Positions 1 through 64,000 of a stretch of DNA of 64,000 nucleotides are shown piece by piece (within the stretch, counting starts at the first letter, position 1; each line of letters begins with the position of its first letter). Source of the DNA: Halohasta litchfieldiae (GTDB taxonomy: Archaea; Halobacteriota; Halobacteria; Halobacteriales; Haloferacaceae); the NCBI RefSeq assembly GCF_002788215.1, contig NZ_CP024845.1, positions 1,984,001 through 2,048,000 of the forward strand, in the 5' to 3' direction. Below the pieces are notes generated by a model that worked only from the letters and a program-made list of their open reading frames with translations, searched no databases and had not been told where the DNA came from. Both the position numbers and the translations under genes were made by a program.

Positions 1-2
1 CA

Positions 3-1286
3 AACAGTCTGGCGACGGCGATCACCCGCCACCAGTACGAACAGCGGTTGGTCGCCCAGCGCGAGCGCGTCGACGCGCTGAACAATCTCAACGCAGTCAT
101 CAGGGAGATCACTACCGCGGTAATCGAACAGTCGACGCGTGAAGAGATCGAAGCCACCGTCTGTGAGCGACTCGCCGCAACCGACTCCTACTCGCTGGCC
201 TGGGTTGGCGAGGTCGACACCGCCTCGAATACAGTCGATGTGCGAACCGAAGCCGGGGCGATGGGATACACCGACGGAATCACGATTTCGGTCGATGGCG
301 ACGATCCGTTGGCCACCGGCCCAACCGGGACCGCACTCCGGACGGGCGAGATTCAGGTCGTGAACGATATTCCAACCGACTCCGGCCACGACCCGTGGCG
401 AAAGCAGGTCGAAGCCTACGGCCTTCGGTCGTCGGCCACCATTCCAATCGTTCACGAGAAAACAGTCTACGGCGTGTTGAACATCTATGCGGACCGTCCC
501 AACGCCTTCGCACAGCAGGAGCGAGCCGTTATCGATCAGTTGGGAGAGATCATCGGTCACGCTATTGCCGCAACCGAGCGCAAGCAGGCGTTGCTGAGTA
601 CCGAACTGGTCGAACTCGAATACCGGATTCGAGATATTGGGACCGTCTTCGATGCGCCGGTCGACATCAACGGCACGACAACACTCGATCACGTGGTTCC
701 GATCTCCAACACCGAGTTCCTCGTCTACGGCACTGTAACGGACGCCGCCATCGAGACCGTCACTGGTCTAGTCGACGTCCTGCCCCACTGGACGGCGGTG
801 GAGTTCTATTCGGAGACCGATCCCGTTCGCTTCGAACTCCGGATGAGTGATCCACCGGTTCTCTCCGAGATCGCCTCTCACGGCGGCTACATCGACAGTG
901 GGGTTATCGAAGACGGCGACTACTGTATGACGATCCATCTCGCACCGACCGCAGATATGAGTCGGGTCGCTGACCTCGTGAGAGACACCTATCCGCAGGT
1001 CGAGATGCTTCGCCGTCAACAGATCTCCAAGCCAAATGAAGGTTCCAGTCGTATTCAGCGTCGACTCACTGAGACGCTCACCGACCGCCAGTCGACCGTC
1101 CTTGAGATGGCCTACCACGCGGGCTACTTTGGATGGCCGCGTGATAGTTGCGCAGAAGACATTGCTGCGACGTTGGGGGTCGCACCGGCGACGTTCCACC
1201 AGCATATGCGCAAGGCCCAAAAACAGGTCTTCGACGAACTGCTGTCGACCACAACTCAACAACGACTGACTGCCGGAGACTCCTAA
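3..1286 (+). CDS. GAF / bacterio-opsin-activator type HTH-10 transcriptional regulator (5' partial)
   Basis: The open frame runs in from the left edge, so the N-terminus, probably with PAS domains, is missing; the TTG at 48 is not a convincing start. About 180 visible residues form a GAF-like sensor domain. A Bat-type linker domain follows, and the C-terminus (about nt 1075-1250) is an HTH_10 region beginning LTDRQ and containing the AYHAGYF turn typical of Bat-like regulators. Family knowledge: these are haloarchaeal sensor-regulators that read light, redox or small ligands and bind promoters directly. The specific signal and targets cannot be read here. Confidence 0.88.
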   Translation, partial: NSLATAITRHQYEQRLVAQRERVDALNNLNAVIREITTAVIEQSTREEIEATVCERLAATDSYSLAWVGEVDTASNTVDVRTEAGAMGYTDGITISVDGDDPLATGPTGTALRTGEIQVVNDIPTDSGHDPWRKQVEAYGLRSSATIPIVHEKTVYGVLNIYADRPNAFAQQERAVIDQLGEIIGHAIAATERKQALLSTELVELEYRIRDIGTVFDAPVDINGTTTLDHVVPISNTEFLVYGTVTDAAIETVTGLVDVLPHWTAVEFYSETDPVRFELRMSDPPVLSEIASHGGYIDSGVIEDGDYCMTIHLAPTADMSRVADLVRDTYPQVEMLRRQQISKPNEGSSRIQRRLTETLTDRQSTVLEMAYHAGYFGWPRDSCAEDIAATLGVAPATFHQHMRKAQKQVFDELLSTTTQQRLTAGDS

Positions 1287-1324
1287 CCGACAGCGTCCAG
1301 CGCCTCAGTTGACCGCCGAGAGTT

Positions 1325-2005
1325 TCAGGGCACGACGCCGACCGTCAGCAGCGTCCCCCACGTCCGATACCGGTCGACCATCGCCTCTCTGGTCTCCCAG
1401 TTGTCAGTCGGAAACGCCTCGGCGGGCGGAATCTCGATGTCCTGATCAGCGATTGTGTCCTGCTCGGCGACGTGGAACCCAGCGTCTCGAAACGCCTCGC
1501 GATACTGCTGGCGGTTCCAGCGAGTCATCTCAATCGAGATGTTGTCCTGCCACTTGTGGCTCGCCTCGTTTTCCTCGTAGTAGTTCACCGCACAGTAGAA
1601 GGTGCCACCGGGCCGGATGATTCGCCGCAGTTCCGCAAGGGTGTGGGCGGGGTCGGGCGCATAATAAAACGCTTCCATCGAGAACACGTGGTCGACGCTG
1701 TTGTCGGCGAATGGGAGCGCGTCGAAGTCACCGACGAGATAGTCGATTGCCTCGTCGTCAGTGTAGCCAGCCGCATTCCGAACCATCTCTGGCGCACCGT
1801 CGAGCCCACAGCCGTGGCCGATGTCGGCGGTCTCCCGCAAGGCCCGCAGTGCGTAGCCGCTGCCAGTACCCAGATCGAGGACGGTATCGCCTTTTTCGAC
1901 CGGCATTCGAGCCAGTGCGTGTTTGGCGGTATGCCAGTGGCGGTCTTCCATCCCCTTGTCCCGGCCGCTTTCGGCCCAACTGTCGAACTCCTCGCGAACG
2001 CTCAT
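1325..2005 (-). CDS. Class I SAM-dependent methyltransferase
   Basis: 226 residues. Motif I is LDLGTGSG (residues 43-50). The acidic SAM ribose-binding strand ends in GLDGAPEM (67-74), GDFDALPF lies at 92-99, and the post-II motif RPGGTFYC at 131-138. This is the Methyltransf_11 type of Rossmann fold. The enzyme should transfer a methyl group from SAM to a small molecule, but nothing identifies the acceptor. It is convergent with the upstream regulator, 38 bases from its stop, and divergent from the membrane protein at 2099. The start is the first Met followed by SVREEF. Confidence 0.85.
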   Translation of the reverse strand: MSVREEFDSWAESGRDKGMEDRHWHTAKHALARMPVEKGDTVLDLGTGSGYALRALRETADIGHGCGLDGAPEMVRNAAGYTDDEAIDYLVGDFDALPFADNSVDHVFSMEAFYYAPDPAHTLAELRRIIRPGGTFYCAVNYYEENEASHKWQDNISIEMTRWNRQQYREAFRDAGFHVAEQDTIADQDIEIPPAEAFPTDNWETREAMVDRYRTWGTLLTVGVVP

Positions 2006-2066
2006 GGACGTGACTGGTCGACGCCCAACTAAATCGGTTGCTCTCTCAGTTGCTCCGTCTCAAGCA

Positions 2067-2073
2067 TTTATTA
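2067..2073 (+). promoter_or_regulatory. TATA-like box for the DUF2391-type gene
   Basis: TTTATTA lies 26-32 bases before the ATG at 2099. That is the spacing expected for a leaderless haloarchaeal transcript and supports the internal ATG over the GTG at 2081. Confidence 0.5.
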
Positions 2074-2098
2074 GGGGCTGGTGACTGTCGGGCAGTAT

Positions 2099-2560
2099 AT
2101 GTCATCACGACCGCGGCTCCGACCGGGAGTTAAAATACGGCGGCCGAAATTCAGACTGGCTGACTCCGCCCAGCAGATCGTCGGCGGCTTTCTGCTGGCC
2201 GGGCCGTTTGTCGTGACCGAGGAGGTCTGGGTGCTGGCGGGCAGTATGAGTAATCTGCAGGCTGTTTTGACGGTCTGTATCGTCGGCCTGATCGGTTACG
2301 CCGCGCTGTATCAGGCCGACACGAAGCGTGATCCGGATAGCGAACTGCAGGTCGCCGGGATTCCGATTCGATTTATATCCTTGATGCTCGTCTCCTTCGG
2401 CTCGGTCACCATCCTCGCGCTCGTGTTCGATGCTCCTGCCACGTTCCTCGGGGACAATGGGCTTTCACAGCTTGTACTCGCCCAAACGACATTTAAAGCC
2501 ATCAGCGTCGGCTCGGTGTTCAGCGTCGTCGGTGCGGCAACCGCCGACAGCATCCTCTGA
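2099..2560 (+). CDS. DUF2391-like integral membrane protein
   Basis: 153 residues. A basic N-terminus rich in Arg/Pro is followed by about four hydrophobic segments (around 27-47, 56-74, 90-112 and 130-150). The pattern SAQQIVGGFLLAGPFVVTEEVW resembles the DUF2391 (TIGR02587) family as I recall it. No catalytic residue is evident and the function is unknown. The ATG at 2099 is preferred over the upstream GTG because a TATA-like box sits at the leaderless distance. The gene is convergent with the glutaredoxin-like gene, 7 bases away. Confidence 0.7.
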   Translation: MSSRPRLRPGVKIRRPKFRLADSAQQIVGGFLLAGPFVVTEEVWVLAGSMSNLQAVLTVCIVGLIGYAALYQADTKRDPDSELQVAGIPIRFISLMLVSFGSVTILALVFDAPATFLGDNGLSQLVLAQTTFKAISVGSVFSVVGAATADSIL

Positions 2561-2567
2561 TCCGGCG

Positions 2568-2879
2568 TTAGAACAGCCGCGACAGCAGTCGACTCACGAA
2601 TCCGCCGGGCGGCTGTTGGCCATCGCCGTACTCCTCGTAGAGATACGCGACGATATCGTCACTTTCCGGCATCCCTTCGATTCCATTAGTACGGTCGACG
2701 AGAACCGGCACCCCGTACTGGCCACTTACCTCGTAGACCTCGGCTCGCTGGTCCCGTGAGTGGGGCACCGAGTGGGTTTCGTACTCCAGATTCAGATCAT
2801 CAAGTGCTCGTCGGACCTTCTTGCAGTAGGGACAGCCCTGTAGATTGTACAGTTTGAGCTGTGGTGCTGACGTTGCCAT
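2568..2879 (-). CDS. Glutaredoxin-like protein (GST N-terminal type thioredoxin fold)
   Basis: 103 residues. The redox motif CPYC is at 16-19, a GVPVLVD cis-proline strand follows around 55-61, and then GMPESDDIVAYL, typical of glutaredoxin and GST N-terminal folds. A C-terminal tail with Arg/Leu/Phe follows. The most likely role is dithiol-disulfide exchange; haloarchaea use gamma-glutamylcysteine where other organisms use glutathione. A shorter paralog with CPFC lies at 33583-33828. The ATG at 2879 was chosen because residues upstream of it do not fit the fold. Confidence 0.83.
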   Translation of the reverse strand: MATSAPQLKLYNLQGCPYCKKVRRALDDLNLEYETHSVPHSRDQRAEVYEVSGQYGVPVLVDRTNGIEGMPESDDIVAYLYEEYGDGQQPPGGFVSRLLSRLF

Positions 2880-2966
2880 ACAGGCAGTATGGTGGCGAAC
2901 AGCCAAATGATTGGGTGGATATGTGCGGTCGACGCACACGCCATCGGTAGCCACCGCCTACGACCA

Positions 2967-3551
2967 TTAGACAACGACTACGACCACTGCGAAGAGGATG
3001 AGAACACCGGTAATATCACAGAGATTGGTGACGACCGGGATCGTCGTATCGTCGGGGTTGTAGCCGAGTCGGTAGGAGGCAGTCACCGAGGCGACGGACA
3101 ACACGACGACCAGCAGTGCCAACAGCATCCCGCTGACCATCGAAATCGTGAACACTTCGAGCAGCGTGAGCGTGCCACCGAGGACGGTCCCGATCCCCCA
3201 TGCAGCGAACCCAACGAGGCTGAACACGGTCGCCGCAAGCGCAAACACTGCACCGGTGTTGGCCCTAATTGCTGGGTTCGACGGCGAGAGTTCGAACGTC
3301 CCGAGATGGAGTTGGGTCGACAGCCGCGAACACATAATCGAGGCGAGATTTCCCGCCGTTCCGATCTGGACTGGCACGAGAACCAACAGTGAGGGCTGTG
3401 TGAGCAGCGTCCCTTCGAAGAACTCCAACACGGAGCCGGAGGCCATCTGGAGCAGCGACAGCGCGGCCAATAGCGGCACCATCGTCATCACCATCCGGCG
3501 AATCGACCACTCGGAGTCCCCTCCGTCGCCGGTGAGATCGCCCGAACTCAT
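2967..3551 (-). CDS. MgtE/SLC41-type divalent cation transporter half (second gene)
   Basis: 194 residues, nearly all hydrophobic, with about five membrane helices. The family signature appears as PVQIGTAGNLASI and later YNPDDTTIPVVTNLCD, which match the Mg2+-pore region of the MgtE membrane domain. The cytoplasmic N and CBS domains of bacterial MgtE are absent. The start overlaps the stop of the gene at 3548-4135 by 4 bases, so the two are co-translated and probably form one transporter from two half-subunits. Confidence 0.85.
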   Translation of the reverse strand: MSSGDLTGDGGDSEWSIRRMVMTMVPLLAALSLLQMASGSVLEFFEGTLLTQPSLLVLVPVQIGTAGNLASIMCSRLSTQLHLGTFELSPSNPAIRANTGAVFALAATVFSLVGFAAWGIGTVLGGTLTLLEVFTISMVSGMLLALLVVVLSVASVTASYRLGYNPDDTTIPVVTNLCDITGVLILFAVVVVVV

Positions 3552-4135
3552 ACCACCAACCCCACGACGTAGACGCCGACCAGCAAGAATAGCACGCCAA
3601 ACACGTCACCGAGAGTCGTCACAACCGGGCCAATGATGTTGTCGGGGTCGAGCCCGCGACGATAGCCGAGGATGATCACCGAAACGAGCACTGAAAGCAT
3701 GAGGATGGCACTCAGAAACCCTGCAACGAGCATGATGCCGACAAGCTGACCGAGGCTGCCCGACTGGCCGGTAAGCGTCAGTACGAGGAACGTGACGATG
3801 GCGATAAACACCGAGACGGACATTCCATTTATAAAGGAGGCGATGATCGCATTCGAGAGCCGTTCGTCGAGTTCGAACCGGGGTTCGATAATCCCCTGAT
3901 GGAGGCCGCTGGAGATTCGGGCACCAAGGGAGCCGTAGACGCCGCCGCGGGTCGCCAGAAACGCCGGGAGAAGCAACAGAAGTCCGGGAACGCTTTCGAT
4001 CCCGTTTCGCATGGTTTCGCTGCCGAGGATCGTCCCCGCAAACAGCCCCGCAACGAGGCTGACGACGATGACGGGCAAGGCGTCCCGGTAGACGTCCTTG
4101 GCCGTATCTTGGTACATCTGTCTCCACGTGGGCAT
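3548..4135 (-). CDS. MgtE/SLC41-type divalent cation transporter half (first gene)
   Basis: 195 residues. A short amphipathic N-terminus (MPTWRQMYQDTAKDVYRDA) precedes about five membrane helices. The pore-like segment reads FLATRGGVYGSLGARISSG, and near the C-terminus LDPDNIIGPVVTTLGD mirrors the same element in the partner gene. Like the partner, it lacks the soluble regulatory domains of bacterial MgtE. The tandem arrangement with a 4-base overlap is typical of archaeal split MgtE transporters. Mg2+ is the likeliest substrate, with Co2+ possible. Confidence 0.85.
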   Translation of the reverse strand: MPTWRQMYQDTAKDVYRDALPVIVVSLVAGLFAGTILGSETMRNGIESVPGLLLLLPAFLATRGGVYGSLGARISSGLHQGIIEPRFELDERLSNAIIASFINGMSVSVFIAIVTFLVLTLTGQSGSLGQLVGIMLVAGFLSAILMLSVLVSVIILGYRRGLDPDNIIGPVVTTLGDVFGVLFLLVGVYVVGLVV

Positions 4136-4308
4136 GGAACGGATAAAAAAGTGGCTTGCGCGCCCCGGCCACCACTCTCGACTCCGTGACGCTGTCGACC
4201 AAACTGATCTGTTATCGATCTGTTGGTATGTACTAACGTGATAATTAACAGATACGATAGGCTATCAAAAGGCCGTATCATTAAGGTCACCGAGTTGCTG
4301 ACTCCTCT

Positions 4309-4887
4309 ATGGACTATACGTTAGCTATTGAGAACGCACCCGAAACCATCCCTGCCGGGACAGGGCTCCTGCTGCTCCATCCCAGTATCGGCGAAACCGA
4401 CCGAATCGACACCGACTTTCTGAAGACTGATACCGAACATTTCCTCGTCATCTCGACACGAACCACTGCCCGCGAAGTCGAACAGAAACTCGAACATTAC
4501 GACGTCGACGAGTCCGACGCAGTCATCCTCGACACGCTGTCGGTCGAACGCGGCTACTCTCGCCGCGGCACCGAGGACGTCCACTACGTCTCCTCGCCCG
4601 ACGATCTCGACGGCATCGTCACACAGACCGAAAACTTCCTCGCAAACCACGATGGCAAAGTTCGAATCAGCGTCGACTCGCTCACGGAAATGATCTACTA
4701 CGCCGACGAAGAGGGCGTCTACGAGGCAACCAAACAGATCCTCCAACTCCTCGACGACCACGACGCGGTCGGTATCTTCCATCTGTCGAAGGAAGTCCAC
4801 GACCAGGACACTCTCGACCGGTTCCACGAGCTGTTCGATGGCGTGCTGGACCTCGGCGATGACGGCAGCGTAACCGTCGATTTCTAA
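4309..4887 (+). CDS. Degenerate RecA/KaiC-like protein (haloarchaeal HTR-like family)
   Basis: 192 residues. The fold looks like a small RecA/KaiC-type domain: strand segments such as HFLVISTRTTAREVEQKL and KVRISVDSLTEMIYY alternate with helices. There is no Walker A P-loop, so it probably does not hydrolyse ATP. Haloarchaea carry many such short HTR-like or DUF7504-like proteins; this name is from memory. A TATA-like CATTAAG lies about 28 bases upstream. Function unknown, perhaps a signalling partner. Confidence 0.65.
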   Translation: MDYTLAIENAPETIPAGTGLLLLHPSIGETDRIDTDFLKTDTEHFLVISTRTTAREVEQKLEHYDVDESDAVILDTLSVERGYSRRGTEDVHYVSSPDDLDGIVTQTENFLANHDGKVRISVDSLTEMIYYADEEGVYEATKQILQLLDDHDAVGIFHLSKEVHDQDTLDRFHELFDGVLDLGDDGSVTVDF

Positions 4888-4922
4888 CGCAGTCCTCCCG
4901 CCTCTTTTAAATTAGTTAGCGA

Positions 4923-5720
4923 CTACTCGGTCGACTCACTGAGCGACGACACCGTTTTCTCGGCCCACTGGACGGCGTAGGCTGCTTCGTGCTCCCGGAA
5001 GGCGTCGGTATCGAGCGCGCTAAACGGTGTTGGAAGCTCTAGGCCGTGTTTAATCGCCGAACAGGCGTACTCGGTCGCTTCAGGGAACGTCATCTCGCCG
5101 TGGGCGACCGAGCGAGACAGGTCATTCAGTCGACCTTCGAGTCGGTCGCCTGCGTCGACCCACGTCTCGTATAGCGGTTCGAACTCCGGTTGGTCGTCCC
5201 ACGAGGTGAACTCCTCGCGGGTCTGGAGGCCAACCCATCCCTCGAACAGCGCGGCGGCCATCTGATAGACATCAGCAGGACCCAGCCCAGTTACCTCGGC
5301 CAGTTCAGCGTACTGTGGGCCGAAAAACGGCAGGAACTGTTCGGGGATCCCACAGCCGATCTGGACCAGTGCCTCTGCGATCAGAAAGTCGAGAAACCCG
5401 TTCGGCGTTCCTTCGGCGCGCTGTTTGAGCAGCACCGTCGGCGGCTCGGTCTGTCGCGTCCAGACGACGGTGCCGTCATCCGGCATCCCGATGGTAAACG
5501 CCGGGCCAGCGTACTGTTCAAGCACGGTCGGCGTGTGCTCTGGGAGCCAGTCGACGGGGTAGCTGGCGGGGTCCAAGCTGTCAGCCAGCAAGCCGAGGTC
5601 TTCAGCGACCGCTGGTGGAAGCGTCTCGAAATCTTGGTCGACATCGAGGACTGTTGTGTCGGGTGCGTACTGGTCTCGGACAGCCGCCACCGCCGGAGAC
5701 AGCGACCGTTCGCTAAACAT
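4923..5720 (-). CDS. Conserved haloarchaeal protein of unknown function
   Basis: 265 acidic residues, mostly predicted helical, without a signal peptide or membrane segment. Notable stretches are PVDWLPEHTPTVLEQYAGPAF and FLIAEALVQIGCGIPEQFLPFF. I recognise no catalytic motif; I recall similar haloarchaeal proteins annotated only as domains of unknown function. Its ATG overlaps the stop of a 29-codon gene immediately upstream (5720-5809), so the two are translationally coupled. Confidence 0.7.
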   Translation of the reverse strand: MFSERSLSPAVAAVRDQYAPDTTVLDVDQDFETLPPAVAEDLGLLADSLDPASYPVDWLPEHTPTVLEQYAGPAFTIGMPDDGTVVWTRQTEPPTVLLKQRAEGTPNGFLDFLIAEALVQIGCGIPEQFLPFFGPQYAELAEVTGLGPADVYQMAAALFEGWVGLQTREEFTSWDDQPEFEPLYETWVDAGDRLEGRLNDLSRSVAHGEMTFPEATEYACSAIKHGLELPTPFSALDTDAFREHEAAYAVQWAEKTVSSLSESTE

Positions 5721-5809
5721 CAGGCGAGGACAAAGGAGAGAATGATCCCCACCGAGAGGAGTGCCGAGACACCGACTGTACCCGCGACGATCTTGGTAGC
5801 GTTGCTCAT
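5720..5809 (-). CDS. 29-residue single-span membrane protein
   Basis: The reading is M-SNATKIVAGTVGVSALLSV followed by a short hydrophobic tail ending FVLA. One transmembrane helix covers almost the whole protein, with Lys near the cytoplasmic side. The stop TGA shares bases with the ATG of the next gene in a TGATG overlap, strong evidence that this is a real cistron translated ahead of the 265-residue protein. Function unknown; it could anchor or regulate its partner at the membrane. Confidence 0.6.
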   Translation of the reverse strand: MSNATKIVAGTVGVSALLSVGIILSFVLA

Positions 5810-5911
5810 ACGTTACGGTTCGGTGGCTCGTAAATAAAGCCTTCAGTATCGGACGGCCTCACAGCGACGGCGCCCCGTGACTTTATGCGGGCCGCTACGG
5901 TACGTTTCAGT

Positions 5912-6337
5912 ATGCACGTTCGGGATGCGGTCGAAGACGACGCCGAGGCGATTGCGGCGTTGGCTGACGCACCGGCCGATGTCGTCCGGAATCTCGTTCA
6001 CGACCGGAGCGTTCGGGTCGCCGAACAACAACAGGGGAACCGCGATCCCAACGTCGACACCGAAGCCGACGACACCGACCTGCTGGGGTTTGTCAGTTTC
6101 GACGCCCACGACCGCACGGTTCATATCACGCAGTTCGGTGGCACCGAAGCCGCCTGCGAACGACTGCTGGCCGAGCCGGTGCGGTTCGCCGCCCGCGAGA
6201 ACATGGGTGTCGAAGTACTGGTCGAAACTGAGGCGACTGAAAAGAAAGCGGCTGTCGAGGCCGCTGGCTTCAAAACTGCCGGTACGGGACCGATGTTCCG
6301 AGGCTCGCGGACGATTCGCTACCGACAGGAGCCATAA
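5912..6337 (+). CDS. GNAT-family N-acetyltransferase-like protein
   Basis: 141 residues. It opens with MHVRDAVEDDAEAIAALAD, the typical first strand and helix of a GNAT fold. The central strands carry LLGFVSFDAHDRTVHITQF, and a late helix contains EKKAAVEAAGFKTAG, matching the end of the fold. The acetyl-CoA-binding R/QxxGxG/A loop is not clear, so activity is uncertain. The ATG at 5912 is supported by a CTTTATG box about 30 bases upstream. Acceptor unknown. Confidence 0.7.
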   Translation: MHVRDAVEDDAEAIAALADAPADVVRNLVHDRSVRVAEQQQGNRDPNVDTEADDTDLLGFVSFDAHDRTVHITQFGGTEAACERLLAEPVRFAARENMGVEVLVETEATEKKAAVEAAGFKTAGTGPMFRGSRTIRYRQEP

Positions 6338-6406
6338 CGCACGCACAACTGGACTTGTGGTATCACGTCGACGTCAGCTACCGAGTCGGAAAAAAGAGGA
6401 GTATCG

Positions 6407-6868
6407 CTATTCGACGTCGATCTGGTAACCGCCGCTTTCCTCGGGTTCGAGTTTCGGCAGTGTGACCGTTAGCACGCCGTTGTTGTAGCTGGCCGATGCC
6501 TCTTGGGCCTTGATTTCCTCGGGAAGCGGAATCTGTCGACGCACCGACTCACGCCGTCGCTCTTGGCGGTGGTACTGGGCAGTTTCTTCGGCCTCGCTTT
6601 CCTCGTACTCCGCGCTGATCGTCAGCATCTCTCTGTCGACTGTGAGGTCGATGTCGTCCTGTGAATACCCCGGGAGGTCGACAGTGACGACCAGTTGGTC
6701 GCCCTGATCGGCCACATCCGCGCTTACATCGGTCGCCAGCATGCTTTCGGTCTCGAAACTCCCACTGAATTCGCCGAACTGCTGGTTCATTCGTTGGATC
6801 AGTTCGTCGAGTTCTCGGAACGGGTTTGATCGTCCATCCATGGCTCCAAGTTCGTCTTTCAGCGACAT
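6407..6868 (-). CDS. hsp20: Small heat shock protein, Hsp20/alpha-crystallin family
   Basis: 153 residues. A helical N-terminus (FRELDELIQRMNQQFGEF) precedes an alpha-crystallin domain from about residue 45. Diagnostic elements are VTVDLPGYSQDDIDL, the PLPEEI segment, and the ASYNNGVLTVTLPK strand with the conserved G-V-L. These proteins act as ATP-independent holdases under heat or salt stress. The ATG at 6868 gives the normal family length; the longer frame upstream would run toward pheA. Confidence 0.92.
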   Translation of the reverse strand: MSLKDELGAMDGRSNPFRELDELIQRMNQQFGEFSGSFETESMLATDVSADVADQGDQLVVTVDLPGYSQDDIDLTVDREMLTISAEYEESEAEETAQYHRQERRRESVRRQIPLPEEIKAQEASASYNNGVLTVTLPKLEPEESGGYQIDVE

Positions 6869-6915
6869 GAATATTGTCGACGTGAGACCGACAGGAACCA
6901 CGTTCAGCAGAACAG

Positions 6916-7728
6916 TCAGTACAGCACGTGTTTCGTGTCGTAGGAGCCGAGGTTTCGGACCCACCCCTCGTCGACGATCCCCTCGATTTCGTCGAGTGCT
7001 TCCTGAACCCGGCTCTCGTAGACGCCGGCCTCGATGTCGAAGTGGAACAGATAGTCACCGAGCCGGTTGCCGCTGGGGCGGGATTCGACCCGCGAGAGGT
7101 TGATATTGCGGTCGGCGAACGTTTCCAACAGTTCGAGCAACAACCCGGGATAGTTGACGTTCGGATAGACGATCAGCGAGGTCTTCCCGCCGGCATCGGA
7201 TTGTTCCGAGGCAGGGGCTAGGAGAAAGAACCGTGTCGCGTTGGAGTCTTGATCCTGAATGTCTTCGGCCAGCACCTGCAGTTCACTACCGTTGGTCGCG
7301 TTCGAGGGGTGTCCAATGGCCGCAATAGATGAATCCTCGCGGGCCCGCTGAACCCCACGGGCGGTGCTGGCGACGGCTTCCTGTTTGGCTTCGGGGTAGT
7401 TCGTTTCCAAGTAGGTTCGACACTGGGCGAGGGCCTGTGAGTGGCTGGCCACGGTCTCAAACTCCTCGCTCTGGGCGAGTAGGGCGTGCCTAATCGGCGT
7501 AATAATCTCGCTAACGACCGCGACGTCACGGTCTGCGAGCGCGTCGAGCGTCTCGGTGACGCTGCCCTCGATGCTGTTTTCGATGGGGACGACACCGCGT
7601 TCGAAACTGCCATCGGCGACGGCTTCGATGATGGCAGTCACCGACTCGCGGAACGAGACATCGTCAGCGACGGCGCTGGCGGCACGGTGTGAGTAGGTCC
7701 CGGCAGGACCGAGCGTAACGGCATCCAT
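6916..7728 (-). CDS. pheA: Prephenate dehydratase (phenylalanine biosynthesis)
   Basis: 270 residues. The N-terminal dehydratase domain opens VTLGPAGTYSHRAA, continues with VVPIENSIEGSVTETLD, and ends with the catalytic TRFF motif at 165-168. A C-terminal ACT domain follows, with ESRP at 215-218 in the phenylalanine-binding site. The enzyme converts prephenate to phenylpyruvate and should be feedback-inhibited by phenylalanine. It is a stand-alone dehydratase, without the fused chorismate mutase of enteric PheA. hsp20 lies 47 bases downstream on the same strand. Confidence 0.96.
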   Translation of the reverse strand: MDAVTLGPAGTYSHRAASAVADDVSFRESVTAIIEAVADGSFERGVVPIENSIEGSVTETLDALADRDVAVVSEIITPIRHALLAQSEEFETVASHSQALAQCRTYLETNYPEAKQEAVASTARGVQRAREDSSIAAIGHPSNATNGSELQVLAEDIQDQDSNATRFFLLAPASEQSDAGGKTSLIVYPNVNYPGLLLELLETFADRNINLSRVESRPSGNRLGDYLFHFDIEAGVYESRVQEALDEIEGIVDEGWVRNLGSYDTKHVLY

Positions 7729-7788
7729 TGGCCGCTTTTGGTCAACTGGTTTGAAAAGGGCGTCGGCAGCGACAGACCGCTGTACAGT

Positions 7789-8100
7789 TCAAAAGCGGGA
7801 TTCGAGTTCCTCGCGCAGATCGTCGACATCCAACCCTTTCATTGCAAACAACACGAGCAGATGATAGACGAAATCGGCCGACTCGTACTGTAGTTCCTCC
7901 AGATCGTCGTCCTTCGCGGCCAGAATGAGTTCGGTCGACTCCTCGCCGAGCTTTTCGAGCACTTCGTTTTCGCCCTTCTCGTGGGTGAACAGCGAGGCTG
8001 TATAGGAGTCCTCGGGCAGCTCTTCTTGGCGCTGTTTGATCGTCGCAAACAGTTCGTCGAGGACGTCTGCTGTCTCGTCGGCTGGTTCGGTATCACTCAT
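7789..8100 (-). CDS. hisE: Phosphoribosyl-ATP pyrophosphohydrolase (histidine biosynthesis)
   Basis: 103 residues. The MazG-like all-helical core is clear: LFTHEKGENEVLEKLGEESTELILAAK followed by ESADFVYHLLVLF, which supply the Glu/Asp metal ligands. It hydrolyses phosphoribosyl-ATP in step two of histidine synthesis; step three, hisI, is a separate gene at 62187, so the two activities are not fused as they are in bacterial HisIE. The start overlaps the stop of pdxT by 4 bases, so translation is coupled to an unrelated pathway. Confidence 0.95.
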   Translation of the reverse strand: MSDTEPADETADVLDELFATIKQRQEELPEDSYTASLFTHEKGENEVLEKLGEESTELILAAKDDDLEELQYESADFVYHLLVLFAMKGLDVDDLREELESRF

Positions 8101-8708
8101 TGGTCTGCCTCCGCGGGGGTGACTGCCTGCTTGTCTCTGAAAAACGCGAGCTGGTGGAGTCGCGTGTCGGCGGTGAGTTCTGGATGGAACGAGGTGGCGA
8201 CAATCGGTCCCTGCCGGACAGCAACCGGGTTGTCCTCCCAGTCGGCGATCACGTCGACGTCCTCGTCGACCGCGTCGATCAGGGGTGCGCGGATGAAGAC
8301 CGCCGGAAACGGCTCGTCGAGGCCAGTAATATCGAGCGGGGCCTCGAAGCTGTCTTTCTGTCGACCGAAGGCGTTGCGGTCGACGGTAACATCGAGCAGG
8401 TCGAGCGTTTGGACGCGGTCGTCCTTGGCATCGCTCGCGGCGACGATCAGCCCCGCACAGGTGGCGAGGATCGGTTTGCTTGCCGCAACGTGGGCCTGAA
8501 TCTCGGTGTCGATGCCTTCGTCTGCGAGGAGTCGGGAGATGGTCGTCGACTCGCCACCCGGCATGAGGAGCACGTCACAGTCGCCGACGACGCCACTGGT
8601 TCGGATCGCTTCGACCTCGCAGTCGACGTCGTGGGCGGCAGCGGCCCGTCGGATCGCCGCGGCGTGTTCGCTCACGTCGCCCTGAACTGCGATAACGCCA
8701 GCTTTCAT
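8097..8708 (-). CDS. pdxT: Pyridoxal 5'-phosphate synthase glutaminase subunit
   Basis: 203 residues, a class I glutaminase fold. GGEST at 51-55 is the PdxT loop, Cys84 in LATCAGL is the nucleophile, and His175/Glu177 in SFHPE complete the triad. The subunit makes ammonia from glutamine and delivers it to PdxS, which is not in this window. The spacing of the ATCAGL motif and the absence of the His-pathway HisH motifs favour PdxT over other glutaminases. Confidence 0.95.
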   Translation of the reverse strand: MKAGVIAVQGDVSEHAAAIRRAAAAHDVDCEVEAIRTSGVVGDCDVLLMPGGESTTISRLLADEGIDTEIQAHVAASKPILATCAGLIVAASDAKDDRVQTLDLLDVTVDRNAFGRQKDSFEAPLDITGLDEPFPAVFIRAPLIDAVDEDVDVIADWEDNPVAVRQGPIVATSFHPELTADTRLHQLAFFRDKQAVTPAEADQ

Positions 8709-8771
8709 ATCGGTATAGCCGCACGGCGCGGGGAAAAAGACCGCGTTCGCCGAATTACCGCGTTCGACCGA

Positions 8772-8936
8772 TCAGGCGATAGTCAGCGAGAGGATCTGCA
8801 CGAGGATGCCGAACAGCAGACAGAAGGCGATGACTGTTTTCGGATTGATACGGATCGCGTTGCGATCCTCGGAGTCGAAATACCGCACGAGTCCGGCACT
8901 GGACATTAGCCCGCCGGAGTTGCCACCTGAGCTCAT
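8772..8936 (-). CDS. secG: Preprotein translocase Sec61 beta subunit
   Basis: 54 residues. A Gly/Ser-rich N-terminus ([20 protein letters not shown]) and an acidic patch precede one C-terminal membrane helix, [20 protein letters not shown]. This is the archaeal Sec61 beta topology: cytoplasmic N-terminus, tail-anchored, associated with SecYE. The ATG at 8936 gives the usual family length and N-terminal sequence. It lies divergent from the thioredoxin gene. Confidence 0.93.
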
Positions 8937-9032
8937 AGCCGAAGTTCGGCACGTCGCCACCCTAAGCGTTTCGGCTTTCGTTCGGCGTTGGAAACGCTTA
9001 TCCGCTCACCTCGGCAAACCGAAACTGGGACA

Positions 9033-9299
9033 ATGACGGTTCGAATCACAGATTTCTACGCAGACTGGTGTGGCCCGTGTAAGACGCAGGACCCGATCCT
9101 CGACGAACTCGAAGCCGACTACGAGGACGTCGAGTTTGCGAAGGTCGACGTCGACGAAGAACAAGACGTCGCCAATCAGTATCAGGTTCGGTCGCTGCCG
9201 ACGCTGGTGATCGAAAACGACGACGGGATCGTCGACCGCTTTGTCGGCGTCACCCAGCGCGAGGACCTCGAAGCCGCCCTCGACGAGGCCGGCGCGTAG
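9033..9299 (+). CDS. trxA: Thioredoxin
   Basis: 88 residues, compact for the family. The active site is WCGPC with Cys13 and Cys16, and the cis-proline strand is SLPTLVI. A highly acidic middle (VDVDEEQDVANQYQV) reflects halophily. It should act as a dithiol reductant. The ATG at 9033 fits a GCTTATC TATA-like element about 33 bases upstream, and the extension further upstream has no thioredoxin character. Confidence 0.93.
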   Translation: MTVRITDFYADWCGPCKTQDPILDELEADYEDVEFAKVDVDEEQDVANQYQVRSLPTLVIENDDGIVDRFVGVTQREDLEAALDEAGA

Positions 9300-9373
9300 C
9301 TGAGACGGTCATTTTGCTCGGCGGGCGGTCGACTCTCGGAACTCTTAAACAGCGACGCCAACGATGAAGCCGT

Positions 9374-9523
9374 ATGCCTAGCAACGAGAACGCGACCAAG
9401 CGAACCCTCAACAAACAGATCTGTATGCGCTGTAACGCCCGGAACTCGCCGCGCGCCAAGAGCTGCCGGAAATGCGGCTACGACCGACTCCGACCGAAGG
9501 CCAAAGAGCGCCGCGCGGCCTAA
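9374..9523 (+). CDS. rpl40e: 50S ribosomal protein L40e
   Basis: 49 residues, basic, with a zinc ribbon: CMRC at 17-20 and CRKC at 31-34. It ends in a Lys/Arg-rich tail ([12 protein letters not shown]). Length and Cys spacing match archaeal L40e, a small protein of the large ribosomal subunit; in eukaryotes the same protein is made as a ubiquitin fusion, whereas here it stands alone. A T-rich tract follows the stop. Confidence 0.95.
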
Positions 9524-9531
9524 GCAGGCAG

Positions 9532-9544
9532 TTTCTTCCTTTTA
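9532..9544 (+). terminator. T-rich tract after rpl40e
   Basis: A run of T and C (TTTCTTCCTTTTA) begins 8 bases after the stop codon. It fits the oligo-T termination signals of archaeal genes and separates rpl40e from a convergent gene. Confidence 0.4.
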
Positions 9545-9579
9545 CACAATCTCCCACAGAGACGCATCACCCGTTTGTC

Positions 9580-10203
9580 TTACTCGGGGTATTTCGGCTG
9601 TCGACGCTCGGCCCGTTCGAGCGCGCGCTCGATCACCGTTCGAACGCTATCGCCGCGTTGCTCGTCGTGGAACGCCCGGCCGTGTCCCGGATACATCCCT
9701 GTAACTGAATCCGGCAGCCGGTCGAGAATCGTCTCCAAACTCTCGATCAGTCGCTCGCGAGATTGGCCCGGGCGGTCGGTGCGGCCGAAACTCCCGTCGT
9801 CGAACGCGCCGTCATTATAGACGACGACGTCACCGCTGAACAGCGTCGACTCCCCGATGAACGACAGATGATCGGCGGCGTGGCCCGGCGTGTAGACGGC
9901 CTCGAAGGAGTCGTCGCCAATCGTGATCGAATCGCCGTCGTCGATGCTGTGGGTTCGGTGTGGATGGTCGTCGTATGCGTAGACGTCGGCGTCGAACGCC
10001 GACAGCACGGCGTCGAGTTCGGCGACGTGATCGCCGTGCTGGTGGGTCAGGACGACCCGATCCAGCGTGTCGACGTGGTCGGCAATGACGTCTTCGACCC
10101 CCGGCATGGTTCCGGCGTCGACGAGGGTCGGTGTCTCGCCGTCGACGAGATACGCATTGCACGTAAAGACCTCCGCGTCTTCGGTGACGTTGAGTGGCTC
10201 CAT
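9580..10203 (-). CDS. Metallo-beta-lactamase fold hydrolase (glyoxalase II-like)
   Basis: 207 residues. The zinc motif HQHGDH (54-59) is followed by PGHAADH, a Ser-Gly-Asp-Val metal-bridging strand (FSGDVVVY) and a late PGHGR histidine. The fold is that of MBL hydrolases such as hydroxyacylglutathione hydrolase. The thioester or phosphodiester substrate cannot be read from sequence. The ATG at 10203 was chosen because upstream residues are basic and outside the fold. Confidence 0.87.
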   Translation of the reverse strand: MEPLNVTEDAEVFTCNAYLVDGETPTLVDAGTMPGVEDVIADHVDTLDRVVLTHQHGDHVAELDAVLSAFDADVYAYDDHPHRTHSIDDGDSITIGDDSFEAVYTPGHAADHLSFIGESTLFSGDVVVYNDGAFDDGSFGRTDRPGQSRERLIESLETILDRLPDSVTGMYPGHGRAFHDEQRGDSVRTVIERALERAERRQPKYPE

Positions 10204-10365
10204 ACCGGAGCGAGGGCGTCGATCATCAAAAACCTGTGTCGTCACCGCCACTCTCTACTGCTAATTCGACTTCTGTGTGAGCTATGCACACATTATGTCA
10301 GGGGGCTACGTCATGGGACGAAATGGTTATTATAGCATCTGACAATAGTGGTATAACTGATATCG

Positions 10366-10473
10366 ATGGCCCACAAACCAACAGACAAAGACCGTGAGCA
10401 TCTTGCAGACCTCGAAGACGGCGCTGGCTGCGTCGAGATTTGGGAGCAGTTGAGCGAGCACCGCGACGAGTAG
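10366..10473 (+). CDS. 35-residue acidic protein
   Basis: The reading begins MAHKPTDKDREHLADLEDG and contains a C-V-E-I-W segment; the product is mostly helical and acidic, with a single Cys. A strong TATA-like GTTATTATAGC (10325-10335) sits about 31-41 bases upstream, close to the distance of a leaderless start, and the frame uses the same codons as neighbouring genes. It looks like a genuine haloarchaeal micro-protein. Function unknown. Confidence 0.5.
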   Translation: MAHKPTDKDREHLADLEDGAGCVEIWEQLSEHRDE

Positions 10474-10648
10474 TGCCGTTCGTCCCGTCCCTTATTTCGA
10501 GAGTGACTGTTACCGGTGGACGATTGTAATTTTATCCTGTTTGTAAGACTGATTTCACTGGGATGGTACTCCTCATCAGCGACCGGTTGAAGGCTGGTAC
10601 CGCTGTTTTATTTCGTCTCTGGACCGGCGTTGGTTCGTCGGACTGACC

Positions 10649-10669
10649 GTACGTGGATTTTTGTACGTG
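10649..10669 (+). promoter_or_regulatory. Direct repeats GTACGTG flanking a TATA-like element
   Basis: GTACGTG occurs at 10649-10655 and 10663-10669, 14 bases apart, with ATTTTT between them about 30 bases before the ATG at 10690. The arrangement places two identical half-sites around the core promoter. Confidence 0.35.
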
Positions 10670-10689
10670 CCACCAGTATATACTCTTGT

Positions 10690-10890
10690 ATGGGTTTCGG
10701 AAGCTACGATGAGTCTGAACAGGAGAACCAGAATTTCGACACCGACTTCGAGGACGAGGACGGCCACGATACGGAGGAAAACGACCACTCCGGGTCCGTC
10801 GACTTCGATATCGGGGCGTCGAACGACGAACTGCTGGACAGGCTCCAGGAGATGAAAGATCCCGACGACGCCGACGAGGCAGACGAGTAG
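10690..10890 (+). CDS. DUF5786-like small acidic protein
   Basis: 66 residues, extremely acidic: the opening MGFGSYDESEQ is followed by long Asp/Glu runs and a C-terminal helix NDELLDRLQEMKD. I recall this opening as characteristic of the haloarchaeal DUF5786 family (unverified). No catalytic motif is visible and the middle is probably disordered. It lies 18 bases upstream of the DUF99 gene on the same strand, so co-transcription is likely. Confidence 0.7.
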   Translation: MGFGSYDESEQENQNFDTDFEDEDGHDTEENDHSGSVDFDIGASNDELLDRLQEMKDPDDADEADE

Positions 10891-10908
10891 TCGGCCAGTT
10901 GCCGACGA

Positions 10909-11493
10909 ATGGCACCGAAATCAGGCAGTCGTGCGGTCGGCATCGCGGCCTCCGACGCCACCGAGCGCAGTCAGCTCTGTGGGGCGGTGGTTCGCGCCGA
11001 CCGTGTCGTCGACGAGGTCGTTTTTGCGACGTGTACAACCGGCGGGAGCGACGCGACCGCCGCCTGCTGTACCCTTCTTGACTCCTTGGACCGGCCCGAC
11101 GTGCAGTGGATTTTGGTTGCTGGTGTCGCGCCCGCGTGGTTCAACATCGTCGACCTTGCTGCGCTCGCCGACCACGCCGACCGCCCGGTGATCGCGGTCT
11201 CCTTTGAGGACAGCGATGGTCTCGAAACGCCGCTCCGCGAGCAGTTCGACGGCGAGGAGTTGGCCCGCAGGCTCGAACGCTACCGTCGACTCCCTGGCCG
11301 CAAACGGGTGTCAGTTGGTGACGATGACGTGTTCGTTCGGGCCGTCGGGATCGCCGACGATGAGGCTGCTGAAGTCGTGACTGCGTTCACGCCGGACGGG
11401 AGTGGTCGACCCGAACCGCTCCGGGTCGCCCGACTCATCGCCCGCGCGGGCCGTCAGCAGTTCCTCACTGAAAACGAAAAAACGGAGCATTAA
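10909..11493 (+). CDS. DUF99 family protein (endonuclease dU-like)
   Basis: 194 residues. The archaeal DUF99 pattern is present: an opening RAVGIAASDA strand, LCGAVVRADRVVDEVVFATCTTGGSDAT, and DVQWILVAGVAPAWFNIVDL. From memory, one member was described as endonuclease dU, cutting DNA at deoxyuridine; that activity is inferred for this protein, not seen. The gene sits 24 bases before a uracil-DNA glycosylase gene on the same strand, which fits a role at deaminated cytosine. Confidence 0.75.
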   Translation: MAPKSGSRAVGIAASDATERSQLCGAVVRADRVVDEVVFATCTTGGSDATAACCTLLDSLDRPDVQWILVAGVAPAWFNIVDLAALADHADRPVIAVSFEDSDGLETPLREQFDGEELARRLERYRRLPGRKRVSVGDDDVFVRAVGIADDEAAEVVTAFTPDGSGRPEPLRVARLIARAGRQQFLTENEKTEH

Positions 11494-11517
11494 GCACCTG
11501 CCGCCCGGCGGTTTCGT

Positions 11518-12123
11518 ATGGAGCAGCTGGATGGTCTCTGCGTACACGACTGCACGCGCTGTCCCGATCTCGTCGACTCCCGCAGCCGGATCGTCAACGG
11601 TGTCGGGCCGGACGATGCCGACCTGCTGTTTGTCGGTGAGGGACCGGGCAAAAATGAGGACGAGCAGGGCGAACCGTTCGTCGGTCGCTCCGGGAGCGTC
11701 CTCGATGACGCACTGAGCGAGGCTGGCGTGCTGCGCGAGGAGGTCCGAATAACCAACTGTGTGCGCTGTCGACCGCCGGAGAACCGCGATCCAACCACGG
11801 AAGAACTCGCCAACTGCCGCGGCTATCTCGAAGCCGAAATCGAAGCCGTCGACCCAACCGTCGTCATCACCCTCGGCAAAGTCCCGAGCGAACACCTCTT
11901 GGAGCGCTCGGTCGGCATCACAAACGAGGCGGGCGATATCGTCGAGCCGCGGCTCGGTGACCGCCCACAGCGTGTGTTGTTGTCTGTCCATCCCGCCGCC
12001 ACGCTGTACGACCGGAGCCAACGCGAGGGATTTTTTGAGACGATTGCTCGGGCGGTCGACATCGCTGGGCTCGGTGATGGTGAGGGCTCCGGCGACGGCC
12101 AGTCGAGATTGGGTGACTACTGA
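11518..12123 (+). CDS. udg: Family 4 type uracil-DNA glycosylase (4Fe-4S)
   Basis: 201 residues. The four likely iron-sulfur ligands are Cys12, Cys15, Cys84 and Cys100. Substrate motifs are GEGPG (40-44), GEPFVGRSG (51-59), CRPPENRDP (84-92) and VHPAA near 159. This is the thermophile and archaeal family that excises uracil from DNA. The middle residue of the first motif is Gly where GEAPG is more usual. Its last 7 bases overlap the convergent Lrp gene. Confidence 0.93.
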   Translation: MEQLDGLCVHDCTRCPDLVDSRSRIVNGVGPDDADLLFVGEGPGKNEDEQGEPFVGRSGSVLDDALSEAGVLREEVRITNCVRCRPPENRDPTTEELANCRGYLEAEIEAVDPTVVITLGKVPSEHLLERSVGITNEAGDIVEPRLGDRPQRVLLSVHPAATLYDRSQREGFFETIARAVDIAGLGDGEGSGDGQSRLGDY

Positions 12124-12602
12124 GATTTCGAACTCTGTTCGGGAGCGTCCATGCTGAACAGAATAAAGGGTTGAGTCGAACAGGTCCAGATGAGATGTTC
12201 TTTTTCAACTGCGAGACCGATCTCATCCAACTGCTGTGCGATATGAGTAATCTCTGCCTTTCCGGCTGCGGCGGCTCTGATATGGACGTTTCCCGCCCCG
12301 GTCATTACGGTCATAACTTCGAGGACGCCCGGGACATCCTCGGCTTTCGTCGCAAGCCGCTCTCGCTCATTGATACGTGCGGAACAGATGAAGAGATAGT
12401 GGTGTGGAATGTCAGCGTGGTCGTAGTTTATCTGTATCGAGTAGCCTTCGATGACGCCGCGTTCTTCGAGTTTCGCGATTCGGTTGCGGACGGTGTTATC
12501 CGACACGTTCAGTTCGTCCGCAATCGCTGTCACCGGTGTTCTCGAATCCTGCTGGAGCTGATAGAGGATCTGTTGGTCGACTGCATCGAGCGAGCAACCC
12601 AT
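12117..12602 (-). CDS. Lrp/AsnC family transcriptional regulator
   Basis: 161 residues. The N-terminal winged helix is clear: LDAVDQQILYQLQQDSRTPV, then IADELNVSDNTVRNRIAKLEERGVI. The C-terminal ligand-binding RAM domain (about 65-140) has LEVMTVMTGAGNVHIRA. Such proteins form dimers or octamers that sense amino acids. The ATG at 12602 is preferred over the GTG at 12608; an inverted repeat spans the promoter, suggesting autoregulation. Its 3' end overlaps the UDG gene. Confidence 0.9.
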   Translation of the reverse strand: MGCSLDAVDQQILYQLQQDSRTPVTAIADELNVSDNTVRNRIAKLEERGVIEGYSIQINYDHADIPHHYLFICSARINERERLATKAEDVPGVLEVMTVMTGAGNVHIRAAAAGKAEITHIAQQLDEIGLAVEKEHLIWTCSTQPFILFSMDAPEQSSKSQ

Positions 12603-12629
12603 ATACACCCTCGGACAGCGCCGTGTATA
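12602..12629 (-). promoter_or_regulatory. Inverted repeat TATACAC-N14-GTGTATA at the lrp promoter
   Basis: Perfect 7-base arms at 12602-12608 and 12623-12629. The outer arm coincides with the expected TATA position of a leaderless lrp transcript and the inner arm with its start. A regulator bound here would block transcription. Confidence 0.5.
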
Positions 12630-12832
12630 GCTTCTATTCCAATATGAAACTAAAATATATCTTATAAATCTGCGGACAGTAGCCGTGGTTTGCGGACTCG
12701 ATCACAGAAGACACTAATTCCGACCGCTATATTACGTCTAATCGGTGGTCGACTGCTGCGGATTTCGAACCGCGTATATAATCTCAGGAAAATATTTTCA
12801 CAGATGTGTTTTTATACTGACACAGAGTACTA

Positions 12833-12995
12833 GGGCTTGCCAGTCGAGCCGGGGACACTGACTGGGCATGGGGGAGCCTGTCCCTATGAGATGCGTCGAC
12901 TGTATTCAACGAGAGTTCCGGGCTGGGGGGCTTGCACTCTCAGACCAGTCGGTATGCGGCTTACCATCTCATTCCGCAGTACAGTCGTTTCATCG
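12833..12995 (+). ncRNA. Candidate structured non-coding RNA
   Basis: This is the middle of a 452-base gap between lrp and the CBS gene. TTTTTATA at 12809-12816 is a good promoter with a predicted start near 12838. Perfect complementary arms follow: GGGACA 12852-12857 with TGTCCC 12879-12884, CGACTGTA 12897-12904 with TACAGTCG 12980-12987, GAGAGT 12911-12916 with ACTCTC 12936-12941, and TGCGG 12955-12959 with CCGCA 12974-12978. The last two nest inside the second. GGGCTTGC (12833, 12928) and CCAGTCG (12840, 12945) are each repeated. A T-rich stretch and a second TATA (13002-13009, for the CBS gene) follow. It does not look like tRNA, SRP RNA or RNase P RNA. Confidence 0.4.
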
Positions 12996-13054
12996 CCGTC
13001 TTTTATAATCGAACCGCCGAAACAGCAAAGCCGTCGGCCTGTAATGTGTGATGT

Positions 13055-13435
13055 ATGCCAACAGAAGTCACGCATACGGTCGAAGAGCTGATGTCGGAAC
13101 CGATCATCACCGTTTCCTCGGAGATCACTGTCAGAGACGCAGCCCGGACGATGCAGGACCATGAAATCAACGCGCTGTTCGTTCCGGGTGCTGAAGCAGG
13201 CATTGTCACCAGTTCCGATATCGTCGCCGCGGTCGCCGAGACAGGCGACACGGCCGAGTTGACGGTTGCTGATATCATGACCTCGCCGGTCGAACGCGTC
13301 CCACGGTCGCTACCGCTCGGGGAAGCTGCGGCCATGATGATCAACTTCGATATCAAGCATCTGCCGGTGGTCGACGACGACAACGACTACGTCGGGATCG
13401 TCTCGTCGACCGATGTGACGATGTCGCTCGCGTAG
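13055..13435 (+). CDS. Tandem CBS domain protein
   Basis: 126 residues consisting only of two CBS motifs, about 5-60 and 68-124. Typical elements are MSEPIITVSSEITVRDAA, INALFVPG, the DIMTSPV start of the second domain, and HLPVVDDDNDYVGIVSSTDV. Such pairs bind adenosine nucleotides and report energy state to a partner enzyme or channel, which is not evident from the neighbours. TTTATAAT at 13002-13009 is the likely promoter, implying a leader of about 20 bases. Confidence 0.9.
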   Translation: MPTEVTHTVEELMSEPIITVSSEITVRDAARTMQDHEINALFVPGAEAGIVTSSDIVAAVAETGDTAELTVADIMTSPVERVPRSLPLGEAAAMMINFDIKHLPVVDDDNDYVGIVSSTDVTMSLA

Positions 13436-13458
13436 CGCCACCCAGTTGCAGTCGGCGG

Positions 13459-14100
13459 TCAGACTGACGGCAGTCCGTAGGTATCCCGCACTGTCTGGGC
13501 GAGCATCCCCTCTTTGCGGAACACGATATAGATCAGGACGAACTCCTCGTCGACCGGGTTCATGACGAACACTGCGCGGTCGCTGTCGTCCTCGCGTTCG
13601 GCCTCGACGCGCTGGATAAGCGGCTCGATTGGTGTCGCACCAGTTCGAAACTCCTTAAAAAGGTCTCGTGGTGGTTCCTGCTTGGCGAAGGTGTAGACGA
13701 CGCCGTTGGCTTCGTTGTCGGTGCTGTAGGTGGGCCGAGAGTTCATCGCATCACCGGCCATCTGGGCGTCGTACCACGTCTCTTGGGCGACCTCGAAGAG
13801 GCCACTGACGCCGTCGGCGTACTGAATCCAGCTTCGGTCTTCGATCTCGCAGTCGACGAATTCCGCCTCGCTGTCGTCCCACGCAAGGCTCGCAGTCACC
13901 ACGAACCCCGGTTTCAGCTCTCTGACGGTCTCGGCAAGTTCCCCGTCAGACGCGGGTGGGACGGCGGCGAGCGGCTGGAGATCGGTTTCCGGGTTCTCGC
14001 CCTCGACGGCCGCGACGGCTGCATCGAGGTCGACCAACAGAATCCGGCCGTCGGGCCGGATGTCTAACACCCGAAACCGGCCGGTCGTCGTCGGTTCCAT
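13459..14100 (-). CDS. Conserved haloarchaeal protein (DUF6663-like)
   Basis: 213 residues, no signal peptide or membrane helix. It opens MEPTTTGRFRVLDIRPDGRILLVDLD and carries a conserved-looking SWIQYADGVSGLFEVAQETWYDAQ segment in the middle. I associate this pattern with a haloarchaeal domain of unknown function (DUF6663, from memory). The ATG at 14100 was chosen because the residues upstream are basic and low-complexity. Convergent with the CBS gene. Confidence 0.65.
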   Translation of the reverse strand: MEPTTTGRFRVLDIRPDGRILLVDLDAAVAAVEGENPETDLQPLAAVPPASDGELAETVRELKPGFVVTASLAWDDSEAEFVDCEIEDRSWIQYADGVSGLFEVAQETWYDAQMAGDAMNSRPTYSTDNEANGVVYTFAKQEPPRDLFKEFRTGATPIEPLIQRVEAEREDDSDRAVFVMNPVDEEFVLIYIVFRKEGMLAQTVRDTYGLPSV

Positions 14101-14146
14101 AGTCAACCGAGGGCGTCGACTCGAATAAGCCACCCGACTTCGGCTG

Positions 14147-15550
14147 TCAGGCGCCGACCTCTGTCGCCGTCTCCCGGAACAGCCCATCGAGAACTTCGGG
14201 GAGTGTCGGATGGTAGGCCCGATCCGGAATTTCCCGGACATCAAGTCCCATCTCGACGATCACCTGTAGCGTTTTGGCCATCGTATCGGCGTGGGCGTGA
14301 AGCCCCTGATAGCCCAGCACAGTGCCAGTATCGGCATCGACGGTCAGCCGCGCCAGCCCGTGGGGAACGGCTTTGACTTTAAATACCCCGTCGTCTGCGG
14401 CCCACCGCGTGGCGGTGACGACGTCGTAGCCTGCCTCCTCGGCGCTCGCTGGTGTGTGGCCGACACGAGCGAAGGGGTAGACGCTCGCCCCCGAGAAGAT
14501 GACGTGGTGGTGGATGTTGCTGTAGGGCTGTAGCTGCTCGTCGGCGTGGTCGGCCAGAATGTTGTCGGCGGCGATATACCCCTGTTCTTTGGCAACGTGG
14601 AGAATCGGCTCCTTCTGGTTGACATCACCCACCACAAACACCTGTTCGTCGTCGACTGCACGCATCGTTTCGTCGACCCACCCCTGTCGTGGCCGGAGCG
14701 AGGTGTTTGCGATGCCGACGCTGTCGAGGGTCGGTGTTCGCCCGGTGAATAGAAACAGTTCCTCGGCGTCGACCGTTGACTCTGTATTCGACTGCTCGAT
14801 GTGAAGCCGAACGCCACCATCGGTCGACTCCAGTTTCTTCTCCCACGTGTTGGTCAGAATTTCGATATCGAACTCGTCGCGGTAGAGATCCAGCAGTTCA
14901 TCACCGAACTCCGAGTCGGCTTCGTCAATCGGTCGGGCATCGTGTTCGATTACGGTGCAGTCGACACCGGCCTCCGCGAGATACGGCACGAGTTCGACGC
15001 CGATGTAGCCAAAGCCCATCACGATGCCGGAGTCGGGGAGTTCGGTTGCATCAAGCACATCTTTACTCGTATAGTAGTCGACCTCGTCGATCCCCGGCAG
15101 ATCGGGGATGTTCGGCGACGAGCCGGTGGCGATCACGACGTAGTCGGGCTCGTAGCGCTCGCTGTCGATCTCGACTACTCGGTCGTCGACGAATCGCGCA
15201 GTGTCGTGGATGAACTCAACGCCTTCGCGCTCGCTCATCTCGTGGATCGCCCCGCGGCGGTGGGCCGCGAAACTGTCGACGTGTTCGTTTTTGCGCTCGA
15301 CAGTCCGTTGGAGGTTGATCGTCGCTGGCTCACCGTCGAGGCGGTCATCTGCGCGCATCTCGTAGCGGTGGGCCGCCGCCGACAGTACCTCCTTGGATGG
15401 CATACACCCGTTGAGAATACAGAGCCCGCCGCCCGGCTCGCCGTCGTCGACCAGCGTGAGTCGGTCGACCGTGTCGCCGACGTGGTCGACGAGTCCCTCT
15501 GCGACCGCCGACCCGGCACTCCCGTAGGCACCGATGATCATGACGTGCAT
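14147..15550 (-). CDS. Dihydrolipoamide dehydrogenase-like FAD/NAD(P) disulfide oxidoreductase
   Basis: 467 residues. The redox-active pair is Cys44-x4-Cys49 in GGLCILNGCMPSKE. A second nucleotide site GFGYIGVELVPYLAEAG lies near 180, and the C-terminal dimer interface carries AYHPTLPEVL with the base His. No 2-oxoacid dehydrogenase E1 or E2 gene is adjacent, so the physiological partner is open. The N-terminal FAD motif reads GAYGSAG, with one residue more than the usual GxGxxG. Confidence 0.88.
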   Translation of the reverse strand: MHVMIIGAYGSAGSAVAEGLVDHVGDTVDRLTLVDDGEPGGGLCILNGCMPSKEVLSAAAHRYEMRADDRLDGEPATINLQRTVERKNEHVDSFAAHRRGAIHEMSEREGVEFIHDTARFVDDRVVEIDSERYEPDYVVIATGSSPNIPDLPGIDEVDYYTSKDVLDATELPDSGIVMGFGYIGVELVPYLAEAGVDCTVIEHDARPIDEADSEFGDELLDLYRDEFDIEILTNTWEKKLESTDGGVRLHIEQSNTESTVDAEELFLFTGRTPTLDSVGIANTSLRPRQGWVDETMRAVDDEQVFVVGDVNQKEPILHVAKEQGYIAADNILADHADEQLQPYSNIHHHVIFSGASVYPFARVGHTPASAEEAGYDVVTATRWAADDGVFKVKAVPHGLARLTVDADTGTVLGYQGLHAHADTMAKTLQVIVEMGLDVREIPDRAYHPTLPEVLDGLFRETATEVGA

Positions 15551-15665
15551 GAGGGACCCAATGAGACGGACTCACATAGTCGTATGGTGGCTGTGTGCCG
15601 GACAGTAGCGAGCGATTATTTATAAAGAGCTGCTGACGAACGGGCCGAAACGAACGTCTGCGACC

Positions 15666-15984
15666 TCACCCCACTGCCCGGTTATTCGCGTCGACGTCAC
15701 GCTTGCGGCTCTCCTCTCGGTCGCCGCCGCGCTTGGTCGACGTAATCGCCGACGCGCTCACGTCGGTATCCAGCCCCACCCCACTGTCACTGGCGCTACC
15801 GACGCTCACGTTCTCGAACAGCGTGTTCCCGTCGACCGCATAGCCGCTGATCGCGTTCGCCTCCGTATCGAACGTGGGTGCCCGCAAACGCCGCTCCGCT
15901 GTGTGATCCCCCGTGTGCAGCCGTCGTCGGTGCCGCACCGACCGTCACGAGGAGCACTATCAGCAGCAGTATGGTTCGTTACAT
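15666..15984 (-). pseudogene. Broken gene for a small secreted protein
   Basis: On the minus strand an ATG at 15984 is followed at once by a TAA, then in the same frame by a good signal peptide (RTILLLIVLLVTVGAAPTTA, ending AHGG). Around 15880 the protein-like sequence moves to another frame (TFDTEANAISGYAVDGNTLF and onward, stop at 15666). Two lesions, a nonsense codon 2 and a frameshift, indicate a decayed gene. The family is not recognised. The rest of the 15551-16051 gap shows nothing. Confidence 0.45.
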
Positions 15985-16051
15985 CGGCTCCTCGTTTTGA
16001 GCCGCTTTCTATGTGTTTTGTGGAACGAAAACAGAGCAGAAACAGTGGCTC

Positions 16052-17011
16052 TCAGCGAGAGATCCCGCCGGTCGACTGGTCGAGTGCGTCCTCGACCTCC
16101 TCGCGCGTGGTCACGAGGACATCACCTTCGACTGTTCGCTTCAGTGAGGCTGCGGCCGCGCCGTAGCTGAGTGCGGTTTCGATATCGCTGCCAGCGATCA
16201 GTTCGGCCAACACGCCACCGACGAAGGCATCGCCGGTGCCGATGGCGTCTATTGTCTCGGCGTTGATTACGTCCTGTTCGCAGATTTCACCGTCGGTGTA
16301 GGCCACTGAACCGGATTCCCCGCGAGTGACGACGACTGTCTCGATATCGTAGTCGTCGGCTAATCGATAGGCGACCGATTCGGCGTCGCCCTCCTGATCG
16401 AGGACGGCCCGAACGTCCCGAATCGGGGCGAAAAGCAGGTCGACGTGCTCTAATACCGACTCGTAGCTCTCGCGGGCCTCGCTCGTCGACCAGAGCTTCG
16501 AGCGGTAGTTGAGATCGAACGACCGCGTTACGTTTGCCTCGCCCGCCGCCCTCAGCAGTTCCAGCGTCGTCTCGGCGGCCGCCTCCGAAAGCGCGGGCGT
16601 GATCCCAGTTGTATGAAACACCGAGGCGGTCTCGAACACCGTGAAGTCGAGTTCTTCGGGCCGAACAGTCGTGACCGAGGCACCGGCGCGGTCGTAGATC
16701 ACGTCGGTGCCGCGCGGCTCGGCTCCGTATTCGAGATAGTAGGTACCGAGCCGGGCGGTCTCGCTGTCGTCCCACGCGACCTCGGGCCTCACGCCGTGGC
16801 TCCGGAGCGACCGGACGGCCCGTCGACCAAGGGCGTTTTCGGGGAGTTTCGAGAGCCAGACGGCCTGCGTGCCGAGACTGGCGGCTGCCGCCGCGACGTT
16901 GCTTTCGGCCCCGCCGACGCGGGCGTCGAGCCCTCCCTCGGTTTCGAGTCGCTGTCCTCGCGGCGGCGAGAGTCGGAGCATCGTCTCACCGAACGTTACC
17001 AGCTCACCCAT
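16052..17011 (-). CDS. kdgK: 2-keto-3-deoxygluconate kinase, PfkB family
   Basis: 319 residues. It opens with VTFGETMLRLSPP and GGAESNVAAAAASLG, the substrate site of KDG kinases, and ends with the PfkB ATP-site motif DAIGTGDAFVGG carrying the catalytic Asp. The enzyme phosphorylates 2-keto-3-deoxygluconate in the haloarchaeal semi-phosphorylative Entner-Doudoroff route. A large inverted repeat lies just upstream, and the sugar regulator gene gfcR is in the same window. Other PfkB sugar kinases cannot be fully excluded. Confidence 0.87.
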   Translation of the reverse strand: MGELVTFGETMLRLSPPRGQRLETEGGLDARVGGAESNVAAAAASLGTQAVWLSKLPENALGRRAVRSLRSHGVRPEVAWDDSETARLGTYYLEYGAEPRGTDVIYDRAGASVTTVRPEELDFTVFETASVFHTTGITPALSEAAAETTLELLRAAGEANVTRSFDLNYRSKLWSTSEARESYESVLEHVDLLFAPIRDVRAVLDQEGDAESVAYRLADDYDIETVVVTRGESGSVAYTDGEICEQDVINAETIDAIGTGDAFVGGVLAELIAGSDIETALSYGAAAASLKRTVEGDVLVTTREEVEDALDQSTGGISR

Positions 17012-17045
17012 CGTGTCGACCACCGTTCATACAGTGCGTTCCGCC

Positions 17046-17075
17046 GATTGGACCTTAAGTCCAATCCTCCGGAGG
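17046..17075 (-). promoter_or_regulatory. Palindromic operator candidate upstream of kdgK
   Basis: GATTGGAC-N5-GTCCAATC spans 17046-17066, and the self-complementary CCTCCGGAGG (17066-17075) abuts it. The spacer CTTAA/TTAAG may double as a weak TATA element. The site is 35-64 bases upstream of the kdgK start. Confidence 0.5.
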
Positions 17076-17183
17076 TGGCCTCGCGATTTCTTTAGTAGTT
17101 CCTGACTATCGACAGTAAATCCAAGCTACCGACGGTCGCAACGATGGACGAACCATTTGTGCTGTGGTGACATACATCAACCT

Positions 17184-18194
17184 ATGTCCTCGCCACATCA
17201 CCTCGGTTTTACCGGTGACGTCATGCTCGGCCGGCAGGTAAACGATGCCTACCGGGCCGGTCAGCGGCCACCGGCGGCTCTCTGGGGGAACCTTCAGTCG
17301 GATCTCCGGCAACTCGATGGGCTGTTCATCAATCTCGAATGCTGTCTCTCGACTCCGGGCGAACCGTGGCCCGGCCGCCGGTTTCATTTCCGGGCCGACC
17401 CCGATTGGTCGACCGATGCGCTCCGAGCGGCCACCGTCGACTGCTGTACGCTCGCCAACAATCACGCGATGGATTTTGGCACCGAGGCACTCAGCGAGAC
17501 GCTCACTGCATTGTCGGCAGCCGATATCGAAACCGTCGGTGCAGGCAGGTCGCCCAAAGTCGCTCACCGTCCGGCCGCAGTCGACTGCCGAGGACTCACG
17601 GTCGCCGTCATCGGGTTCACCGACAACGTCCCCGACTACGCCGCGACCGACCAGCGGCCCGGAACCGCCCATATCGAGTTCGATCCGGACAATGAGGAAG
17701 CAATGACGGTGCTCGCTGGGGCGGTCGACAAGGCCAAACAGTTCGATCCCGACGTACTCGTGGCGTCGCTCCACTGGGGGCCGAACGACCGGACCCGGCC
17801 ACGTGACTCCCACCAAGCGGTCGCCCGTAAGCTGGCCGAGTGGGGCGTCGACTTCGTCCACGGTCACAGTGCTCACCTGTTTCAGGGAATCGAGGTGATC
17901 GACCGCGGGGAGTCACCGACGGTCGTCTGCTACGATATGGGTGATTTCGTCGACGATTACGCGGTCGACCCGACTCATCGAAACGACCGGACCTTCCTGT
18001 TCGAGCTCGTCGTCGGAGCCGACGGCAGCCTCTTGGAACTGGTGCTTCATCCGACCGAAATCGAGTCGCGGGCGGTCTACCACGCAAGCAAGCGTGGAGC
18101 CGCATGGTGTCGAGAGACTATGCAGGAGCGATCCGAGCCGTTCGACACCGAGTTCAGCCGCGCCGGAAACGGATTGGTCCTCCCGCTTTCTTAA
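17184..18194 (+). CDS. CapA-family metallophosphatase-like protein
   Basis: 336 residues. The CapA/PGA_cap fold is recognisable: GFTGDVMLGRQVN with the metal-binding Asp, FINLECCLS, TLANNHAMDFG (the NH.D motif), VASLHWGPN and VHGHSAHLFQGIEV. Bacterial CapA takes part in poly-gamma-glutamate capsule synthesis or export; related metallophosphatases have other roles. No capsule genes are adjacent and no signal peptide is evident, so the role here is open. The start is the ATG at 17184. Confidence 0.85.
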   Translation: MSSPHHLGFTGDVMLGRQVNDAYRAGQRPPAALWGNLQSDLRQLDGLFINLECCLSTPGEPWPGRRFHFRADPDWSTDALRAATVDCCTLANNHAMDFGTEALSETLTALSAADIETVGAGRSPKVAHRPAAVDCRGLTVAVIGFTDNVPDYAATDQRPGTAHIEFDPDNEEAMTVLAGAVDKAKQFDPDVLVASLHWGPNDRTRPRDSHQAVARKLAEWGVDFVHGHSAHLFQGIEVIDRGESPTVVCYDMGDFVDDYAVDPTHRNDRTFLFELVVGADGSLLELVLHPTEIESRAVYHASKRGAAWCRETMQERSEPFDTEFSRAGNGLVLPLS

Positions 18195-18216
18195 AAATCC
18201 AAAAGCCGCCCAACTC

Positions 18217-20433
18217 CTATTCGTTGCGTCGACCACCGTGGCCGGGGTAGTCTCGCTCGAAGCGGTCGGTGATCTCCTCGCGACTAATCTCGATAATGAC
18301 CGGCCGCCCGTGGGGGCAGGCATACGGGTTCTCGCAGTCGTCGAGCGCCGCAAGCAGGTCGACGACCGAGCCATCAGTAAGTGAGGTGTTGCCAGTAATC
18401 GATGGATAACAGGCGAGATCGGCCAGTAGCTCGTCGACCGCCTCGTCGACGCTGTCGGCTCCCTCCTCGGTCGAGGCGACGAAACTCAAAAGCGCCTCCC
18501 GAAGGAGTTCGGGATCGAGGGTCGTGCTGAATACGGCCGGAACGGCCGTCACGTCGACCGATCGCGGTTCTTTTTGCTCGGCCTGAAACCCAACTGCTGT
18601 GAGCTGGTGGCTATGGTCGTCGAACAGCGCGGCTTCGCGGGCGGTTAGTTCGAGGCTAACCGGCTCGGCGAGCTGTTGGGTCGACGGTGAGTCAGCCAGT
18701 TCGACTTGGAGCCGTTCGTAGTTCACCCGCTCGTCGGCGGCGTGTTGGTCGATCAACACCAGCCCCGAATCAGTTTCGGCGAGCAGATAGGTGTCGTACA
18801 GCTGACCGAGAACTCGGAGTGCTGGGAGCTTCTCGTAGCTCCGTCCGTCGGTTGTCTCACCACCGTTGAGCGTCTGTTGGGTCGTCGGCTCGGCTACGGT
18901 GTGCTGTCGTCGGCCGGTTCTGTCGGTCGACTGTTCGCCCAGTGACTCGGTGTCGACCGTGTCCGACTCCTTCGATTCGTCGGACGCCACTGGGATCGAA
19001 TCGGTCGTCGATCCACTGTTCGGGCCGGCTGTCGAGGCTTCGTCGCCGACCGATGTTCCTTGATTGTCGTCCTCTGACCGTACTGTCGCAGATTGTGTGT
19101 CGCTACCCAACCCGTCGACCGTCCAACTGTCCTCGTCGGCTGGGTCGACTGGATCTGCCGCCACAGCTTCGGTGTTGGGTGTTTCTCCCTCGCAGTTTGT
19201 ATCGGGAGTCGTCTCCGTGTCCGTAGCCGGCTCCGATGTCTCATCAGCGGTGGTACCTGTGTTCGGCTGGCTCGCCGCGTTGGTGGTTGTCCCGTCGGCC
19301 TGTTCGCGACTGGTGTCTGTCTCCTCGTCGACCTGCTCGGTACGTTCGGGGGTGATTTGAGTTTCTTCGGGTGCGGATCGACCACGGGGGGCCGACGACC
19401 GAATCAACCCGCTGTCGACGAGCGTCCGTTCGACGGCCTCGCCGATGAGTTCCATCACCCGATCCTCGTGGTCGAACCGGACCTCCGTTTTCCGCGGGTG
19501 GACGTTGACATCGACGGCGGTCGGCGGCACCTCGACGAACAGCACCGCGAACGGATACCGGTCGACGGCGAGTTGGCCGCCGTAGCCGTCGACTACTGCG
19601 CCCCGGAGTGCTGATGCCGTCACGTACCGTTCGTTGACGAACGTCGCCAGATACGCACGGGTGCTCCGGGTGGTCTCGGGATGGCTGATCAGTCCCGTAA
19701 TCGAGTCGACTGGCTCGTCCTCTCCGGCCGAGTACTCGATCTCGATCATCGATTCGGCTACCTCTCGGCCGTACACCGATAGCACCGCCGACCGAAGCGA
19801 GCCGCTTCCCTCGGTCCCGAACAGCTCCCGGTCGTTGTGGGACAGCGTGACTGCCACGTCGGGGTTAGCCAGTGCATACTGGCTGACAACCGTGTTGATA
19901 TGGTCGAACTCGGTGCTGTCGCGTTTCAGGAACTTCTTTCGAGCCGGTGTATTGAAAAACAGATCCGCGACCTCGACAGTCGTCCCCTCGGGACAGCCAG
20001 CGGGCTGGATCTCGCCGACGTTGCCGCCCTCGACCGTGAGTTCGGCTCCAGTTGTGCCGCCCTGTGGCCGCGAGCGAACCGTCAACCGAGAGACCGCGCC
20101 GATAGTCGACAGCGCCTCGCCACGAAACCCAAGACTCCCGACCCCGGCTTCGAGATCGTCGATATCCCGTATCTTGCTGGTCGCGTGTTCTTCGACCGCG
20201 CGCGGCAGGTCGGCTTCGGGGATGCCACGGCCATCATCGCTGACGCGAATGCCGTCTTTGCCACCGGTTTCGACTGTCACCTTGATGCGGCTCGCCCCCG
20301 CATCGAGGCTGTTTTCGACCAGCTCTTTGACCACCGAGGCGGGCCGTTCGACCACCTCTCCGGCGGCGATCCGTTGGACGGTCGACTCGTCTAGCGTTTC
20401 GATTCGTCCCTCGCTCGACTCCGCGTCAGTCAT
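18217..20433 (-). CDS. mutL: DNA mismatch repair protein MutL
   Basis: 738 residues. GHKL ATPase motifs: Glu40 in KELVENSLDAGA, DDGRGI (67-72) and GFRGEALS (102-109). A long acidic Ser/Thr-rich linker spans about 350-540. The C-terminal domain keeps the endonuclease signature DQHA-x2-E-x4-E from residue 562 and CPHGRP near 706. So it should be a nicking MutL, as expected where MutH is absent. Its start lies inside the end of a Nudix gene (8-base overlap), and mutS lies about 2 kb away on the same strand. Confidence 0.96.
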   Translation of the reverse strand: MTDAESSEGRIETLDESTVQRIAAGEVVERPASVVKELVENSLDAGASRIKVTVETGGKDGIRVSDDGRGIPEADLPRAVEEHATSKIRDIDDLEAGVGSLGFRGEALSTIGAVSRLTVRSRPQGGTTGAELTVEGGNVGEIQPAGCPEGTTVEVADLFFNTPARKKFLKRDSTEFDHINTVVSQYALANPDVAVTLSHNDRELFGTEGSGSLRSAVLSVYGREVAESMIEIEYSAGEDEPVDSITGLISHPETTRSTRAYLATFVNERYVTASALRGAVVDGYGGQLAVDRYPFAVLFVEVPPTAVDVNVHPRKTEVRFDHEDRVMELIGEAVERTLVDSGLIRSSAPRGRSAPEETQITPERTEQVDEETDTSREQADGTTTNAASQPNTGTTADETSEPATDTETTPDTNCEGETPNTEAVAADPVDPADEDSWTVDGLGSDTQSATVRSEDDNQGTSVGDEASTAGPNSGSTTDSIPVASDESKESDTVDTESLGEQSTDRTGRRQHTVAEPTTQQTLNGGETTDGRSYEKLPALRVLGQLYDTYLLAETDSGLVLIDQHAADERVNYERLQVELADSPSTQQLAEPVSLELTAREAALFDDHSHQLTAVGFQAEQKEPRSVDVTAVPAVFSTTLDPELLREALLSFVASTEEGADSVDEAVDELLADLACYPSITGNTSLTDGSVVDLLAALDDCENPYACPHGRPVIIEISREEITDRFERDYPGHGGRRNE

Positions 20434-20860
20434 CGTCCATCGGCTGACCCGCAAGGGTCGGCTGTGCGTCCAGCAGTTCGTCGATTGCTCGCTGGTGGAT
20501 ACTGACGGTTAAAAACTCGTCTCTGGCGGTCCGTGGGCTAACCCACGCGTAATCGCAGTGTTCGTGGCTCAGTCTAATCTCCGTCGAGTCGGTCTCACAC
20601 CAGTAGACAACGCTGTACCGACCCCTGCCGACATCGTTCCGCCATGCGGCGGTGTGGACCGGTTCGTGGACGTCGACCGAGAGCCCCGTTTCCTCGCGTA
20701 CTTCTCGTTTGAGTCCAACGAGTGGCTCCTCGTAGGCCCCCATTCGACCGCCGGGAAGCTCCCACGTCTCGGGATCCATCTGCATCACCAGCAGGTCGTC
20801 GTCCGGCGAGACGACGATTGCCTTCTGACTGACCTCCGCGATCAGCGGCTGTTCGGTCAT
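20426..20860 (-). CDS. Nudix hydrolase
   Basis: 144 residues. The Nudix box is complete: G-x5-E-x7-REVREETG within LPGGRMGAYEEPLVGLKREV and onward. N-terminal strands read AIVVSPDDDLLVMQM. The substrate, a nucleoside diphosphate linked to another group, is not specified by sequence; nucleotide-pool cleaning is attractive because the stop overlaps the mutL start by 8 bases, so the two are translated in tandem. The ATG at 20860 gives the normal length. Confidence 0.88.
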   Translation of the reverse strand: MTEQPLIAEVSQKAIVVSPDDDLLVMQMDPETWELPGGRMGAYEEPLVGLKREVREETGLSVDVHEPVHTAAWRNDVGRGRYSVVYWCETDSTEIRLSHEHCDYAWVSPRTARDEFLTVSIHQRAIDELLDAQPTLAGQPMDDD

Positions 20861-21061
20861 CGGTCGAGCTCCTCGGTCGCTGTCGACGCCAGCTGATCTC
20901 TTGTGGGACCCTGGGGCTGGGAGTCGGCCACTGCCCACATACTCCGCTTCGCGTTCATTATCGTATACACGTGGCTGTCTCCTATCAATCCACTGTTGAG
21001 CAAAGGGGGTGACTGGGGGTTCTGCTGGTCGAAGGCCCAGCCCGAACGTCGTCGGGATTCG

Positions 21062-22138
21062 TTACTCGTCGTCTTCGGCCTCGGCAACCTCGCCGTCGAC
21101 CACGTCTTGGACCACCACGGCCTCAAGCTCGGCTTCGGAGTTGGCTGCCTCGGGATCGACGTAGCCGGTGACAAACACCGTGTACACGCTGTTCGGTTCG
21201 GTCGTTGCATCGATGGTCAACACCGAGTCGACACCGGTGTCGTCTTCTTCCTCGTCCTCTTCGGGCGGTGCCTCTTCGTCTTCAGGTGCTGACTCGTTTT
21301 CCTCCTCTTGGAGCAGGCTGATCCCACCGCCACCGTCGGCCGCGAGGCTCGAAAACAGCCCACCGTCGGACTCGTTTTCGGTTTCGTTTCCAGTTCCACC
21401 GCCGTTGGCCATGGCGTCTGCCGGAACGACATCGAACTCGTAGTCTCCGGCGGGCAGATCGTAGTAGCCCGCCTCGCCGAAGGCGACGTTTTCGAACACC
21501 GTCGTCTGACCGACCATCACGTTGACCGGCGGTGCGTCGGGTGCGGCGTGAACGACCCGAATCCGCGAGTTGTTGATCGACTCCTCCGGCGGGGTGTTCT
21601 GATCCCCGTACAGTTCGAGTTGGAAACCAGTCGTGGTCGAAACACCGCTTCCGCCGCCGCCCGACTCATCGGGCGTTGGGAGAGCCACTGCGGTCATGTT
21701 CCCGGACGGAACCGATACCTGTTCGTCGTAGATCGTCAGCGCCTGTGAGCCCGCGGGCGTGACACGGATCTGGTGATCTCCCGCACCGAGCGGGACGTAT
21801 CCCGTGACCTCCGTATACTCGAGATCGCCGATGACCGGCTCTTCGCTGCCGTCGACGTAGACGTCGACTGCCGGAAAGTCCGGGATCATGTGGGCGACCC
21901 GTATCAGATCCTCACCGGTTCCCGACTGTGCTTCGTCGTCCTGCGGTTCTTCGTCCTCCGATTCCTGTGGTTCGTCTGTCGGTTCCTCTTCTTGCCCTGA
22001 TTCGTTCGCAGGCTCGTCTCCCGTCTCACTGCCGCCTTGGTCGTCTTCTTGGGCCTCACCCGCACAGCCCGCGAGGCTTCCAACGACCGCGACACCGCCA
22101 GCTACCTTGAGAAATTTCCTGCGTCGTGAGTCATTCAT
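21062..22138 (-). CDS. DUF4397 domain lipoprotein, Tat-exported
   Basis: 358 residues. The N-terminus has a twin-arginine signal (SRRRKFLKVAGG) and a lipobox ending LAGC at about residue 25. An acidic Glu/Asp/Ser linker follows to about 75. Two DUF4397-type domains then occur, recognisable by IRVAHMIPDFPAVDVYVDG and the repeat IRVVHAAPDAPPVNVMV. A second acidic insert splits the later part. It should be lipid-anchored at the outer membrane face. Function unknown; it lies between mutL-Nudix and mutS on the same strand. Confidence 0.85.
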   Translation of the reverse strand: MNDSRRRKFLKVAGGVAVVGSLAGCAGEAQEDDQGGSETGDEPANESGQEEEPTDEPQESEDEEPQDDEAQSGTGEDLIRVAHMIPDFPAVDVYVDGSEEPVIGDLEYTEVTGYVPLGAGDHQIRVTPAGSQALTIYDEQVSVPSGNMTAVALPTPDESGGGGSGVSTTTGFQLELYGDQNTPPEESINNSRIRVVHAAPDAPPVNVMVGQTTVFENVAFGEAGYYDLPAGDYEFDVVPADAMANGGGTGNETENESDGGLFSSLAADGGGGISLLQEEENESAPEDEEAPPEEDEEEDDTGVDSVLTIDATTEPNSVYTVFVTGYVDPEAANSEAELEAVVVQDVVDGEVAEAEDDE

Positions 22139-22268
22139 AGCAACAACCTACGCTTGTACTCACATACATGTTAATGTTTTTTCAATTATAGCGATAGTCA
22201 ACTGATACTCTAACAAGATGTAGACTAATTTAGATAATACAACAGATATCGGACAGTAAATGTGCCTT

Positions 22269-22300
22269 AATTGGCTTGATAACTCACTCAAAAGCCAATT
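22269..22300. repeat. Inverted repeat in the 298-base gap downstream of mutS
   Basis: AATTGGCTT (22269-22277) and AAGCCAATT (22292-22300) form perfect 9-base arms around a 14-base loop. The surrounding AT-rich gap (22139-22436) holds no convincing gene. It may be a transcript end or operator for the DUF4397 gene. Confidence 0.45.
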
Positions 22301-22436
22301 TTGGGTGTCTGAAAAAATATATCTGAACTGCCAGTTAGGATAACATGGTAACTATACTTTATGCAGAGTGCATGTAAACATAACTTCTCTGTCACAGTAT
22401 CTGCTGTGTTTGTGCGGCTGTTTATACCGTTCTCGA

Positions 22437-25163
22437 TCAGGTTTCATCCAACTGTTTTTGCCACTGTTGGACTTTCGTCATCAGTTCGACGGGTGGCGTT
22501 TCGTTGATATCGGTCGACTCGATGGCTGCAAGCACCTCCTGTGCGGCAGGATCGACCGACTCCGGCTCGGTGGCTGCTGACTCCGAGTGGGTAGCCGCGC
22601 GTGTCGAGGCTGTGGTCTCTGCGGACTCCCGCCGGTCGGTCTCGGCTGTGGCCGCACCGCTGGCAGTGGCGGCGCCGTTGGTCTCGGAGGTTTGGAACTC
22701 TCCGGCACTGAGATCGAACACTGCCTGTTTGGCCTCGCCACCGCTGGCGGCTCCTTTCGCCTCAATCGCTTTCTCCTCGCGGAGTTTCGTCAACACGTTC
22801 CGCGCCCGGTCGACGACCGGCATCGGCACGCCGGCCAGATCGGCGACGTGAATCCCATATGATCTATCTGTCGCCCCCTCTTGGACCGTTCGCAGAAACG
22901 TAATCTCGCCGTCCCGCTCGTCGGCCGCAACGTGGACGTTCCCAACCCGATCCAGATGCGATGCCAGCGCCGTCAACTCGTGGTAGTGGGTCGCAAACAG
23001 GCAGTGACAGCCGATCTGGTTGTGAATGTATTCGGTGGCCGCCCACGCAATCGAGATCCCGTCGTAGGTGGCGGTCCCCCGACCCACCTCGTCGAGAATC
23101 ACCAGCGAGTCTTGGGTCGCTGAATGGAGAATGTTCGATAATTCCTGCATCTCGACCATGAACGTAGAGCGACCCTGCGCGAGTTCGTCCAGTGCGCCCA
23201 CACGCGTGTAAATTCCGTCGACGATGCCGACGGTCGTCGACCGGGCAGGGACGAAACTCCCGACCTGTGCCAGCAGCGTGATCAGCGCGGACTGCCGCAT
23301 GTAGGTCGACTTCCCGCTCATGTTTGGCCCGGTGACGATCAGAAACCCGCGCTTGTCGTCGAGTGTGAGATCATTTGGTACGAACTCGGTGGCCTGTTCG
23401 ACGACCGGGTGGCGTCCGGCTTCGATATCGAGCGTTCCTGCTGTCGTTAGTTCGGGTCGACACCAGCTGTTGGCCGCGGCGTGGCTCGCCAGCGAACACA
23501 GCACGTCGACCTCCGCCAGCGCCCGCCCGACATCCTGCAGGAGTGCCGACTGCTCGGCGACCTGATCCCGAAGCTCCGCGAACCGTTCGTACTCCAGTTC
23601 CCCGCGGGACTCTTCGAGCCGGAGGATTTCGCGCTCCCGCTCGGCGAGTTCGTCGGTGACGAACCGTTTGGAGTTTTTGAGTGTCTTAATGTGCTGGAAA
23701 GAGTCGGGCACCGAATCCGCTTGGGATTTGCCGACTTGAATGTAGTAGCCATCCGTCTTGTTCCGGTCGACGGTCACATGCGAGAGGCCGTACTGGCGTT
23801 TGATCCGGTCGGCGAGTCCATCGAGCCACTCGTTTGCCTCCTCGTGGCGCTCGATGAGGTCGTCGAGTTCGTCATCGAACCCGTATTTAAATAGGCCGCC
23901 CTGAGTGACGGTTTTCGGTGGATCGTCGGCGAGTGCCTCCGCGAGCGTCTCGCGGAGCTCGGCGGCGGCCGCCCGATCCGGTTTGTCGATCACCGTCGAC
24001 AGCGGCGAGTCGGCCAGTTGGCCACCCGCGATCTCGTCGGCCAGCGTTGGCAGTAGTTCGAGGGTGTCCCGCACTGCCAGCAGATCCCGGGCGTCGGCGC
24101 TCCCGCTGGCGGCCTGACTGGCCAGCCGTTCGAGATCGTAGGCTCCGTCTAACGTCTCTCGGAGGCGCTCACGTGGCAGGGCGGCCGATGTGAGGGTTTC
24201 CACACAGTCGAGTCGACGCCCGAGCTCACTCGCGTCCTGTCGGGGGCGCGTTAGCCACTCTCTAAGCAGTCGACCGCCGGGGCTGGTTTCGGTATGGTCG
24301 ATGGTGTCGAGCAGCGAGCCACCTTTGTCCCCGTGCATCGTCTCGACGAGTTCGAGGTTGCGCTGTGTGGTGGCATCGAGCGTGAGGTGGTCGTCGGCCG
24401 TGTACAGTTGGAGTCGACTCATCGACTGCCGAACCCCGACGCCGGTCTCTTCAACATACGAGAGCACTGCACCCGCCGCACGAACCGCGAGTTCGGAATC
24501 AAGACCGATGCTGTCGACCGTTTCGCTGCCGAACTGGTCTCTGACCGTGTGGGCACTCCGACCGGGCGCGAAGGCGTCGGTATCGAACAGTGCCAGTGAG
24601 GCGTCGCTTCGCTCTCGGAGTTGTCGAGAAAAGTCGTCGTCAGTTCGCACGTCGGGTCCGGGCAGCACCTCAGCGGGATCGAACCGATACAGTTCGGCGT
24701 GGGCGTCGGCCGCGGTGTCGACTTCGGTGACGAGGAACTGGCCCGTGGTGATGTCGGCAAACGCCAATCCATAGGGACCTTCGTTTCCGTCTGCTCGGAC
24801 GACCGCAGCGAGATACTGGGCCTCGGCATCGGTGGTTTCGATGAGCGTCCCCGGAGTTATGAGCCGCGTAATCTCGCGGTAGTGGTCGCCGTTGTCGTCC
24901 TGAAACTGGTCGGCCACGGCAACCCGGTAGCCGCGTTCGACGAGCGCCTTCATATACGGCGTCAGCTCCGAGAGCGGGATTCCGGCCATCGGATACGATG
25001 AGCCATGCGAGGATTTCTGCGAGACGGTAAGATCGAGTTCGTCGCTGACGGTTTCGGCATCATCCGCGAAAAACTCGTAGAAATCGCCACACTGCATCGC
25101 CAACAGATCGGCGTCGCTGTCGGCTTTGATCGAGAGAAACTCCTCGACGATTCCCTGTGACAT
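22437..25163 (-). CDS. mutS: DNA mismatch repair protein MutS
   Basis: 908 residues. The mismatch-recognition Phe-x-Glu is present as GDFYEFF (Phe28, Glu30), so this is a MutS1-type protein and not MutS2. The Walker A loop GPNMSGKST lies near 612, Walker B is LVILDEVGRGT, and FATHYHEL is conserved. A low-complexity Ala/Thr/Ser/Glu linker (about 800-870) precedes a short C-terminal helix-rich tail. It recognises mismatches and loads MutL. Such genes are patchy in archaea but common in haloarchaea. Confidence 0.97.
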   Translation of the reverse strand: MSQGIVEEFLSIKADSDADLLAMQCGDFYEFFADDAETVSDELDLTVSQKSSHGSSYPMAGIPLSELTPYMKALVERGYRVAVADQFQDDNGDHYREITRLITPGTLIETTDAEAQYLAAVVRADGNEGPYGLAFADITTGQFLVTEVDTAADAHAELYRFDPAEVLPGPDVRTDDDFSRQLRERSDASLALFDTDAFAPGRSAHTVRDQFGSETVDSIGLDSELAVRAAGAVLSYVEETGVGVRQSMSRLQLYTADDHLTLDATTQRNLELVETMHGDKGGSLLDTIDHTETSPGGRLLREWLTRPRQDASELGRRLDCVETLTSAALPRERLRETLDGAYDLERLASQAASGSADARDLLAVRDTLELLPTLADEIAGGQLADSPLSTVIDKPDRAAAAELRETLAEALADDPPKTVTQGGLFKYGFDDELDDLIERHEEANEWLDGLADRIKRQYGLSHVTVDRNKTDGYYIQVGKSQADSVPDSFQHIKTLKNSKRFVTDELAEREREILRLEESRGELEYERFAELRDQVAEQSALLQDVGRALAEVDVLCSLASHAAANSWCRPELTTAGTLDIEAGRHPVVEQATEFVPNDLTLDDKRGFLIVTGPNMSGKSTYMRQSALITLLAQVGSFVPARSTTVGIVDGIYTRVGALDELAQGRSTFMVEMQELSNILHSATQDSLVILDEVGRGTATYDGISIAWAATEYIHNQIGCHCLFATHYHELTALASHLDRVGNVHVAADERDGEITFLRTVQEGATDRSYGIHVADLAGVPMPVVDRARNVLTKLREEKAIEAKGAASGGEAKQAVFDLSAGEFQTSETNGAATASGAATAETDRRESAETTASTRAATHSESAATEPESVDPAAQEVLAAIESTDINETPPVELMTKVQQWQKQLDET

Positions 25164-25354
25164 ACTTCCTGTGAGTCCGTCTCCGGCTAAAGCCCTACGG
25201 GTCGACCCGCCGATGGAGAGGTCGTGATAGAACCATTCACACGGAACCGGGTTCGCTTCGAGATGTCGATAGCTGAGCCGTGTCTATTCATGATGTCGGA
25301 CGCGATAGTATGCGCAAATAGAACAAACACACCTCGTTCTCGACGTGGGTCAGC

Positions 25355-25372
25355 TGCATCAAATGTGATGCA
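25355..25372. promoter_or_regulatory. Palindrome TGCATCA-N4-TGATGCA
   Basis: Perfect 7-base arms separated by four bases, ending 3 bases before an ATTTTTC element that sits about 30 bases before the ATG at 25409. The position, directly upstream of TATA, suits an activator or repressor site for the small gene. Confidence 0.5.
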
Positions 25373-25408
25373 AAGATTTTTCACGAAAGTCCACCACACT
25401 ATCTAGGT

Positions 25409-25663
25409 ATGAAGCATACCGTCGATAAAACTAGAGAATACCGTGTTTTAAACGGGATGAACGGGAAAAACGCAATTAGCATGTTAGCCCCGTCGGCCAA
25501 CCGTGTCTTCCAGGTCGTCGAGTACGAAGACAGCAGTCTCCGCGACGAGCTGGCGAGCCTCGATCCCGGCAAGTTGGTGCAACTCGATCTGACACGCATT
25601 CGGAGCCGAGCGAACGTCTGGAAAGCCAGTTGGCCCGACAGCGGCCAGTCACTGTCCGACTAA
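25409..25663 (+). CDS. Small haloarchaeal protein of unknown function
   Basis: 84 residues, moderately basic for a halophile. It opens MKHTVDKTREYRVLNGMNGK and has a middle strand VFQVVEYEDSSLRDELASLDPGKLVQLDL, like a small beta-rich domain. No metal or catalytic motif is seen. I recall similar short proteins in many haloarchaea, unnamed. A promoter and an 18-base palindrome upstream support expression and control. The 25664-25842 gap after it holds nothing I can identify. Confidence 0.6.
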   Translation: MKHTVDKTREYRVLNGMNGKNAISMLAPSANRVFQVVEYEDSSLRDELASLDPGKLVQLDLTRIRSRANVWKASWPDSGQSLSD

Positions 25664-25842
25664 TCATATGGGATCCGGTCGTCTCTCAAAACCTACTACA
25701 GACGTTCTGTCTTGCAGTTTGTTTCTGCGGACTATCGGGAAGGCCAGTTCCCCACGACGTACCCAGTCTTCGCAGTAGTCAGACAACTGATATAGAATAG
25801 ATCGCTTCTGTACACGCGCTACCGAGGCTCTGATCGAACCGC

Positions 25843-27663
25843 TTACGGCGCGTAGTAGTACTCGCCCTGCCGCTTTTGAGTCGAGTCCTTCTGGCTGCCG
25901 GGTTTGTTGATCCGCGGTCGACCTGTTCGCTCGTCGCGCCGGAAGGTGATATCCAAGTCGGCGAGGAAATCGTTCATCCCCGCGCGCATCTCCTGTGGCA
26001 GCTTGGCGTGACCATGTTGGGCGGGTTCGCCGTCGAAGACCATCAAGCGATCCGCGAGCAGATCGATCATGTAGATGTCGTGGTCGATCACGAGCACGGT
26101 CGCGTCGTGGTTTTCGGCGTAGCGTCGGATCGCGGTCGTCGCCTGCACTCGCTGTTCGACGTCGAGGTGTGCCGAGGGCTCGTCGAGCACGTAGAGATCC
26201 GACTCGTCGGAGAGACAGGCCGCAATCGCCACGCGCTGGCGTTCGCCACCCGAGAGATCGGTTAGCTGTTGTTCCATGATCCGCTCCAACTGGAGCGGCT
26301 GGGCGACTTCGGTGTTCCAGTAGGAGGTCCCGAACTTGTCGGTGATCGACGAGAGGAAGCTGTCGACGCGCATTGGCTGGTCGATCTCGACGTACTGCGG
26401 TTTGTACGAAATATCGAGTTCGAAATCGAGACTTCCCTCGTCGGGTTCGACCGAGCCAGCAAACATCTTTGCGAGCGTCGACTTCCCGATTCCGTTCGGG
26501 CCGACGATCCCGAGGACTTCGCCCTCGTAGATCGTCCCACTGTCGACGTCGAGCGAGAACTCGCCCTCACCATAGGATTTCTTCAGGTCGGGGTACTCGA
26601 CAAGGGGCATTCCCTTCGTCGTCGCCCGTGGGGCGTGTTCCTCGAAGGTGATCTTTTCTGGCCTGATCCGCATATTCTCGTTGGTAAGGTAGCCTTCGAG
26701 ATACTCGTTGATCCCCTTTCGGACCGACTTGGGCGGCGTGATCACACCGAACGCGCCGGGCTCACCGTAGCCGACGTGGATCGAGTCCGCAAGGAGGTCC
26801 AAGATCGCAAGGTCGTGTTCGACCACGAGCATCGAGCGGTCGGCCTCCTCGTCCTCGGCCAACTCTCGAATGAGCCGTGCCGCGACCATTCGCTGGCCAA
26901 CGTCGAGGTAGGGTGTGATCTCGTCGAGGAAGTAGAAATCCGCATCCCGTGCGAGGGTTGCCGCAATCGCCACGCGCTGGAGTTCGCCACCCGAAATCGA
27001 GTCGATGGGCTGGTCCATCACGGGACGGATGCTGAGCCGGTCGACCAGATAGTCCAACTCGCCTCGCTCGTCGGTTGCTTCGAGCAGTTCCCGAGTCTTG
27101 CCGTCGAACTGTTTGGGAATTTGGTCGACGTACTGCGGCTTACGGGCGATTTCGATCTCGCCGTCGATCAGCCGATTGATGAACTGCTGGAGTTCCGAGC
27201 CACGGTAGCGGTCCAATACCGCATCCCAACTCGGCTCGTCGTCGTAGTCGCCGAGGTTTGGGATCATTTCACCCGCGAGTCCGTTGACTGCGGTCGACTT
27301 CCCGATCCCGTTCGGTCCCAGAATACCGGTTACCTTGCCGGGTTCGGGAACCGGCAGCCCATAGAGGGCGAATGCGTTTTCATTGTAGCGGTGGGTCGGC
27401 TCCTCGGTGAGTTCCTGCGGGAGGTTGATGATCTCGATGGCGTCGAAGGGACACTTCTCGACACAGATCCCACAGGTTTCGCCCAGACAGATCTCTTCGG
27501 AGATGCGGATCTGGTCGGGGTCGCCGACTTCAGTGTCCTCGCCGCGGACGGTGATGCACTCTTTGCCCGTTCGGTTCGGTGGACAGAAGTTGGCACACTC
27601 GTAGTTACAGCGGTCCGGCTGACAGCGGTCGAGGTCGACGACCGCGATGCTGTCATCGGCCAT
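25843..27663 (-). CDS. rli1: Ribosome recycling ATPase ABCE1/Rli1
   Basis: 606 residues. The N-terminal domain binds two 4Fe-4S clusters (Cys14, 19, 23, 27 and Cys59, 64, 67, 71; the latter in CLGETCGICVEKCPF). Two ABC domains follow: Walker A GPNGIGKST near 114 and again near 387, signatures SGGELQR and SGGERQR, and Walker B FLDEITPYLD and VLDEPSAHLD. It splits ribosomes after termination. Its ATG overlaps the stop of the EMC6-like gene (TAATG). Confidence 0.97.
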   Translation of the reverse strand: MADDSIAVVDLDRCQPDRCNYECANFCPPNRTGKECITVRGEDTEVGDPDQIRISEEICLGETCGICVEKCPFDAIEIINLPQELTEEPTHRYNENAFALYGLPVPEPGKVTGILGPNGIGKSTAVNGLAGEMIPNLGDYDDEPSWDAVLDRYRGSELQQFINRLIDGEIEIARKPQYVDQIPKQFDGKTRELLEATDERGELDYLVDRLSIRPVMDQPIDSISGGELQRVAIAATLARDADFYFLDEITPYLDVGQRMVAARLIRELAEDEEADRSMLVVEHDLAILDLLADSIHVGYGEPGAFGVITPPKSVRKGINEYLEGYLTNENMRIRPEKITFEEHAPRATTKGMPLVEYPDLKKSYGEGEFSLDVDSGTIYEGEVLGIVGPNGIGKSTLAKMFAGSVEPDEGSLDFELDISYKPQYVEIDQPMRVDSFLSSITDKFGTSYWNTEVAQPLQLERIMEQQLTDLSGGERQRVAIAACLSDESDLYVLDEPSAHLDVEQRVQATTAIRRYAENHDATVLVIDHDIYMIDLLADRLMVFDGEPAQHGHAKLPQEMRAGMNDFLADLDITFRRDERTGRPRINKPGSQKDSTQKRQGEYYYAP

Positions 27664-27977
27664 TAGAACGTCACCGCCTCACTCAGCAGGACGGCGTACG
27701 TGATGAACCAGAGACAGAACGTGATAAAGGAGACAAACAGGTTGTCCTTGATGCCGAACTCGCTGATGTCGACGCCGATCAGTTTGAGGATCGGGAACTG
27801 AACGAAGATCGCGATGCCCATGATGAGGACCGCTTGAATGTTGCCCGCCGCCTCGGGTGTCGTGCCGACGACGACCGCCGAGGCCACTGCTGCGAGAATC
27901 CCCGCAAGACAGGCAATCGTCGTGACGGTCACTCCGCGCATGTGGTCGGAGAAACCGGATGCCGATTCTGTAGCCAT
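27663..27977 (-). CDS. EMC6-like membrane protein
   Basis: 104 residues with three hydrophobic segments (about 19-37, 46-66 and 80-100). The segment NLFVSFITFCLWFITYAVL resembles the EMC6 family of the eukaryotic membrane protein complex; the name is from memory of haloarchaeal annotation. It could help insert membrane proteins. It is translated just ahead of rli1 with a one-base stop/start overlap, linking it to ribosome recycling. Confidence 0.65.
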   Translation of the reverse strand: MATESASGFSDHMRGVTVTTIACLAGILAAVASAVVVGTTPEAAGNIQAVLIMGIAIFVQFPILKLIGVDISEFGIKDNLFVSFITFCLWFITYAVLLSEAVTF

Positions 27978-28096
27978 ACGCGCAGTTCGGCATCAGTAAT
28001 GAAAAGGAGTTCGCTTGCCACCGCTCGGTTTCGACCCTCCCGGCAGGGTTTGTCCGTCATCAAACTTTATGCCAGTGTGCTGTTTCAGTAGGGGTA

Positions 28097-28372
28097 ATGG
28101 CAGGAACAGACCAAGAGAGCCTCGACGATCTGCCACCGAGCGCCAAACTGGTTTTCAAGGTACTCGAATACAACGGGACGCTCACACAGAAGGGGATCGT
28201 CGAGGAGTCGATGCTCTCGGCTCGGACGGTGCGCTATGCACTCGAACGCCTCGAAACAATCGGCGTGGTCGACGAGGATGTCTACTTTGCGGACGCACGA
28301 CAGAACATCTACGAACTCACTCCGGAAGCCGACAACGCACTCGAAAACAGCGAGCTCCCCAACGCCGACTGA
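28097..28372 (+). CDS. Winged-helix transcriptional regulator (MarR/ArsR-like)
   Basis: 91 residues, a single winged helix. The core reads LPPSAKLVFKVLEYNGTLTQ, then ARTVRYALERLETIGVVDED (recognition helix), then a wing ending in NIYELT. It has a close paralog at 48980-49249 sharing LPPSAKLV, RTVRYAL, GVVDE and DAR. No ligand domain is present, so it acts by DNA binding alone or through a partner. Targets unknown. Confidence 0.82.
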   Translation: MAGTDQESLDDLPPSAKLVFKVLEYNGTLTQKGIVEESMLSARTVRYALERLETIGVVDEDVYFADARQNIYELTPEADNALENSELPNAD

Positions 28373-28373
28373 C

Positions 28374-28661
28374 TCAGTTTTCTGTGGCGAGCTGGGCTGC
28401 TCGAACACCCGTCAACACGAGTGTCACGAGTAGTGTGGTCGACACCGCAAAGACGACCGCCAACATGAAAAACCAGCCTTCGGGACCGAGCACTGGATAC
28501 TCGCGGGTCGTGACTACTGGCCCGAACAGTTCGAACACCCGAACCGCGTAGGCGACTGCTGCGACACCGACGCCAACAGCAACCCCGACGGTCACGTTTC
28601 GTTTCACTGCGAGGGCTTCCACCAACGTCTCCGGCTGGTCTGCTGGGGATTCGTCGCTCAC
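28374..28661 (-). CDS. Two-span haloarchaeal membrane protein
   Basis: 95 residues from the GTG at 28661. Two hydrophobic segments are seen (VTVGVAVGVGVAAVAYAV and WFFMLAVVFAVSTTLLVTLVL), joined by a short Gly/Pro loop. The GTG start is preferred because an ATATAGTTA box lies about 28 bases upstream; the longer frame would start at 28694. It is convergent with the winged-helix gene, separated by one base. Function unknown. Confidence 0.6.
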   Translation of the reverse strand: MSDESPADQPETLVEALAVKRNVTVGVAVGVGVAAVAYAVRVFELFGPVVTTREYPVLGPEGWFFMLAVVFAVSTTLLVTLVLTGVRAAQLATEN

Positions 28662-28723
28662 ACCTGCCCGTAGCCGCTGAATAACTATATTCACACCGAC
28701 TTCGACTGCCGTCAGGGTCGACT

Positions 28724-30133
28724 TTATTGGTAAGCCTCGAACTCCTCCCCGAAGACGAGGAAGTAGCCAGTGCCTACCAGTCCGATAGCGGTCGCAAGTC
28801 CAAACGCCAGCAGTGGGCTCTCCGGGAGCAGCTGTCCACTGCCGAATGGGTTCGCGAGTCCACCGTAGATCGCCCCGCCGATGGCCCCGCTGGGAATCAC
28901 GATCACGTTTCGGAGCAGGTAGTAGGAACCAGTGATCCGGCCGCCAGCACCGGCCTCCGCCGGACCGACGATGAGTGCCTTGTGAGCCGGAAGGCCCGCA
29001 AATCGGAGGCCGGAGATCGCAAACAGCACCACCAGAACGCTCGCGCTGGCTGGGGCACTAATAAGCAGGATCGGAAAGATCGCATACACCGCGAAGCCAG
29101 TCGCGACAACCGGTTTCAGTCCGACTCGCTCGGCCATCGCCGCCGCGGGGGCCATCACCAGCAGCGCAACCGCCATCTCGATGCCGAGCAGGACGCCGAA
29201 AAACGCCTCCGGCGAGAGGTCGATGCCCCCGACGACCGGCAGCGAGGTCGTGACCCCCACACTGAGAAAATCGGTGACGACGATGATGAAAAAGACGTAC
29301 ACCATCCCGTTGGCGAACCGCACCAATGTATCACCGATCAGCAAGGGACGGAGCGTCGACGGCATGGTTCGCAGGTCATCGCGGATCTGGTCGACGCCAG
29401 CAAAGGAGCCACCGAACGTGTCATCGCTGGCGTTGTAGAGGAAATGCTGGACAACCGTTGCGACCGCACCGAAGACAACTGCGACCGCCAGCACGTAGCG
29501 AAAACTCAGTTCGAACGAGGGGTGGAGCGTGAGCAGGCCAGCCGCCACCACGGGACCGAGCAGAAACGCGCTCCGGCGGAAGGTTTCGGTGCTGGCGAAC
29601 CCTCGGGCCAGCCGGTCGGGGTCGACGCTCTGTTTGACGATGGCGTAGGTCGCTCCCAGCCCGAATGATTTCCACGCCTGGGCGAGGACCAAGCCGACAA
29701 ACACCCAGATCCACGGCTGGATCGTGAGTCCCCAAATGGTGACTGTGCCGAACGAAGGAGCGATGAACCAGAGGCCAAAGCCGAGCGTCGAGGCGAGACC
29801 GAACACCGTGAGCGCATAGCGGGAGCCGATGCGGTCCGAGACGACGCCGCCGGGATAAGGGTAGACGGCGCTAATCAGGTTACCGAAGGTGCCAAACAGA
29901 CCGATGATGAACGCGCTCGCGCCGAGGACCTCCAGATAGCGCGGGAGGAATCGCGTGGTCATCTGGAAGCCGAGGCTGAAGGCGAACATCGCCACCGAAA
30001 GCACCAGGACGTCGCCCCTGAGTGAGAGAAACTGTCGATACCCCGCCAGTGGACTGGCCTCACGGTCGCTCATTGTCGGAATTTCTGTCGCTTCTCCCAA
30101 AACAACTCCGGAGTCATTGGTCGGTTCGTCCAT
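28724..30133 (-). CDS. Major facilitator superfamily transporter
   Basis: 469 residues with about 12 hydrophobic helices after an approximately 35-residue cytoplasmic N-terminus. The MFS cytoplasmic loop 2-3 signature appears as GGVVSDRIGSRYAL (G-x3-D-R-x-G-R-type). A related loop at mid-protein contains MAERVGLKPVV. The substrate is unknown; there is no adjacent catabolic operon. A second Met at residue 21 is an alternative start, but a CTTTAGAAG box supports 30133. Confidence 0.87.
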   Translation of the reverse strand: MDEPTNDSGVVLGEATEIPTMSDREASPLAGYRQFLSLRGDVLVLSVAMFAFSLGFQMTTRFLPRYLEVLGASAFIIGLFGTFGNLISAVYPYPGGVVSDRIGSRYALTVFGLASTLGFGLWFIAPSFGTVTIWGLTIQPWIWVFVGLVLAQAWKSFGLGATYAIVKQSVDPDRLARGFASTETFRRSAFLLGPVVAAGLLTLHPSFELSFRYVLAVAVVFGAVATVVQHFLYNASDDTFGGSFAGVDQIRDDLRTMPSTLRPLLIGDTLVRFANGMVYVFFIIVVTDFLSVGVTTSLPVVGGIDLSPEAFFGVLLGIEMAVALLVMAPAAAMAERVGLKPVVATGFAVYAIFPILLISAPASASVLVVLFAISGLRFAGLPAHKALIVGPAEAGAGGRITGSYYLLRNVIVIPSGAIGGAIYGGLANPFGSGQLLPESPLLAFGLATAIGLVGTGYFLVFGEEFEAYQ

Positions 30134-30185
30134 CTGTTCGCCCGGACCGAACTTCTAAAGTCCGATGGGGTCGTCAGTGTGGCCA

Positions 30186-31145
30186 ATGACGATCTCGCTC
30201 GGCACTGCGAGCGCGGCTCCCGGCGAGTTCGACGTGGGTCGACTCGACGTCGGCGAAACCCGCGACGGAAGCAGCGTCGGACTCCCGGTGGCAGTGATCA
30301 ATGGTGCCGAAGACGGTAATCGACTGTATCTTCAGGCAGTCAGCGACGGTGACGAACTCAACGGACTGGGGGTGATCCGCCGGGTGGTCCCCCAGATCGA
30401 TCCGGCGACGCTCTCGGGGTCGATCCTCGTCGTTGGCATTGTCAACTACTTCGGCTTTCAGGTGGCCGAACACCGCAACCCGATCGACGACCGCAAACTG
30501 AACCGGACGTTCCCCGGCGACCCCAACGGCAGTTCCAGCGAACGTATTTCGGCGGCCGTCTTCGATGCCGCCAAAACGGCCGATTTTATTCTGGATCTCC
30601 ATCAGGGCTCGACCAGTCGGATGATCGACGAGGCTCGGGTTCGGTGTGGTCGACGCCATTCGCTGCACAGCGAGTGTCTCCGTCTGGCCAAGGTCTTCGG
30701 CTGCGGACACGTCCTCGACCAGAAAGGTCCCGAGGGACAACTCGCTCGGATCGGCCCCGATGAGGGAGTGCCGACAATCGATCCCGAACTCGGTGGCTCG
30801 GTCGGTTTCAGCGAGGAGAGCATCCAGCGTGGTGTCGAGGGCGTGTTCAACGTTCTGCGCTACTACGACTTTCTGGATGGTGAGGTGGCCATCAGTCGAC
30901 AGACACGGGCCAAACGCTTCGACCAGTATGGCGCACCCGCCGGAGGGATTGTCGACTACCGGGCCGAACTCGGCTCGCGGGTCACCTCGGGCGATACCCT
31001 CTTCGAAGTAACCGATCCCTTCGGCCAGATAAAAGCCAGCGTCACCGCCGACAACAACGGGATCTTCTGGCGCTCGCGCCGCCTCCCGCAGGTCGCAGCC
31101 GGCGAGTACGTCTGCTCGGTCGGCACCAACGTCGACAGCTACTGA
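30186..31145 (+). CDS. AstE/AspA-family (M14-like) zinc hydrolase
   Basis: 319 residues. Motifs of succinylglutamate desuccinylase/aspartoacylase proteins are clear: GDELNG, EHRNPIDDRKLNRTFPG and ILDLHQGS, with a C-terminal beta domain. In the first zinc motif the usual His (H-G-D/N-E) is Asp: the sequence reads AVSDGDELNG. Asp can bind zinc, so the protein may still be active, or it may be altered. Substrate unknown; the ATG at 30186 is preferred. Confidence 0.82.
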   Translation: MTISLGTASAAPGEFDVGRLDVGETRDGSSVGLPVAVINGAEDGNRLYLQAVSDGDELNGLGVIRRVVPQIDPATLSGSILVVGIVNYFGFQVAEHRNPIDDRKLNRTFPGDPNGSSSERISAAVFDAAKTADFILDLHQGSTSRMIDEARVRCGRRHSLHSECLRLAKVFGCGHVLDQKGPEGQLARIGPDEGVPTIDPELGGSVGFSEESIQRGVEGVFNVLRYYDFLDGEVAISRQTRAKRFDQYGAPAGGIVDYRAELGSRVTSGDTLFEVTDPFGQIKASVTADNNGIFWRSRRLPQVAAGEYVCSVGTNVDSY

Positions 31146-31157
31146 CGCTCCGTCCTG

Positions 31158-32468
31158 CTATCGTTCCGGATGAGTCGGCCCGTCGAACTCACCGCGAACC
31201 AGCGGTGTGGCGATATGTCGACGCGCCGCTGGCGGCACCTCGTACCAGCCCAGATCGAGATCACGGTCGACCTCGCGGGCTACTTTGCCCGGAGCCGAGG
31301 TACCACAGTCCCGACACCGGTAGCCCTGATTGCGGCCCGCTGATTTCATGCGCCGCCCGCAGTCGGGACACTCCGGGGTGACCTGCTCGGTGCGATTGAG
31401 CGTTCGAACAGCGATCTTTTCGAGTTTGATCGTCCCGTCGCTGTACTCTCCACAGACGGTCAGTCGGTCGCCGACACGCAGGTTTCTGACGTAATCGCGG
31501 AATCGCTTTGTCGGCTCGAAGGCCACGCAGTCGACTGTTGCTGGCTCCGCTTGATCAGTATCGGCCAGCCGAAAGAACACATGACCGCCCTGTCGGGTCT
31601 CCGGCTCGCTGTCGACCACACCGTCGACCCGATAGCCTGCGCCCTCGCGGAGCGAGCTAATCGCTCCGTCGGCGAGATGGCTGTCGGTGCCTTGGTTCGT
31701 GAGAAACGTCGCTGTTCTGTCGACGCGTTCGGTACCGTCTGCGGCCGCGATGTCGGCGGCAACCTCCCGGACGGCCGCCGGCTCGTCGCCCCGAATCCCA
31801 TACAGAATCGGTCCCGGCGCGTTCGGAACACAGACTGTCTCCCCCGTGCCGCGGTCGACAGTGTCCCAGACGGTCGGATACCCCGACTCGGCGGCCGCAA
31901 AGACTGCCTCGGTGTCGACTTCACGGGGTGTCCCACACCGGTCGAACTCACGGTACGAAATCGTCTCGTAGGTCCACTCGTCGAACGCCTGCCACGCACC
32001 GACCGCCGCCAGCGCGCCGATTCGGCCGCGTCCCTGCACGTCACAGCCAACGCCCGCCCAGCCGCGATGGTGGTAGCCTGCATCGTCGCTCACAGCAATC
32101 GCGTCATCGAGCGAGATTCGGTGACGAATCGCTCGCCGGGCGTGGTTGCTGACTGAATCGGGAACTGCCTCGGGACTGCCGGTGGCAACGACGACGCCGG
32201 GGCTGGTCCGGCTGTCGACGTCGATAGCCAGTGATTCGAGTTGGTCGCAGGCCAACTCGAAGGCTGTCTCGGCATCGAGATCAGTATGGAGAGCGAGTGC
32301 CGCGTTCCCGCGTGTTTTGTGTTTTACGGCGGGATTCAGGCGAACGAGGAGTCGACGCTGAACAGTCCCGCCGGTGGCCTCGATTGCCTCCGCAAGTCGC
32401 GTGGCGAGGTAGGTCGTGCACATCCCCTCGCTCCGGGAGTCGGTGTCGTCGAGACCGATCACTGTCAT
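31158..32468 (-). CDS. tiaS: tRNA(Ile2) 2-agmatinylcytidine synthetase
   Basis: 436 residues. It begins MTVIGLDDTDSRSEGMCTTY, the TiaS N-terminal signature. Later elements are DAGYHHRGWAGVGCDVQGRG, an OB-fold region around 330, and a C-terminal zinc ribbon CPDC...CRDC. The enzyme attaches agmatine to C34 of tRNA-Ile(CAU) so that it reads AUA, which is essential in archaea. The ATG at 32468 fits the invariant opening motif. Confidence 0.95.
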   Translation of the reverse strand: MTVIGLDDTDSRSEGMCTTYLATRLAEAIEATGGTVQRRLLVRLNPAVKHKTRGNAALALHTDLDAETAFELACDQLESLAIDVDSRTSPGVVVATGSPEAVPDSVSNHARRAIRHRISLDDAIAVSDDAGYHHRGWAGVGCDVQGRGRIGALAAVGAWQAFDEWTYETISYREFDRCGTPREVDTEAVFAAAESGYPTVWDTVDRGTGETVCVPNAPGPILYGIRGDEPAAVREVAADIAAADGTERVDRTATFLTNQGTDSHLADGAISSLREGAGYRVDGVVDSEPETRQGGHVFFRLADTDQAEPATVDCVAFEPTKRFRDYVRNLRVGDRLTVCGEYSDGTIKLEKIAVRTLNRTEQVTPECPDCGRRMKSAGRNQGYRCRDCGTSAPGKVAREVDRDLDLGWYEVPPAARRHIATPLVRGEFDGPTHPER

Positions 32469-32625
32469 CGCCTCCTGTAGGTGGTTCCCCTGAAAACCAG
32501 TTTCGGGTCGGAATGAATATTTAAGTGTGTGGCTCACCGACAGGACAGAATCACGGGACGCAGCCCCGGTCGACTACATGGGGCCGACGTAACACATATA
32601 TGTCTGAACTCACCTATATCCCGGT

Positions 32626-33582
32626 ATGTCACGGACAGCACTGGTCGGCAACATCACCGCGATGCTGGAGGATGCGGGGTTCCTCGTCAGCGAGCGGTGT
32701 TCGGTCCGACCCAAGAGTTTCGACCTTGCGGCCCGCCGCGGCGAGGACCTCGTACTCTTGAAAATCCTCGGCAATATAGACGCCCTGACGGGTGAAACGG
32801 GTGCCGAGATGCGGCGGCTGGGCGACTATCTCTCGGCCACTCCAATCGTCATCGGCCTGCGGACCCGCAACGAAGACCTCGAACCTGGCGTCGTTTACTT
32901 CCGCCACGGCGTCCCCGTCTTCAACCCCGACACCGCCTACGACCTGTTCATTGAGGAGGTCCCGCCGCTAATCTACGCCGCGCCGGGCGGCCTCTATGTC
33001 AGCATTGACGGCGACCTGCTGGCCGACGAGCGCGAAGAGCGAGGATGGAGTCTGGGTCGACTGGCGACCGAACTCGGTGTCTCCCGCCGGACGGTTTCAA
33101 AATATGAAGACGGGATGAACGCCTCCATCGAGGTGGCCATTCAGCTCGAAGAGCTGTTCAACGAGCCATTTTCCAACCCCGTCTCGGTGTTCGAGGGGGC
33201 CGAAGACGTGCGGGATGCCGACCCGATTCCGGAGGGGCCGGCGGTCGACCCCGACGACGAGCAGGTTTTGTCGACGCTCACCAACGCCGGCTTCGACGTC
33301 CACCCGACCAACCGCTCGCCGTTTAAGGCGATCAGCGAGGACAGCGGTGGCCGCGAACGAGCCGTGCTGACCGGTCATTCGCCGTTCACCCCGAGTGCCG
33401 AAAAACGCGCGCGGCTGATGAGTTCGATTGGCCGTGTCACTGAGACACGGTCGATCTACTTCACTACTGATACAGTCAAACGAGAGTCGGTCGACGGCAC
33501 TGCTATCGTCTCCTGTGAAGAGTTGGCGTCGATTGATGATCCGGATCGTATCCGCGAGCGGGCCGCCGAGCCGGAAGCCTAG
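32626..33582 (+). CDS. Archaeal XRE-type HTH regulator
   Basis: 318 residues. The N-terminal ~110 residues resemble an archaeal nuclease-like fold lacking obvious catalysis ([39 protein letters not shown]). A Cro/C1 HTH follows around 130-185: [33 protein letters not shown]. The C-terminus repeats a domain like the first one. I recall this as a conserved archaeal HTH family of unknown targets. An ACATATATG box lies about 30 bases upstream. Confidence 0.82.
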
Positions 33583-33828
33583 TTAAGCGTAGTGTTGTTC
33601 GAGATGCGCGACGATGTCGTCGCTTTCGGGCATCCCGTCGACGCCGTTGTCTTCGTCGATGAGGACTGGAACGCCAGCTTGGCCGCTTACTTCTTGGACT
33701 TCGGTGCGCTCGCTTCGCGAACTCGGGACGTTGCGTGACTCGTAGTCGAGGCCGAGTTCATCGAGTTTGCTTGTGACTTTCGCACAGAACGGACAGCCGG
33801 GCAGTTCGTAGAGGATGAGATTTGACAT
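33583..33828 (-). CDS. Glutaredoxin-like protein, short paralog
   Basis: 81 residues. The motif is CPFC (residues 11-14 in ILYELPGCPFCAKV), followed by GVPVLIDEDNGVDGMPESDDIV. It matches the 103-residue protein at 2568-2879 along its length but lacks the C-terminal tail. The two probably arose by duplication and may differ in partner. The stop abuts the stop of the regulator gene with no gap. Confidence 0.85.
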   Translation of the reverse strand: MSNLILYELPGCPFCAKVTSKLDELGLDYESRNVPSSRSERTEVQEVSGQAGVPVLIDEDNGVDGMPESDDIVAHLEQHYA

Positions 33829-33912
33829 CACCTATTGTAGGGTCGCTGTATAAAAGAAACCCGTGATCCTGTGCCTTCGGGTCGCACAACCGCCCTCGTG
33901 GCATCTCTCCGC

Positions 33913-34626
33913 TCAGTCGAACGTCGACAGCGCCCCAACCGGGGCATCGGTCAGCTCTCGTGCTCGCGACATCCCTTGATCGCCGACCGCGATGAGCGCG
34001 AAGACGCCCGCGACGGGAGCCTCAGCCTGCCGGGCGATATCCAAGAGGAGTTCTTGGGTCTCGCCGGATCGAATGAGGTCGTCGACAATCAGCACCGACT
34101 CGCCTGCCGACAGCGCGCAGGCCGGCAGATAGTAGGTCAACTCGATGCCGGAGGCGAGCCGCTGTCGGGATTCGATGAACTCCTCGACGGCGGTCTCCTT
34201 GGATTTCTTGGCGTAGGCCAGTTTGGCATCGAAGTAGGAGGCCATCGCCGCGCCGATGGTAATACCGTCAGTGGCCGCCGTCAGCACCACGTCGGGTCGC
34301 TGGAAGCCGAAGCTGTTGGCGGCGACTGGGGCGACCAAGTCGAGGAACGACTGGTCGAAGACGACCGAGGAGTTGTCGACGTACCCCTCGTCGTCGAAAC
34401 TCACTCTGGCTTTGAGTTCGTCGGCCAGTGCCTTCCGACCAATCCCGTCGACGACCTCCCGAGCGCGTTCCGTGCCGGGAAGTACGTGACCGTTGACATA
34501 CCGGTTGAGATCGCCCGCCGGAAGCCCCGTAACCGCCGAGAGCTCCTCGTAGGTCCGGGTCTCTTTGAGCATCCGGAGGACCGCCACGGCCTGCAGTTGG
34601 AGGGCGGCCTTCTCTGATCTGTTCAT
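33913..34626 (-). CDS. gfcR: GfcR-type sugar catabolism regulator (PRTase-like)
   Basis: 237 residues. An N-terminal winged helix (ALQLQAVAVLRMLKETRTYEELSAVTGLPAGDLNRYV, read in parts) is fused to a type I phosphoribosyltransferase domain with the PRPP loop VLIVDDLIRSGET near 187. In haloarchaea the orthologue controls glucose and fructose degradation genes; by homology a sugar-pathway intermediate may be the effector. kdgK and gnd in this window are plausible targets. Direct repeats flank its TATA box. Confidence 0.85.
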   Translation of the reverse strand: MNRSEKAALQLQAVAVLRMLKETRTYEELSAVTGLPAGDLNRYVNGHVLPGTERAREVVDGIGRKALADELKARVSFDDEGYVDNSSVVFDQSFLDLVAPVAANSFGFQRPDVVLTAATDGITIGAAMASYFDAKLAYAKKSKETAVEEFIESRQRLASGIELTYYLPACALSAGESVLIVDDLIRSGETQELLLDIARQAEAPVAGVFALIAVGDQGMSRARELTDAPVGALSTFD

Positions 34627-34630
34627 ACCC

Positions 34631-34671
34631 CGATACTCACTGTTGTGCAAGTATGAATATGTCGATACTCA
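34631..34671 (-). promoter_or_regulatory. Direct repeats CGATACTCA flanking the gfcR TATA box
   Basis: CGATACTCA at 34631-34639 and 34663-34671, start to start 32 bases (three helical turns). Between them a CATATTCATA element (about 34644-34657 on the minus strand) is 18-31 bases from the start. The arrangement suits autoregulation. The AT-rich remainder of the 34627-34858 gap shows nothing else. Confidence 0.5.
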
Positions 34672-34858
34672 AACGAGCCAATATACGCATCTACGTGAAT
34701 AAACATCTCTTTTCCTGACAGCTAATATACACTTCTCTCTGTTAGATGGTCGACCGGCGTGTGTGTAGCTGTCTCCGATCAGGAGATCGCCGTTCAGACT
34801 CCGTAGCTGGTTCCTACTGCCAGTAGGTGGTCGCTACTGCTGGCGAACGCTCCGCCAG

Positions 34859-35701
34859 CTACCGCTCGCGGACGACGACGAACTCCGCGAGGTCGCGGAG
34901 ATAGGCTTTGGCATCGGTATCGTCTACGTCGGCACTGTCGAGGGCCGCAAGCGCGAGTTCGGACTGCTCGCGGGCACGAGCGTCGCCCTCCTCGGGGGTG
35001 AGGTCGGTTACCTGTACCAGCGAGGGGCGATCCATCACTTCGTCCTGTCCGGCTGGCTTGCCGAGGTCCTCGCCGTCGGCGGTGGCATCCAGCACGTCGT
35101 CACGGATCTGGAAGGCAACCCCGACGCGTTCGGCGTACTCGCCGAAGGCTTCGACCGTCGACGCGTCGGCCCCGCCAGCGACCGCGCCGAGTTCGGCGGC
35201 CGCACGGAACAGCGCGCCGGTTTTCCGGCGGGCGAGTGTCATGTACTCGTCTTCGGTGGTTGGTCGGTCGACCAGTTCGGTCGCTTCGCCCTCGCCGAGT
35301 TCGACCATCGATTCGGCGACGATCCGGGTCGCCCGCTCGTTGCCCAAAAAGAGGCCGAAGGCTTCGCCGAGCAGGCCGTCGCTGGCGATGATCGCGGGGC
35401 CGTAGCCGTAGGCTGACCACGCGCTGGGGGTGCCGCGGCGGACCTCCGAGCGGTCGATGATGTCGTCGATCACCAGCGAGGCGTTGTGGACGAGTTCGAT
35501 CCCGGCCGCGAAGTCGACTGCCTGTTCGGGGTCGCCGCCGAGGGCCTCACAAACCAGCAGGGTGACCGCAGGGCGGACACGTTTGCCACCCGCGAGCACG
35601 ACGCCGTCGAGTTGGTCGGCCAGCTCGTCGGGATCGGTTGCGTCGATCACCGATTCGAGTCGACTGTTGACCAGTCCGACCCGACGCTCCAGATACTCCA
35701 T
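34859..35701 (-). CDS. idsA: Short-chain polyprenyl diphosphate synthase (GGPP-type)
   Basis: 280 residues. Conserved motifs are GGKRVRP near 37-43, the first Asp-rich DDIID, and the second DDVLD in FQIRDDVLDATADGEDLGK. Such enzymes condense IPP with allylic diphosphates; in archaea the C20 product feeds ether lipids. The residues before the first motif (SLVI) give no bulky chain-length stop I can be sure of, so product length (C15/C20) is inferred. The protein is a little short for the family (usually about 300). Confidence 0.87.
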   Translation of the reverse strand: MEYLERRVGLVNSRLESVIDATDPDELADQLDGVVLAGGKRVRPAVTLLVCEALGGDPEQAVDFAAGIELVHNASLVIDDIIDRSEVRRGTPSAWSAYGYGPAIIASDGLLGEAFGLFLGNERATRIVAESMVELGEGEATELVDRPTTEDEYMTLARRKTGALFRAAAELGAVAGGADASTVEAFGEYAERVGVAFQIRDDVLDATADGEDLGKPAGQDEVMDRPSLVQVTDLTPEEGDARAREQSELALAALDSADVDDTDAKAYLRDLAEFVVVRER

Positions 35702-35758
35702 CGAATCGGGATACGAACTCTCGGCGCAAGTAGGTGACGGAACAGCGACCTCCGGGAG

Positions 35759-36904
35759 TCAGCGCCGCTCGGTGTCGTCGTCCTCGACGGTTGAGCCATC
35801 GAGGGCGTCGACGCCCGGCAACGAGATGAGGTTCTCGCGGCCAATGCGGAGCTTCGTGATCTGGCCGTCGTCAGACATCGACGACAGCAGTTGTGAGACT
35901 TTGGCATCCGACCATTTGGTCTCCGAGACGATGTCGGCCTGCCGCATTCGGCCGCCGTTGCGTTCGAGCAGCCTCAGCACGCGCTCGTCGTCGGCCAGCA
36001 GCGAGAGGTCTTCGGTGGGTTCTGGCTCGCCCGGCTCCGGCTCGGTGGCCGGTTGCTCGTTGGAGGCGGTGTCGACGCCGCCGTTTGCATCCATCCCGGG
36101 GCTCTCGTCGACCTCCCGGCGGCGCAACAGGAGCGCGCCACCGATGATTCCCATGCCGATAACGACTGCAGCCCCGAGCAGCCCCCACGATGGGCCAAAC
36201 GACGGCTCTAAGATGATCTGAATGTGATCCTCGTAATCAAACGTATGGGGACCGGCAATGACGACCGTGTTGTCCGAAAAACCGACGTTCGCACTCGTGA
36301 TCGCATACCCTCGGGGCGTCGTGATGCGAAGCTCTTGGTTCTCACTCAACGAGGTGAGCCACGAGTTGCCATCGGGTGTGCTGAGCGTGTCATTGAAAAC
36401 AAGCCTCTCGCCATCTTCATAGAGGAACTCGGTCCACTGGAAGGAGAGTTCGAGCGTGCCGACATCCCCACGGAGGCTACTGGAGCGCTCGACCGACCGA
36501 ATCTCCATATCCCGCCCGGTTTGTTCGCTGGAGATGCCAGCGATATTCTCGTAGAGTGAAATATCCGGGCTGCCGGTGGCGGTACCGTCTTCGAACTCGG
36601 TGGCGATCTCTCGGAACGCCTCGCGTTCGGTTTCATTGGTGAGTTGGTACTCGACAGTCACAACCCAGTTGGCACTCCGGTCGGCCTGAAGGTTGATCGT
36701 AAACGTCGTCGATGGTGTCGACTGCTCGCCCGACAGCTGTGTCGTCGCCCCGCCGGTCTCGATGGCCGGGACTCCTTCGGCGGCTGAGGTGTCGCTACTA
36801 GTGCTGAGGCTCTCACTGGGCCCGACCATACCCGTGGCAACAATCGGGCTGGTGCCCAGTGAGAGGAGCACAATGAAGACGACTGAGAGGGCGACGGACC
36901 GCAT
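35759..36904 (-). CDS. Membrane-anchored winged-helix protein with secreted sensor domain
   Basis: 381 residues. A signal peptide (SVALSVVFIVLLSLG) is followed by an extracellular beta-rich region of about 200 residues (FTINLQADRSANWVVTVEYQ). A transmembrane helix (LGAAVVIGMGIIGGALLL) then leads to a cytoplasmic linker and a C-terminal winged helix (DERVLRLLERNGGRMRQADIV, WSDAKVSQLLSSM). Topology implies a signal sensed outside is passed to a DNA-binding domain. I recall the parts as DUF7345 and DUF7343 types. Targets unknown. Confidence 0.8.
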   Translation of the reverse strand: MRSVALSVVFIVLLSLGTSPIVATGMVGPSESLSTSSDTSAAEGVPAIETGGATTQLSGEQSTPSTTFTINLQADRSANWVVTVEYQLTNETEREAFREIATEFEDGTATGSPDISLYENIAGISSEQTGRDMEIRSVERSSSLRGDVGTLELSFQWTEFLYEDGERLVFNDTLSTPDGNSWLTSLSENQELRITTPRGYAITSANVGFSDNTVVIAGPHTFDYEDHIQIILEPSFGPSWGLLGAAVVIGMGIIGGALLLRRREVDESPGMDANGGVDTASNEQPATEPEPGEPEPTEDLSLLADDERVLRLLERNGGRMRQADIVSETKWSDAKVSQLLSSMSDDGQITKLRIGRENLISLPGVDALDGSTVEDDDTERR

Positions 36905-37004
36905 ATTTGGCAACTCACAGCCGCCGCGGAAAACGCTTTCTATGACGTTGACATGCCTGCCACACGGTGTCGATCTAAACAGGCTCTCCCCCGGCGTTGT
37001 GGGC

Positions 37005-37322
37005 CTATTCGACGATCATTTTGCGGAGCGACTCGAAGCCGCCGGGCGTGCTCAAAAGCGACTGGTCGAGTTTGTCGAGGATCGCCTTCTGGTTGAGGTA
37101 GCTGGAGAACGCGAGGATGGTCGGCGGCCACAGGCCGATAAACAGCCCTCGTGTTTTGTTGCCCTTGAGATAGAACTGGTGCCACGCCAACAACACGGAG
37201 GCTGCCGATGCAATGAATGCGATATCGGCTCCACGGGATTTGGGTTTCGCCTCGGTGTCGGTCGTCGACTCGCTGGCCTGTGCGACCGGACCAGACTCTG
37301 ATTCGGATGTTAGTAATGCCAT
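37005..37322 (-). CDS. Small haloarchaeal membrane protein
   Basis: 105 residues. A Ser/Thr/Glu-rich N-terminus (to about 30) precedes two hydrophobic segments (DIAFIASAASVLLAWHQFYL and GLFIGLWPPTILAFSSYL), then a C-terminal amphipathic helix. The pattern KGNKTRGLFIGLWPPTILAF resembles a short membrane domain often seen alone in haloarchaea; I cannot name it. Function unknown. Confidence 0.6.
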   Translation of the reverse strand: MALLTSESESGPVAQASESTTDTEAKPKSRGADIAFIASAASVLLAWHQFYLKGNKTRGLFIGLWPPTILAFSSYLNQKAILDKLDQSLLSTPGGFESLRKMIVE

Positions 37323-37413
37323 GCACTTGACGTTCGGCTGCTCGCCTCATCAAAATTCTGGGGGGCTACCATGAGAGTCGACGGAACGAACGTGTCAGTC
37401 ACGCTGTCGCTGG

Positions 37414-38157
37414 TCAGGACGCGTCCGGCGAGTGGCTGTGGCCGCAGTTGGGGCACTCGACCTCCTCGGCCCGGAGTTCGGCGCTTTCGGCTCTGACCTC
37501 TCGCATCACCGAGGAGATGCGCTCTTCGGCGTCGAGTTCGTCCTCAACGGCGAGATCGACGCCCTCGACCTCCAAGAGGAACTTTGCGATCTCGGTAACC
37601 TCGTACATCAAATCGTCGAGCTCTTCGGCCGTAAAGAAGCCACTCATCGCCCCATAGAGGAACGTCGAGCCGGCCTTGGTTACCTTCCCCTCGAACGACG
37701 AGCGGGCCTGATTGACCGCCTGCGGCGTATACGTATCAGTCATAAAGGGAATGAGCCGCGGGAGGTTTTCACCGATTTTGGTCATCTCGACGCCGGTTTC
37801 GGTGCGGAAATCCGCACAGAGTCGGGCGATAGCCCACTCGCGGGCGGTGATGTAGGTTCGGTCCCGGAGGAACTCGTTGACCCGGTCGTACTGCGCGCCG
37901 TCCATTTTGGTAAACCGCTCGTATTTGCGGACGTCTGCGGGCACCGTCTCGTTGGCACTCTCGGTGCTGTCGACGCTGTCGGCTGTCTCGGCCTCGTCGA
38001 CCGTCTCCGACTGATTGTCGGTCGCTGCATCCGACTGACGGTCGTCGACTGGGGTCTCATTGGTCGCCCCGTTGTCGGCCTTGTCCGCATCGTCGACCAC
38101 CTCATCCCGGTCTGTGTCGACCGTCTCGTGGGTCGAACTCGCGGCATCGTCATCCAT
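37414..38157 (-). CDS. DUF5806-like protein with C-terminal zinc motif
   Basis: 247 residues. The first ~80 residues are an acidic, Asp/Thr-rich, probably disordered tail. A conserved helical core follows from KYERFTKMDGAQYDRVNEFL to FLLEVEGVDL, recalled from haloarchaeal DUF5806. It ends CPNCGHSHS, half of a zinc ribbon. A Met two codons upstream (38163) is an alternative start. Function unknown; the domain could bind nucleic acid or another protein. Confidence 0.75.
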   Translation of the reverse strand: MDDDAASSTHETVDTDRDEVVDDADKADNGATNETPVDDRQSDAATDNQSETVDEAETADSVDSTESANETVPADVRKYERFTKMDGAQYDRVNEFLRDRTYITAREWAIARLCADFRTETGVEMTKIGENLPRLIPFMTDTYTPQAVNQARSSFEGKVTKAGSTFLYGAMSGFFTAEELDDLMYEVTEIAKFLLEVEGVDLAVEDELDAEERISSVMREVRAESAELRAEEVECPNCGHSHSPDAS

Positions 38158-38269
38158 ACGCATGCTGCGAACGGCCACCTCAAAAGGGTTGTGTGGCCTC
38201 ACTCCTCGGCAGGAATTCCTGTGAGTCGACAGACAACGTTTTTCAGCAGTCGCTCCAACGGTTCCGTAT

Positions 38270-38638
38270 ATGAAGGTTTTACTGGGCATCGGCGGCACCG
38301 ATGGCTCGTTCGGTGCGCTCGAACGCACCGTCGACCGGGCGGTCGTTGCGGGCGACGATCTCACCATCGCTATCGTCGACTCCGAGGGGACCGACGCTGA
38401 CCGCGATGAACTTGAAGGCCGCGTGGAATCGGCCGTTTCGGACACTGAGCTCTCGGTCGACATCCGTCACGTGGAGGGTGAGCCGGGAAGCAAGCTGGTC
38501 GATATCGCCGAATCCGAAGGGTTCGACGAGATCGTGCTGGGTGGCAGTACGACCAGCCCAATGGGGAAGATCAAGATCAATCAGACCGCGGAGTTCGTCC
38601 TCCTGAACTCACACGTGACGGTGACTCTTGTCCGATGA
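38270..38638 (+). CDS. UspA-like universal stress protein (short)
   Basis: 122 residues. The Usp fold is indicated by VLLGIGGTDGSFGALERTVDRA, an IRHVEGEPGSKLVDIAE middle and IVLGGSTTSPMGKIKINQTAEFVLLNSHVTVTLVR at the end. The ATP-binding G-x2-G-x9-G is modified. It overlaps the next gene (GNAT) by 4 bases (ATGA), so the two are co-translated. Other Usp genes lie at 39175, 39718 and 56809. Confidence 0.85.
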   Translation: MKVLLGIGGTDGSFGALERTVDRAVVAGDDLTIAIVDSEGTDADRDELEGRVESAVSDTELSVDIRHVEGEPGSKLVDIAESEGFDEIVLGGSTTSPMGKIKINQTAEFVLLNSHVTVTLVR

Positions 38639-39183
38639 CTGCTGATCGTCGCTTCCCTGATGACATTTCGGGACCGTTCGAAGTACCGCCCGTCGACTTC
38701 GTCGACCGCGACGACCGCGAGATCGTAATTGAACCCTACGACGGCTCCGAGGCGGAGTTCGATGCGCTCGTCGAGATGTACGCCGATTTCGATCCCTCCG
38801 ACCGCGCGCAGGGAATCCCACCGGGCCGAGAGTCGCGCATCCGGACGTGGCTCGAAAGCATCCTCTCGGAGGATTGCCTGAACGTGATCGCGTGGGACGG
38901 CGACACCGCCGCGGGCCACTCGACGCTGGTTCCCGACGGTGACGAGGACTGTGAACTGGCGATTTTCGTCTTGCAGCCCTATCAAGAGGCGGGCATCGGT
39001 ACCCACCTCATCGAATCGCTGCTCGGCTACGGGGCTAGTCACGGCATAACAAAGGTTTGGCTCACCGTCGAGCGCTGGAACCATGCGGCCGTCGCACTGT
39101 ACAAAAAGGTCGGCTTCGAGACGACCGGTGCCGAGAGCTTCGAACTTGAGATGGCGATCCAGCTCGCAGACCAGTCAGACTGA
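38635..39183 (+). CDS. GNAT-family N-acetyltransferase
   Basis: 182 residues. The acetyl-CoA loop and following helix are clear: IFVLQPYQEAGIGTHLIESLLGYG, then VWLTVERWNHAAVALYKKVGFETTG, the conserved end of the GNAT fold. The N-terminal 40 residues are a linker rich in Pro/Asp. Translation is coupled to the Usp gene before it, so the acceptor may be a stress-linked protein. Its 3' end overlaps the convergent Usp gene by 9 bases. Confidence 0.88.
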   Translation: MTADRRFPDDISGPFEVPPVDFVDRDDREIVIEPYDGSEAEFDALVEMYADFDPSDRAQGIPPGRESRIRTWLESILSEDCLNVIAWDGDTAAGHSTLVPDGDEDCELAIFVLQPYQEAGIGTHLIESLLGYGASHGITKVWLTVERWNHAAVALYKKVGFETTGAESFELEMAIQLADQSD

Positions 39184-39624
39184 CAGCACCGGTTGACTCG
39201 CGTACTGCAGGACGTATTCGGCTGCCGTTTCTAACACGTCGCTTGAGGCATCCGTTGTGGGTTCGCGCGGCATGACGACGAAATCCGCGTCGAGTTGCTC
39301 GGCCGTATCGAGGACGACGCCGCCCGGATGGAGCGTTTTGACGTCCGTCGAAAAGCCAGCCGCAATAGAGGTCGCGAGGTCGACATCGGCCTCTGCGGCG
39401 AGTTCGGTAACGGCTTCGCTGAAGGCTTTAGTGTCGTCGGCGACAGCCTCTTCGGCGACTGCGCCGCGGTCGATTGCCCGGACGGTCGTTTCTCCGAGGA
39501 TATACAGCGCGTGGACCGACGCGTCGTACTGGTCGGCGACTGTTACCGCGTACTCGACGGCCGTCCGTGACTCCTCGCTTCCGTCAATCGGGACGACCAC
39601 GAGGTCGACTTCGAGTTCCGCCAT
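39175..39624 (-). CDS. Universal stress protein UspA family
   Basis: 149 residues. It opens VDLVVVPIDGSEESRTAVEYAV and has SVHALYILGE, then LDADFVVMPREPT. The C-terminal ATP-binding glycines (G-x2-G-x9-G/S) are absent, so it may be a non-ATP-binding member. It is convergent with the GNAT gene and divergent from the Usp gene at 39718. Confidence 0.88.
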   Translation of the reverse strand: MAELEVDLVVVPIDGSEESRTAVEYAVTVADQYDASVHALYILGETTVRAIDRGAVAEEAVADDTKAFSEAVTELAAEADVDLATSIAAGFSTDVKTLHPGGVVLDTAEQLDADFVVMPREPTTDASSDVLETAAEYVLQYASQPVLSV

Positions 39625-39717
39625 ACGAGTGGGTTATGCGGAGGCTACCTAAAACGCTCCCTTCTGTCCTCGGTCGAGATGTCGCGTTTTATATCACGGG
39701 CGACCAAACGACGCGAT

Positions 39718-40170
39718 ATGTTCGAGACGATCCTGATTGCGACCGACGGCTCCGACAGTGTGAGTCGGGCAGTTGCGGTAGCGTTGGATCTCGCCGACCG
39801 CTTCGACGGGACGGTCCACGCGTTGTCGGTCGTCGACACCGACGAGGTCGACTCCTCGCCCGCGGCGGTCAGCGATCAGCTACAGGATGCCCTCGCCGAA
39901 CAGGCCGACGACGCGCTGTCGACGGTTACCGACTCGACCGACCGCTCGGTCGAAACCGCTGTCCGTGAGGGCCGTCCAGCCACTGAAATCTGCGACTACG
40001 CCGTCGAGATCGACGCCGATATGGTTGCGACCGGCACCCGCGGTCGACACGGTGAAAACCGGTTCCTCATCGGTAGTGTTGCCGAACGCGTCGTTCGGAC
40101 CTGTCCGGTGCCGGTGTTGACCGTCCGGCAGTTAGAGGGGACAAGCGAGTCCGAGCCTGTCGACGCCTAG
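39718..40170 (+). CDS. Universal stress protein UspA family (ATP-binding type)
   Basis: 150 residues. It opens FETILIATDGSDSVSRAVAVAL. The ATP motif is intact as GTRGRHGENRFLIGSVAERVVR, followed by CPVPVLTV. The ATG at 39718 is preferred: GTTTTATATCACGG lies about 25-37 bases upstream, giving a leaderless transcript. Confidence 0.93.
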   Translation: MFETILIATDGSDSVSRAVAVALDLADRFDGTVHALSVVDTDEVDSSPAAVSDQLQDALAEQADDALSTVTDSTDRSVETAVREGRPATEICDYAVEIDADMVATGTRGRHGENRFLIGSVAERVVRTCPVPVLTVRQLEGTSESEPVDA

Positions 40171-40265
40171 GCCGAGCCGCCGACGCCGAAACCCTGAACT
40201 GGGGTGAGCCGAGTAGGCCGAGGCTAACACACGAGAGTTTTCCCGGTCGGCTCTCTGGACTCCGT

Positions 40266-41486
40266 ATGGACGAACAACTCATCAAAAGCGGCAACCTGCC
40301 GCTTCGACGCCGATCACTGCTTCCGGGAACCGGATTCTTCTATCCCGACTCGCTGGACGAAGACCGCTCCGAGGAACGGGCACGCGAAGCAATCGAGGGT
40401 GCAGAAGCTGTCGTCGTCACCGATTCGGATGCTGACGGACTGGGCTGTATCGCACTGGTTCGGGAGATGTACGATGCCGCTCTCGATGTCGACCCTTTCC
40501 TCGAAGAGATCGAGAATCGGCTCTCTGAAGCGGACCAATCCGATGACGAGGAGGACGAAGACGACGAGGACCAGCCGGAGTCGTCGGTCGCACTGCTGGC
40601 CGCGGGGCCACATTCGCTGACCGAATCGCTGGAATATGTCGCCGACTACGCCGAAACCGGCGTCGACGTCTTCATCTGTGATATTGCCCCCGACGAGTAC
40701 GAACCGATTGCCGAGTCGGTCGAAACCATCCGCAAGCGGAGCGACCGCGTCTCGTGGTACGACCACCACCAGTGGCCCGAAGCAGTCGCCGAGTCGGTCG
40801 GCGAGGCGGGCGTCGACCTCGTGGTCGGCGACTCCGACGAGGAGTGTAGCACCGACGTCGCCCTGCGCTCGCTGGACTACGAGTTCGACGAGCGGTTTAC
40901 CGACCTCGCTGAGGTAACGCGAGACCACGATCTGTGGCTCAACGAGGACCCGCGAAGCAAGGACCTCGCGGACTACGCTTACTGGACCTCAGCCGAGGAG
41001 TATGCCGCAGTAGTCGGTGCCTACGGGGCGGACCTCCCGGAGTCAGTCGAAGATTACATCGCTCACCGTCGGGTCGAGAAGGAACAACTGATCGAGTTGG
41101 CGGTCGATCGAGCCGCCTACAAATCGATTGGCCCGTGGACGGTCGGCGTCACCTACGGTCGGTGTTCACAAAACGAGGTTGCCGACGGGCTTCAGGAGGC
41201 GGGTGCCGACGCCGCGGTGATCGTCAAACCATCCGGCAGCGCGAGTATCCGTGGCAGCGAGACCTTCGAGCAGGCCCATCTGGTCGCCCGGCAGGTCGAA
41301 GGCGGTGGCCACCCCAAAGCCGCGGGCTGTAAACCCGACATCTACGACGATATGATGGACTACGCCTACCACTGGACGACTGAGGGCGAGACGACCAAAC
41401 GCGTCATTTTGGCGGCGTTCAGACGTGTTGCCGAAGATGTGGCAGCAGAAGACGAAGCAGAACAAGACGAACCGACTGCGGAGTAG
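40266..41486 (+). CDS. DHH/DHHA1-family phosphoesterase
   Basis: 406 residues. Motif I is VVTDSDADGLGC, motif II ICDIAPDE and motif III WYDHHQWPEA, the Asp-His-His that names the family. A Glu/Asp-rich insert (residues near 90-110) separates motifs I and II. The C-terminal DHHA1 domain has EGGGHPKAAGCKP. Relatives are RecJ-like nucleases, oligoribonucleases and cyclic-dinucleotide phosphodiesterases; the actual substrate is open. Confidence 0.9.
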   Translation: MDEQLIKSGNLPLRRRSLLPGTGFFYPDSLDEDRSEERAREAIEGAEAVVVTDSDADGLGCIALVREMYDAALDVDPFLEEIENRLSEADQSDDEEDEDDEDQPESSVALLAAGPHSLTESLEYVADYAETGVDVFICDIAPDEYEPIAESVETIRKRSDRVSWYDHHQWPEAVAESVGEAGVDLVVGDSDEECSTDVALRSLDYEFDERFTDLAEVTRDHDLWLNEDPRSKDLADYAYWTSAEEYAAVVGAYGADLPESVEDYIAHRRVEKEQLIELAVDRAAYKSIGPWTVGVTYGRCSQNEVADGLQEAGADAAVIVKPSGSASIRGSETFEQAHLVARQVEGGGHPKAAGCKPDIYDDMMDYAYHWTTEGETTKRVILAAFRRVAEDVAAEDEAEQDEPTAE

Positions 41487-41495
41487 GGAGGACGG

Positions 41496-41969
41496 TTAGT
41501 CGGCGGCTACTTGCTCGTCGGGAACCACTGATTCGACTTGGTCGACAATCGTTGCTGTGTTGTCCTCGATCTGTGCTTGGGCGTCGAGGAAGCTGTCGAA
41601 GGAGTCGTCGACAGTCTCACTGTAGCTATCGCTCATCGCTTCGAGTTCCTCGATACCTTCGATGACTGCATCCCAGTTTTGTTCATACCCATCTTCGAGC
41701 GCGTCGATACCCTCGTCGACGATCTCGTGGAACCCTGTGAGGTCGGCCTCGGGAGTGGCCTGCTCGATAGCATCGACATAGGCATGGAGGGTGGTACGTT
41801 TCAGCTCGTTGCCGTGTGTCTGCAGCTGTTTGCCAGTTTCGAGCGCGTCAGCGAACTGTTGGACCGCAGTTCGCTGGAGTTTGATGGATTCGAAGACAGC
41901 CGTTTGCGTCTGTTCGAAGGCGGTTCGCTGGTAGCCAAACATCGCTGTAAGCGGGTTTGAGGTACTCAT
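41496..41969 (-). CDS. All-helical coiled-coil protein, phasin-like
   Basis: 157 acidic residues, predicted helical throughout. The opening NPLTAMFGYQRTAFEQTQTAVFESI and the regular Gln/Glu spacing resemble haloarchaeal PHA-granule phasins (PhaP), but no phaC or phaE gene is nearby, so this is a guess. No signal or membrane helix is seen. A TATA-like AAATTTATACA and an 8-base-arm inverted repeat lie upstream, with a leader of some tens of bases. Confidence 0.5.
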   Translation of the reverse strand: MSTSNPLTAMFGYQRTAFEQTQTAVFESIKLQRTAVQQFADALETGKQLQTHGNELKRTTLHAYVDAIEQATPEADLTGFHEIVDEGIDALEDGYEQNWDAVIEGIEELEAMSDSYSETVDDSFDSFLDAQAQIEDNTATIVDQVESVVPDEQVAAD

Positions 41970-42049
41970 TGGAGGGAATCTGGTTGAACGTCGATTGGTT
42001 ATCGTACAGCTCTCGTCAGTACACTAAATGCCGGCCGAATGTATAAATT

Positions 42050-42074
42050 TACCGTCACTTACCATTTGACGGTA
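42050..42074. promoter_or_regulatory. Inverted repeat TACCGTCA-N9-TGACGGTA
   Basis: Perfect 8-base arms at 42050-42057 and 42067-42074, next to the TATA-like element (42041-42048) of the phasin-like gene on the minus strand. The site lies in the 233-base gap between that gene and bioB, which shows no gene. Confidence 0.5.
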
Positions 42075-42187
42075 CTGTATGGTTGTAGATGGTATAGCAT
42101 GTCAGCTTGGTTCAGTCGATGATCGTCGACCATGTAGTAGTAGCCGTTGTCGACCAACCAGACGCTGTCTCCCTGACACTTATTGTG

Positions 42188-42219
42188 TCGTAAACATAAT
42201 GTGTGTATGTGGTTTACGA
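42188..42219 (+). promoter_or_regulatory. BirA-type biotin operator across the bioB start
   Basis: TCGTAAAC (42188-42195) and GTTTACGA (42212-42219) are perfect 8-base inverted arms separated by 16 bases. Written as nonamers with a 14-base spacer, this is the layout of the bacterial BirA operator (TTGTAAACC-N14/15-GGTTTACAA), and all central bases GTAAAC/GTTTAC agree. The site covers the likely transcription start and the bioB start codon. Confidence 0.75.
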
Positions 42220-43279
42220 GACAGGAAACCGGACGATAGACGACGCTGTGTGTCGGGTTCTCGACGGCGACCACCTCGACCGAACCGACGCGATTGCACT
42301 TTTAGCCCAGCCGGTCGACGACCTCGCCGCGGCGGCCGATTCGGTTCGGGCAACGCTCGGTGACGACACCGTCGACGCTTGTAGCATCGTCAACGCAAAA
42401 GCTGGCAACTGCGCCGAGGACTGTGGCTTCTGTGCCCAGTCGGCCCATTTCGATACCGGGATCGATACGCACGACTTGCTGGACCCTGAGAAGATCCTGG
42501 ACGCCGCTAAACGCGCCGAACGCGACGGAGCCCAGCGGTTCGGCATTGTCGTCGCCGAGAAAGGAGTGAGTAAGGAAAAACGGCCCGACGAGTGGGCCAA
42601 CGTACTTCGTGCGGTCCGACTCATCCGCGACGAGACGAGCGTCGAGGTCGACGCCAGTCTTGGCCTCCTCACGGAGGAAGAAGCCGAGATTCTCGCGGAC
42701 GAGGGGCTCAACCACTACAACCACAACATCGAGACCTCACCGCGCTACTTCTCGGAGATCGTCTCTACCCACACCTTTGAGGACCGACTCAAAACGCTCC
42801 GCCGAGCCAAGAACGCCGGGATGGATCTCTGTGCGGGCGTCATCCTCGGGATGGGCGAGACGCCAGCCGACCGCGTCGACGCCGCCCTCGAACTCAGAAA
42901 GATCGGCGTCTCCTCTCTCCCGATCAACATCCTCAACCCGGTCGACGGAACCCCGCTCGGCCATCGTGAGACGGCCGCGATTTCGACCACCGATCTCATC
43001 AAGACGATTGCGGTGTACCGACTGCTCCATCCCACTGCTCGCGTGCGGATCACCGGCGGTCGGGAGGTCAACCTCGCCGAAGATCAACAACAACTCCCCT
43101 TTGAGGCGGGTGCCGACGGGATTCTGACCGGCGACTATCTCACGACAGAGGGTCAGTCGGCGGGAACTGATATCGAAGTCATCGAGCAGGCTGGCCTCCG
43201 GCCGAACATGGACGCAAACGAGTTCGATCCCGAGGCCGTCAAAGCCCGTCAGTCGACGCCTGAATCGAGCGACGACTGA
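42209..43279 (+). CDS. bioB: Biotin synthase (radical SAM)
   Basis: 356 residues from the GTG at 42209 (MVYETGN opening); a GTG six bases earlier is possible. The radical-SAM cluster motif is C-A-E-D-C-G-F-C near residues 68-75, followed by YNHNIETSPRYF, the AGMDLCAGVILGMGET segment and RITGGREVN with the conserved Arg. It converts dethiobiotin to biotin. No other bio gene is adjacent. A TATA-like ACTTATT about 25-30 bases upstream supports a leaderless start within the operator. Confidence 0.95.
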   Translation: MVYETGNRTIDDAVCRVLDGDHLDRTDAIALLAQPVDDLAAAADSVRATLGDDTVDACSIVNAKAGNCAEDCGFCAQSAHFDTGIDTHDLLDPEKILDAAKRAERDGAQRFGIVVAEKGVSKEKRPDEWANVLRAVRLIRDETSVEVDASLGLLTEEEAEILADEGLNHYNHNIETSPRYFSEIVSTHTFEDRLKTLRRAKNAGMDLCAGVILGMGETPADRVDAALELRKIGVSSLPINILNPVDGTPLGHRETAAISTTDLIKTIAVYRLLHPTARVRITGGREVNLAEDQQQLPFEAGADGILTGDYLTTEGQSAGTDIEVIEQAGLRPNMDANEFDPEAVKARQSTPESSDD

Positions 43280-43316
43280 GTTAGTGAGCGCCTACTGTCG
43301 ACTGTCTATTCTCTGT

Positions 43317-43748
43317 CTACTCTCGACTGCCAGCGAGCCACTTCTGGCTGAAATTAACGCCACAGGAACAGTGTGCGTAGGCGTGAATTACGTCTCCCTC
43401 CTCGTAGAGACCGCCTACCTCCTCGTTTTGAGCCTCCGCAAACGACAGGACGAACTCGATATTGTGAGTCTCGCCGTCTTCGTCGTCGGGACAGACCCCG
43501 CCAGCGAGCGTCGACTCGATGTCGCCGTCACGGCCCATCGCCTCCTTGGCGAACTCCATCGCCCCGATGCCGGTCGCCTGTTGGAACGCGTTGCGACCCG
43601 CCTCGCCGGGGATGACCAGCACAATTCCGGAGTCGACGGTTTTGCCCGCCTCACCGAGGTTGTGATCGTCTCCGAGTTGACTATCGTCGATGTAGATCGC
43701 TACGTCTTCGAGCCGCTCGCCCGCGAGAAATTCATCCAGTGTCTCCAT
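43317..43748 (-). CDS. DUF5807-like haloarchaeal protein
   Basis: 143 residues. It begins METLDEFLAGERLEDVAIYIDD, has a VLVIPGEAGRNAFQQATGIGAMEFAKEA middle (read in parts) and ends with two close Cys in AYAHCSCGVNFSQKW. I recall the haloarchaeal DUF5807 family with this pattern. The Cys/His pair could bind metal. No catalytic function is known to me. It is convergent with bioB. Confidence 0.7.
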   Translation of the reverse strand: METLDEFLAGERLEDVAIYIDDSQLGDDHNLGEAGKTVDSGIVLVIPGEAGRNAFQQATGIGAMEFAKEAMGRDGDIESTLAGGVCPDDEDGETHNIEFVLSFAEAQNEEVGGLYEEGDVIHAYAHCSCGVNFSQKWLAGSRE

Positions 43749-43812
43749 ACCCGCTCTCCGGTCGCCATCCGTATATGGACTCTCACTTCGGACGACGCTG
43801 TGCGATGTGTCG

Positions 43813-44250
43813 TTACTCGTCGTCGAGTTGGTCGGCAATCGAAGATAGCGAAGAGCGTGGTCCTTGTTTGACGGTATACACTTCCCTGTCTCCGGGCGCG
43901 CGGAGGCCGTACTGTTCGCCCTCTACCACGGTATCGAACTCGACGCTGTTGCCCGATTCACGACCCAACTCGCGGAGCCACTCCGCGAGTCGGTTGTCGC
44001 CCTCGCCGGTCGACCGAGCCAGCCGTTTGTTGTCGTACGCGCCGCGAACCAGTAGTCCGCGCGTATCCGCGGCAACTTCGGCGTGATTCTCGGTCCCGTC
44101 GAAGACGAGTCTGATCGAATCGCCAGCCGAAAGCTGCTCGCTCACGGAGTCGGGAAGTCGGATGCCCTGTCGACGCGCACTGCCGAGCCGGACGAGTTCG
44201 GCGCGGTCGGTGTCGACGGTATCACTGTCGCTGGGTAGGCGGTTGCTCAT
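43813..44250 (-). CDS. Haloarchaeal protein of unknown function (DUF7112-like)
   Basis: 145 residues. The opening region (RAELVRLGSARRQGIRLPDSV) looks like a swapped-hairpin AbrB or SpoVT-like strand set, followed by acidic and Arg-rich segments. The name DUF7112 is from memory and unverified. It precedes DUF5807 and follows rps6e on the same strand, perhaps in one transcription unit. Function unknown. Confidence 0.55.
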   Translation of the reverse strand: MSNRLPSDSDTVDTDRAELVRLGSARRQGIRLPDSVSEQLSAGDSIRLVFDGTENHAEVAADTRGLLVRGAYDNKRLARSTGEGDNRLAEWLRELGRESGNSVEFDTVVEGEQYGLRAPGDREVYTVKQGPRSSLSSIADQLDDE

Positions 44251-44284
44251 AGGTAGTTATTGAACGCGGGGAGACTGCGCGTCG

Positions 44285-44677
44285 TTACTCGTCGTCGTCG
44301 CTCTCGCCGAGGGCCTCGGCGACGCCCTCGTCGCTGTCGATGACCTTGGCGTTGACCTGCGCGGTCTCGTCGGAAACCTGTCGACCGCGAACCGTGATCC
44401 GTTTGCGCTCGCCCTCGCGGCTCGGCTTGAAGCCGACGCCACCGTCGAGCAGGAGCTGTTTGATCTTCGAGCCAGGGACGTTCTCTCGCATTGGTCGACC
44501 GGTCTCGTCAGAGCCACCGGTGATCTCGAGGGTGTAGCCGTCGAGTCCGACTGCCCCACCGTCGACCTCCTCGCCGATATCGCGGCCGAGGAAGCGGTTT
44601 GCGTCCTGTCCGTCTACATCACGCTGATATGTCGACCCATCGTTTGGGTCGGCGACGACGACTGTGAAATCTGCCAT
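44285..44677 (-). CDS. rps6e: 30S ribosomal protein S6e
   Basis: 130 residues. It begins ADFTVVVADPNDGSTYQRDV and contains ITGGSDETGRPMRENVPG and GVGFKPSREGERKRITVRG, diagnostic for archaeal S6e. The acidic tail (GESDDDE) is typical of haloarchaea. The eukaryotic S6 phosphorylation tail is absent, as in other archaea. The ATG at 44677 fits the family start. Confidence 0.96.
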   Translation of the reverse strand: MADFTVVVADPNDGSTYQRDVDGQDANRFLGRDIGEEVDGGAVGLDGYTLEITGGSDETGRPMRENVPGSKIKQLLLDGGVGFKPSREGERKRITVRGRQVSDETAQVNAKVIDSDEGVAEALGESDDDE

Positions 44678-44771
44678 ACGTAATCTCTCTCGATGAGCAA
44701 TAAAAAGCACGTCGAAAGCAGGTTCGGCCCGAATCCGGCGTACGCACAGCCTAAATTCGCGTAGTCACCGC

Positions 44772-45248
44772 CTACTCCCCCGTGTGAAACTCGCTTGGTC
44801 GACCGTCGCGGTAGAGCCGAAACGAGCCTTGGCCGACCGCGACGGTTTCGGTGCCACCGTCGTCGGTCGGGCTCTCGATGTGCATCTCGCTGACGCCAAC
44901 CGAACCGCCCGCCCGGACGACCTCTGCGGTGGCAGTGAGCTCGTTTGTCACCCGAGCGAGATAGTTAATGTTGAGATTGATCGTGGCGATACCGCCGGTT
45001 TCGGGGTCCTCAAAGACAGTTCGCTGGACGAGTGCGCCCGCGGTGTCGGCCAGCGTTGCGGCGATACCACCGTGGACCGTCGGCGGTTCGGTCGTGTTGG
45101 TTAGCTTCTCGTCGTAGGGAACCGATAGCACGATTCGCCCTGTTTCGACCGTGTCGACGGTAGTACCGAGCCACGAGAGATAGCCGTGTTCGTCCTCGAT
45201 TGCGGTCCGAAGTTGGTCGACGGCGGCCGCCGGAATGCCCTCGCTCAT
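44772..45248 (-). CDS. PaaI-type hotdog-fold thioesterase
   Basis: 158 residues. The hotdog core is VHGGIAATLADTAGALVQRTV, with the His-Gly-Gly turn and the following Asp expected for PaaI-like acyl-CoA thioesterases. Strand INLNINYLARVTNELTATAEV and VSEMHIESPTDDG follow. The acyl-CoA substrate is unknown. The gene starts with MSEGIPAAAVDQL. Confidence 0.87.
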   Translation of the reverse strand: MSEGIPAAAVDQLRTAIEDEHGYLSWLGTTVDTVETGRIVLSVPYDEKLTNTTEPPTVHGGIAATLADTAGALVQRTVFEDPETGGIATINLNINYLARVTNELTATAEVVRAGGSVGVSEMHIESPTDDGGTETVAVGQGSFRLYRDGRPSEFHTGE

Positions 45249-45278
45249 ACAGTTCGCTTGGACTGCCGCGGCAAGTAG

Positions 45279-46046
45279 CTAGGCGTCAGTCGAGTTGTTG
45301 TCGGTTGGATTAGTGTCGGGTTTGCTGTCGTCAGCTTTGGTGTCTGCGTTGCTGTCATCTTTGCTATCGTCGGTTGGGCTGTCGACCAACAGTCGCCCGG
45401 CGAGCGGTTCGATGGGGCGGGTGAGCGTTTCGATTTCGTAGCTGTACTCGCCCTGTGTGAGTTCGTCGAGGACGAGTGTCTCGACACCGCCACCGTAGAC
45501 AGTAATGCCACGACCGTCGGCCCGGACGCGGTTGCCGTCGCCGTCGTCGGTACGAATCGAGAGACTGTACGGGATCGGCGTCGGGTTCTGGAGCGTGATC
45601 TGCACGGTGTCGCCTTCTCGTGCCCGGAAGGAGACGCCACTGCGTGCGGCTCGCGCGCCGTCGACGCGCCAGGCCGACCGGCCGATCGAGTTGCCATCTG
45701 CCTTGTTCAAATCGGCGACCACACGCTCGTAGGCTCCAAGCCGGAGCGTCACTCGGCCGTCGCGCTCGGTGAGGTCGACCTGACTGACGACCTCCTTCGT
45801 TCGTGACCCGTCATCTCCCTCTCCATCACCGCCGTCTCCGCCTTCATCCAGATTACCACTCACCTCGGCGGATTGGATGGTTTGCTCCTCGTCGTCGTTG
45901 CGGTCGTCTTTGAGATAACTTATTACCTCCTCACCGCCCGTCCGTGCGGTCGTCACCCCGGTTAGTCCGGCGATTCCGACGACCGCCCCCCGTATCAGTG
46001 CCCGTCGAGATGCCTCTGTTCGCCCGATGATCGCGTCGAGATCCAT
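45279..46046 (-). CDS. Probable exported haloarchaeal protein, twin-Arg type signal
   Basis: 255 residues. The N-terminus SRRALIRGAVVGIAGLTGV looks like a twin-arginine signal. An acidic stretch (about 55-85) precedes a beta-rich domain (VTLRLGAYERVVADL, VQITLQNPTPIPYSLSIRT), perhaps an Ig-like or cupredoxin-like fold without copper ligands. It ends in a repetitive Asp/Ser/Thr/Asn tail. Function unknown; surface location is inferred. Confidence 0.65.
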   Translation of the reverse strand: MDLDAIIGRTEASRRALIRGAVVGIAGLTGVTTARTGGEEVISYLKDDRNDDEEQTIQSAEVSGNLDEGGDGGDGEGDDGSRTKEVVSQVDLTERDGRVTLRLGAYERVVADLNKADGNSIGRSAWRVDGARAARSGVSFRAREGDTVQITLQNPTPIPYSLSIRTDDGDGNRVRADGRGITVYGGGVETLVLDELTQGEYSYEIETLTRPIEPLAGRLLVDSPTDDSKDDSNADTKADDSKPDTNPTDNNSTDA

Positions 46047-46242
46047 ATGCCACCCACTTACTGACGGGTATATAGTTGACCTTGGCTGTTCCCACCTGTT
46101 GAGAAATGGCCGACTATTTATATGCGAAGTCGACGCAGCCCTCATGGCCTGCCTGCTCGGTTAGTACAGCCGCTGGTTGGTGACTTGCTGTGGACCAGTC
46201 GCAACCACAACCCATACCTCACCGTACTGTCTCGGGGCGAGT

Positions 46243-47142
46243 ATGCAACTGGGCGTTATCGGCCTTGGACGGATGGGACAGATTGTTGTCGACCGATCTT
46301 TGGAGGCTGGCCACGACGTGGTCGCTTTCGACCTCGACGACGAGGCCGTCGAATCTGCGGCCGACGCAGGCGCAACGCCTGCCGAGTCGGTCGCCGATCT
46401 GGCTGCCACACTCGGCGACGACAAGCGCGTGTGGCTCATGGTGCCCGCAGGGAAAGCGGTCGACGCCACGCTCGATGATCTCGATCCGCATCTCGATAGC
46501 GACGATGTCGTGGTCGACGGCGGGAACTCCCACTTCGAACGATCCTTGGAGCGCGCCGAAGCCTGCTCGGCAGCCTACCTCGACTGTGGGACCAGCGGTG
46601 GCCCCGCAAGCGCCGAGGAAGGATTTTCACTGATGATCGGCGGTCCACAGTGGGCCTACGACGAACTCGTGCCCGTCTTCGATGCGGTCGCCACCGGTCC
46701 CGCGGGCCACGACCGCATGGGCCCCGAAGGGTCGGGTCACTATGTGAAGATGGTCCACAACGGCGTCGAGTACGCTCTCATGCAGGCCTACGGCGAGGGG
46801 TTCGAACTGCTGGCCGACGGTCGGTACGATCTGGATCTCGAAACGGTCGCCCGCACGTGGAACAACGGCGCGGTGATTCGCTCGTGGCTCCTCGAACTCT
46901 GTGAGGAAGCCTTCGAGCTGGAAGGATCGGATCTCGGCGACGTTGAGGACTACATTGCTGGCGGCTCGACGGGCACCTGGACCGTCCAAGAGTCACTCGA
47001 ACAGGAAGTCCCGATCCCGCTTATTTATCAGGCGCTGGCCGAGCGGTTCGACAGCCGCAACGAGGGCCGATTCTCTCGTCGACTGGCCAATCGGCTCCGC
47101 TACGGATTCGGTCGACACGAGGTCGCTCGGCAGGACGACTGA
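46243..47142 (+). CDS. gnd: 6-phosphogluconate dehydrogenase, NAD-type (short)
   Basis: 299 residues, the short form. The Rossmann motif is GLGRMG (6-11), with substrate motifs DGGNSHFERSL, CGTSGGPASAEEGFSLMIGG and the catalytic Lys in HYVKMVHNGVEYALMQ. An Asp (FDLDDEAV) after the second beta strand favours NAD+. It oxidatively decarboxylates 6-phosphogluconate to ribulose 5-phosphate, the haloarchaeal route to pentoses. The ATG at 46243 fits the Rossmann start. Confidence 0.94.
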   Translation: MQLGVIGLGRMGQIVVDRSLEAGHDVVAFDLDDEAVESAADAGATPAESVADLAATLGDDKRVWLMVPAGKAVDATLDDLDPHLDSDDVVVDGGNSHFERSLERAEACSAAYLDCGTSGGPASAEEGFSLMIGGPQWAYDELVPVFDAVATGPAGHDRMGPEGSGHYVKMVHNGVEYALMQAYGEGFELLADGRYDLDLETVARTWNNGAVIRSWLLELCEEAFELEGSDLGDVEDYIAGGSTGTWTVQESLEQEVPIPLIYQALAERFDSRNEGRFSRRLANRLRYGFGRHEVARQDD

Positions 47143-47192
47143 TTCGCTCGGTTCTCGTAACGTAATTAAACCCCGATTCCGTACGCCCACAC

Positions 47193-47771
47193 ATGGTTGA
47201 CATAGTGGCGGTCAGCATCGCCTCGAGTGTGGTGCTCGTAATCGCGGTGCTGCATTTCATCAACGGCACCGGCTGGGAGTCGAACGCCGACATCTCTCAA
47301 GAGATTCTCGACCGGCGGGCGGCCACCGTGCCGGAGACGAGCTTCCCCGAGCCAATGAACCGCTCGCTCGGCGGCGGTGGCGGCGCGGTCGCCGCTGTCG
47401 GTGAGGGCGGCCAGGAGGGTGCCGAACTCGAAGAGGCCGAAGAAGAGGCTCAGAGCCCGGCCGATATGCCGGAAGACGAGGTCGAATACTTCGATATCGA
47501 ACTCTCCAAGGAGGGCGAGACCATCGAGGTCGCCAGCAACGAGACGATCCTCGACAAAGCCGAAGACGAAGGCTTCGATCTCCCGTATGCCTGTCGACAG
47601 GGCCAGTGTGTCTCCTGTGCGGCCCATACCCCCGATGGTCCGGCCGAAGACCACGTGACCCACTACGAGCAGGAAACGTTCACCGATGCCGAAATGGAGG
47701 AGGGCTACATGTTGACCTGTGTTGCCTACCCCATCACCGACTTCACGCTCGAAACCAACGAAGCACCGTAG
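47193..47771 (+). CDS. Membrane-anchored [2Fe-2S] ferredoxin
   Basis: 192 residues. An N-terminal membrane helix (IVAVSIASSVVLVIAVLHFI) is followed by a Gly/Glu-rich linker. The plant-type ferredoxin domain from about 95 has CRQGQCVSC and a later single Cys in LTCVAYP, a complete [2Fe-2S] ligand set. It should carry electrons close to the membrane. Compare the soluble ferredoxin at 60614. Partner unknown. Confidence 0.9.
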   Translation: MVDIVAVSIASSVVLVIAVLHFINGTGWESNADISQEILDRRAATVPETSFPEPMNRSLGGGGGAVAAVGEGGQEGAELEEAEEEAQSPADMPEDEVEYFDIELSKEGETIEVASNETILDKAEDEGFDLPYACRQGQCVSCAAHTPDGPAEDHVTHYEQETFTDAEMEEGYMLTCVAYPITDFTLETNEAP

Positions 47772-47809
47772 CTGAACGCGCTGATCGCCACGCAGTTTTT
47801 GCGGCTCTC

Positions 47810-48835
47810 TCAGATATCGCCGTCTCCGACAGTCATCCCTGTATCCTCCCGGTCGACACCCTGAACTAAGCCGAGAGCAACGGCGAACGTCCGGCTCTCG
47901 GGGGCGGTGATTGCGTGGAACTCTCCGAGGCGCTCGTTGGCCTCCGATGCCAGTCGCTGGGCGGTCGACCTATCGTCATCGGCGGCGGCTTCGCTGGCTT
48001 CGGCCATGGTGGCAGCCACGTCTCGTGCTGCAGTCATTCGATTGTACTGGCTCTCAAACCCCTCTCGGAGCGTCGGGAGGTCGACGGTCTCAAGCGGTGG
48101 TTCGGCCTCCAGATCGCCTGTTCGCTCACGTGCGGTCTCGAACTCGCTGCGGGCGGCGACAAAGCCAGTCTTCGCTGCACCGAACTCGGTGACGGCGGTG
48201 TCGTAGCTCTCGCCGATCCACGCGTTGATCCCGGCGTTGAGACGCTGGGCCGCAGCGGCGGCCTGTTCGTAGCCTGCGACCACGGTCTCCCAGCTGTCGA
48301 CCCGGATCTCGTACAGCGGAATCCGATCTGCCGGTTGGTCCGACATGATCGATTTCGGCTCGTCGTCGTGGCCAAGCCCCAGAATGTGACCGATCTCGTG
48401 TTTGGCGGTCGTTCGGATCGAGCCGAACGGTCGCTCGGCGGCGACGACGTAGGCGGTCACCGGCCGAGAGATCCGGTTTTCCGGCCGGATTAGCGGCGCA
48501 CAGCCCAACACGTCGCTGCTGTAGTTTTCGACCCCGCTGCAGTCCTCGGAGCTGTCGACGTAGGCCAGCACGATATCCGGCTGCTCAGCAACGATGTCGA
48601 AGCCGATGTCGAAGTCGACGTATTGGCTGCTCTCGGTGGCCCAGAAATCCAAGACCTCACGAGCGTTGGCGTCGACATCGTGGCTCGTCGTTCCCCGATC
48701 CTCGACCCGAACGCCGACCATCGAGTCGGCGAACGGATGGCCCGAGCCGGGAATGGGGAGATCGAGCGCCGTACAGCCCGCCAGACCGGCCAGACAGCCC
48801 GTCGACCCCGCAGTGAGAAACTGGCGGCGGTTCAT
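47810..48835 (-). CDS. Lipoprotein metzincin-type metalloprotease
   Basis: 341 residues. A lipoprotein signal (RRQFLTAGSTGCLAGLAGC, lipid Cys at 21) leads to a domain with the zinc motif HEIGHILGLGH around 144-154 and a Met-turn SIMSDQ just after. That is the H-E-x2-H-x2-G-x2-H metzincin pattern (astacin/matrixin-like). The C-terminal half (about 190-341) is Ala-rich and helical. It is probably a secreted protease held at the membrane; the substrate is unknown. Confidence 0.85.
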   Translation of the reverse strand: MNRRQFLTAGSTGCLAGLAGCTALDLPIPGSGHPFADSMVGVRVEDRGTTSHDVDANAREVLDFWATESSQYVDFDIGFDIVAEQPDIVLAYVDSSEDCSGVENYSSDVLGCAPLIRPENRISRPVTAYVVAAERPFGSIRTTAKHEIGHILGLGHDDEPKSIMSDQPADRIPLYEIRVDSWETVVAGYEQAAAAAQRLNAGINAWIGESYDTAVTEFGAAKTGFVAARSEFETARERTGDLEAEPPLETVDLPTLREGFESQYNRMTAARDVAATMAEASEAAADDDRSTAQRLASEANERLGEFHAITAPESRTFAVALGLVQGVDREDTGMTVGDGDI

Positions 48836-48979
48836 GAGACTTCTTGGGTCCAATACAGTAAACGTCTTGTGACAATCTGGATAGCGTGGCTGTGGTCGAA
48901 TACGGAGTGACGGGGCAGGTTTGTCGACGGGATGCACAACCGCGCAAGGGTTTATATGCTACCCGTTGAACTAAACCCA

Positions 48980-49249
48980 ATGAGAGAGTCACTCCGAACG
49001 ACCCTCGAGGAGTTGCCACCGAGTGCAAAACTCGTCTACAAAACACTCGAATACGAGGGCTCGTTGACACAGGGCCAGATCGCTTCTCAATCGCTGTTGC
49101 CCTCACGAACTGTTCGGTATGCGCTGTCGACGCTCCAAGACGAGGGGGTTGTCGACGAGGAACTCTACATCCAAGATGCCCGCAAACGGCTCTACTCGCT
49201 GTCGACCGACGAAGAACCCGGGCAGTTTGAGACGACAGCCTCTGCCTAA
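48980..49249 (+). CDS. Winged-helix transcriptional regulator, paralog of 28097
   Basis: 89 residues from the ATG at 48980. The core is LPPSAKLVYKTLEYEGSLTQ, then SRTVRYALSTLQDEGVVDEE and a wing ending LYSLS. It is clearly a paralog of 28097-28372. GTTTATATG at about 48951 gives a TATA box 28 bases upstream. No ligand domain; targets unknown. Confidence 0.83.
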   Translation: MRESLRTTLEELPPSAKLVYKTLEYEGSLTQGQIASQSLLPSRTVRYALSTLQDEGVVDEELYIQDARKRLYSLSTDEEPGQFETTASA

Positions 49250-49297
49250 CACTCCGTGTGACAAACGGTTTTATTACAGGACCCAAATACCAGTTCA

Positions 49298-49783
49298 ATG
49301 GAACTCGTTTCTGTGGCCGCAGTCGCCGACAACGGCGTCATTGGCGATGACGGCGAACTCCCGTGGCCCAGCATTCCGGCCGACAAACAGCAGTACCGCG
49401 AGCGGATCGCCACCGACCCGGTGATCCTCGGTCGACGTACCTACGAGTCGATGCGCGATGATCTCCCGGGGAGCCACCAAATTGTCCTGAGTCGAAGCCG
49501 CCAGTCGTTCGACACCGAGACTGCCCATCACGCCGAAAGCGTTGAGAAGGCAGTCGACATCGCCACCTCGTTCGACGCCGAGCGGGCCTACGTGATCGGT
49601 GGGGGGGCCATCTACCGGCTCTTTCAGCCACATGTCGACCGGATGGTTCTCAGCCGCGTTCACGGTGAGTACGAAGGCGATACCTCCTATCCGGAGTGGG
49701 ACGACAACGCGTGGACGCTGGAATCTGAGACCGAGTACGACCGATTTACGCTTCAGGAGTGGGTCCGAACCGATGATCAATAG
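49298..49783 (+). CDS. folA: Dihydrofolate reductase
   Basis: 161 residues. Conserved elements are [30 protein letters not shown] with the NADPH-binding Arg/Thr, and [12 protein letters not shown] (the GG motif). It reduces dihydrofolate to tetrahydrofolate using NADPH. A TTTATTA box lies about 27 bases before the ATG. No thymidylate synthase gene is adjacent. Confidence 0.95.
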
Positions 49784-49828
49784 CGCCACCAACAGCCGAC
49801 ACCACCCTCGATTTATATATTACACAGC

Positions 49829-51100
49829 ATGACAGACATCGATCCCACTCTGTATCCGAACGCCGAGAGCGACAATCAGCCAGTCGACGCCGTCTCTCGC
49901 AGGCGTGTGCTTGCGGGGTCGACTGCTGCCGGAGCCGCCGCAACTGCTGGCTGTCTCGGCGGGGGAGACGAACCCAACCGGGAGGGATCGACGGTGTTCG
50001 TTTTTAATACCGGTGACGGCACCGTGAGCCTCATCGACACCGCAACCAACGAGGTCGTCGGCACCACCCATCTGGGGCTGTCGTCGTCGTTCCCGTCGAA
50101 CCAGTACACGCCCCAACTGACCGACACCGACGACACCCTGTGGCTCAACGTCGACCGGGGCGTCCGTGGACTCTCTGCTGGCTCGCTCAGTGAAACCGCA
50201 CGCTTTGACACCGGCTCGGGAGCCAACTGGCTCGAACAGACGCCCGACGGACAACACCTTGTCGTCAGCGCCCGCGAGCCGGCCCACACGCTGTACCGTC
50301 TGGATGCCGACCCCGATTCTGACTCATTTGGCGAGCAGACCGGCGTGATCGACCGGACCTCGGAGGGTGGCCGCGGCGACAACGATGGACCGGGTCCCTG
50401 CGACGTGACGATCCATCCCGACGGCCAGTACGCCTACGTGCCGGATCTGTATGGCGACACGCTGACCGTGGTCGACATCCCGTCCTTCGAGATCGAAACC
50501 CAGATTGAGGTCGACCCGGTTGGCGAGGCTCCCGCCGAGCCGTGGATGGGGACGATCTCGTGGGACGGTGCTCGACTCCTCGTTGAACACAACGAAGGTG
50601 ACGCCGGTAGCGAAAGCATCTGGGATACGAGTGACCCAGCCAATCCCGAAGAGATCACCCGGCTCACGGTCGACGACGGACTGGGTGAGGGACCACTCAC
50701 CAGCGAAATCGGCCCCGAATCCGAGGTGGGCTACGTCTTCACGCCCGGCACAAACGATATCTCGGTCGTCGACCTCACAGCTGGCGAGGTCACCGACCGA
50801 CTCGACGTCGGTGGCTCGGCGTTCGTCGGCACGTGGGACCCAGCGCGGGAAACACTGTATGTCCCAGTTCAGACGACCAACGAGGTGGCTGTGGTCGACC
50901 ACGCGAGCCGGAAGATCACGGACACGATTGCAGTCGGTGACAGCCCCTACGGGGCGACTGCGGCCACGGTTCGGCCCCAGTCAGACAACACCGATGCGCT
51001 GCTGGCGAAATTGGCTCAGATGGGTGTGTTTGCGTCGACCGCAGAGACGACCTACTGCATCGGGGAGTGTGCCTGTGGCCACCAGTTAGAGCGCGACTAA
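49829..51100 (+). CDS. Beta-propeller lipoprotein, YncE-like, with C-terminal Cys cluster
   Basis: 423 residues. A Tat-lipoprotein signal (SRRRVLAGSTAAGAA, then TAGC) leads to repeated propeller blades (VFVFNTGDGTVSLIDTATNE, AYVPDLYGDTLTVVDIPS, YVFTPGTNDISVVDLTAG, YVPVQTTNEVAVVDHAS). The C-terminus after residue 400 is unusual: CIGECACGH, a compact Cys/His cluster. It is anchored outside the cell. Ligand unknown; metal or redox binding by the tail is inferred. Confidence 0.83.
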   Translation: MTDIDPTLYPNAESDNQPVDAVSRRRVLAGSTAAGAAATAGCLGGGDEPNREGSTVFVFNTGDGTVSLIDTATNEVVGTTHLGLSSSFPSNQYTPQLTDTDDTLWLNVDRGVRGLSAGSLSETARFDTGSGANWLEQTPDGQHLVVSAREPAHTLYRLDADPDSDSFGEQTGVIDRTSEGGRGDNDGPGPCDVTIHPDGQYAYVPDLYGDTLTVVDIPSFEIETQIEVDPVGEAPAEPWMGTISWDGARLLVEHNEGDAGSESIWDTSDPANPEEITRLTVDDGLGEGPLTSEIGPESEVGYVFTPGTNDISVVDLTAGEVTDRLDVGGSAFVGTWDPARETLYVPVQTTNEVAVVDHASRKITDTIAVGDSPYGATAATVRPQSDNTDALLAKLAQMGVFASTAETTYCIGECACGHQLERD

Positions 51101-51164
51101 CCGACCGGGGACCGCGTTCGGTGGCTGTCCGGGTTCTTTTGACCCCTGTCTTCGATACATACGT

Positions 51165-52472
51165 ATGGCCCTTACTGTCACGCTTCTTGGCATCGCCGCC
51201 ATCGTGCTGTTGACCGGTATCAGTGCGTTCTTTTCGAGCAGCGAACTCGCGGTCTTTTCGGTCGCCAAACACCGCATTGACAGTCTCGTTGCGTCGGAGA
51301 CGCCCGGTAGTGAGGCACTTGCGGCGCTTCGGGAGAACCCCCACCGGTTCCTTGTGACCGCACTCGTCAGCAACAACGTCGCCAATATCGCTGCTGCAAG
51401 CGTTGCGACCGCCGTCTTGATCCAGTACATGTCCTCGGGACAGGCAGCCACTGGGTCGACTATCGTCACGAGCTTTTTCGTAATCGTCTTCGGTGAGATT
51501 GCCCCGAAATCCTACGCCGTCGCCAACGCCGAACGCCACGCACTCCGTGTTGCCAGACCAGTCCAGCTCATCCAGCGGCTTCTTCGACCGATCCTCTACG
51601 TGTTCGAAGTCGCAACCGCTGCAGTCAACCGATTTACCGGCGGTGAGTCCGGGATCGAATCCTATCTGTCACGGGAGGAGATCGAGACGATCGTCCTCAG
51701 CGGTGAACAGACGGGTGTGCTTGCTACCGGTGAGGGGGCGATGATCCGAAGCGTTCTCGATCTCGAACAGACAGTCGTCCGTGCAGTAATGGTTCCCCGG
51801 ACGGCTATCGTCGCCGTCCCGTCGACGGCCAGCCTCGAGACGACAATCGAGACCTGCTGGCAGAAGGGTGTCTCTCGGCTCCCGGTGTTCGGTGAGACAC
51901 GGGACGACATTCAGGGCGTTGTCGACCTCCAGTCACTCCTTCGAGCCCGAGCGGAGGGACGGTCGCTCTCGGAGAGTATGACAGAGCCACGGTTCGTCCC
52001 CAGCACGAAACCGGTCGACGAACTGCTGACCGAGATGCAGGTCGAGGGCCACCGGATGGTCGTTGTCGTCGACGAGTTCGGCACAGTTGTCGGCCTCGCA
52101 ACGCTCGAAGACGTCGTCGAGGAGGTCGTCGGCGAGATCTTCAGTCACGATGAAACCGATCCGGTTCGTGTTGTCGACAGCGATACGGCTGTGGTCAACG
52201 GCTGGGCAACTGTCGCCTACACCAACGACTCGCTTGGCATCGAACTCCCAACCGAGGGTGCCTTCGAGACCGTGGCCGGACTCGTGACTCACCATAAGGG
52301 TCGACTCCCGCAGGAAGACGACCGTGTCGAACTCGGCAACGTCGTCATCACCGTGGTGGATGCCACCGAAACACGCGTCCGGCGGGTTCGGCTCGACTGG
52401 ACCGAACCACACATAGATTCAGTCGGCGAAGCCGCAGCGACGACCACTCCCAAGGACACCGACGCGACCTGA
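51165..52472 (+). CDS. CNNM/CorC-type membrane protein with CBS pair
   Basis: 435 residues. N-terminal CNNM domain (about four helices, with FFSSSELAVFSVAKHRI and LVSNNVANIAAAS). Two CBS motifs follow around 195-320 (VMVPRTAIVAVPSTASLETT, and the segment with MVVVVDEFGTVVGLATLEDVVEEVVGEI), then the C-terminal CorC_HlyC domain. The family is linked to Mg2+ and Co2+ export. The MgtE genes at the other end of the window could handle uptake. Confidence 0.92.
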   Translation: MALTVTLLGIAAIVLLTGISAFFSSSELAVFSVAKHRIDSLVASETPGSEALAALRENPHRFLVTALVSNNVANIAAASVATAVLIQYMSSGQAATGSTIVTSFFVIVFGEIAPKSYAVANAERHALRVARPVQLIQRLLRPILYVFEVATAAVNRFTGGESGIESYLSREEIETIVLSGEQTGVLATGEGAMIRSVLDLEQTVVRAVMVPRTAIVAVPSTASLETTIETCWQKGVSRLPVFGETRDDIQGVVDLQSLLRARAEGRSLSESMTEPRFVPSTKPVDELLTEMQVEGHRMVVVVDEFGTVVGLATLEDVVEEVVGEIFSHDETDPVRVVDSDTAVVNGWATVAYTNDSLGIELPTEGAFETVAGLVTHHKGRLPQEDDRVELGNVVITVVDATETRVRRVRLDWTEPHIDSVGEAAATTTPKDTDAT

Positions 52473-52613
52473 TGATCAAGAGGGTGTCGACGACTCGTTA
52501 TCGGTCATTGGATCGCTGTTCGAGCCAGTGTCGATAGCTCGTCGCGGTTGCTGCTGTCCATCTGTTTTATTATTGGTTATTGTGAATGGTTCTCTACCTG
52601 GGATATTCTGTAA

Positions 52614-54233
52614 ATGAAGATCAAATATCGGTTTCTGCTGGTGTTTGTTCTGGTGACGGTGGTTTCTGCTGGCGTTCTGGTGGGTGCCTTCGAGAGCTAT
52701 CGGAGCGATATTCGGACGGACGTCAGCGAGACCACCGAGCAGAACGCCGAGACGGCCGTGGCGATGCTCGACAGCCGACTCGCCGACCAACAGCGGAGCG
52801 TCGAACTCGCCGCCACCAACCCCTTACTCAGGGATCACGGCGACCCACAGCAGCAAGCAACGCTGTCGGCGTTCGTCGAGGAGTCGACGTTCAGTGGGGC
52901 CTCTGTCGTCGACCGCGAGGGACGAATGGTTTCGATTGCGGGCGTCGACAACGAGAGCCGCGATGCGGTTCTCGGTGAGGATTTCACTGATCGCCGCTAC
53001 GTCCAGCGTGCGTTGGCCGGCGAAAGCTACATTAGTGATCCGTTTCTGGCTGACACCGGCAACCACATCATCGTCATCAGTACGCCGATCCGCAACAACA
53101 GCGGCGCGGTTATCGGCGGGCTTACTGCGGCCTACGACCTCACCGATACGGACCTCTTTAGGCCGCTTGGGACGAGCGGCAACGAGACCGGTGTCACCGT
53201 CTCCAGCAACGGGACGATCCTGTATTCGACCGCCGGTGGCTTCGCCGAGAGTGCGACCGCAACCCGATCACTGTCGACGACTAACTGGGTCGTAACTAGT
53301 CACTACGACGCGGCAGCAATCAGGGGGGACCTCCGTCGGTTGGGTGGGATTCATCTGCTTGTGTCGGTGCTTCTCATCGGAACGATCACCGGGTTCGGCA
53401 TCTGGATCTACCAGTCGGAGATCAGGCATACAGAGCGACTCCACGACCGGATCGAGAACCTCGAAGCCCGCACCTACGACGATGACATCAAGTTCAGCGG
53501 CGCGACCGAGTGGCAGGGGATCGGCAGCGCGCTCGACCGCCTCTCGACGACATTGGCTCGCCGCGAGCAGATGTTGCTCGTCCTCAACCGGTTTCTCAGA
53601 CACAACCTTCGCAACGAACTCAACGTCGTGGTCGGCTACGCTGCCGACATCAAACGCGAGGCAGAGACGCTCGCGGAGCGTCGACGCGCCGAGACGATAG
53701 AAGCCAACATTTCGAGCGTGCTGTCGACGGCCGACCGGGTCCGACTCACTGAGCAACTGATCGATCCGACCGCCGTCGAGGATCAGTCAGTCGACCTCGT
53801 GGCACTGCTGACCGAACGGATCGACCAGGTGACTGCGGACTCCCCCGAGCTAACGGTGACGCTTGATACGCCGGAACGAGTAAGCGTTCAGGGTGGCGAG
53901 ACGCTCTCGTTTGCCATCGGGGAGCTACTCGAAAACGTCGCCTCACACAGCGGCACCGATCCCGTCGCACGAATCTCGCTCACGACGACCACCGACAGCG
54001 CCACGCTTCGCATCGCCGACGACGGGCCGGGCATTCACCCCGACGAGGCCGCGGTCATAACCGGCTCGAAGGAGATTACCCCGCTCCAACACAGTAGTGG
54101 ACTCGGTCTCTGGCTGGTCAACTGGATCATCCGTCGACACGATGGCTCACTCCGCATCCCGGACACTGATGCTGGCACTACAATTGAGATTACACTGCCG
54201 AGAACACGAGCTGGGAACTCCACAACGACATAG
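52614..54233 (+). CDS. Sensor histidine kinase with extracellular dCache domain
   Basis: 539 residues. Helix 1 (KYRFLLVFVLVTVVSAGVLV), a ~210-residue dCache-like extracellular domain (VVDREGRMVSIAGVDNES), then helix 2 near 250. The H box is FLRHNLRNELNVV, the N box GELLENVASHSG, with DDGPGI and GLGLWLV in the ATPase part. No response-regulator gene is adjacent, so it is an orphan. The short H-box helix is typical of haloarchaeal kinases. Confidence 0.9.
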   Translation: MKIKYRFLLVFVLVTVVSAGVLVGAFESYRSDIRTDVSETTEQNAETAVAMLDSRLADQQRSVELAATNPLLRDHGDPQQQATLSAFVEESTFSGASVVDREGRMVSIAGVDNESRDAVLGEDFTDRRYVQRALAGESYISDPFLADTGNHIIVISTPIRNNSGAVIGGLTAAYDLTDTDLFRPLGTSGNETGVTVSSNGTILYSTAGGFAESATATRSLSTTNWVVTSHYDAAAIRGDLRRLGGIHLLVSVLLIGTITGFGIWIYQSEIRHTERLHDRIENLEARTYDDDIKFSGATEWQGIGSALDRLSTTLARREQMLLVLNRFLRHNLRNELNVVVGYAADIKREAETLAERRRAETIEANISSVLSTADRVRLTEQLIDPTAVEDQSVDLVALLTERIDQVTADSPELTVTLDTPERVSVQGGETLSFAIGELLENVASHSGTDPVARISLTTTTDSATLRIADDGPGIHPDEAAVITGSKEITPLQHSSGLGLWLVNWIIRRHDGSLRIPDTDAGTTIEITLPRTRAGNSTTT

Positions 54234-54260
54234 CCGCCGAGTAGGCGACACCTACCAGCG

Positions 54261-55538
54261 TTAGGCGAACAGTTCGCGGGCGCTGTCGACCGCGTCGACG
54301 AGTTTGTCGATCTCTTCGCGGGTGTTGTAGATGTAGAAGGAGGCCCGCGCCGACGCCGCGGTGCCGAGGGTGTCGTGAAGCGGCTGGGTACAGTGGTCAC
54401 CGGCCCGGATCGCCACCGCGTAGTCGTTCAGAATACTTGAGAGGTCGTGGGCGTGAACGCCGTCGACGTTGAACGCGACCAGTCCACCGCGGTCGTCGCC
54501 CGGCGGACCGTAAATCGTCACGTCGTCGTACTCGGTGAGCCGGTCGTAGGCGTACTCCGCGAGCATTTCTTCGTGGGCCTGAACGTTTTCCATCCCGATC
54601 TCCTCAAGGTAGTCGATGGCCGCATGCAGGGCAATCGCTTGGGCGATACTCGGCGTTCCGGCCTCAAACTTCCACGGGAGGTCCTCCCACGTCGACTCCT
54701 CGTAGGTGACCTTCCGAATCATATCTCCTCCATAGAGATACGGCTGCATCGATTCGAGAATCTCTTCTTTTCCGTACAGCACGCCGATCCCGGTTGGGCC
54801 GAGCATCTTGTGGCCCGAAAAGGCATAGAAGTCCGCGTCGATGGCTTCGACGTCGACCGGCCTCGTCGGCACTGCTTGGGCCCCGTCGACGAAGGAGTAG
54901 GCACCAACTTCGTGGGCCATCTCGGTAATCTCGGCGACTGGATTTACGGTGCCGAGCGTATTCGAGACGTGGACCAGCGAGACCATCTCCGTCGAGTCGT
55001 CGATCAACTCGGCGGCGTGATCCATATCGAGTCTACCTTCCTCGTCGACTTCGATAAACCGGATTTCCGCGCCGGTGCGTTTGCAGATCTGTTGCCACGT
55101 CACCAACGAGGCGTGGTGTTCCATTTGGGTGGTGACCACTGAGTCTCCGGGTCCGAGTTCGGCCAGCCCCCACGCGTAGGCGACGAGGTTCATCGCCTCG
55201 GTCGTGTTTTTGGTGAAGACGATCTCTTCGCGGCCGTTTGCGTTGATGAACTCCGCGACACGGTCGTGGGCCTCCTCGTAGGCGACCGACGCCTCCTGAC
55301 TCAGTTGGTGAATGCCACGATGGACGTTGGCGTTGTAGCCGTAGTAGTAGTCGACAATGCTGTCGACGACCTGTTTCGGTGTCTGGCTCGTCGCGCCGTT
55401 GTCGAGGTAGACCAGCGGCTCGGTGTCCTCGCTACCTTCTCCAGCGGTGGAGACATCACCGCCGACCTTTCGGTCGAGGATGGGGAAATCCTCCCGAATC
55501 CGCTCGACATCGATTGGATACGTATCCTGCGTACTCAT
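54261..55538 (-). CDS. sufS: Cysteine desulfurase SufS
   Basis: 425 residues. PLP-binding Lys is in YAFSGHKMLGPTGIGVLYG around 240, and the active-site Cys is in AIRAGDHCTQPLH near 380. The opening IDVERIREDFPILDRKV fits group II desulfurases. It takes sulfur from cysteine for iron-sulfur cluster assembly. sufU/sufB/sufD are not adjacent. An acidic insert follows the first 30 residues. Confidence 0.94.
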   Translation of the reverse strand: MSTQDTYPIDVERIREDFPILDRKVGGDVSTAGEGSEDTEPLVYLDNGATSQTPKQVVDSIVDYYYGYNANVHRGIHQLSQEASVAYEEAHDRVAEFINANGREEIVFTKNTTEAMNLVAYAWGLAELGPGDSVVTTQMEHHASLVTWQQICKRTGAEIRFIEVDEEGRLDMDHAAELIDDSTEMVSLVHVSNTLGTVNPVAEITEMAHEVGAYSFVDGAQAVPTRPVDVEAIDADFYAFSGHKMLGPTGIGVLYGKEEILESMQPYLYGGDMIRKVTYEESTWEDLPWKFEAGTPSIAQAIALHAAIDYLEEIGMENVQAHEEMLAEYAYDRLTEYDDVTIYGPPGDDRGGLVAFNVDGVHAHDLSSILNDYAVAIRAGDHCTQPLHDTLGTAASARASFYIYNTREEIDKLVDAVDSARELFA

Positions 55539-55712
55539 TACGGTTGTCTTGGTGGTCCGAGGGTAACATGTCTTCGGTCTCTAAGCATTGATGAAACTGT
55601 ATTCGGTTTCAATCAGGCTGTGATGAATCCAGAGATGGCTGTTAGTCACAGACTACTCGTTTTTGAGAGTCAGCCTTCTCTCAGTAATAGTGACAAAAGG
55701 GACGTCCGACCG

Positions 55713-56012
55713 CTACATCCAGAGCAGTTGGGCATGCAGTGTGCCCTCTACTTCCAAGACACGTTCCTCGTCGACGATCCCGGCTTCGATAGCGACCGAC
55801 ACCGCTCGCTCGCCCACAATATTGGCGACGTCTGCCCGTGTGAGTCCGTCAACGACCGCTGCGTCGTCGACCTCGACGGCCTCCTCGCCGCCGTAGAACT
55901 CCTCGGTCACCTCAAGGCTCACTGGGTCGTCGACGAATGTCTCACCGAGACAGTCGGTGTCACAGATTGAGACCAGCAATCCCTCCGGTGTCTCCCGCTC
56001 ACGGAGGAGCAT
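55713..56012 (-). CDS. DUF424 family protein
   Basis: 99 residues. Recognisable DUF424 pattern: LLVSICDTDCLGETFVDDPVSLEVTEEFYGG (read in parts), then LTRADVANIVGERAVSVAIEAGIVD. The family is archaeal and small; I recall a proposed tie to translation or tRNA, but no activity is known to me. The ATG directly follows the stop of the TPR gene without a gap, so the two are a unit. Confidence 0.82.
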   Translation of the reverse strand: MLLRERETPEGLLVSICDTDCLGETFVDDPVSLEVTEEFYGGEEAVEVDDAAVVDGLTRADVANIVGERAVSVAIEAGIVDEERVLEVEGTLHAQLLWM

Positions 56013-56756
56013 TTAGAACTCCTCGGTGATCTCTTCTTCCTCGGCCGCCCGAATCTCGTCGGCCTGCTCGATGGCTTCCTGGGCGGCTTCCTCCTCGCCG
56101 AGTTCTTCGTGTGCCAGTGCTTTCTCTTCGAGAATGTCGACGTTTCGCATGCCGAGCCGGATCGCGTTGTCGAAGGCGTTGACGGCGTCCTCGTAGAGGC
56201 CGCGCTCCGAGAGGAAGAATCCCCGATTGTACCACGCCTGTGGGAAGCGTGGGTCGATCTCGACGGCGCGCTCGGCGTGTTCGAGTGCCTGTTCGGTTCG
56301 GCCGTACTCCCACAGCGCGTACGCAAGGTTCGTTTCGGCGCTGGCGGCATGTTCGGAGTCGTCGTCGATCCGGAGCGCCTCCTTGTAGGCACTGATCGCC
56401 TCGCCGTACTCTTCGAGTTGGCCGTGGGCCGCGCCCTTGTTGACCCACGCCTCCTGTGCATCCAGCGAATCTTCGTCGGCAAATCGGGCCGCGCGCTCGA
56501 AGGTTTCGCTTGCCTCCTCGAAGCGGTTGATCCCCATATAGGAGAGTCCAACGTCGATCAGTTCTTCGACGTCGACCTGATCCGAGGAAATATTACGCTT
56601 GTCAAGAATATCAGCGAGTGCGTGGGCGTCGACCGGGTCGATCTGGGTGTGATCGCCCGACAACGTCTCGGGATCGAGGGTGAACTCCTCGTGGTCATTG
56701 TCGACCCCTTGGCCCTCGGAGAACTCATGAGATCGCCGCTCTGGCTCGTCTGTCAT
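56013..56756 (-). CDS. Tetratricopeptide repeat protein
   Basis: 247 residues. After an acidic N-terminus, TPR-like helical pairs appear: LIDVGLSYMGINRFEEASETFERAARF, AWVNKGAAHGQLEEYGEAISAYKEALRI, ANLAYALWEYGRTEQALEHAERAVEI-type and WYNRGFFLSERGLYEDAVNAFDNAI-type repeats (roughly four to five). It should be a protein-binding scaffold; the partner may be DUF424, which starts right after its stop. Confidence 0.9.
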   Translation of the reverse strand: MTDEPERRSHEFSEGQGVDNDHEEFTLDPETLSGDHTQIDPVDAHALADILDKRNISSDQVDVEELIDVGLSYMGINRFEEASETFERAARFADEDSLDAQEAWVNKGAAHGQLEEYGEAISAYKEALRIDDDSEHAASAETNLAYALWEYGRTEQALEHAERAVEIDPRFPQAWYNRGFFLSERGLYEDAVNAFDNAIRLGMRNVDILEEKALAHEELGEEEAAQEAIEQADEIRAAEEEEITEEF

Positions 56757-56808
56757 AGGGGGAATTGGGAGCCATATCGGGTAAGGGTTGCGTCGTTAGG
56801 ATCGCCGG

Positions 56809-57234
56809 TCAGTGGACGATAGTCACCGGCACCGGCGACTCGTGGGCGACGGTTTCGGCCACGTTGCCCAACAGCAGCCGCTCGGCAAGGGTGCTGCTGC
56901 TGCTGTGGCTCCCGATAATGACCTGATCGTACTCGCTGGCATGCTCGATAATCGTCTTTGCGGGCATCCCGAGATCGACCTCGGTTTCGATTTTACAGCC
57001 TGCCTCGGCGGCGAGTTCGCGGGCCCGCGTGAGGACCGGTTCGGCTCGCTCGGCGACGGCGTCGTCGATATCGTCCGATATCGCGAGGCTCATTGCCCCA
57101 CCCATGTACGACGTCGGGCTTCCGGCGACGTGGAGCACGGTAATCTCGGCGTCGGGAAACGTTTCGAGGGCGAACTGGAGGGCTGTTTCAGCCATCTCCG
57201 AATCGTCCATCGGAACGAGTATGTGTGAGACCAT
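56809..57234 (-). CDS. Universal stress protein UspA family
   Basis: 141 residues. It opens VSHILVPMDDSEMAETALQFAL and ends with the ATP site IIGSHSSSSTLAERLLLGNVAETVAHESPVPVTIV (read in parts; G-x2-S-x9-G type, with Ser for one glycine). It stands alone, with a 181-base gap to uvsE. Confidence 0.92.
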   Translation of the reverse strand: MVSHILVPMDDSEMAETALQFALETFPDAEITVLHVAGSPTSYMGGAMSLAISDDIDDAVAERAEPVLTRARELAAEAGCKIETEVDLGMPAKTIIEHASEYDQVIIGSHSSSSTLAERLLLGNVAETVAHESPVPVTIVH

Positions 57235-57415
57235 GGCACACCAATGCGCCGAACACTGATAATACCGACTGCCGTTAGCAATTTGGTCTATACTCGTACT
57301 ATATTCCCGTCTCTATACGGCTATTTATGAGATAGCTACTGACAGTCCGTCGACTGGCTGTCCGTGGCGGTCGACTTCCGGTTTTCGTGTTCAGTCGACT
57401 CACTGCGACGTTTGC

Positions 57416-58384
57416 TCAGTCGCTTCGGTGCTGTTGTCGATACTGCAGGACGGCCTGATCTTTCATTTTGGCTTCGATCATCACGTCGACCGTCTCTCCG
57501 TGGGTCTGGATCGGTCCTGCGACGTAGTCCGAATGGTTCCGTGGCGAAATTGTGGGGTCGGCTTCGTGAAGTCGACGGGGTTCGCTGTAATGCATGATCG
57601 GTCGGCTGTTGTCAGGCCATGTGTCGACCGCCTGTTCGAGGGCCTCGCGGCCAGTGAGTCCCCGGTCGGTGAACTGGTGATGAAGGGCGTCGTAGACGAC
57701 CGGGACCCCGATCTCGTCATGGACCGATTCCACGAGTTCAGGTACGCTCCACAACGACTCCTTGTCGTCGTTTTCGACCGTTAGGCGGTCACTAACAGCG
57801 GGTGACAGCTGTTCGACTGCCTCACAGAACCGCTCGGCAGTCGCTTCCTTGTCGCTGTAATGAGCTCCGATGTGGATGTTGATCGAGTTGTACGGTGTTC
57901 GTGAGAGGCCCATCGCGTCCATCAGGTCGCCGTGGCATTCGAGGTCGACGATGGAGTTGTCGACCACCGATTCAGTGGGACTGGCGAGTTTGACGAAATG
58001 ATCGGGGTGAAAGGTGAGCCGCAGGTCGTGTGTCTCGGCGAGGGCACCGATTTCCGAAAGCAGCCGCAGGACGGTGTCGCTGTTCGGGAGGTCAGCGAGG
58101 TCGTACTGGCTATACCACGGGATGAGGTCCGACGAGATCCGGTAGAACTGGATGTCGTTTTCGAGATTCCACTCGATAACGCGACGAACGCCACGACAGT
58201 TCGATTCGGCCAGTTCACCCGCATAGTCGAGGCCACGGTCTTCGAACGTCGCCTTCTGCATCCCGCGGTTCGTCCGCACGTCCTCCTCGCGAAGCGTCCG
58301 GTTTAATGCTGCATAGCCGAACCGTGGGCTTGTCGTCTCGTCGGTCGTCTCCCCCTCGCCCGCGTGTGTTGGATTAGTCGACAC
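57416..58384 (-). CDS. uvsE: UV DNA damage endonuclease UvsE/UVDE
   Basis: 322 residues, TIM-barrel. Diagnostic segments are RFGYAALNRTLREEDV, FYRISSDLIPWYSQYDL, LTFHPDHFVKLASP, NIHIGAHYSDKEA, LTVENDDKE and PVVYDALHHQ, supplying the metal-binding His/Glu/Asp set. It nicks 5' of UV photoproducts and some other lesions in an excision pathway alternative to UvrABC. Patchy in archaea. radA is the divergent neighbour. Confidence 0.94.
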   Translation of the reverse strand: MSTNPTHAGEGETTDETTSPRFGYAALNRTLREEDVRTNRGMQKATFEDRGLDYAGELAESNCRGVRRVIEWNLENDIQFYRISSDLIPWYSQYDLADLPNSDTVLRLLSEIGALAETHDLRLTFHPDHFVKLASPTESVVDNSIVDLECHGDLMDAMGLSRTPYNSINIHIGAHYSDKEATAERFCEAVEQLSPAVSDRLTVENDDKESLWSVPELVESVHDEIGVPVVYDALHHQFTDRGLTGREALEQAVDTWPDNSRPIMHYSEPRRLHEADPTISPRNHSDYVAGPIQTHGETVDVMIEAKMKDQAVLQYRQQHRSD

Positions 58385-58508
58385 AGTACTGTCTCAGGTA
58401 GGTGATCGCCGGATGTAGGCGTTCCGTTTGGGATGCTTTCGGGAGCGCTGTTCACTTTCAGTCCGCGGTTAGCGATAGTTTATCCCCTCGGAGTGAGTAG
58501 TCGATACA

Positions 58509-59543
58509 ATGGTCGCACAATCTGATATCGAAGGGCTTCCGGGCGTCGGTCCGGCGACTGCTGACAAACTCTCTGATGCGGGCTACGATACATACAATGG
58601 GCTGGCTGTGTCGAGTCCCCGCGAGCTATCCGACGCCGTCGACGTCGGGCAGGGAACGGCCTCCGACATCATCGCCGCGGCCCGCGAGGCCGCCGATGTC
58701 GGTGGGTTCGAAAGCGGCTCGACTGTTCTCGACCGCCGCAACGAGATCGGCAAACTCTCGACCGGTGTTCCGGCAGTCGACGAGCTGCTCGGCGGCGGCG
58801 TCGAAACCCAGTCGATGACCGAGATCTACGGCGGGTTCGGTGTCGGCAAATCCCAGTTTAGCCACCAGCTAGCGGTCAACGTCCAACTCGATCAAGAACA
58901 CGGCGGGCTTGCGGGGCGAGCGATTGTGGTCGACACCGAGGACGCCTTCCGGCCCGAGCGGATCGACGACATGGTTCGCGGACTCGATCCGGAGATTCTG
59001 GAGGCCGAACGCGAACGCCGCGGGATCGAGGGGAGCATCGACGACGAGGAGACGATGGCGGCACTCGTCACCGACTTCCTGAAGTATATCCACGTCGCTC
59101 GCGCGTTCAACTCCGACCACCAAATGCTGTTGGCGAAAACTGCGGCCGATATGGCCGCTGAGTACGCTGACGACGACCGCCCGGTGCGACTGGTCGTCTA
59201 CGACTCGCTGACTGCCCACTTCCGCGCCGAGTTCGTCGGACGGGGGGAACTCGCTCAGCGACAGCAGAAACTCAACCGGCATATTCACGACCTCCTGCGC
59301 ATTGGCAGCCTCCACAACGTTTCCATCCTCGTGATGAATCAGGTCCAGAGTAACCCCGACTCCTACTTCGGCGATCCGACCAAGCCGGTCGGTGGCAACA
59401 TCCTCGGCCACGCCTCGACGATCCGGGTGTATCTCAAAAACTCGAAAGCCACGAAACGTGTGTTCCGGCTTGTCGACGCACCGAATCTCGCCGACGGTGA
59501 GGCGATCTTGCGCGTCGAAGACGGCGGCCTGAAACCCGAGTAG
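58509..59543 (+). CDS. radA: DNA repair and recombination recombinase RadA
   Basis: 344 residues. An N-terminal helix-hairpin-helix domain (LPGVGPATADKLSDAGYDTY) precedes the RecA core with Walker A GGFGVGKSQ, Walker B RLVVYDSLTAHF and the L2 region NQVQSNPDSYFGDPTKPVGG. This is the archaeal Rad51/RecA homologue. No intein is present. Gly replaces the usual Glu at the first position of Walker A (GEFGxGKSQ), which is outside the Lys/Ser core. Confidence 0.97.
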   Translation: MVAQSDIEGLPGVGPATADKLSDAGYDTYNGLAVSSPRELSDAVDVGQGTASDIIAAAREAADVGGFESGSTVLDRRNEIGKLSTGVPAVDELLGGGVETQSMTEIYGGFGVGKSQFSHQLAVNVQLDQEHGGLAGRAIVVDTEDAFRPERIDDMVRGLDPEILEAERERRGIEGSIDDEETMAALVTDFLKYIHVARAFNSDHQMLLAKTAADMAAEYADDDRPVRLVVYDSLTAHFRAEFVGRGELAQRQQKLNRHIHDLLRIGSLHNVSILVMNQVQSNPDSYFGDPTKPVGGNILGHASTIRVYLKNSKATKRVFRLVDAPNLADGEAILRVEDGGLKPE

Positions 59544-59563
59544 GACAGTACAGCACCCGACAG

Positions 59564-60433
59564 CTACATATTGACGTCTTCGATGTGATCGGAGACGACC
59601 GCTTGGCCTTTCGCAGTGAGTTTCATGCCAGTTTCGATATCCTCGATCAGCTCTTTATCGCGCAGCTGATCGAGGATGACCTGTGTCTCGTTGACATCGC
59701 CCGTGAGGAGGTCTTGCAGTTTGGCCCGCCCGCCAGCACTGTACAGCGTGACCAGCGCCTCGATCTGTTCTTCGGTAAAGGTGAGATCTTCCAGCTCCTC
59801 CATCAGCTCGCTGTATTCGAGCTTGAGGAACCGACCCAAGAGGTTCAGCTTCCGATTGTTGGGGAGCGTAATGATCGTCGACAGTGTCGTTCCCCCGGAG
59901 GCGTGGTCGACTGTCAGTGCAGGACGCGTTTTCCCGCCCAAGTTGCGCTTTTCGCGGCCGAAGCTGGTCACCGAGCCCAGATCGATCTCGAAATCGCCGC
60001 CGTTGCCGTCCAGCCGGAGGGTGCCCTCGCTGAGCTTGAGCTTCATCTTTCGATCCCCGGCGTCAGTCACGCGGCCACCGCGTTTTGCCGGATGTTTGAC
60101 GATCACGGTCTGGCCGCTGAGCAGGACCTTGAAAAATACCGTTTTGAACCGCTCGACGTTCTCGCCTTTGCCTTCGATGATCGCGGTTCGCTTGCTGTCG
60201 CCGTCGGCGTAGGCAATGGTGACGGTGTCGCTGAAAAACTCTGCGAGCGCTGGCGGGACCGTGCCGAGGTTGATGTCGATAACGTTCGACAGTGGGATCG
60301 TGGTTTTAAAATCGCCCGTCGCAAGCACGAGCCGTTTGTGGCTCAACAGGATGCGTCCAGTAACGGGCTCGGCCGACTCCACGTCCGCAGTGTGGAACCG
60401 GCCGACGAAATCCGCTACCGCTGTCTCGCTCAT
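59564..60433 (-). CDS. cheF: Archaeal chemotaxis protein CheF
   Basis: 289 residues. It opens AVADFVGRFHTADVESAEPVTGRILLSHKRLVLA and ends with a winged-helix-like tail (EEQIEALVTLYSAGGRAKLQDLL, DVNETQVILDQLRDKELIED), the CheF (DUF439) architecture. CheF couples CheY to the archaellum motor switch. No other che or arl genes are in the window, so this copy is isolated. The ATG at 60433 fits the family start. Confidence 0.88.
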   Translation of the reverse strand: MSETAVADFVGRFHTADVESAEPVTGRILLSHKRLVLATGDFKTTIPLSNVIDINLGTVPPALAEFFSDTVTIAYADGDSKRTAIIEGKGENVERFKTVFFKVLLSGQTVIVKHPAKRGGRVTDAGDRKMKLKLSEGTLRLDGNGGDFEIDLGSVTSFGREKRNLGGKTRPALTVDHASGGTTLSTIITLPNNRKLNLLGRFLKLEYSELMEELEDLTFTEEQIEALVTLYSAGGRAKLQDLLTGDVNETQVILDQLRDKELIEDIETGMKLTAKGQAVVSDHIEDVNM

Positions 60434-60613
60434 TATGTTTGCTTGTATGTTGTGTCCTCTTGACTGTTTCGCGCGACAGTCGCTAGTTTTATTTATACCT
60501 TTTCGGCTGGATGGGTTCTGTGGTTCGAGAGAACTCACAATGTTCGTAATTTTTCGGTCGACCGAATGATGGAACAGCAAACTCTAATGGGATGGGTACC
60601 GAATCGTGAACTG

Positions 60614-61003
60614 ATGCCCACGGTAACTTACCTAAACTACGAGGTACTCGACGACGAAGGATGGGAGATCGACGACGACGATCTCTTCGCAAACGCAGAA
60701 GATGCCGGTCTCGATGACGAGGACTTTGGCTCGCTCGACGTCAACGAAGGCGAGTACATCCTCGAAGCCGCCGAGGCACAGGGCTTTGATTGGCCCTTCT
60801 CGTGCCGCGCCGGTGCCTGTGCGAACTGTGCTGCCATCGTCAAAGAGGGCGAGATCGACATGGACATGCAGCAGATCCTCTCCGATGAGGAAGTCGACGA
60901 CAAGAACGTTCGACTCACCTGTATCGGAAGCCCGGCCGCAGACGAGATCAAGATCGTCTACAACGCCAAACATCTCGACTACCTGCAGAACCGCGTTATC
61001 TAA
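60614..61003 (+). CDS. fer: Haloarchaeal [2Fe-2S] ferredoxin
   Basis: 129 residues from the ATG at 60614 ([20 protein letters not shown]). The N-terminal acidic insertion ([18 protein letters not shown]) is typical of halophilic plant-type ferredoxins. Ligands are CRAGACANC and the later single Cys in VRLTCIGSP. It is the expected electron carrier for 2-oxoacid:ferredoxin oxidoreductases. The ATG at 60566 would add 16 residues not seen in the family. Confidence 0.95.
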
Positions 61004-61126
61004 ACGCAGCACAGAGATCCACCATTTTTTTGAGTGCTCTCCGGTGAGCGACAGCGTTCTCGGTTTCCCCGGCACCCTCAGTCGACACCTAAACACCTAT
61101 CTACCCTGACGTTCCGACATGGAACA

Positions 61127-62128
61127 ATGATCGCTTCGGGACCTGATCTGCTTCGGCTCGTCGTGTTGCCTATCTTCGCGTGGGCGGCGTGGCGAGATAT
61201 CAACACCCGTCGACTGCCCAACCGACTGTGGCCACCGCTTGCGGCGCTTGGACTCGTCCTGCTTGGGTGGGAGGCCATCCAACTGGCTCCCTTCGGAACG
61301 CCTCCGGGGCAACTGTTCGTCGTTCAGGTCGGCATTAGTCTCCTTTTTATTGCACCGTTAGGCTATGCCTTCTGGTGGTTCGGTGCCTTCGGTGGGGCGG
61401 ACGCCAAGGCGATGATCGTCCTTGCGATCTTGCTGCCGACGTTCCCCTCTTATACCCTCGGTAGCCTTGAACTTCCGCTGGTCGGGCTTGACACGTCTAT
61501 CGGCGTCTTCTCGCTGACGATCCTCACGAATACCGTGTTGATCGCGGCGATTGCGCCAATCCTACTGGGGGTCGGGAACCTCGTTCGTGGCTACATCGAG
61601 CCGAAAGCGATGTTTTTCGCCCGGCCCGTGCGCGTCGACTCGATACCGGATCGCCACGGGAAACTGTTCGAGACGCCCGACGGCATCACCCGCAGTGGGC
61701 TGGATCTCGACGCGCTGCGGATGTACCTTCGGTGGCGCGGAACGACGCTGGCGAATCTTCAGGCCGAGCCTGAATCCCACCGCGCTCCAGAGACGGTCGA
61801 CGAAACCCACGAACCAACGGATGGTGGTACCCACGTCGGTCCCCGGACTGACGGCGGCGTCGAGCAGACCGCAGTCGAATCCGACACCGAATCGGTCGAC
61901 GATCCGTGGGTCGCCGAGCGGTTTTTCGAGGAGATAGACGGGACGGCCTACGGTTCGACGCCCGAGGGGCTCCGAGCGGCGCTTGAACTGCTGGCCACTA
62001 CCGACCGCGAGACGCTGTGGGTTTCGCCCGGTCTGCCGTTTGTGGTCCCGATGTTCGTCGGCCTGCTTGTCGCCTTCAGCTACGGCGACCTGCTGTTCGG
62101 CCTGTTCGGCTGGCTCGGCTTCTTTTAA
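61127..62128 (+). CDS. pibD: Prepilin/prearchaellin peptidase PibD
   Basis: 333 residues. Two catalytic Asp motifs are visible: AAWRDINTRRLPN, and FGGADAKAM (the G-x-x-D element). About six membrane helices. Between helices 5 and 6 a soluble loop of ~150 acidic residues (about 160-310) separates the last helix; this is longer than in crenarchaeal PibD but seen in haloarchaea. It removes class III signal peptides of pilins and archaellins. The ATG at 61127 fits. Confidence 0.9.
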   Translation: MIASGPDLLRLVVLPIFAWAAWRDINTRRLPNRLWPPLAALGLVLLGWEAIQLAPFGTPPGQLFVVQVGISLLFIAPLGYAFWWFGAFGGADAKAMIVLAILLPTFPSYTLGSLELPLVGLDTSIGVFSLTILTNTVLIAAIAPILLGVGNLVRGYIEPKAMFFARPVRVDSIPDRHGKLFETPDGITRSGLDLDALRMYLRWRGTTLANLQAEPESHRAPETVDETHEPTDGGTHVGPRTDGGVEQTAVESDTESVDDPWVAERFFEEIDGTAYGSTPEGLRAALELLATTDRETLWVSPGLPFVVPMFVGLLVAFSYGDLLFGLFGWLGFF

Positions 62129-62186
62129 GTAGTCGGCTGCTACCAACGGGAAAGCCCTATTGGTCATCCACTCCTCGTTTGTGCCA

Positions 62187-62555
62187 ATGACCGACCAGAT
62201 CGAGGTCGACTTCGGTGAGGACGGACTGGTTCCCGCCGTCGCTCAGGATGCCGACTCGAAGGACGTACTGATGCTCGCCTACGTCTCTCCCGAGGCACTG
62301 GACGCGACTATCGAAACCGGGTTTGCCCACTACTACTCCCGGAGCCGCGACGAACTCTGGAAGAAAGGCGCAAGTAGCGGCCACCTTCAGGAAATCGAGG
62401 AGGTCCGTGTCGACTGCGATGCCGATACCCTCCTTTATATAGTTGATCAGGAGGGTGGGGCCTGCCACACTGGCCGGGAGAACTGTTTCTACCGGACCAT
62501 CGACGGCGAAGAGGTCGCCGAAACCGTCTTCGATCCCGACGCTGTATACGAGTAA
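62187..62555 (+). CDS. hisI: Phosphoribosyl-AMP cyclohydrolase (histidine biosynthesis)
   Basis: 122 residues. Metal-binding motifs are [14 protein letters not shown] (Asp-Cys-Asp-x-Asp) and [13 protein letters not shown], with [16 protein letters not shown] at the substrate site. It opens the adenine ring of PR-AMP in step three of histidine synthesis. The partner hisE is a separate gene at 7789. The ATG at 62187 fits the family start. The next gene begins one base after its stop. Confidence 0.96.
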
Positions 62556-62556
62556 C

Positions 62557-63762
62557 ATGGCTGACGTCGCCACTGCGGCCGCCTCGACACCGGCCGCCGA
62601 CGTGGTTGCGGAACTCGAAGCCGCGTACGACCGAATCCGGGAGATCGAAGCCGAGGTCGACGAGATCGGTGAGGCGAACGTCGAGGCGGCCGCCGACGCC
62701 TACCGGAACGCCACGCGACTGCTCGATAGCTACGAGGCCAGCGCAACCGGCACCGGCGATTTCGGTGCCTACCTCGAATTCCAAAACAAATTCATTGCGC
62801 TCGCCGAGAGCCTCCCGGAGTCGGCGATGGCCGCCGACGCCGTCCAGCGGGCCAGCGACCGAATGGACAAGCGACGACTCACCGCGGCGGATTTCGACTA
62901 CGCCCGCGAGCAAGTCAACGAGGCCGCCGAGGCAATCGACCTGCTCGAAGCCCGCGAGGAGGCCCACGACGACTACCGGAGTGCGCGCCACGACGCCAAA
63001 GCACGGAACAAAGAACTCGAATCCGAGGTCGACCACCTCCATCACGTCCAAGAACTCGGGACGGCCGATCTCGATACCTCGCTCGATCCCCTCCGCGAGC
63101 CAGTCAAGAGCTACAACGCGGCCGTCCGCGAGGCCTTCGAGACGTTCCGAACCGCTGAGAGCGCCCGCGAACTGTTCGATCTGCTGGCTGCTGGCGCCGA
63201 GCGCCCGCTTGTCGGCGTCGACCGCCCACCCAGTGATCTCGCAGACTACATCCACTCTGCGCCGGCGGGCGAGGAACCGCTGTCGACGCTCCGGGAGTAC
63301 GCCGAGTACTCGCCATCGAAACTCGACCACTACGTCGACGATCCGGGCGCGCTCCGAACCCATGTCTCGGTTCACCAGACCTATCTAAAGCGACTGGGTC
63401 CCGAACCGCTGCTGATCGACTGGCCGCCCGCCGAGGCCGGAGTGGTTCGCGCCCGGCTTCAGGAACTCGCCCCGCTCGTCCGTCGACTCGATGCGGCGAC
63501 TGACAGGGCCGAGTCAAGCGGGGCGGAGTCGGATGAATCGGAGGGGGACAGCGAGCCGATTGAGCACCACCGTCGACAACTCGCGCGGCTGACTCGGACC
63601 GACGACTACGACCGCCTTCGGCAGGTGGCGGTTGCGGACGCAGAGTTGAACGACGAAGAGTTCGAGCGACTCGCTTCGGGCGCTATCGAGGACGATCTGG
63701 CGGCTGTCGAGGCGGGTATCGATGCTATCGACACCGCACTTGCGGAGTACACTGTTGACTGA
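62557..63762 (+). CDS. Haloarchaeal coiled-coil protein of unknown function (DUF7118-like)
   Basis: 401 residues, very acidic, helical, with long heptad-like stretches (AYDRIREIEAEVDEIGEANVEAAAD, EARNKELESEVDHLHHVQ-type). A globular section follows near 220-300 (RPPSDLADYIHSAPAGEEPL, YSPSKLDHYVDDPGAL). I recall DUF7118 as the family label (unverified). It is translated one base after hisI, suggesting a unit, though no link to histidine is evident. Function unknown. Confidence 0.72.
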   Translation: MADVATAAASTPAADVVAELEAAYDRIREIEAEVDEIGEANVEAAADAYRNATRLLDSYEASATGTGDFGAYLEFQNKFIALAESLPESAMAADAVQRASDRMDKRRLTAADFDYAREQVNEAAEAIDLLEAREEAHDDYRSARHDAKARNKELESEVDHLHHVQELGTADLDTSLDPLREPVKSYNAAVREAFETFRTAESARELFDLLAAGAERPLVGVDRPPSDLADYIHSAPAGEEPLSTLREYAEYSPSKLDHYVDDPGALRTHVSVHQTYLKRLGPEPLLIDWPPAEAGVVRARLQELAPLVRRLDAATDRAESSGAESDESEGDSEPIEHHRRQLARLTRTDDYDRLRQVAVADAELNDEEFERLASGAIEDDLAAVEAGIDAIDTALAEYTVD

Positions 63763-63777
63763 AAAAGGGGACCGACG

Positions 63778-63999
63778 CTACGGTTCGATGGTTCGTGACA
63801 CCCAGCCGCTCGGCCCGTCGGGGAACTGATCGGTCTCCATCTCGGGTTGGACGTTGCCATCAGCGTCGACCGCCCGCGCGATGACATCGGTTGGCTCGTC
63901 GGGCGAGAACGTGTAGCGCCACTGGTGCCAGCTGTCGACCGGCCCCAGTGGATCGGTGAGTTCTGCATTCGTCCACGAGGAGCCGCCGTCGGTTGAGAC
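63778..63999 (-). CDS. Molybdopterin sulfite oxidase-like protein (C-terminal part)
   Basis: The right edge cuts this gene; only 73 C-terminal residues are in the window. They read VSTDGGSSWTNAELTDPLG, then WHQWRYTF, VIARAVDADGNVQPE, and a stop at 63778. This is the dimerization domain of the sulfite oxidase family (Mo-co oxidoreductase). The catalytic molybdopterin domain would lie to the right, outside the window. Confidence 0.8.
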   Translation of the reverse strand, partial: VSTDGGSSWTNAELTDPLGPVDSWHQWRYTFSPDEPTDVIARAVDADGNVQPEMETDQFPDGPSGWVSRTIEP

Positions 64000-64000
64000 C

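Follow-up and report, generated by a model that had tools for sequence, protein, structure and literature searches.

The closest described counterparts of the locus analysed here are the haloarchaeal intergenic small RNAs (igRNAs). One of them, sRNA132 of Haloferax volcanii, is a monocistronic intergenic sRNA that has its own promoter and predicted stems and is restricted to its genus (PMC6560208). We analysed a window of 64,000 nucleotides of Halohasta litchfieldiae DNA, part of one 3.33-Mb haloarchaeal contig, in which a 452-base gap between an Lrp/AsnC-type regulator gene (lrp, minus strand) and a gene for a protein with two CBS domains (plus strand) appears to hold a candidate of a similar kind. 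It shares with sRNA132 and the other igRNAs a short intergenic non-coding gene, an archaeal promoter, restriction to a genus and predicted stems (PMC6560208); in contrast to them, it adjoins an Lrp gene in an apparently inserted cassette and has a putative pseudoknot and crossing helices, and no sequence relation between them and the candidate has been established. Its restriction to two species is ordinary, since known igRNAs are genus-restricted (PMC6560208) and most archaeal sRNAs are reported as not conserved even within a genus (PMC5852579). The 5' domain also recalls the SAM-V and preQ1 riboswitches, which are H-type pseudoknots, but the likeness of its own possible H-type pseudoknot is one of topology alone and, unlike these riboswitches, the Halohasta candidate has no Rfam match. 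The features of the locus are listed in Table 1.

Table 1. Features of the lrp-CBS region, in window positions.
Feature	Position	Strand	Remarks
lrp, Lrp/AsnC-type regulator gene	12117..12602	-	Divergent to candidate RNA; Pfam HTH_AsnC-type, 2e-14
Putative inserted cassette (lrp + RNA) between udg and CBS gene	12124..13016		Boundaries approximate; no target-site duplication seen
Imperfect palindrome GCGGATTTCGAACCGC	12758..12773		One base differs in H. litorea
Conserved putative RNA promoter block	12796..12816	+	Ends in TATA box TTTTTATA (12809-12816); near-identical in H. litorea
Candidate small RNA	12833..12996	+	Predicted ends; TATA spacing would place the start near 12838
Predicted hairpin P1, CCAGTCG/TGACTGG	12840..12865	+	7 bp; one C-G pair is U-A in H. 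litorea (compensatory)
Possible pseudoknot helix, GGGGACA (P1 loop)/TGTCCCT	12851..12885	+	Invariant; H-type topology
Predicted helix P2, ATGAGATG (12886-93)/CATCTCAT (12965-72)	12886..12972	+	8 bp, invariant
Predicted helix P6, CGACTGTA (12897-12904)/TACAGTCG (12980-12987)	12897..12987	+	One compensatory and three wobble changes
TTTTATAA, possible CBS promoter	13001..13008	+	Not kept in H. litorea
Two-CBS-domain protein gene	13055..13435	+	Pfam CBS; ancestral neighbour of udg (udg-CBS adjacency in G047 and G163)

Distribution of lrp and the candidate RNA

In a third Halohasta genome (G047) and in a related genus (G163), udg is directly followed by the CBS gene, so that lrp and the candidate RNA are most simply explained as an insertion of about 890 bp. 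The lrp gene is 76% identical to its counterpart in Halohasta litorea, the second-best match in the family being 52% identical, and it is accessory, a close homologue being absent from the third Halohasta. At the cassette's left border, the stop codon of lrp shares positions 12117-12123 with the 3' end of udg, to which lrp is convergent. Both lrp and the RNA sequence occur in two Halohasta species, and they are present or absent together.

Searches with DNA or with a model found no other homologue of the RNA in 170 genomes of the family or in a sample of 392 genomes of the order; the weak blast and model matches in other genera looked like chance on inspection and were mostly coding DNA, and two pattern matches in viral contigs were unrelated. 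Lrp relatives at 46-56% identity had no recognisable RNA copy alongside. The "haloarchaeal" scope that a sequence-only reading had given to this RNA was thus too broad, since only two species, both Halohasta, have the element. A mobile element was rejected, since the cassette is single copy in the genome and has no plasmid match; no terminal repeats or target-site duplications were noticed at its junctions.

Conservation of the promoter block and the non-coding core

The window was compared with the syntenic lrp/CBS gap of H. litorea R30 (G046; contig NZ_JANHDJ010000007.1). The TATA box that had been proposed in the gap is present where it was placed and is kept in H. litorea, within a block that is near-identical over about 21 nt, giving the candidate a predicted basal promoter of its own, as in intergenic sRNAs. 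Some 36 bp before the TATA box lies the conserved palindrome GCGGATTTCGAACCGC; a related site adjoins lrp in H. litorea, and the palindrome is a possible operator for a regulator, which might be Lrp itself.

Promoter and core together have 83% blast identity (about 12756-12950). The non-coding core of about 120 nt is 88% identical over ungapped columns, and a global alignment of 12833-12952 with gaps counted as mismatches gave 82%, compared with 61% at fourfold-degenerate sites of the syntenic genes and 49% in the spacer adjoining lrp. This conservation of the DNA itself is a stronger signal than the stem statistics given below. Several of the gaps scoring above this one contain missed genes, as judged from periodicity or a reading frame, and the similarly conserved gap that remains as clearly non-coding, at 60434-60565, separates divergent promoters. 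That gap is about 84% identical to H. litorea and has a palindrome, TTCGGTCGACCGAA, just 5' of a ferredoxin-like gene (60566-61003); it is probably operator DNA.

Elsewhere in the window, about 2.8 kb (49784-52613) match the syntenic H. litorea region poorly and include one frame resembling a secreted beta-propeller-type protein (49829-51100) and another resembling a CBS/CorC-type membrane protein (51165-52472). A small GTG-started gene on the minus strand (8772-8960), of the sort easily missed when only ATG starts are called, resembles a Sec61-beta/SecG subunit and has 97% DNA identity to H. litorea over 100 bp.

The earlier statement that no protein frame explains the gap was borne out. The window has two open frames, 46 and 84 aa long, that might be taken for a small protein gene, but in H. 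litorea they are broken by interruption or frameshift, and the 1- and 2-nt indels between the two sequences, together with the lack of a clear codon periodicity of substitutions, argue against a conserved protein. The coding reading was accordingly rejected, and we regard it as very improbable. The sequence thus lies between genes and has no conserved reading frame, like other intergenic sRNAs. The Infernal search that had been proposed matched no known family among the Rfam 15 covariance models (riboswitch, RNase P, SRP, snoRNA and others) at gathering or relaxed thresholds; a tRNA was likewise rejected, none having been found. No terminator conserved between the window and H. litorea was found for the candidate.

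Complementary arms and competing helices

All the complements and repeats listed in the sequence-only reading were found in the window, including the two copies of GGGCTTGC (12833 and 12928, 95 apart), those of CCAGTCG (12840 and 12945, 105 apart) and the upstream 6-bp pair GGGACA/TGTCCC (12852-57 and 12879-84). Helices were derived from a hand alignment of the window and H. litorea, the anchors of which were confirmed with a global aligner. The region 12840-12885 contains a conserved 7-bp hairpin, P1 (consensus over both species CCAGTYG/YRACTGG), and the possible pseudoknot formed with its loop, both of which that reading had missed. The GAGATG/CATCTC pair that it had noticed is real and is in fact the 8-bp helix P2, which encloses P5 (12897-902/12946-51; CGAYTG/CAGTYG, with wobble changes between species) and P3 (12911-16/12936-41), a conserved helix with one mismatch.

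The pair 12897-12904/12980-12987 (P6) had been described as closing the structure. It is a perfect 8-bp pair in the window, is conserved, and can be extended by GATG (12890-93) with CATC (12991-94), but it crosses P2 and competes with P5. Since P2 and P6 are both conserved and mutually crossing, neither can be the single closing helix, and they could coexist only as a pseudoknot, otherwise being alternative folds, as had been anticipated for the GAGATG/CATCTC pair. Of the two hairpins said to be enclosed, TGCGG/CCGCA was dropped, because it is lacking in H. litorea, where a different 5-bp hairpin is found. The predicted minimum-energy fold of H. litorea includes most of P2, together with P5, P3 and this 5-bp hairpin, whereas that of the window contains P6, the P2 fold being just 1 kcal/mol higher. 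The CCAGTCG copy at 12945 varies between the species in step with the copy at 12840, so that either copy is a potential partner of the middle strand.

The 171-nt transcript stretch folded no better than its shuffles (z +0.23), and 12897-12987 alone (91 nt) gave z -2.57. Seven stems of at least 7 bp were conserved across the two species, against 0.8 in column shuffles. Equally many were found in 19% of syntenic windows, mostly coding, and therefore the stem count is not special; the argument that many conserved stems imply an RNA was dropped for this reason. At least three stems of at least 7 bp with a compensatory change occurred in 1.3% of syntenic windows; two of the three such stems present here use the same middle strand and so are not independent. 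In all, the two sequences give about two independent compensatory pairs. RNAalifold gave z -3.55 from 12885 onwards, within the top 0.8% of 1073 syntenic windows, for a placement picked after trying eight; the 5' domain gave no signal (z -0.1) in this test, to which pseudoknots are invisible. The covariance folding of the syntenic gap that had been suggested as a check thus yielded, for P1 and P6, a small number of compensatory changes whose support, coming from two sequences, is suggestive. Conserved secondary structure, a trait of some igRNAs including sRNA132, is suggested by these results, not proved.

Possible functions of the gap

The interpretation that we favour, and hold to be somewhat probable, is that the gap encodes a stand-alone, genus-restricted intergenic small RNA, divergent to a co-inherited Lrp regulator and acting in trans, because promoter and core are conserved far above neutral sites, no frame survives and no Rfam family matches, and because of the compensatory changes in P1 and P6, the wobbles in P5, the RNAalifold result and the co-presence of lrp and the RNA.

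Alternatively, the RNA could be a structured 5' leader of the CBS gene, riboswitch-like or coupled to Lrp, in which P2 and P6 would control read-through or translation; both helices are conserved and cross each other, and the CBS gene starts about 65 nt 3' of the candidate on the same strand. The window does contain the CBS gene's own TATA that had been reported at 13002, which speaks against a leader, but in H. litorea nothing of the kind lies between RNA and gene; the independence of the CBS gene is consequently not shown in that species, and the leader reading survives for this reason. The stretch from the RNA to the CBS gene is poorly conserved, and G047 and G163 have the CBS gene without the RNA, which thus tracks lrp and not the downstream gene, as a riboswitch acting in cis on CBS would. 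We give the leader a limited chance. A control region of lrp and CBS at the DNA level, in which repeated CAGTCG-type motifs bind a protein and complementarity is a by-product of the repeats, would fit the roughly five CAGTYG-like motifs in both orientations, the unexceptional stem count and the similar conservation of 60434-60565. We consider it quite unlikely, as conservation runs over 115 nt downstream of the conserved TATA box, changes in the motif keep its partners matched (C-G to U-A in P1) and about 19-20 nt of loop sequence that does not resemble the motif are unchanged between the species.

Under the stand-alone sRNA reading, rightward transcription from the TATA box would give an RNA of roughly 130-160 nt, whose 5' part may form a hairpin, possibly an H-type pseudoknot, and whose branched 3' domain may adopt either P2 or P6. 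The divergent Lrp-type regulator probably controls it, and the RNA would most likely act in trans on mRNAs via conserved unpaired G-rich loops. A bolder proposal, that it is a bistable pseudoknotted riboregulator switching between P2 and P6 on a ligand or on its partner Lrp, carried with its regulator gene on an accessory cassette and representing a new class of haloarchaeal structured RNA, seems to us improbable. The candidate is a credible new example of haloarchaeal small RNAs and not a new kind, unless a switching fold is demonstrated.

Comparative backing for a structure is available for few small RNAs of archaea, and a plausible transcriptional regulator dedicated to the RNA is likewise known for few. 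If lrp and the RNA were acquired jointly, as a divergent pair, by part of one genus, they would offer a compact system in which to test the wiring between regulator and sRNA, and would also serve to test how such RNAs arise.

Follow-up and report, generated by a model that had tools for sequence, protein, structure and literature searches.

A palindrome that resembles the operators of the bacterial biotin repressor BirA lies across the start of bioB, the biotin synthase gene, of the haloarchaeon Halohasta litchfieldiae. BirA operators were reportedly proposed in archaea already by Rodionov, Mironov and Gelfand in 2002. In the window, the whole 64,000-nt stretch of DNA analysed here, the palindrome TCGTAAAC-N16-GTTTACGA was found at 42188-42219 with both arms exact, and the full site reads TCGTAAAC ATAATGTGTGTATGTG GTTTACGA. 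The features of the locus are listed below.

42172..42183, + strand: likely core promoter of bioB, from the sequence, columns conserved among relatives and haloarchaeal motifs
42188..42219: candidate palindromic operator TCGTAAAC-N16-GTTTACGA, about -21 to +11 from the start codon; arms exact, site in 75/75 bioB genes of the order
42188..42195, + strand: left arm TCGTAAAC, upstream of bioB; core GTAAAC at 42190-42195, -19 to -14
42209..42211, + strand: bioB start codon GTG, placed by comparison (the open reading frame list has GTG 42203)
42212..42219, + strand: right arm GTTTACGA, equal to bioB codons 2-3 (GTT TAC) plus the first bases of codon 4 (GAG)
42209..43279, + strand: bioB, biotin synthase, a stand-alone gene; TIGR00433 above cut-off, radical SAM and BATS domains

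The palindrome and the start of bioB

At up to three mismatches, 42188-42219 was the sole match to the site in the window; shuffled windows gave a mean of 0.13 matches at this threshold, with at least one match in 11 of 100 shuffles. As calculated from the base composition of the window, 0.0002 exact copies of the 16-base site are expected per 3.33 Mb, and for GTAAAC-N16-GTTTAC the expectation of 0.06 per 3.33 Mb compares with two exact copies in the genome. When up to two mismatches were allowed, 46 places were found in the genome against 37 for the reversed control, and since these counts are so close, weight was put on the exact sites and on conservation. The published BirA consensus, as given in an excerpt of PMC545781, is TTGTAAACC-N14/15-GGTTTACAA, in which N14 equals GTAAAC-N16-GTTTAC. 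The bioB palindrome agrees with this excerpted consensus in arms and spacing, as the first-pass annotation had claimed: the cores GTAAAC-N16-GTTTAC are exact, while the outer bases are TC/GA where the consensus has TT/AA, and the inner bases are A in the left arm and G in the right.

The gene was identified as bioB by TIGR00433 (351.7 bits, cut-off 225), and its nearest relatives among the matches listed are haloarchaeal, for instance from Halonotius and Halohasta. The position of GTG 42209 is a possible start in all of 81 compared bioB genes, and in 52 of them it is the only ATG, GTG or TTG after the last in-frame stop. Comparison with the relatives thus puts the first codon of bioB at 42209 (GTG), adjoining the right arm, rather than at GTG 42203. 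The earlier claim that the site covers the GTG start codon holds for either start, and only the position of the start was refined, from 42203 to 42209. The start codon is GTG in 72 of the 81 genes and ATG in nine. GTG thus appears unusually common in haloarchaeal bioB when set against the 6% reported for GUG among leaderless transcripts of H. volcanii in PMC4983044.

Upstream of the start, a BRE-like C at 42172 (-37) and A at 42176 (-33) precede a TATA-like TTAT at 42180-42183 (-29 to -26); TTWT and CGAAA are given as haloarchaeal promoter motifs in an excerpt of PMC4983044. Measured from the start codon, the 81 genes have the TATA element at -30 to -26 and the left arm core at -19 to -14. The position of the TATA element indicates that the bioB transcript is probably leaderless, and the palindrome should cover the initiation region of this predicted transcript. 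With respect to the neighbours, the next open frame upstream (157 aa, window 41496-41969, minus strand) gave no Pfam match, and downstream, on the strand opposite to bioB, the frames at 43317-43838 (-) and 43813-44250 (-) match DUF5807 and DUF7112.

Conservation and coding overlap in the order

Conservation was examined in two sets of bioB genes, which overlap and have genomes in common. Set 1 consisted of the window and 80 named loci, chosen as the best of 150 and fetched with peptide seeds of which one was N-terminal, all codons being allowed. Set 2 was free of seeds and comprised all 73 above-cut-off bioB genes of 195 genomes of the order together with two fragments (75 in all). In scoring the sites, either A or C was allowed at the variable position of the left arm, and either T or G at that of the right arm. 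In all 75 genes of set 2, the best site stands in frame directly after ATG or GTG, as codons 2-3, so that the overlap with the start codon, seen earlier for a single gene, proved to be fixed throughout the bioB genes examined in the order, with the right arm coding. The score was 12 of 12 in 65 genes, 11 in eight and 10 in two, and the arms were spaced by 16 in 72 genes and by 15 in three. Right arms were GTTTAC (66), GTTGAC (7), GTTCAC (1) and GTTAAC (1). The commonest left arm was GTCAAC (43/75) although the commonest right arm was GTTTAC, in contrast to bioY, as if the coding right arm at bioB were held at Tyr.

In set 1, codon 2 is GTT in 81/81 genes, whereas these genes have GTT at 143 of their 2379 other Val codons. 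GTT is also low at codons 5-31 (15 of 208 Val codons), so a general bias near the start does not account for GTT at codon 2. Codon 3 is TAC in 79 genes, CAC in one and GAC in one, codon 4 is GAG in 69/81, and a left arm GT[CAT]AAC is present in most of the 81 relatives. Three genomes of families f9 and f11, with an otherwise different BioB N-terminus, keep MVD or MVN, and in f17 codon 3 is GAC in 3/4 and CAC in G031, a broken copy. As an outgroup, bioB at E 1e-60 was found outside the order in only 3 of 246 genomes of the phylum. Among these three, no in-frame site follows the start codon; one (L379) carries an exact palindrome with spacing 15 that ends 8 nt before the likely start, and the other two (L375, L376) carry degenerate palindromes.

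BirA, bioY and other candidate targets

Profile search of the genome with PF03099 gave two proteins, one a relative of lipoate ligase and the other a biotin ligase of 315 aa, for which PF08279 (HTH_11), PF03099 and PF02237 are all above cut-off. The N-terminal HTH, ligase and C-terminal domains of this protein make up the Group II (bifunctional) layout. It aligns over residues 9-295 to 1bia, the E. coli BirA. Residues 14-299 align to 6apw, named bifunctional ligase/repressor BirA. The repressor-domain model TIGR00122 gave E 2.8e-11 and 43.2 bits, below its cut-off of 70, and the HTH also matches PF25213 (HVO_A0261_N) below cut-off. The search for a BirA with an N-terminal winged helix, proposed as a check on the first-pass annotation, thus gave a full-length ligase with HTH_11 above cut-off.

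Among the genomes of the order, a BirA match was found in 183/195, and all matches listed begin at query residue 1-4. The 12 genomes lacking BirA also lack bioY, an above-cut-off bioB and any GTHAAC-N16-GTTKACGA site; five of them are 58-78% complete. Absence of the site is associated with absence of BirA (Fisher p 9e-9, relatedness ignored). As the BirA-less genomes lack the targets too and some are incomplete, this association does not isolate the regulator, and the co-occurrence fits a BirA regulon without separating loss of the regulator from loss of its targets.

The Halohasta bioB stands alone, as had been suggested: no bioF match was detected by profile search of the genome, and the best matches for bioD (42.2 bits, cut-off 83.3) and bioA (231.2 bits, cut-off 405) are below cut-off. 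An above-cut-off bioD is present in 61 of the 73 bioB genomes and missing in 12, of which two carry a partial bioD, leaving 10 with Halohasta included. Bacteria of the sea that have bioB only use desthiobiotin, according to an excerpt of PMC9561691. By analogy, because bioB occurs here without bioF, bioA and bioD, the Halohasta BioB probably uses imported desthiobiotin.

The only other exact GTAAAC-N16-GTTTAC in the 3.33-Mb genome ends 14 nt before the ATG of bioY (PF02632, 116.3 bits, cut-off 25); the next gene encodes an ECF-type ATPase, matched by its equivalog models below cut-off. The search for further sites in the genome, also proposed at the outset, thus yielded one, at a second biotin gene, and the reading that was to fall if the ligase had no DNA-binding domain and no other bio gene carried the site has been left standing by the HTH and the bioY site. 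When 30 bioY genes were fetched by family, 18 carried the full site, seven a one-mismatch site at -42 to -44 with left arm GGAAAC, and five no acceptable site there, so that the fair rate is 25/30. These five are L132, L139, L143, L144 and L124: L144 has nothing at the usual place and L124 has a partial site near an uncertain start. In L132, L139 and L143, all of family f6, only a direct-type pair GTMAAC-N16-GTAAAC was observed, at -65. A larger set of 70 bioY genes, with alignments not beginning at residue 1 excluded and identical upstream sequences counted once, gave scores of at least 11 in 69/70, a rate that is biased because the set was mostly pattern-fetched. In the same biased set, 58 of these 69 genes have a left arm starting at -43 or -42, and the arms are GTCAAC/GTTGAC in 32, GTAAAC/GTTTAC in 23, GGAAAC/GTTTAC in seven and others in seven. 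As a rule, the bioY palindrome has its first base 42-44 nt ahead of the start codon and lies over TATA-like sequence; its spacer contains BRE- and TATA-like sequence, for example CCGAAG-TTTTGAT.

Some variants of the site are shared by the two genes. The f17 bioY sites seen are GTTGAC, in parallel with GAC at codon 3 of f17 bioB, and genus g25 shows a spacing of 15 at each of them (bioB in G057; bioY in G014, G029 and G050). That two separate genes share such shifts points to recognition of both by a single protein. Recognition helices of BirA were compared in two sets of sequences, L146-L175 and L335-L365; in one set, two of 31 stretches (G073, G020) were without the helix motif. All 13 f17 BirA proteins seen, 10 in one set and 3 in the other, read SRNAVWK, most others having SRAA, and the coincidence of SRNA with GTTGAC operators in f17 is suggestive of a change in specificity. 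A one-to-one match between helix and arm was rejected, as bioY likewise carries GTTGAC in f5 and f12 genomes whose BirA has SRAA; within f14, with the same arms, G014 has SRNA and G029 and G050 have SRAA, and G095 of f12 has SRTA.

Exact GTAAAC-N16-GTTTAC was found in 55 of the 195 genomes of the order (reversed control, 4), and GTHAAC-N16-GTTKACGA in 149 (reversed control, 11). Among 59 loci returned for these two patterns and checked, 56 are at bioB or bioY. The remaining three lie inside an open frame (L007), near an unidentified gene (L018) and before a biotin carboxylase gene (L204). Palindromes were also observed before the biotin carboxylase gene in G066, G084 and G149 (L330, L331, L332), and in G196 and G200 (score 12) and G205 (score 11), the latter three genomes being from a set of 30 family genomes that includes G084; L305, L310 and L322 are loci of this kind. 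Only 4 of these 30 score at least 11 at this gene; that score is reached by 158 of 4000 random windows from the loci studied, though the true sites there inflate this rate. In G066, G084 and G149, birA is located downstream of the carboxylase gene on the same strand; since a frame on the opposite strand intervenes in G084 and G149, the two genes are not called one operon. At the biotin carboxylase gene of Halohasta no operator was detected (best 9/12). In three genomes of one genus (G059, G172, G103; L216, L333, L334), a GTCAAC-N16-GTTTAC site was observed just before a gene of 300 aa with a below-cut-off match to the small chain of ribonucleotide reductase.

Proposed regulation and its meaning

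Several explanations of the palindrome other than a BirA operator were weighed against these data. Chance might be invoked from the count of near matches, which barely exceeds its control in the genome, yet an exact site is expected only 0.0002 times per genome and the bioB genes of the order carry the site at one fixed place in 75/75; a chance origin, refuted by the comparative data, was rejected and is given practically no weight. The start of bioB could instead be kept for the protein, with the peptide MVYE needed and the palindrome its by-product, as VYE stands in most of the 81 sequences. This reading was likewise rejected as very improbable: codon 2 is GTT in every gene, though GTT makes up 6% of Val codons in them, the non-coding left arm is conserved as well, in some lineages residue 3 is D, N or H with the arm still near the motif, and the bioY palindrome is outside coding sequence. 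An element acting in mRNA or translation, as a signal close to the 5' end of a leaderless transcript, would agree with a right arm that falls in the first 12 nt of the predicted mRNA. The left arm is conserved, however, though it would be untranscribed if the message is leaderless, and the whole bioY palindrome is upstream of the start codon; an RNA element was rejected on these grounds and is held to be just as improbable as the peptide.

Haloarchaea possess many winged-helix regulators. A transcription factor other than BirA might thus bind the palindrome at the biotin genes, the more so as the HTH of BirA matches PF25213 below cut-off and binding by BirA is itself predicted from sequence. 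Against this stand the agreement of arms and spacing with the BirA consensus (excerpt of PMC545781), the position of 56 of the 59 checked loci at biotin genes, and the co-occurrence of the sites with a BirA that carries an HTH; we regard another factor as unlikely, with a small chance of being correct. With considerable confidence, we propose that the palindrome is the operator of the bifunctional BirA of this genome and that its right half is protein code at bioB, the binding, co-repressor, repression, transcript start and substrate all being inferred.

When biotin is plentiful, BirA with biotinyl-AMP would dimerise and bind both arms. At bioB it would span about -21 to +11, a stretch that follows TATA and includes the predicted transcript start and the first codons, and it should block recruitment of RNA polymerase or early initiation. 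At bioY it would lie over about -44 to -13, straddling the BRE/TATA-like sequence, and should block TBP/TFB. The location of the site downstream of TATA at bioB and over TATA at bioY thus predicts blocks at different steps. When biotin is scarce, BirA would pass biotin to the carrier protein and leave the DNA, and both bioB and bioY would be switched on; BioY would import biotin or perhaps a precursor, and BioB would convert imported desthiobiotin to biotin. Since the bioB message probably has no leader, the reading frame would take in the right arm, which would dictate codons 2-3. We lean, with some reserve, towards the wider reading that Halobacteriales keeping bioB hold a BirA operator in code, that the DNA preference of the repressor has set N-terminal residues of an enzyme throughout the order, and that a single palindrome acts in two ways, against TBP/TFB at bioY and against initiation at bioB.

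The arrangement may be compared with known systems. Bacterial BirA operators share the arms GTAAAC/GTTTAC, the core spacing of 16, the targets bioB and bioY and a regulator that joins HTH and ligase; the Halobacteriales site differs in its location in an archaeal core promoter, with the right arm as in-frame code of a probably leaderless bioB (75/75). Among archaeal repressors, Phr and MDR1, for example, act by binding over the transcript start, where they block RNA polymerase. Their operators, like the haloarchaeal bioB site, are downstream of TATA and over the start site, but these repressors belong to other protein families, and the bioB site also extends into codons. The marine bacteria with bioB only likewise have bioB without bioF, bioA and bioD (excerpt of PMC9561691), whereas Halohasta is an archaeon with a BirA-type site on bioB and a predicted use of desthiobiotin.

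An excerpt of PMC3199775 names a Halobacterium BirA and states that BirA has been put forward as the oldest transcription factor known. A BioYMN transporter was noted for Natrialba in passages of PMC3403918 that contain no statement on regulation, and biotin ligase together with BioY is given for nine of ten haloarchaea in an excerpt of PMC3102087. Among the matches listed from the open-licence literature there was no experimental paper on haloarchaeal BirA regulation, and neither a haloarchaeal BirA operator nor an operator inside bioB codons. Within the literature searched, the order-wide coding overlap of a BirA site at bioB appears to be new. Under this overlap, a synonymous change of codon 2 from GTT to GTC should weaken repression and leave the protein unchanged. 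One operator at two promoter positions can reveal which step of archaeal initiation is blocked by a repressor of bacterial type, and the bioB site illustrates a way in which regulatory DNA can be driven into coding sequence when a gene has no leader.
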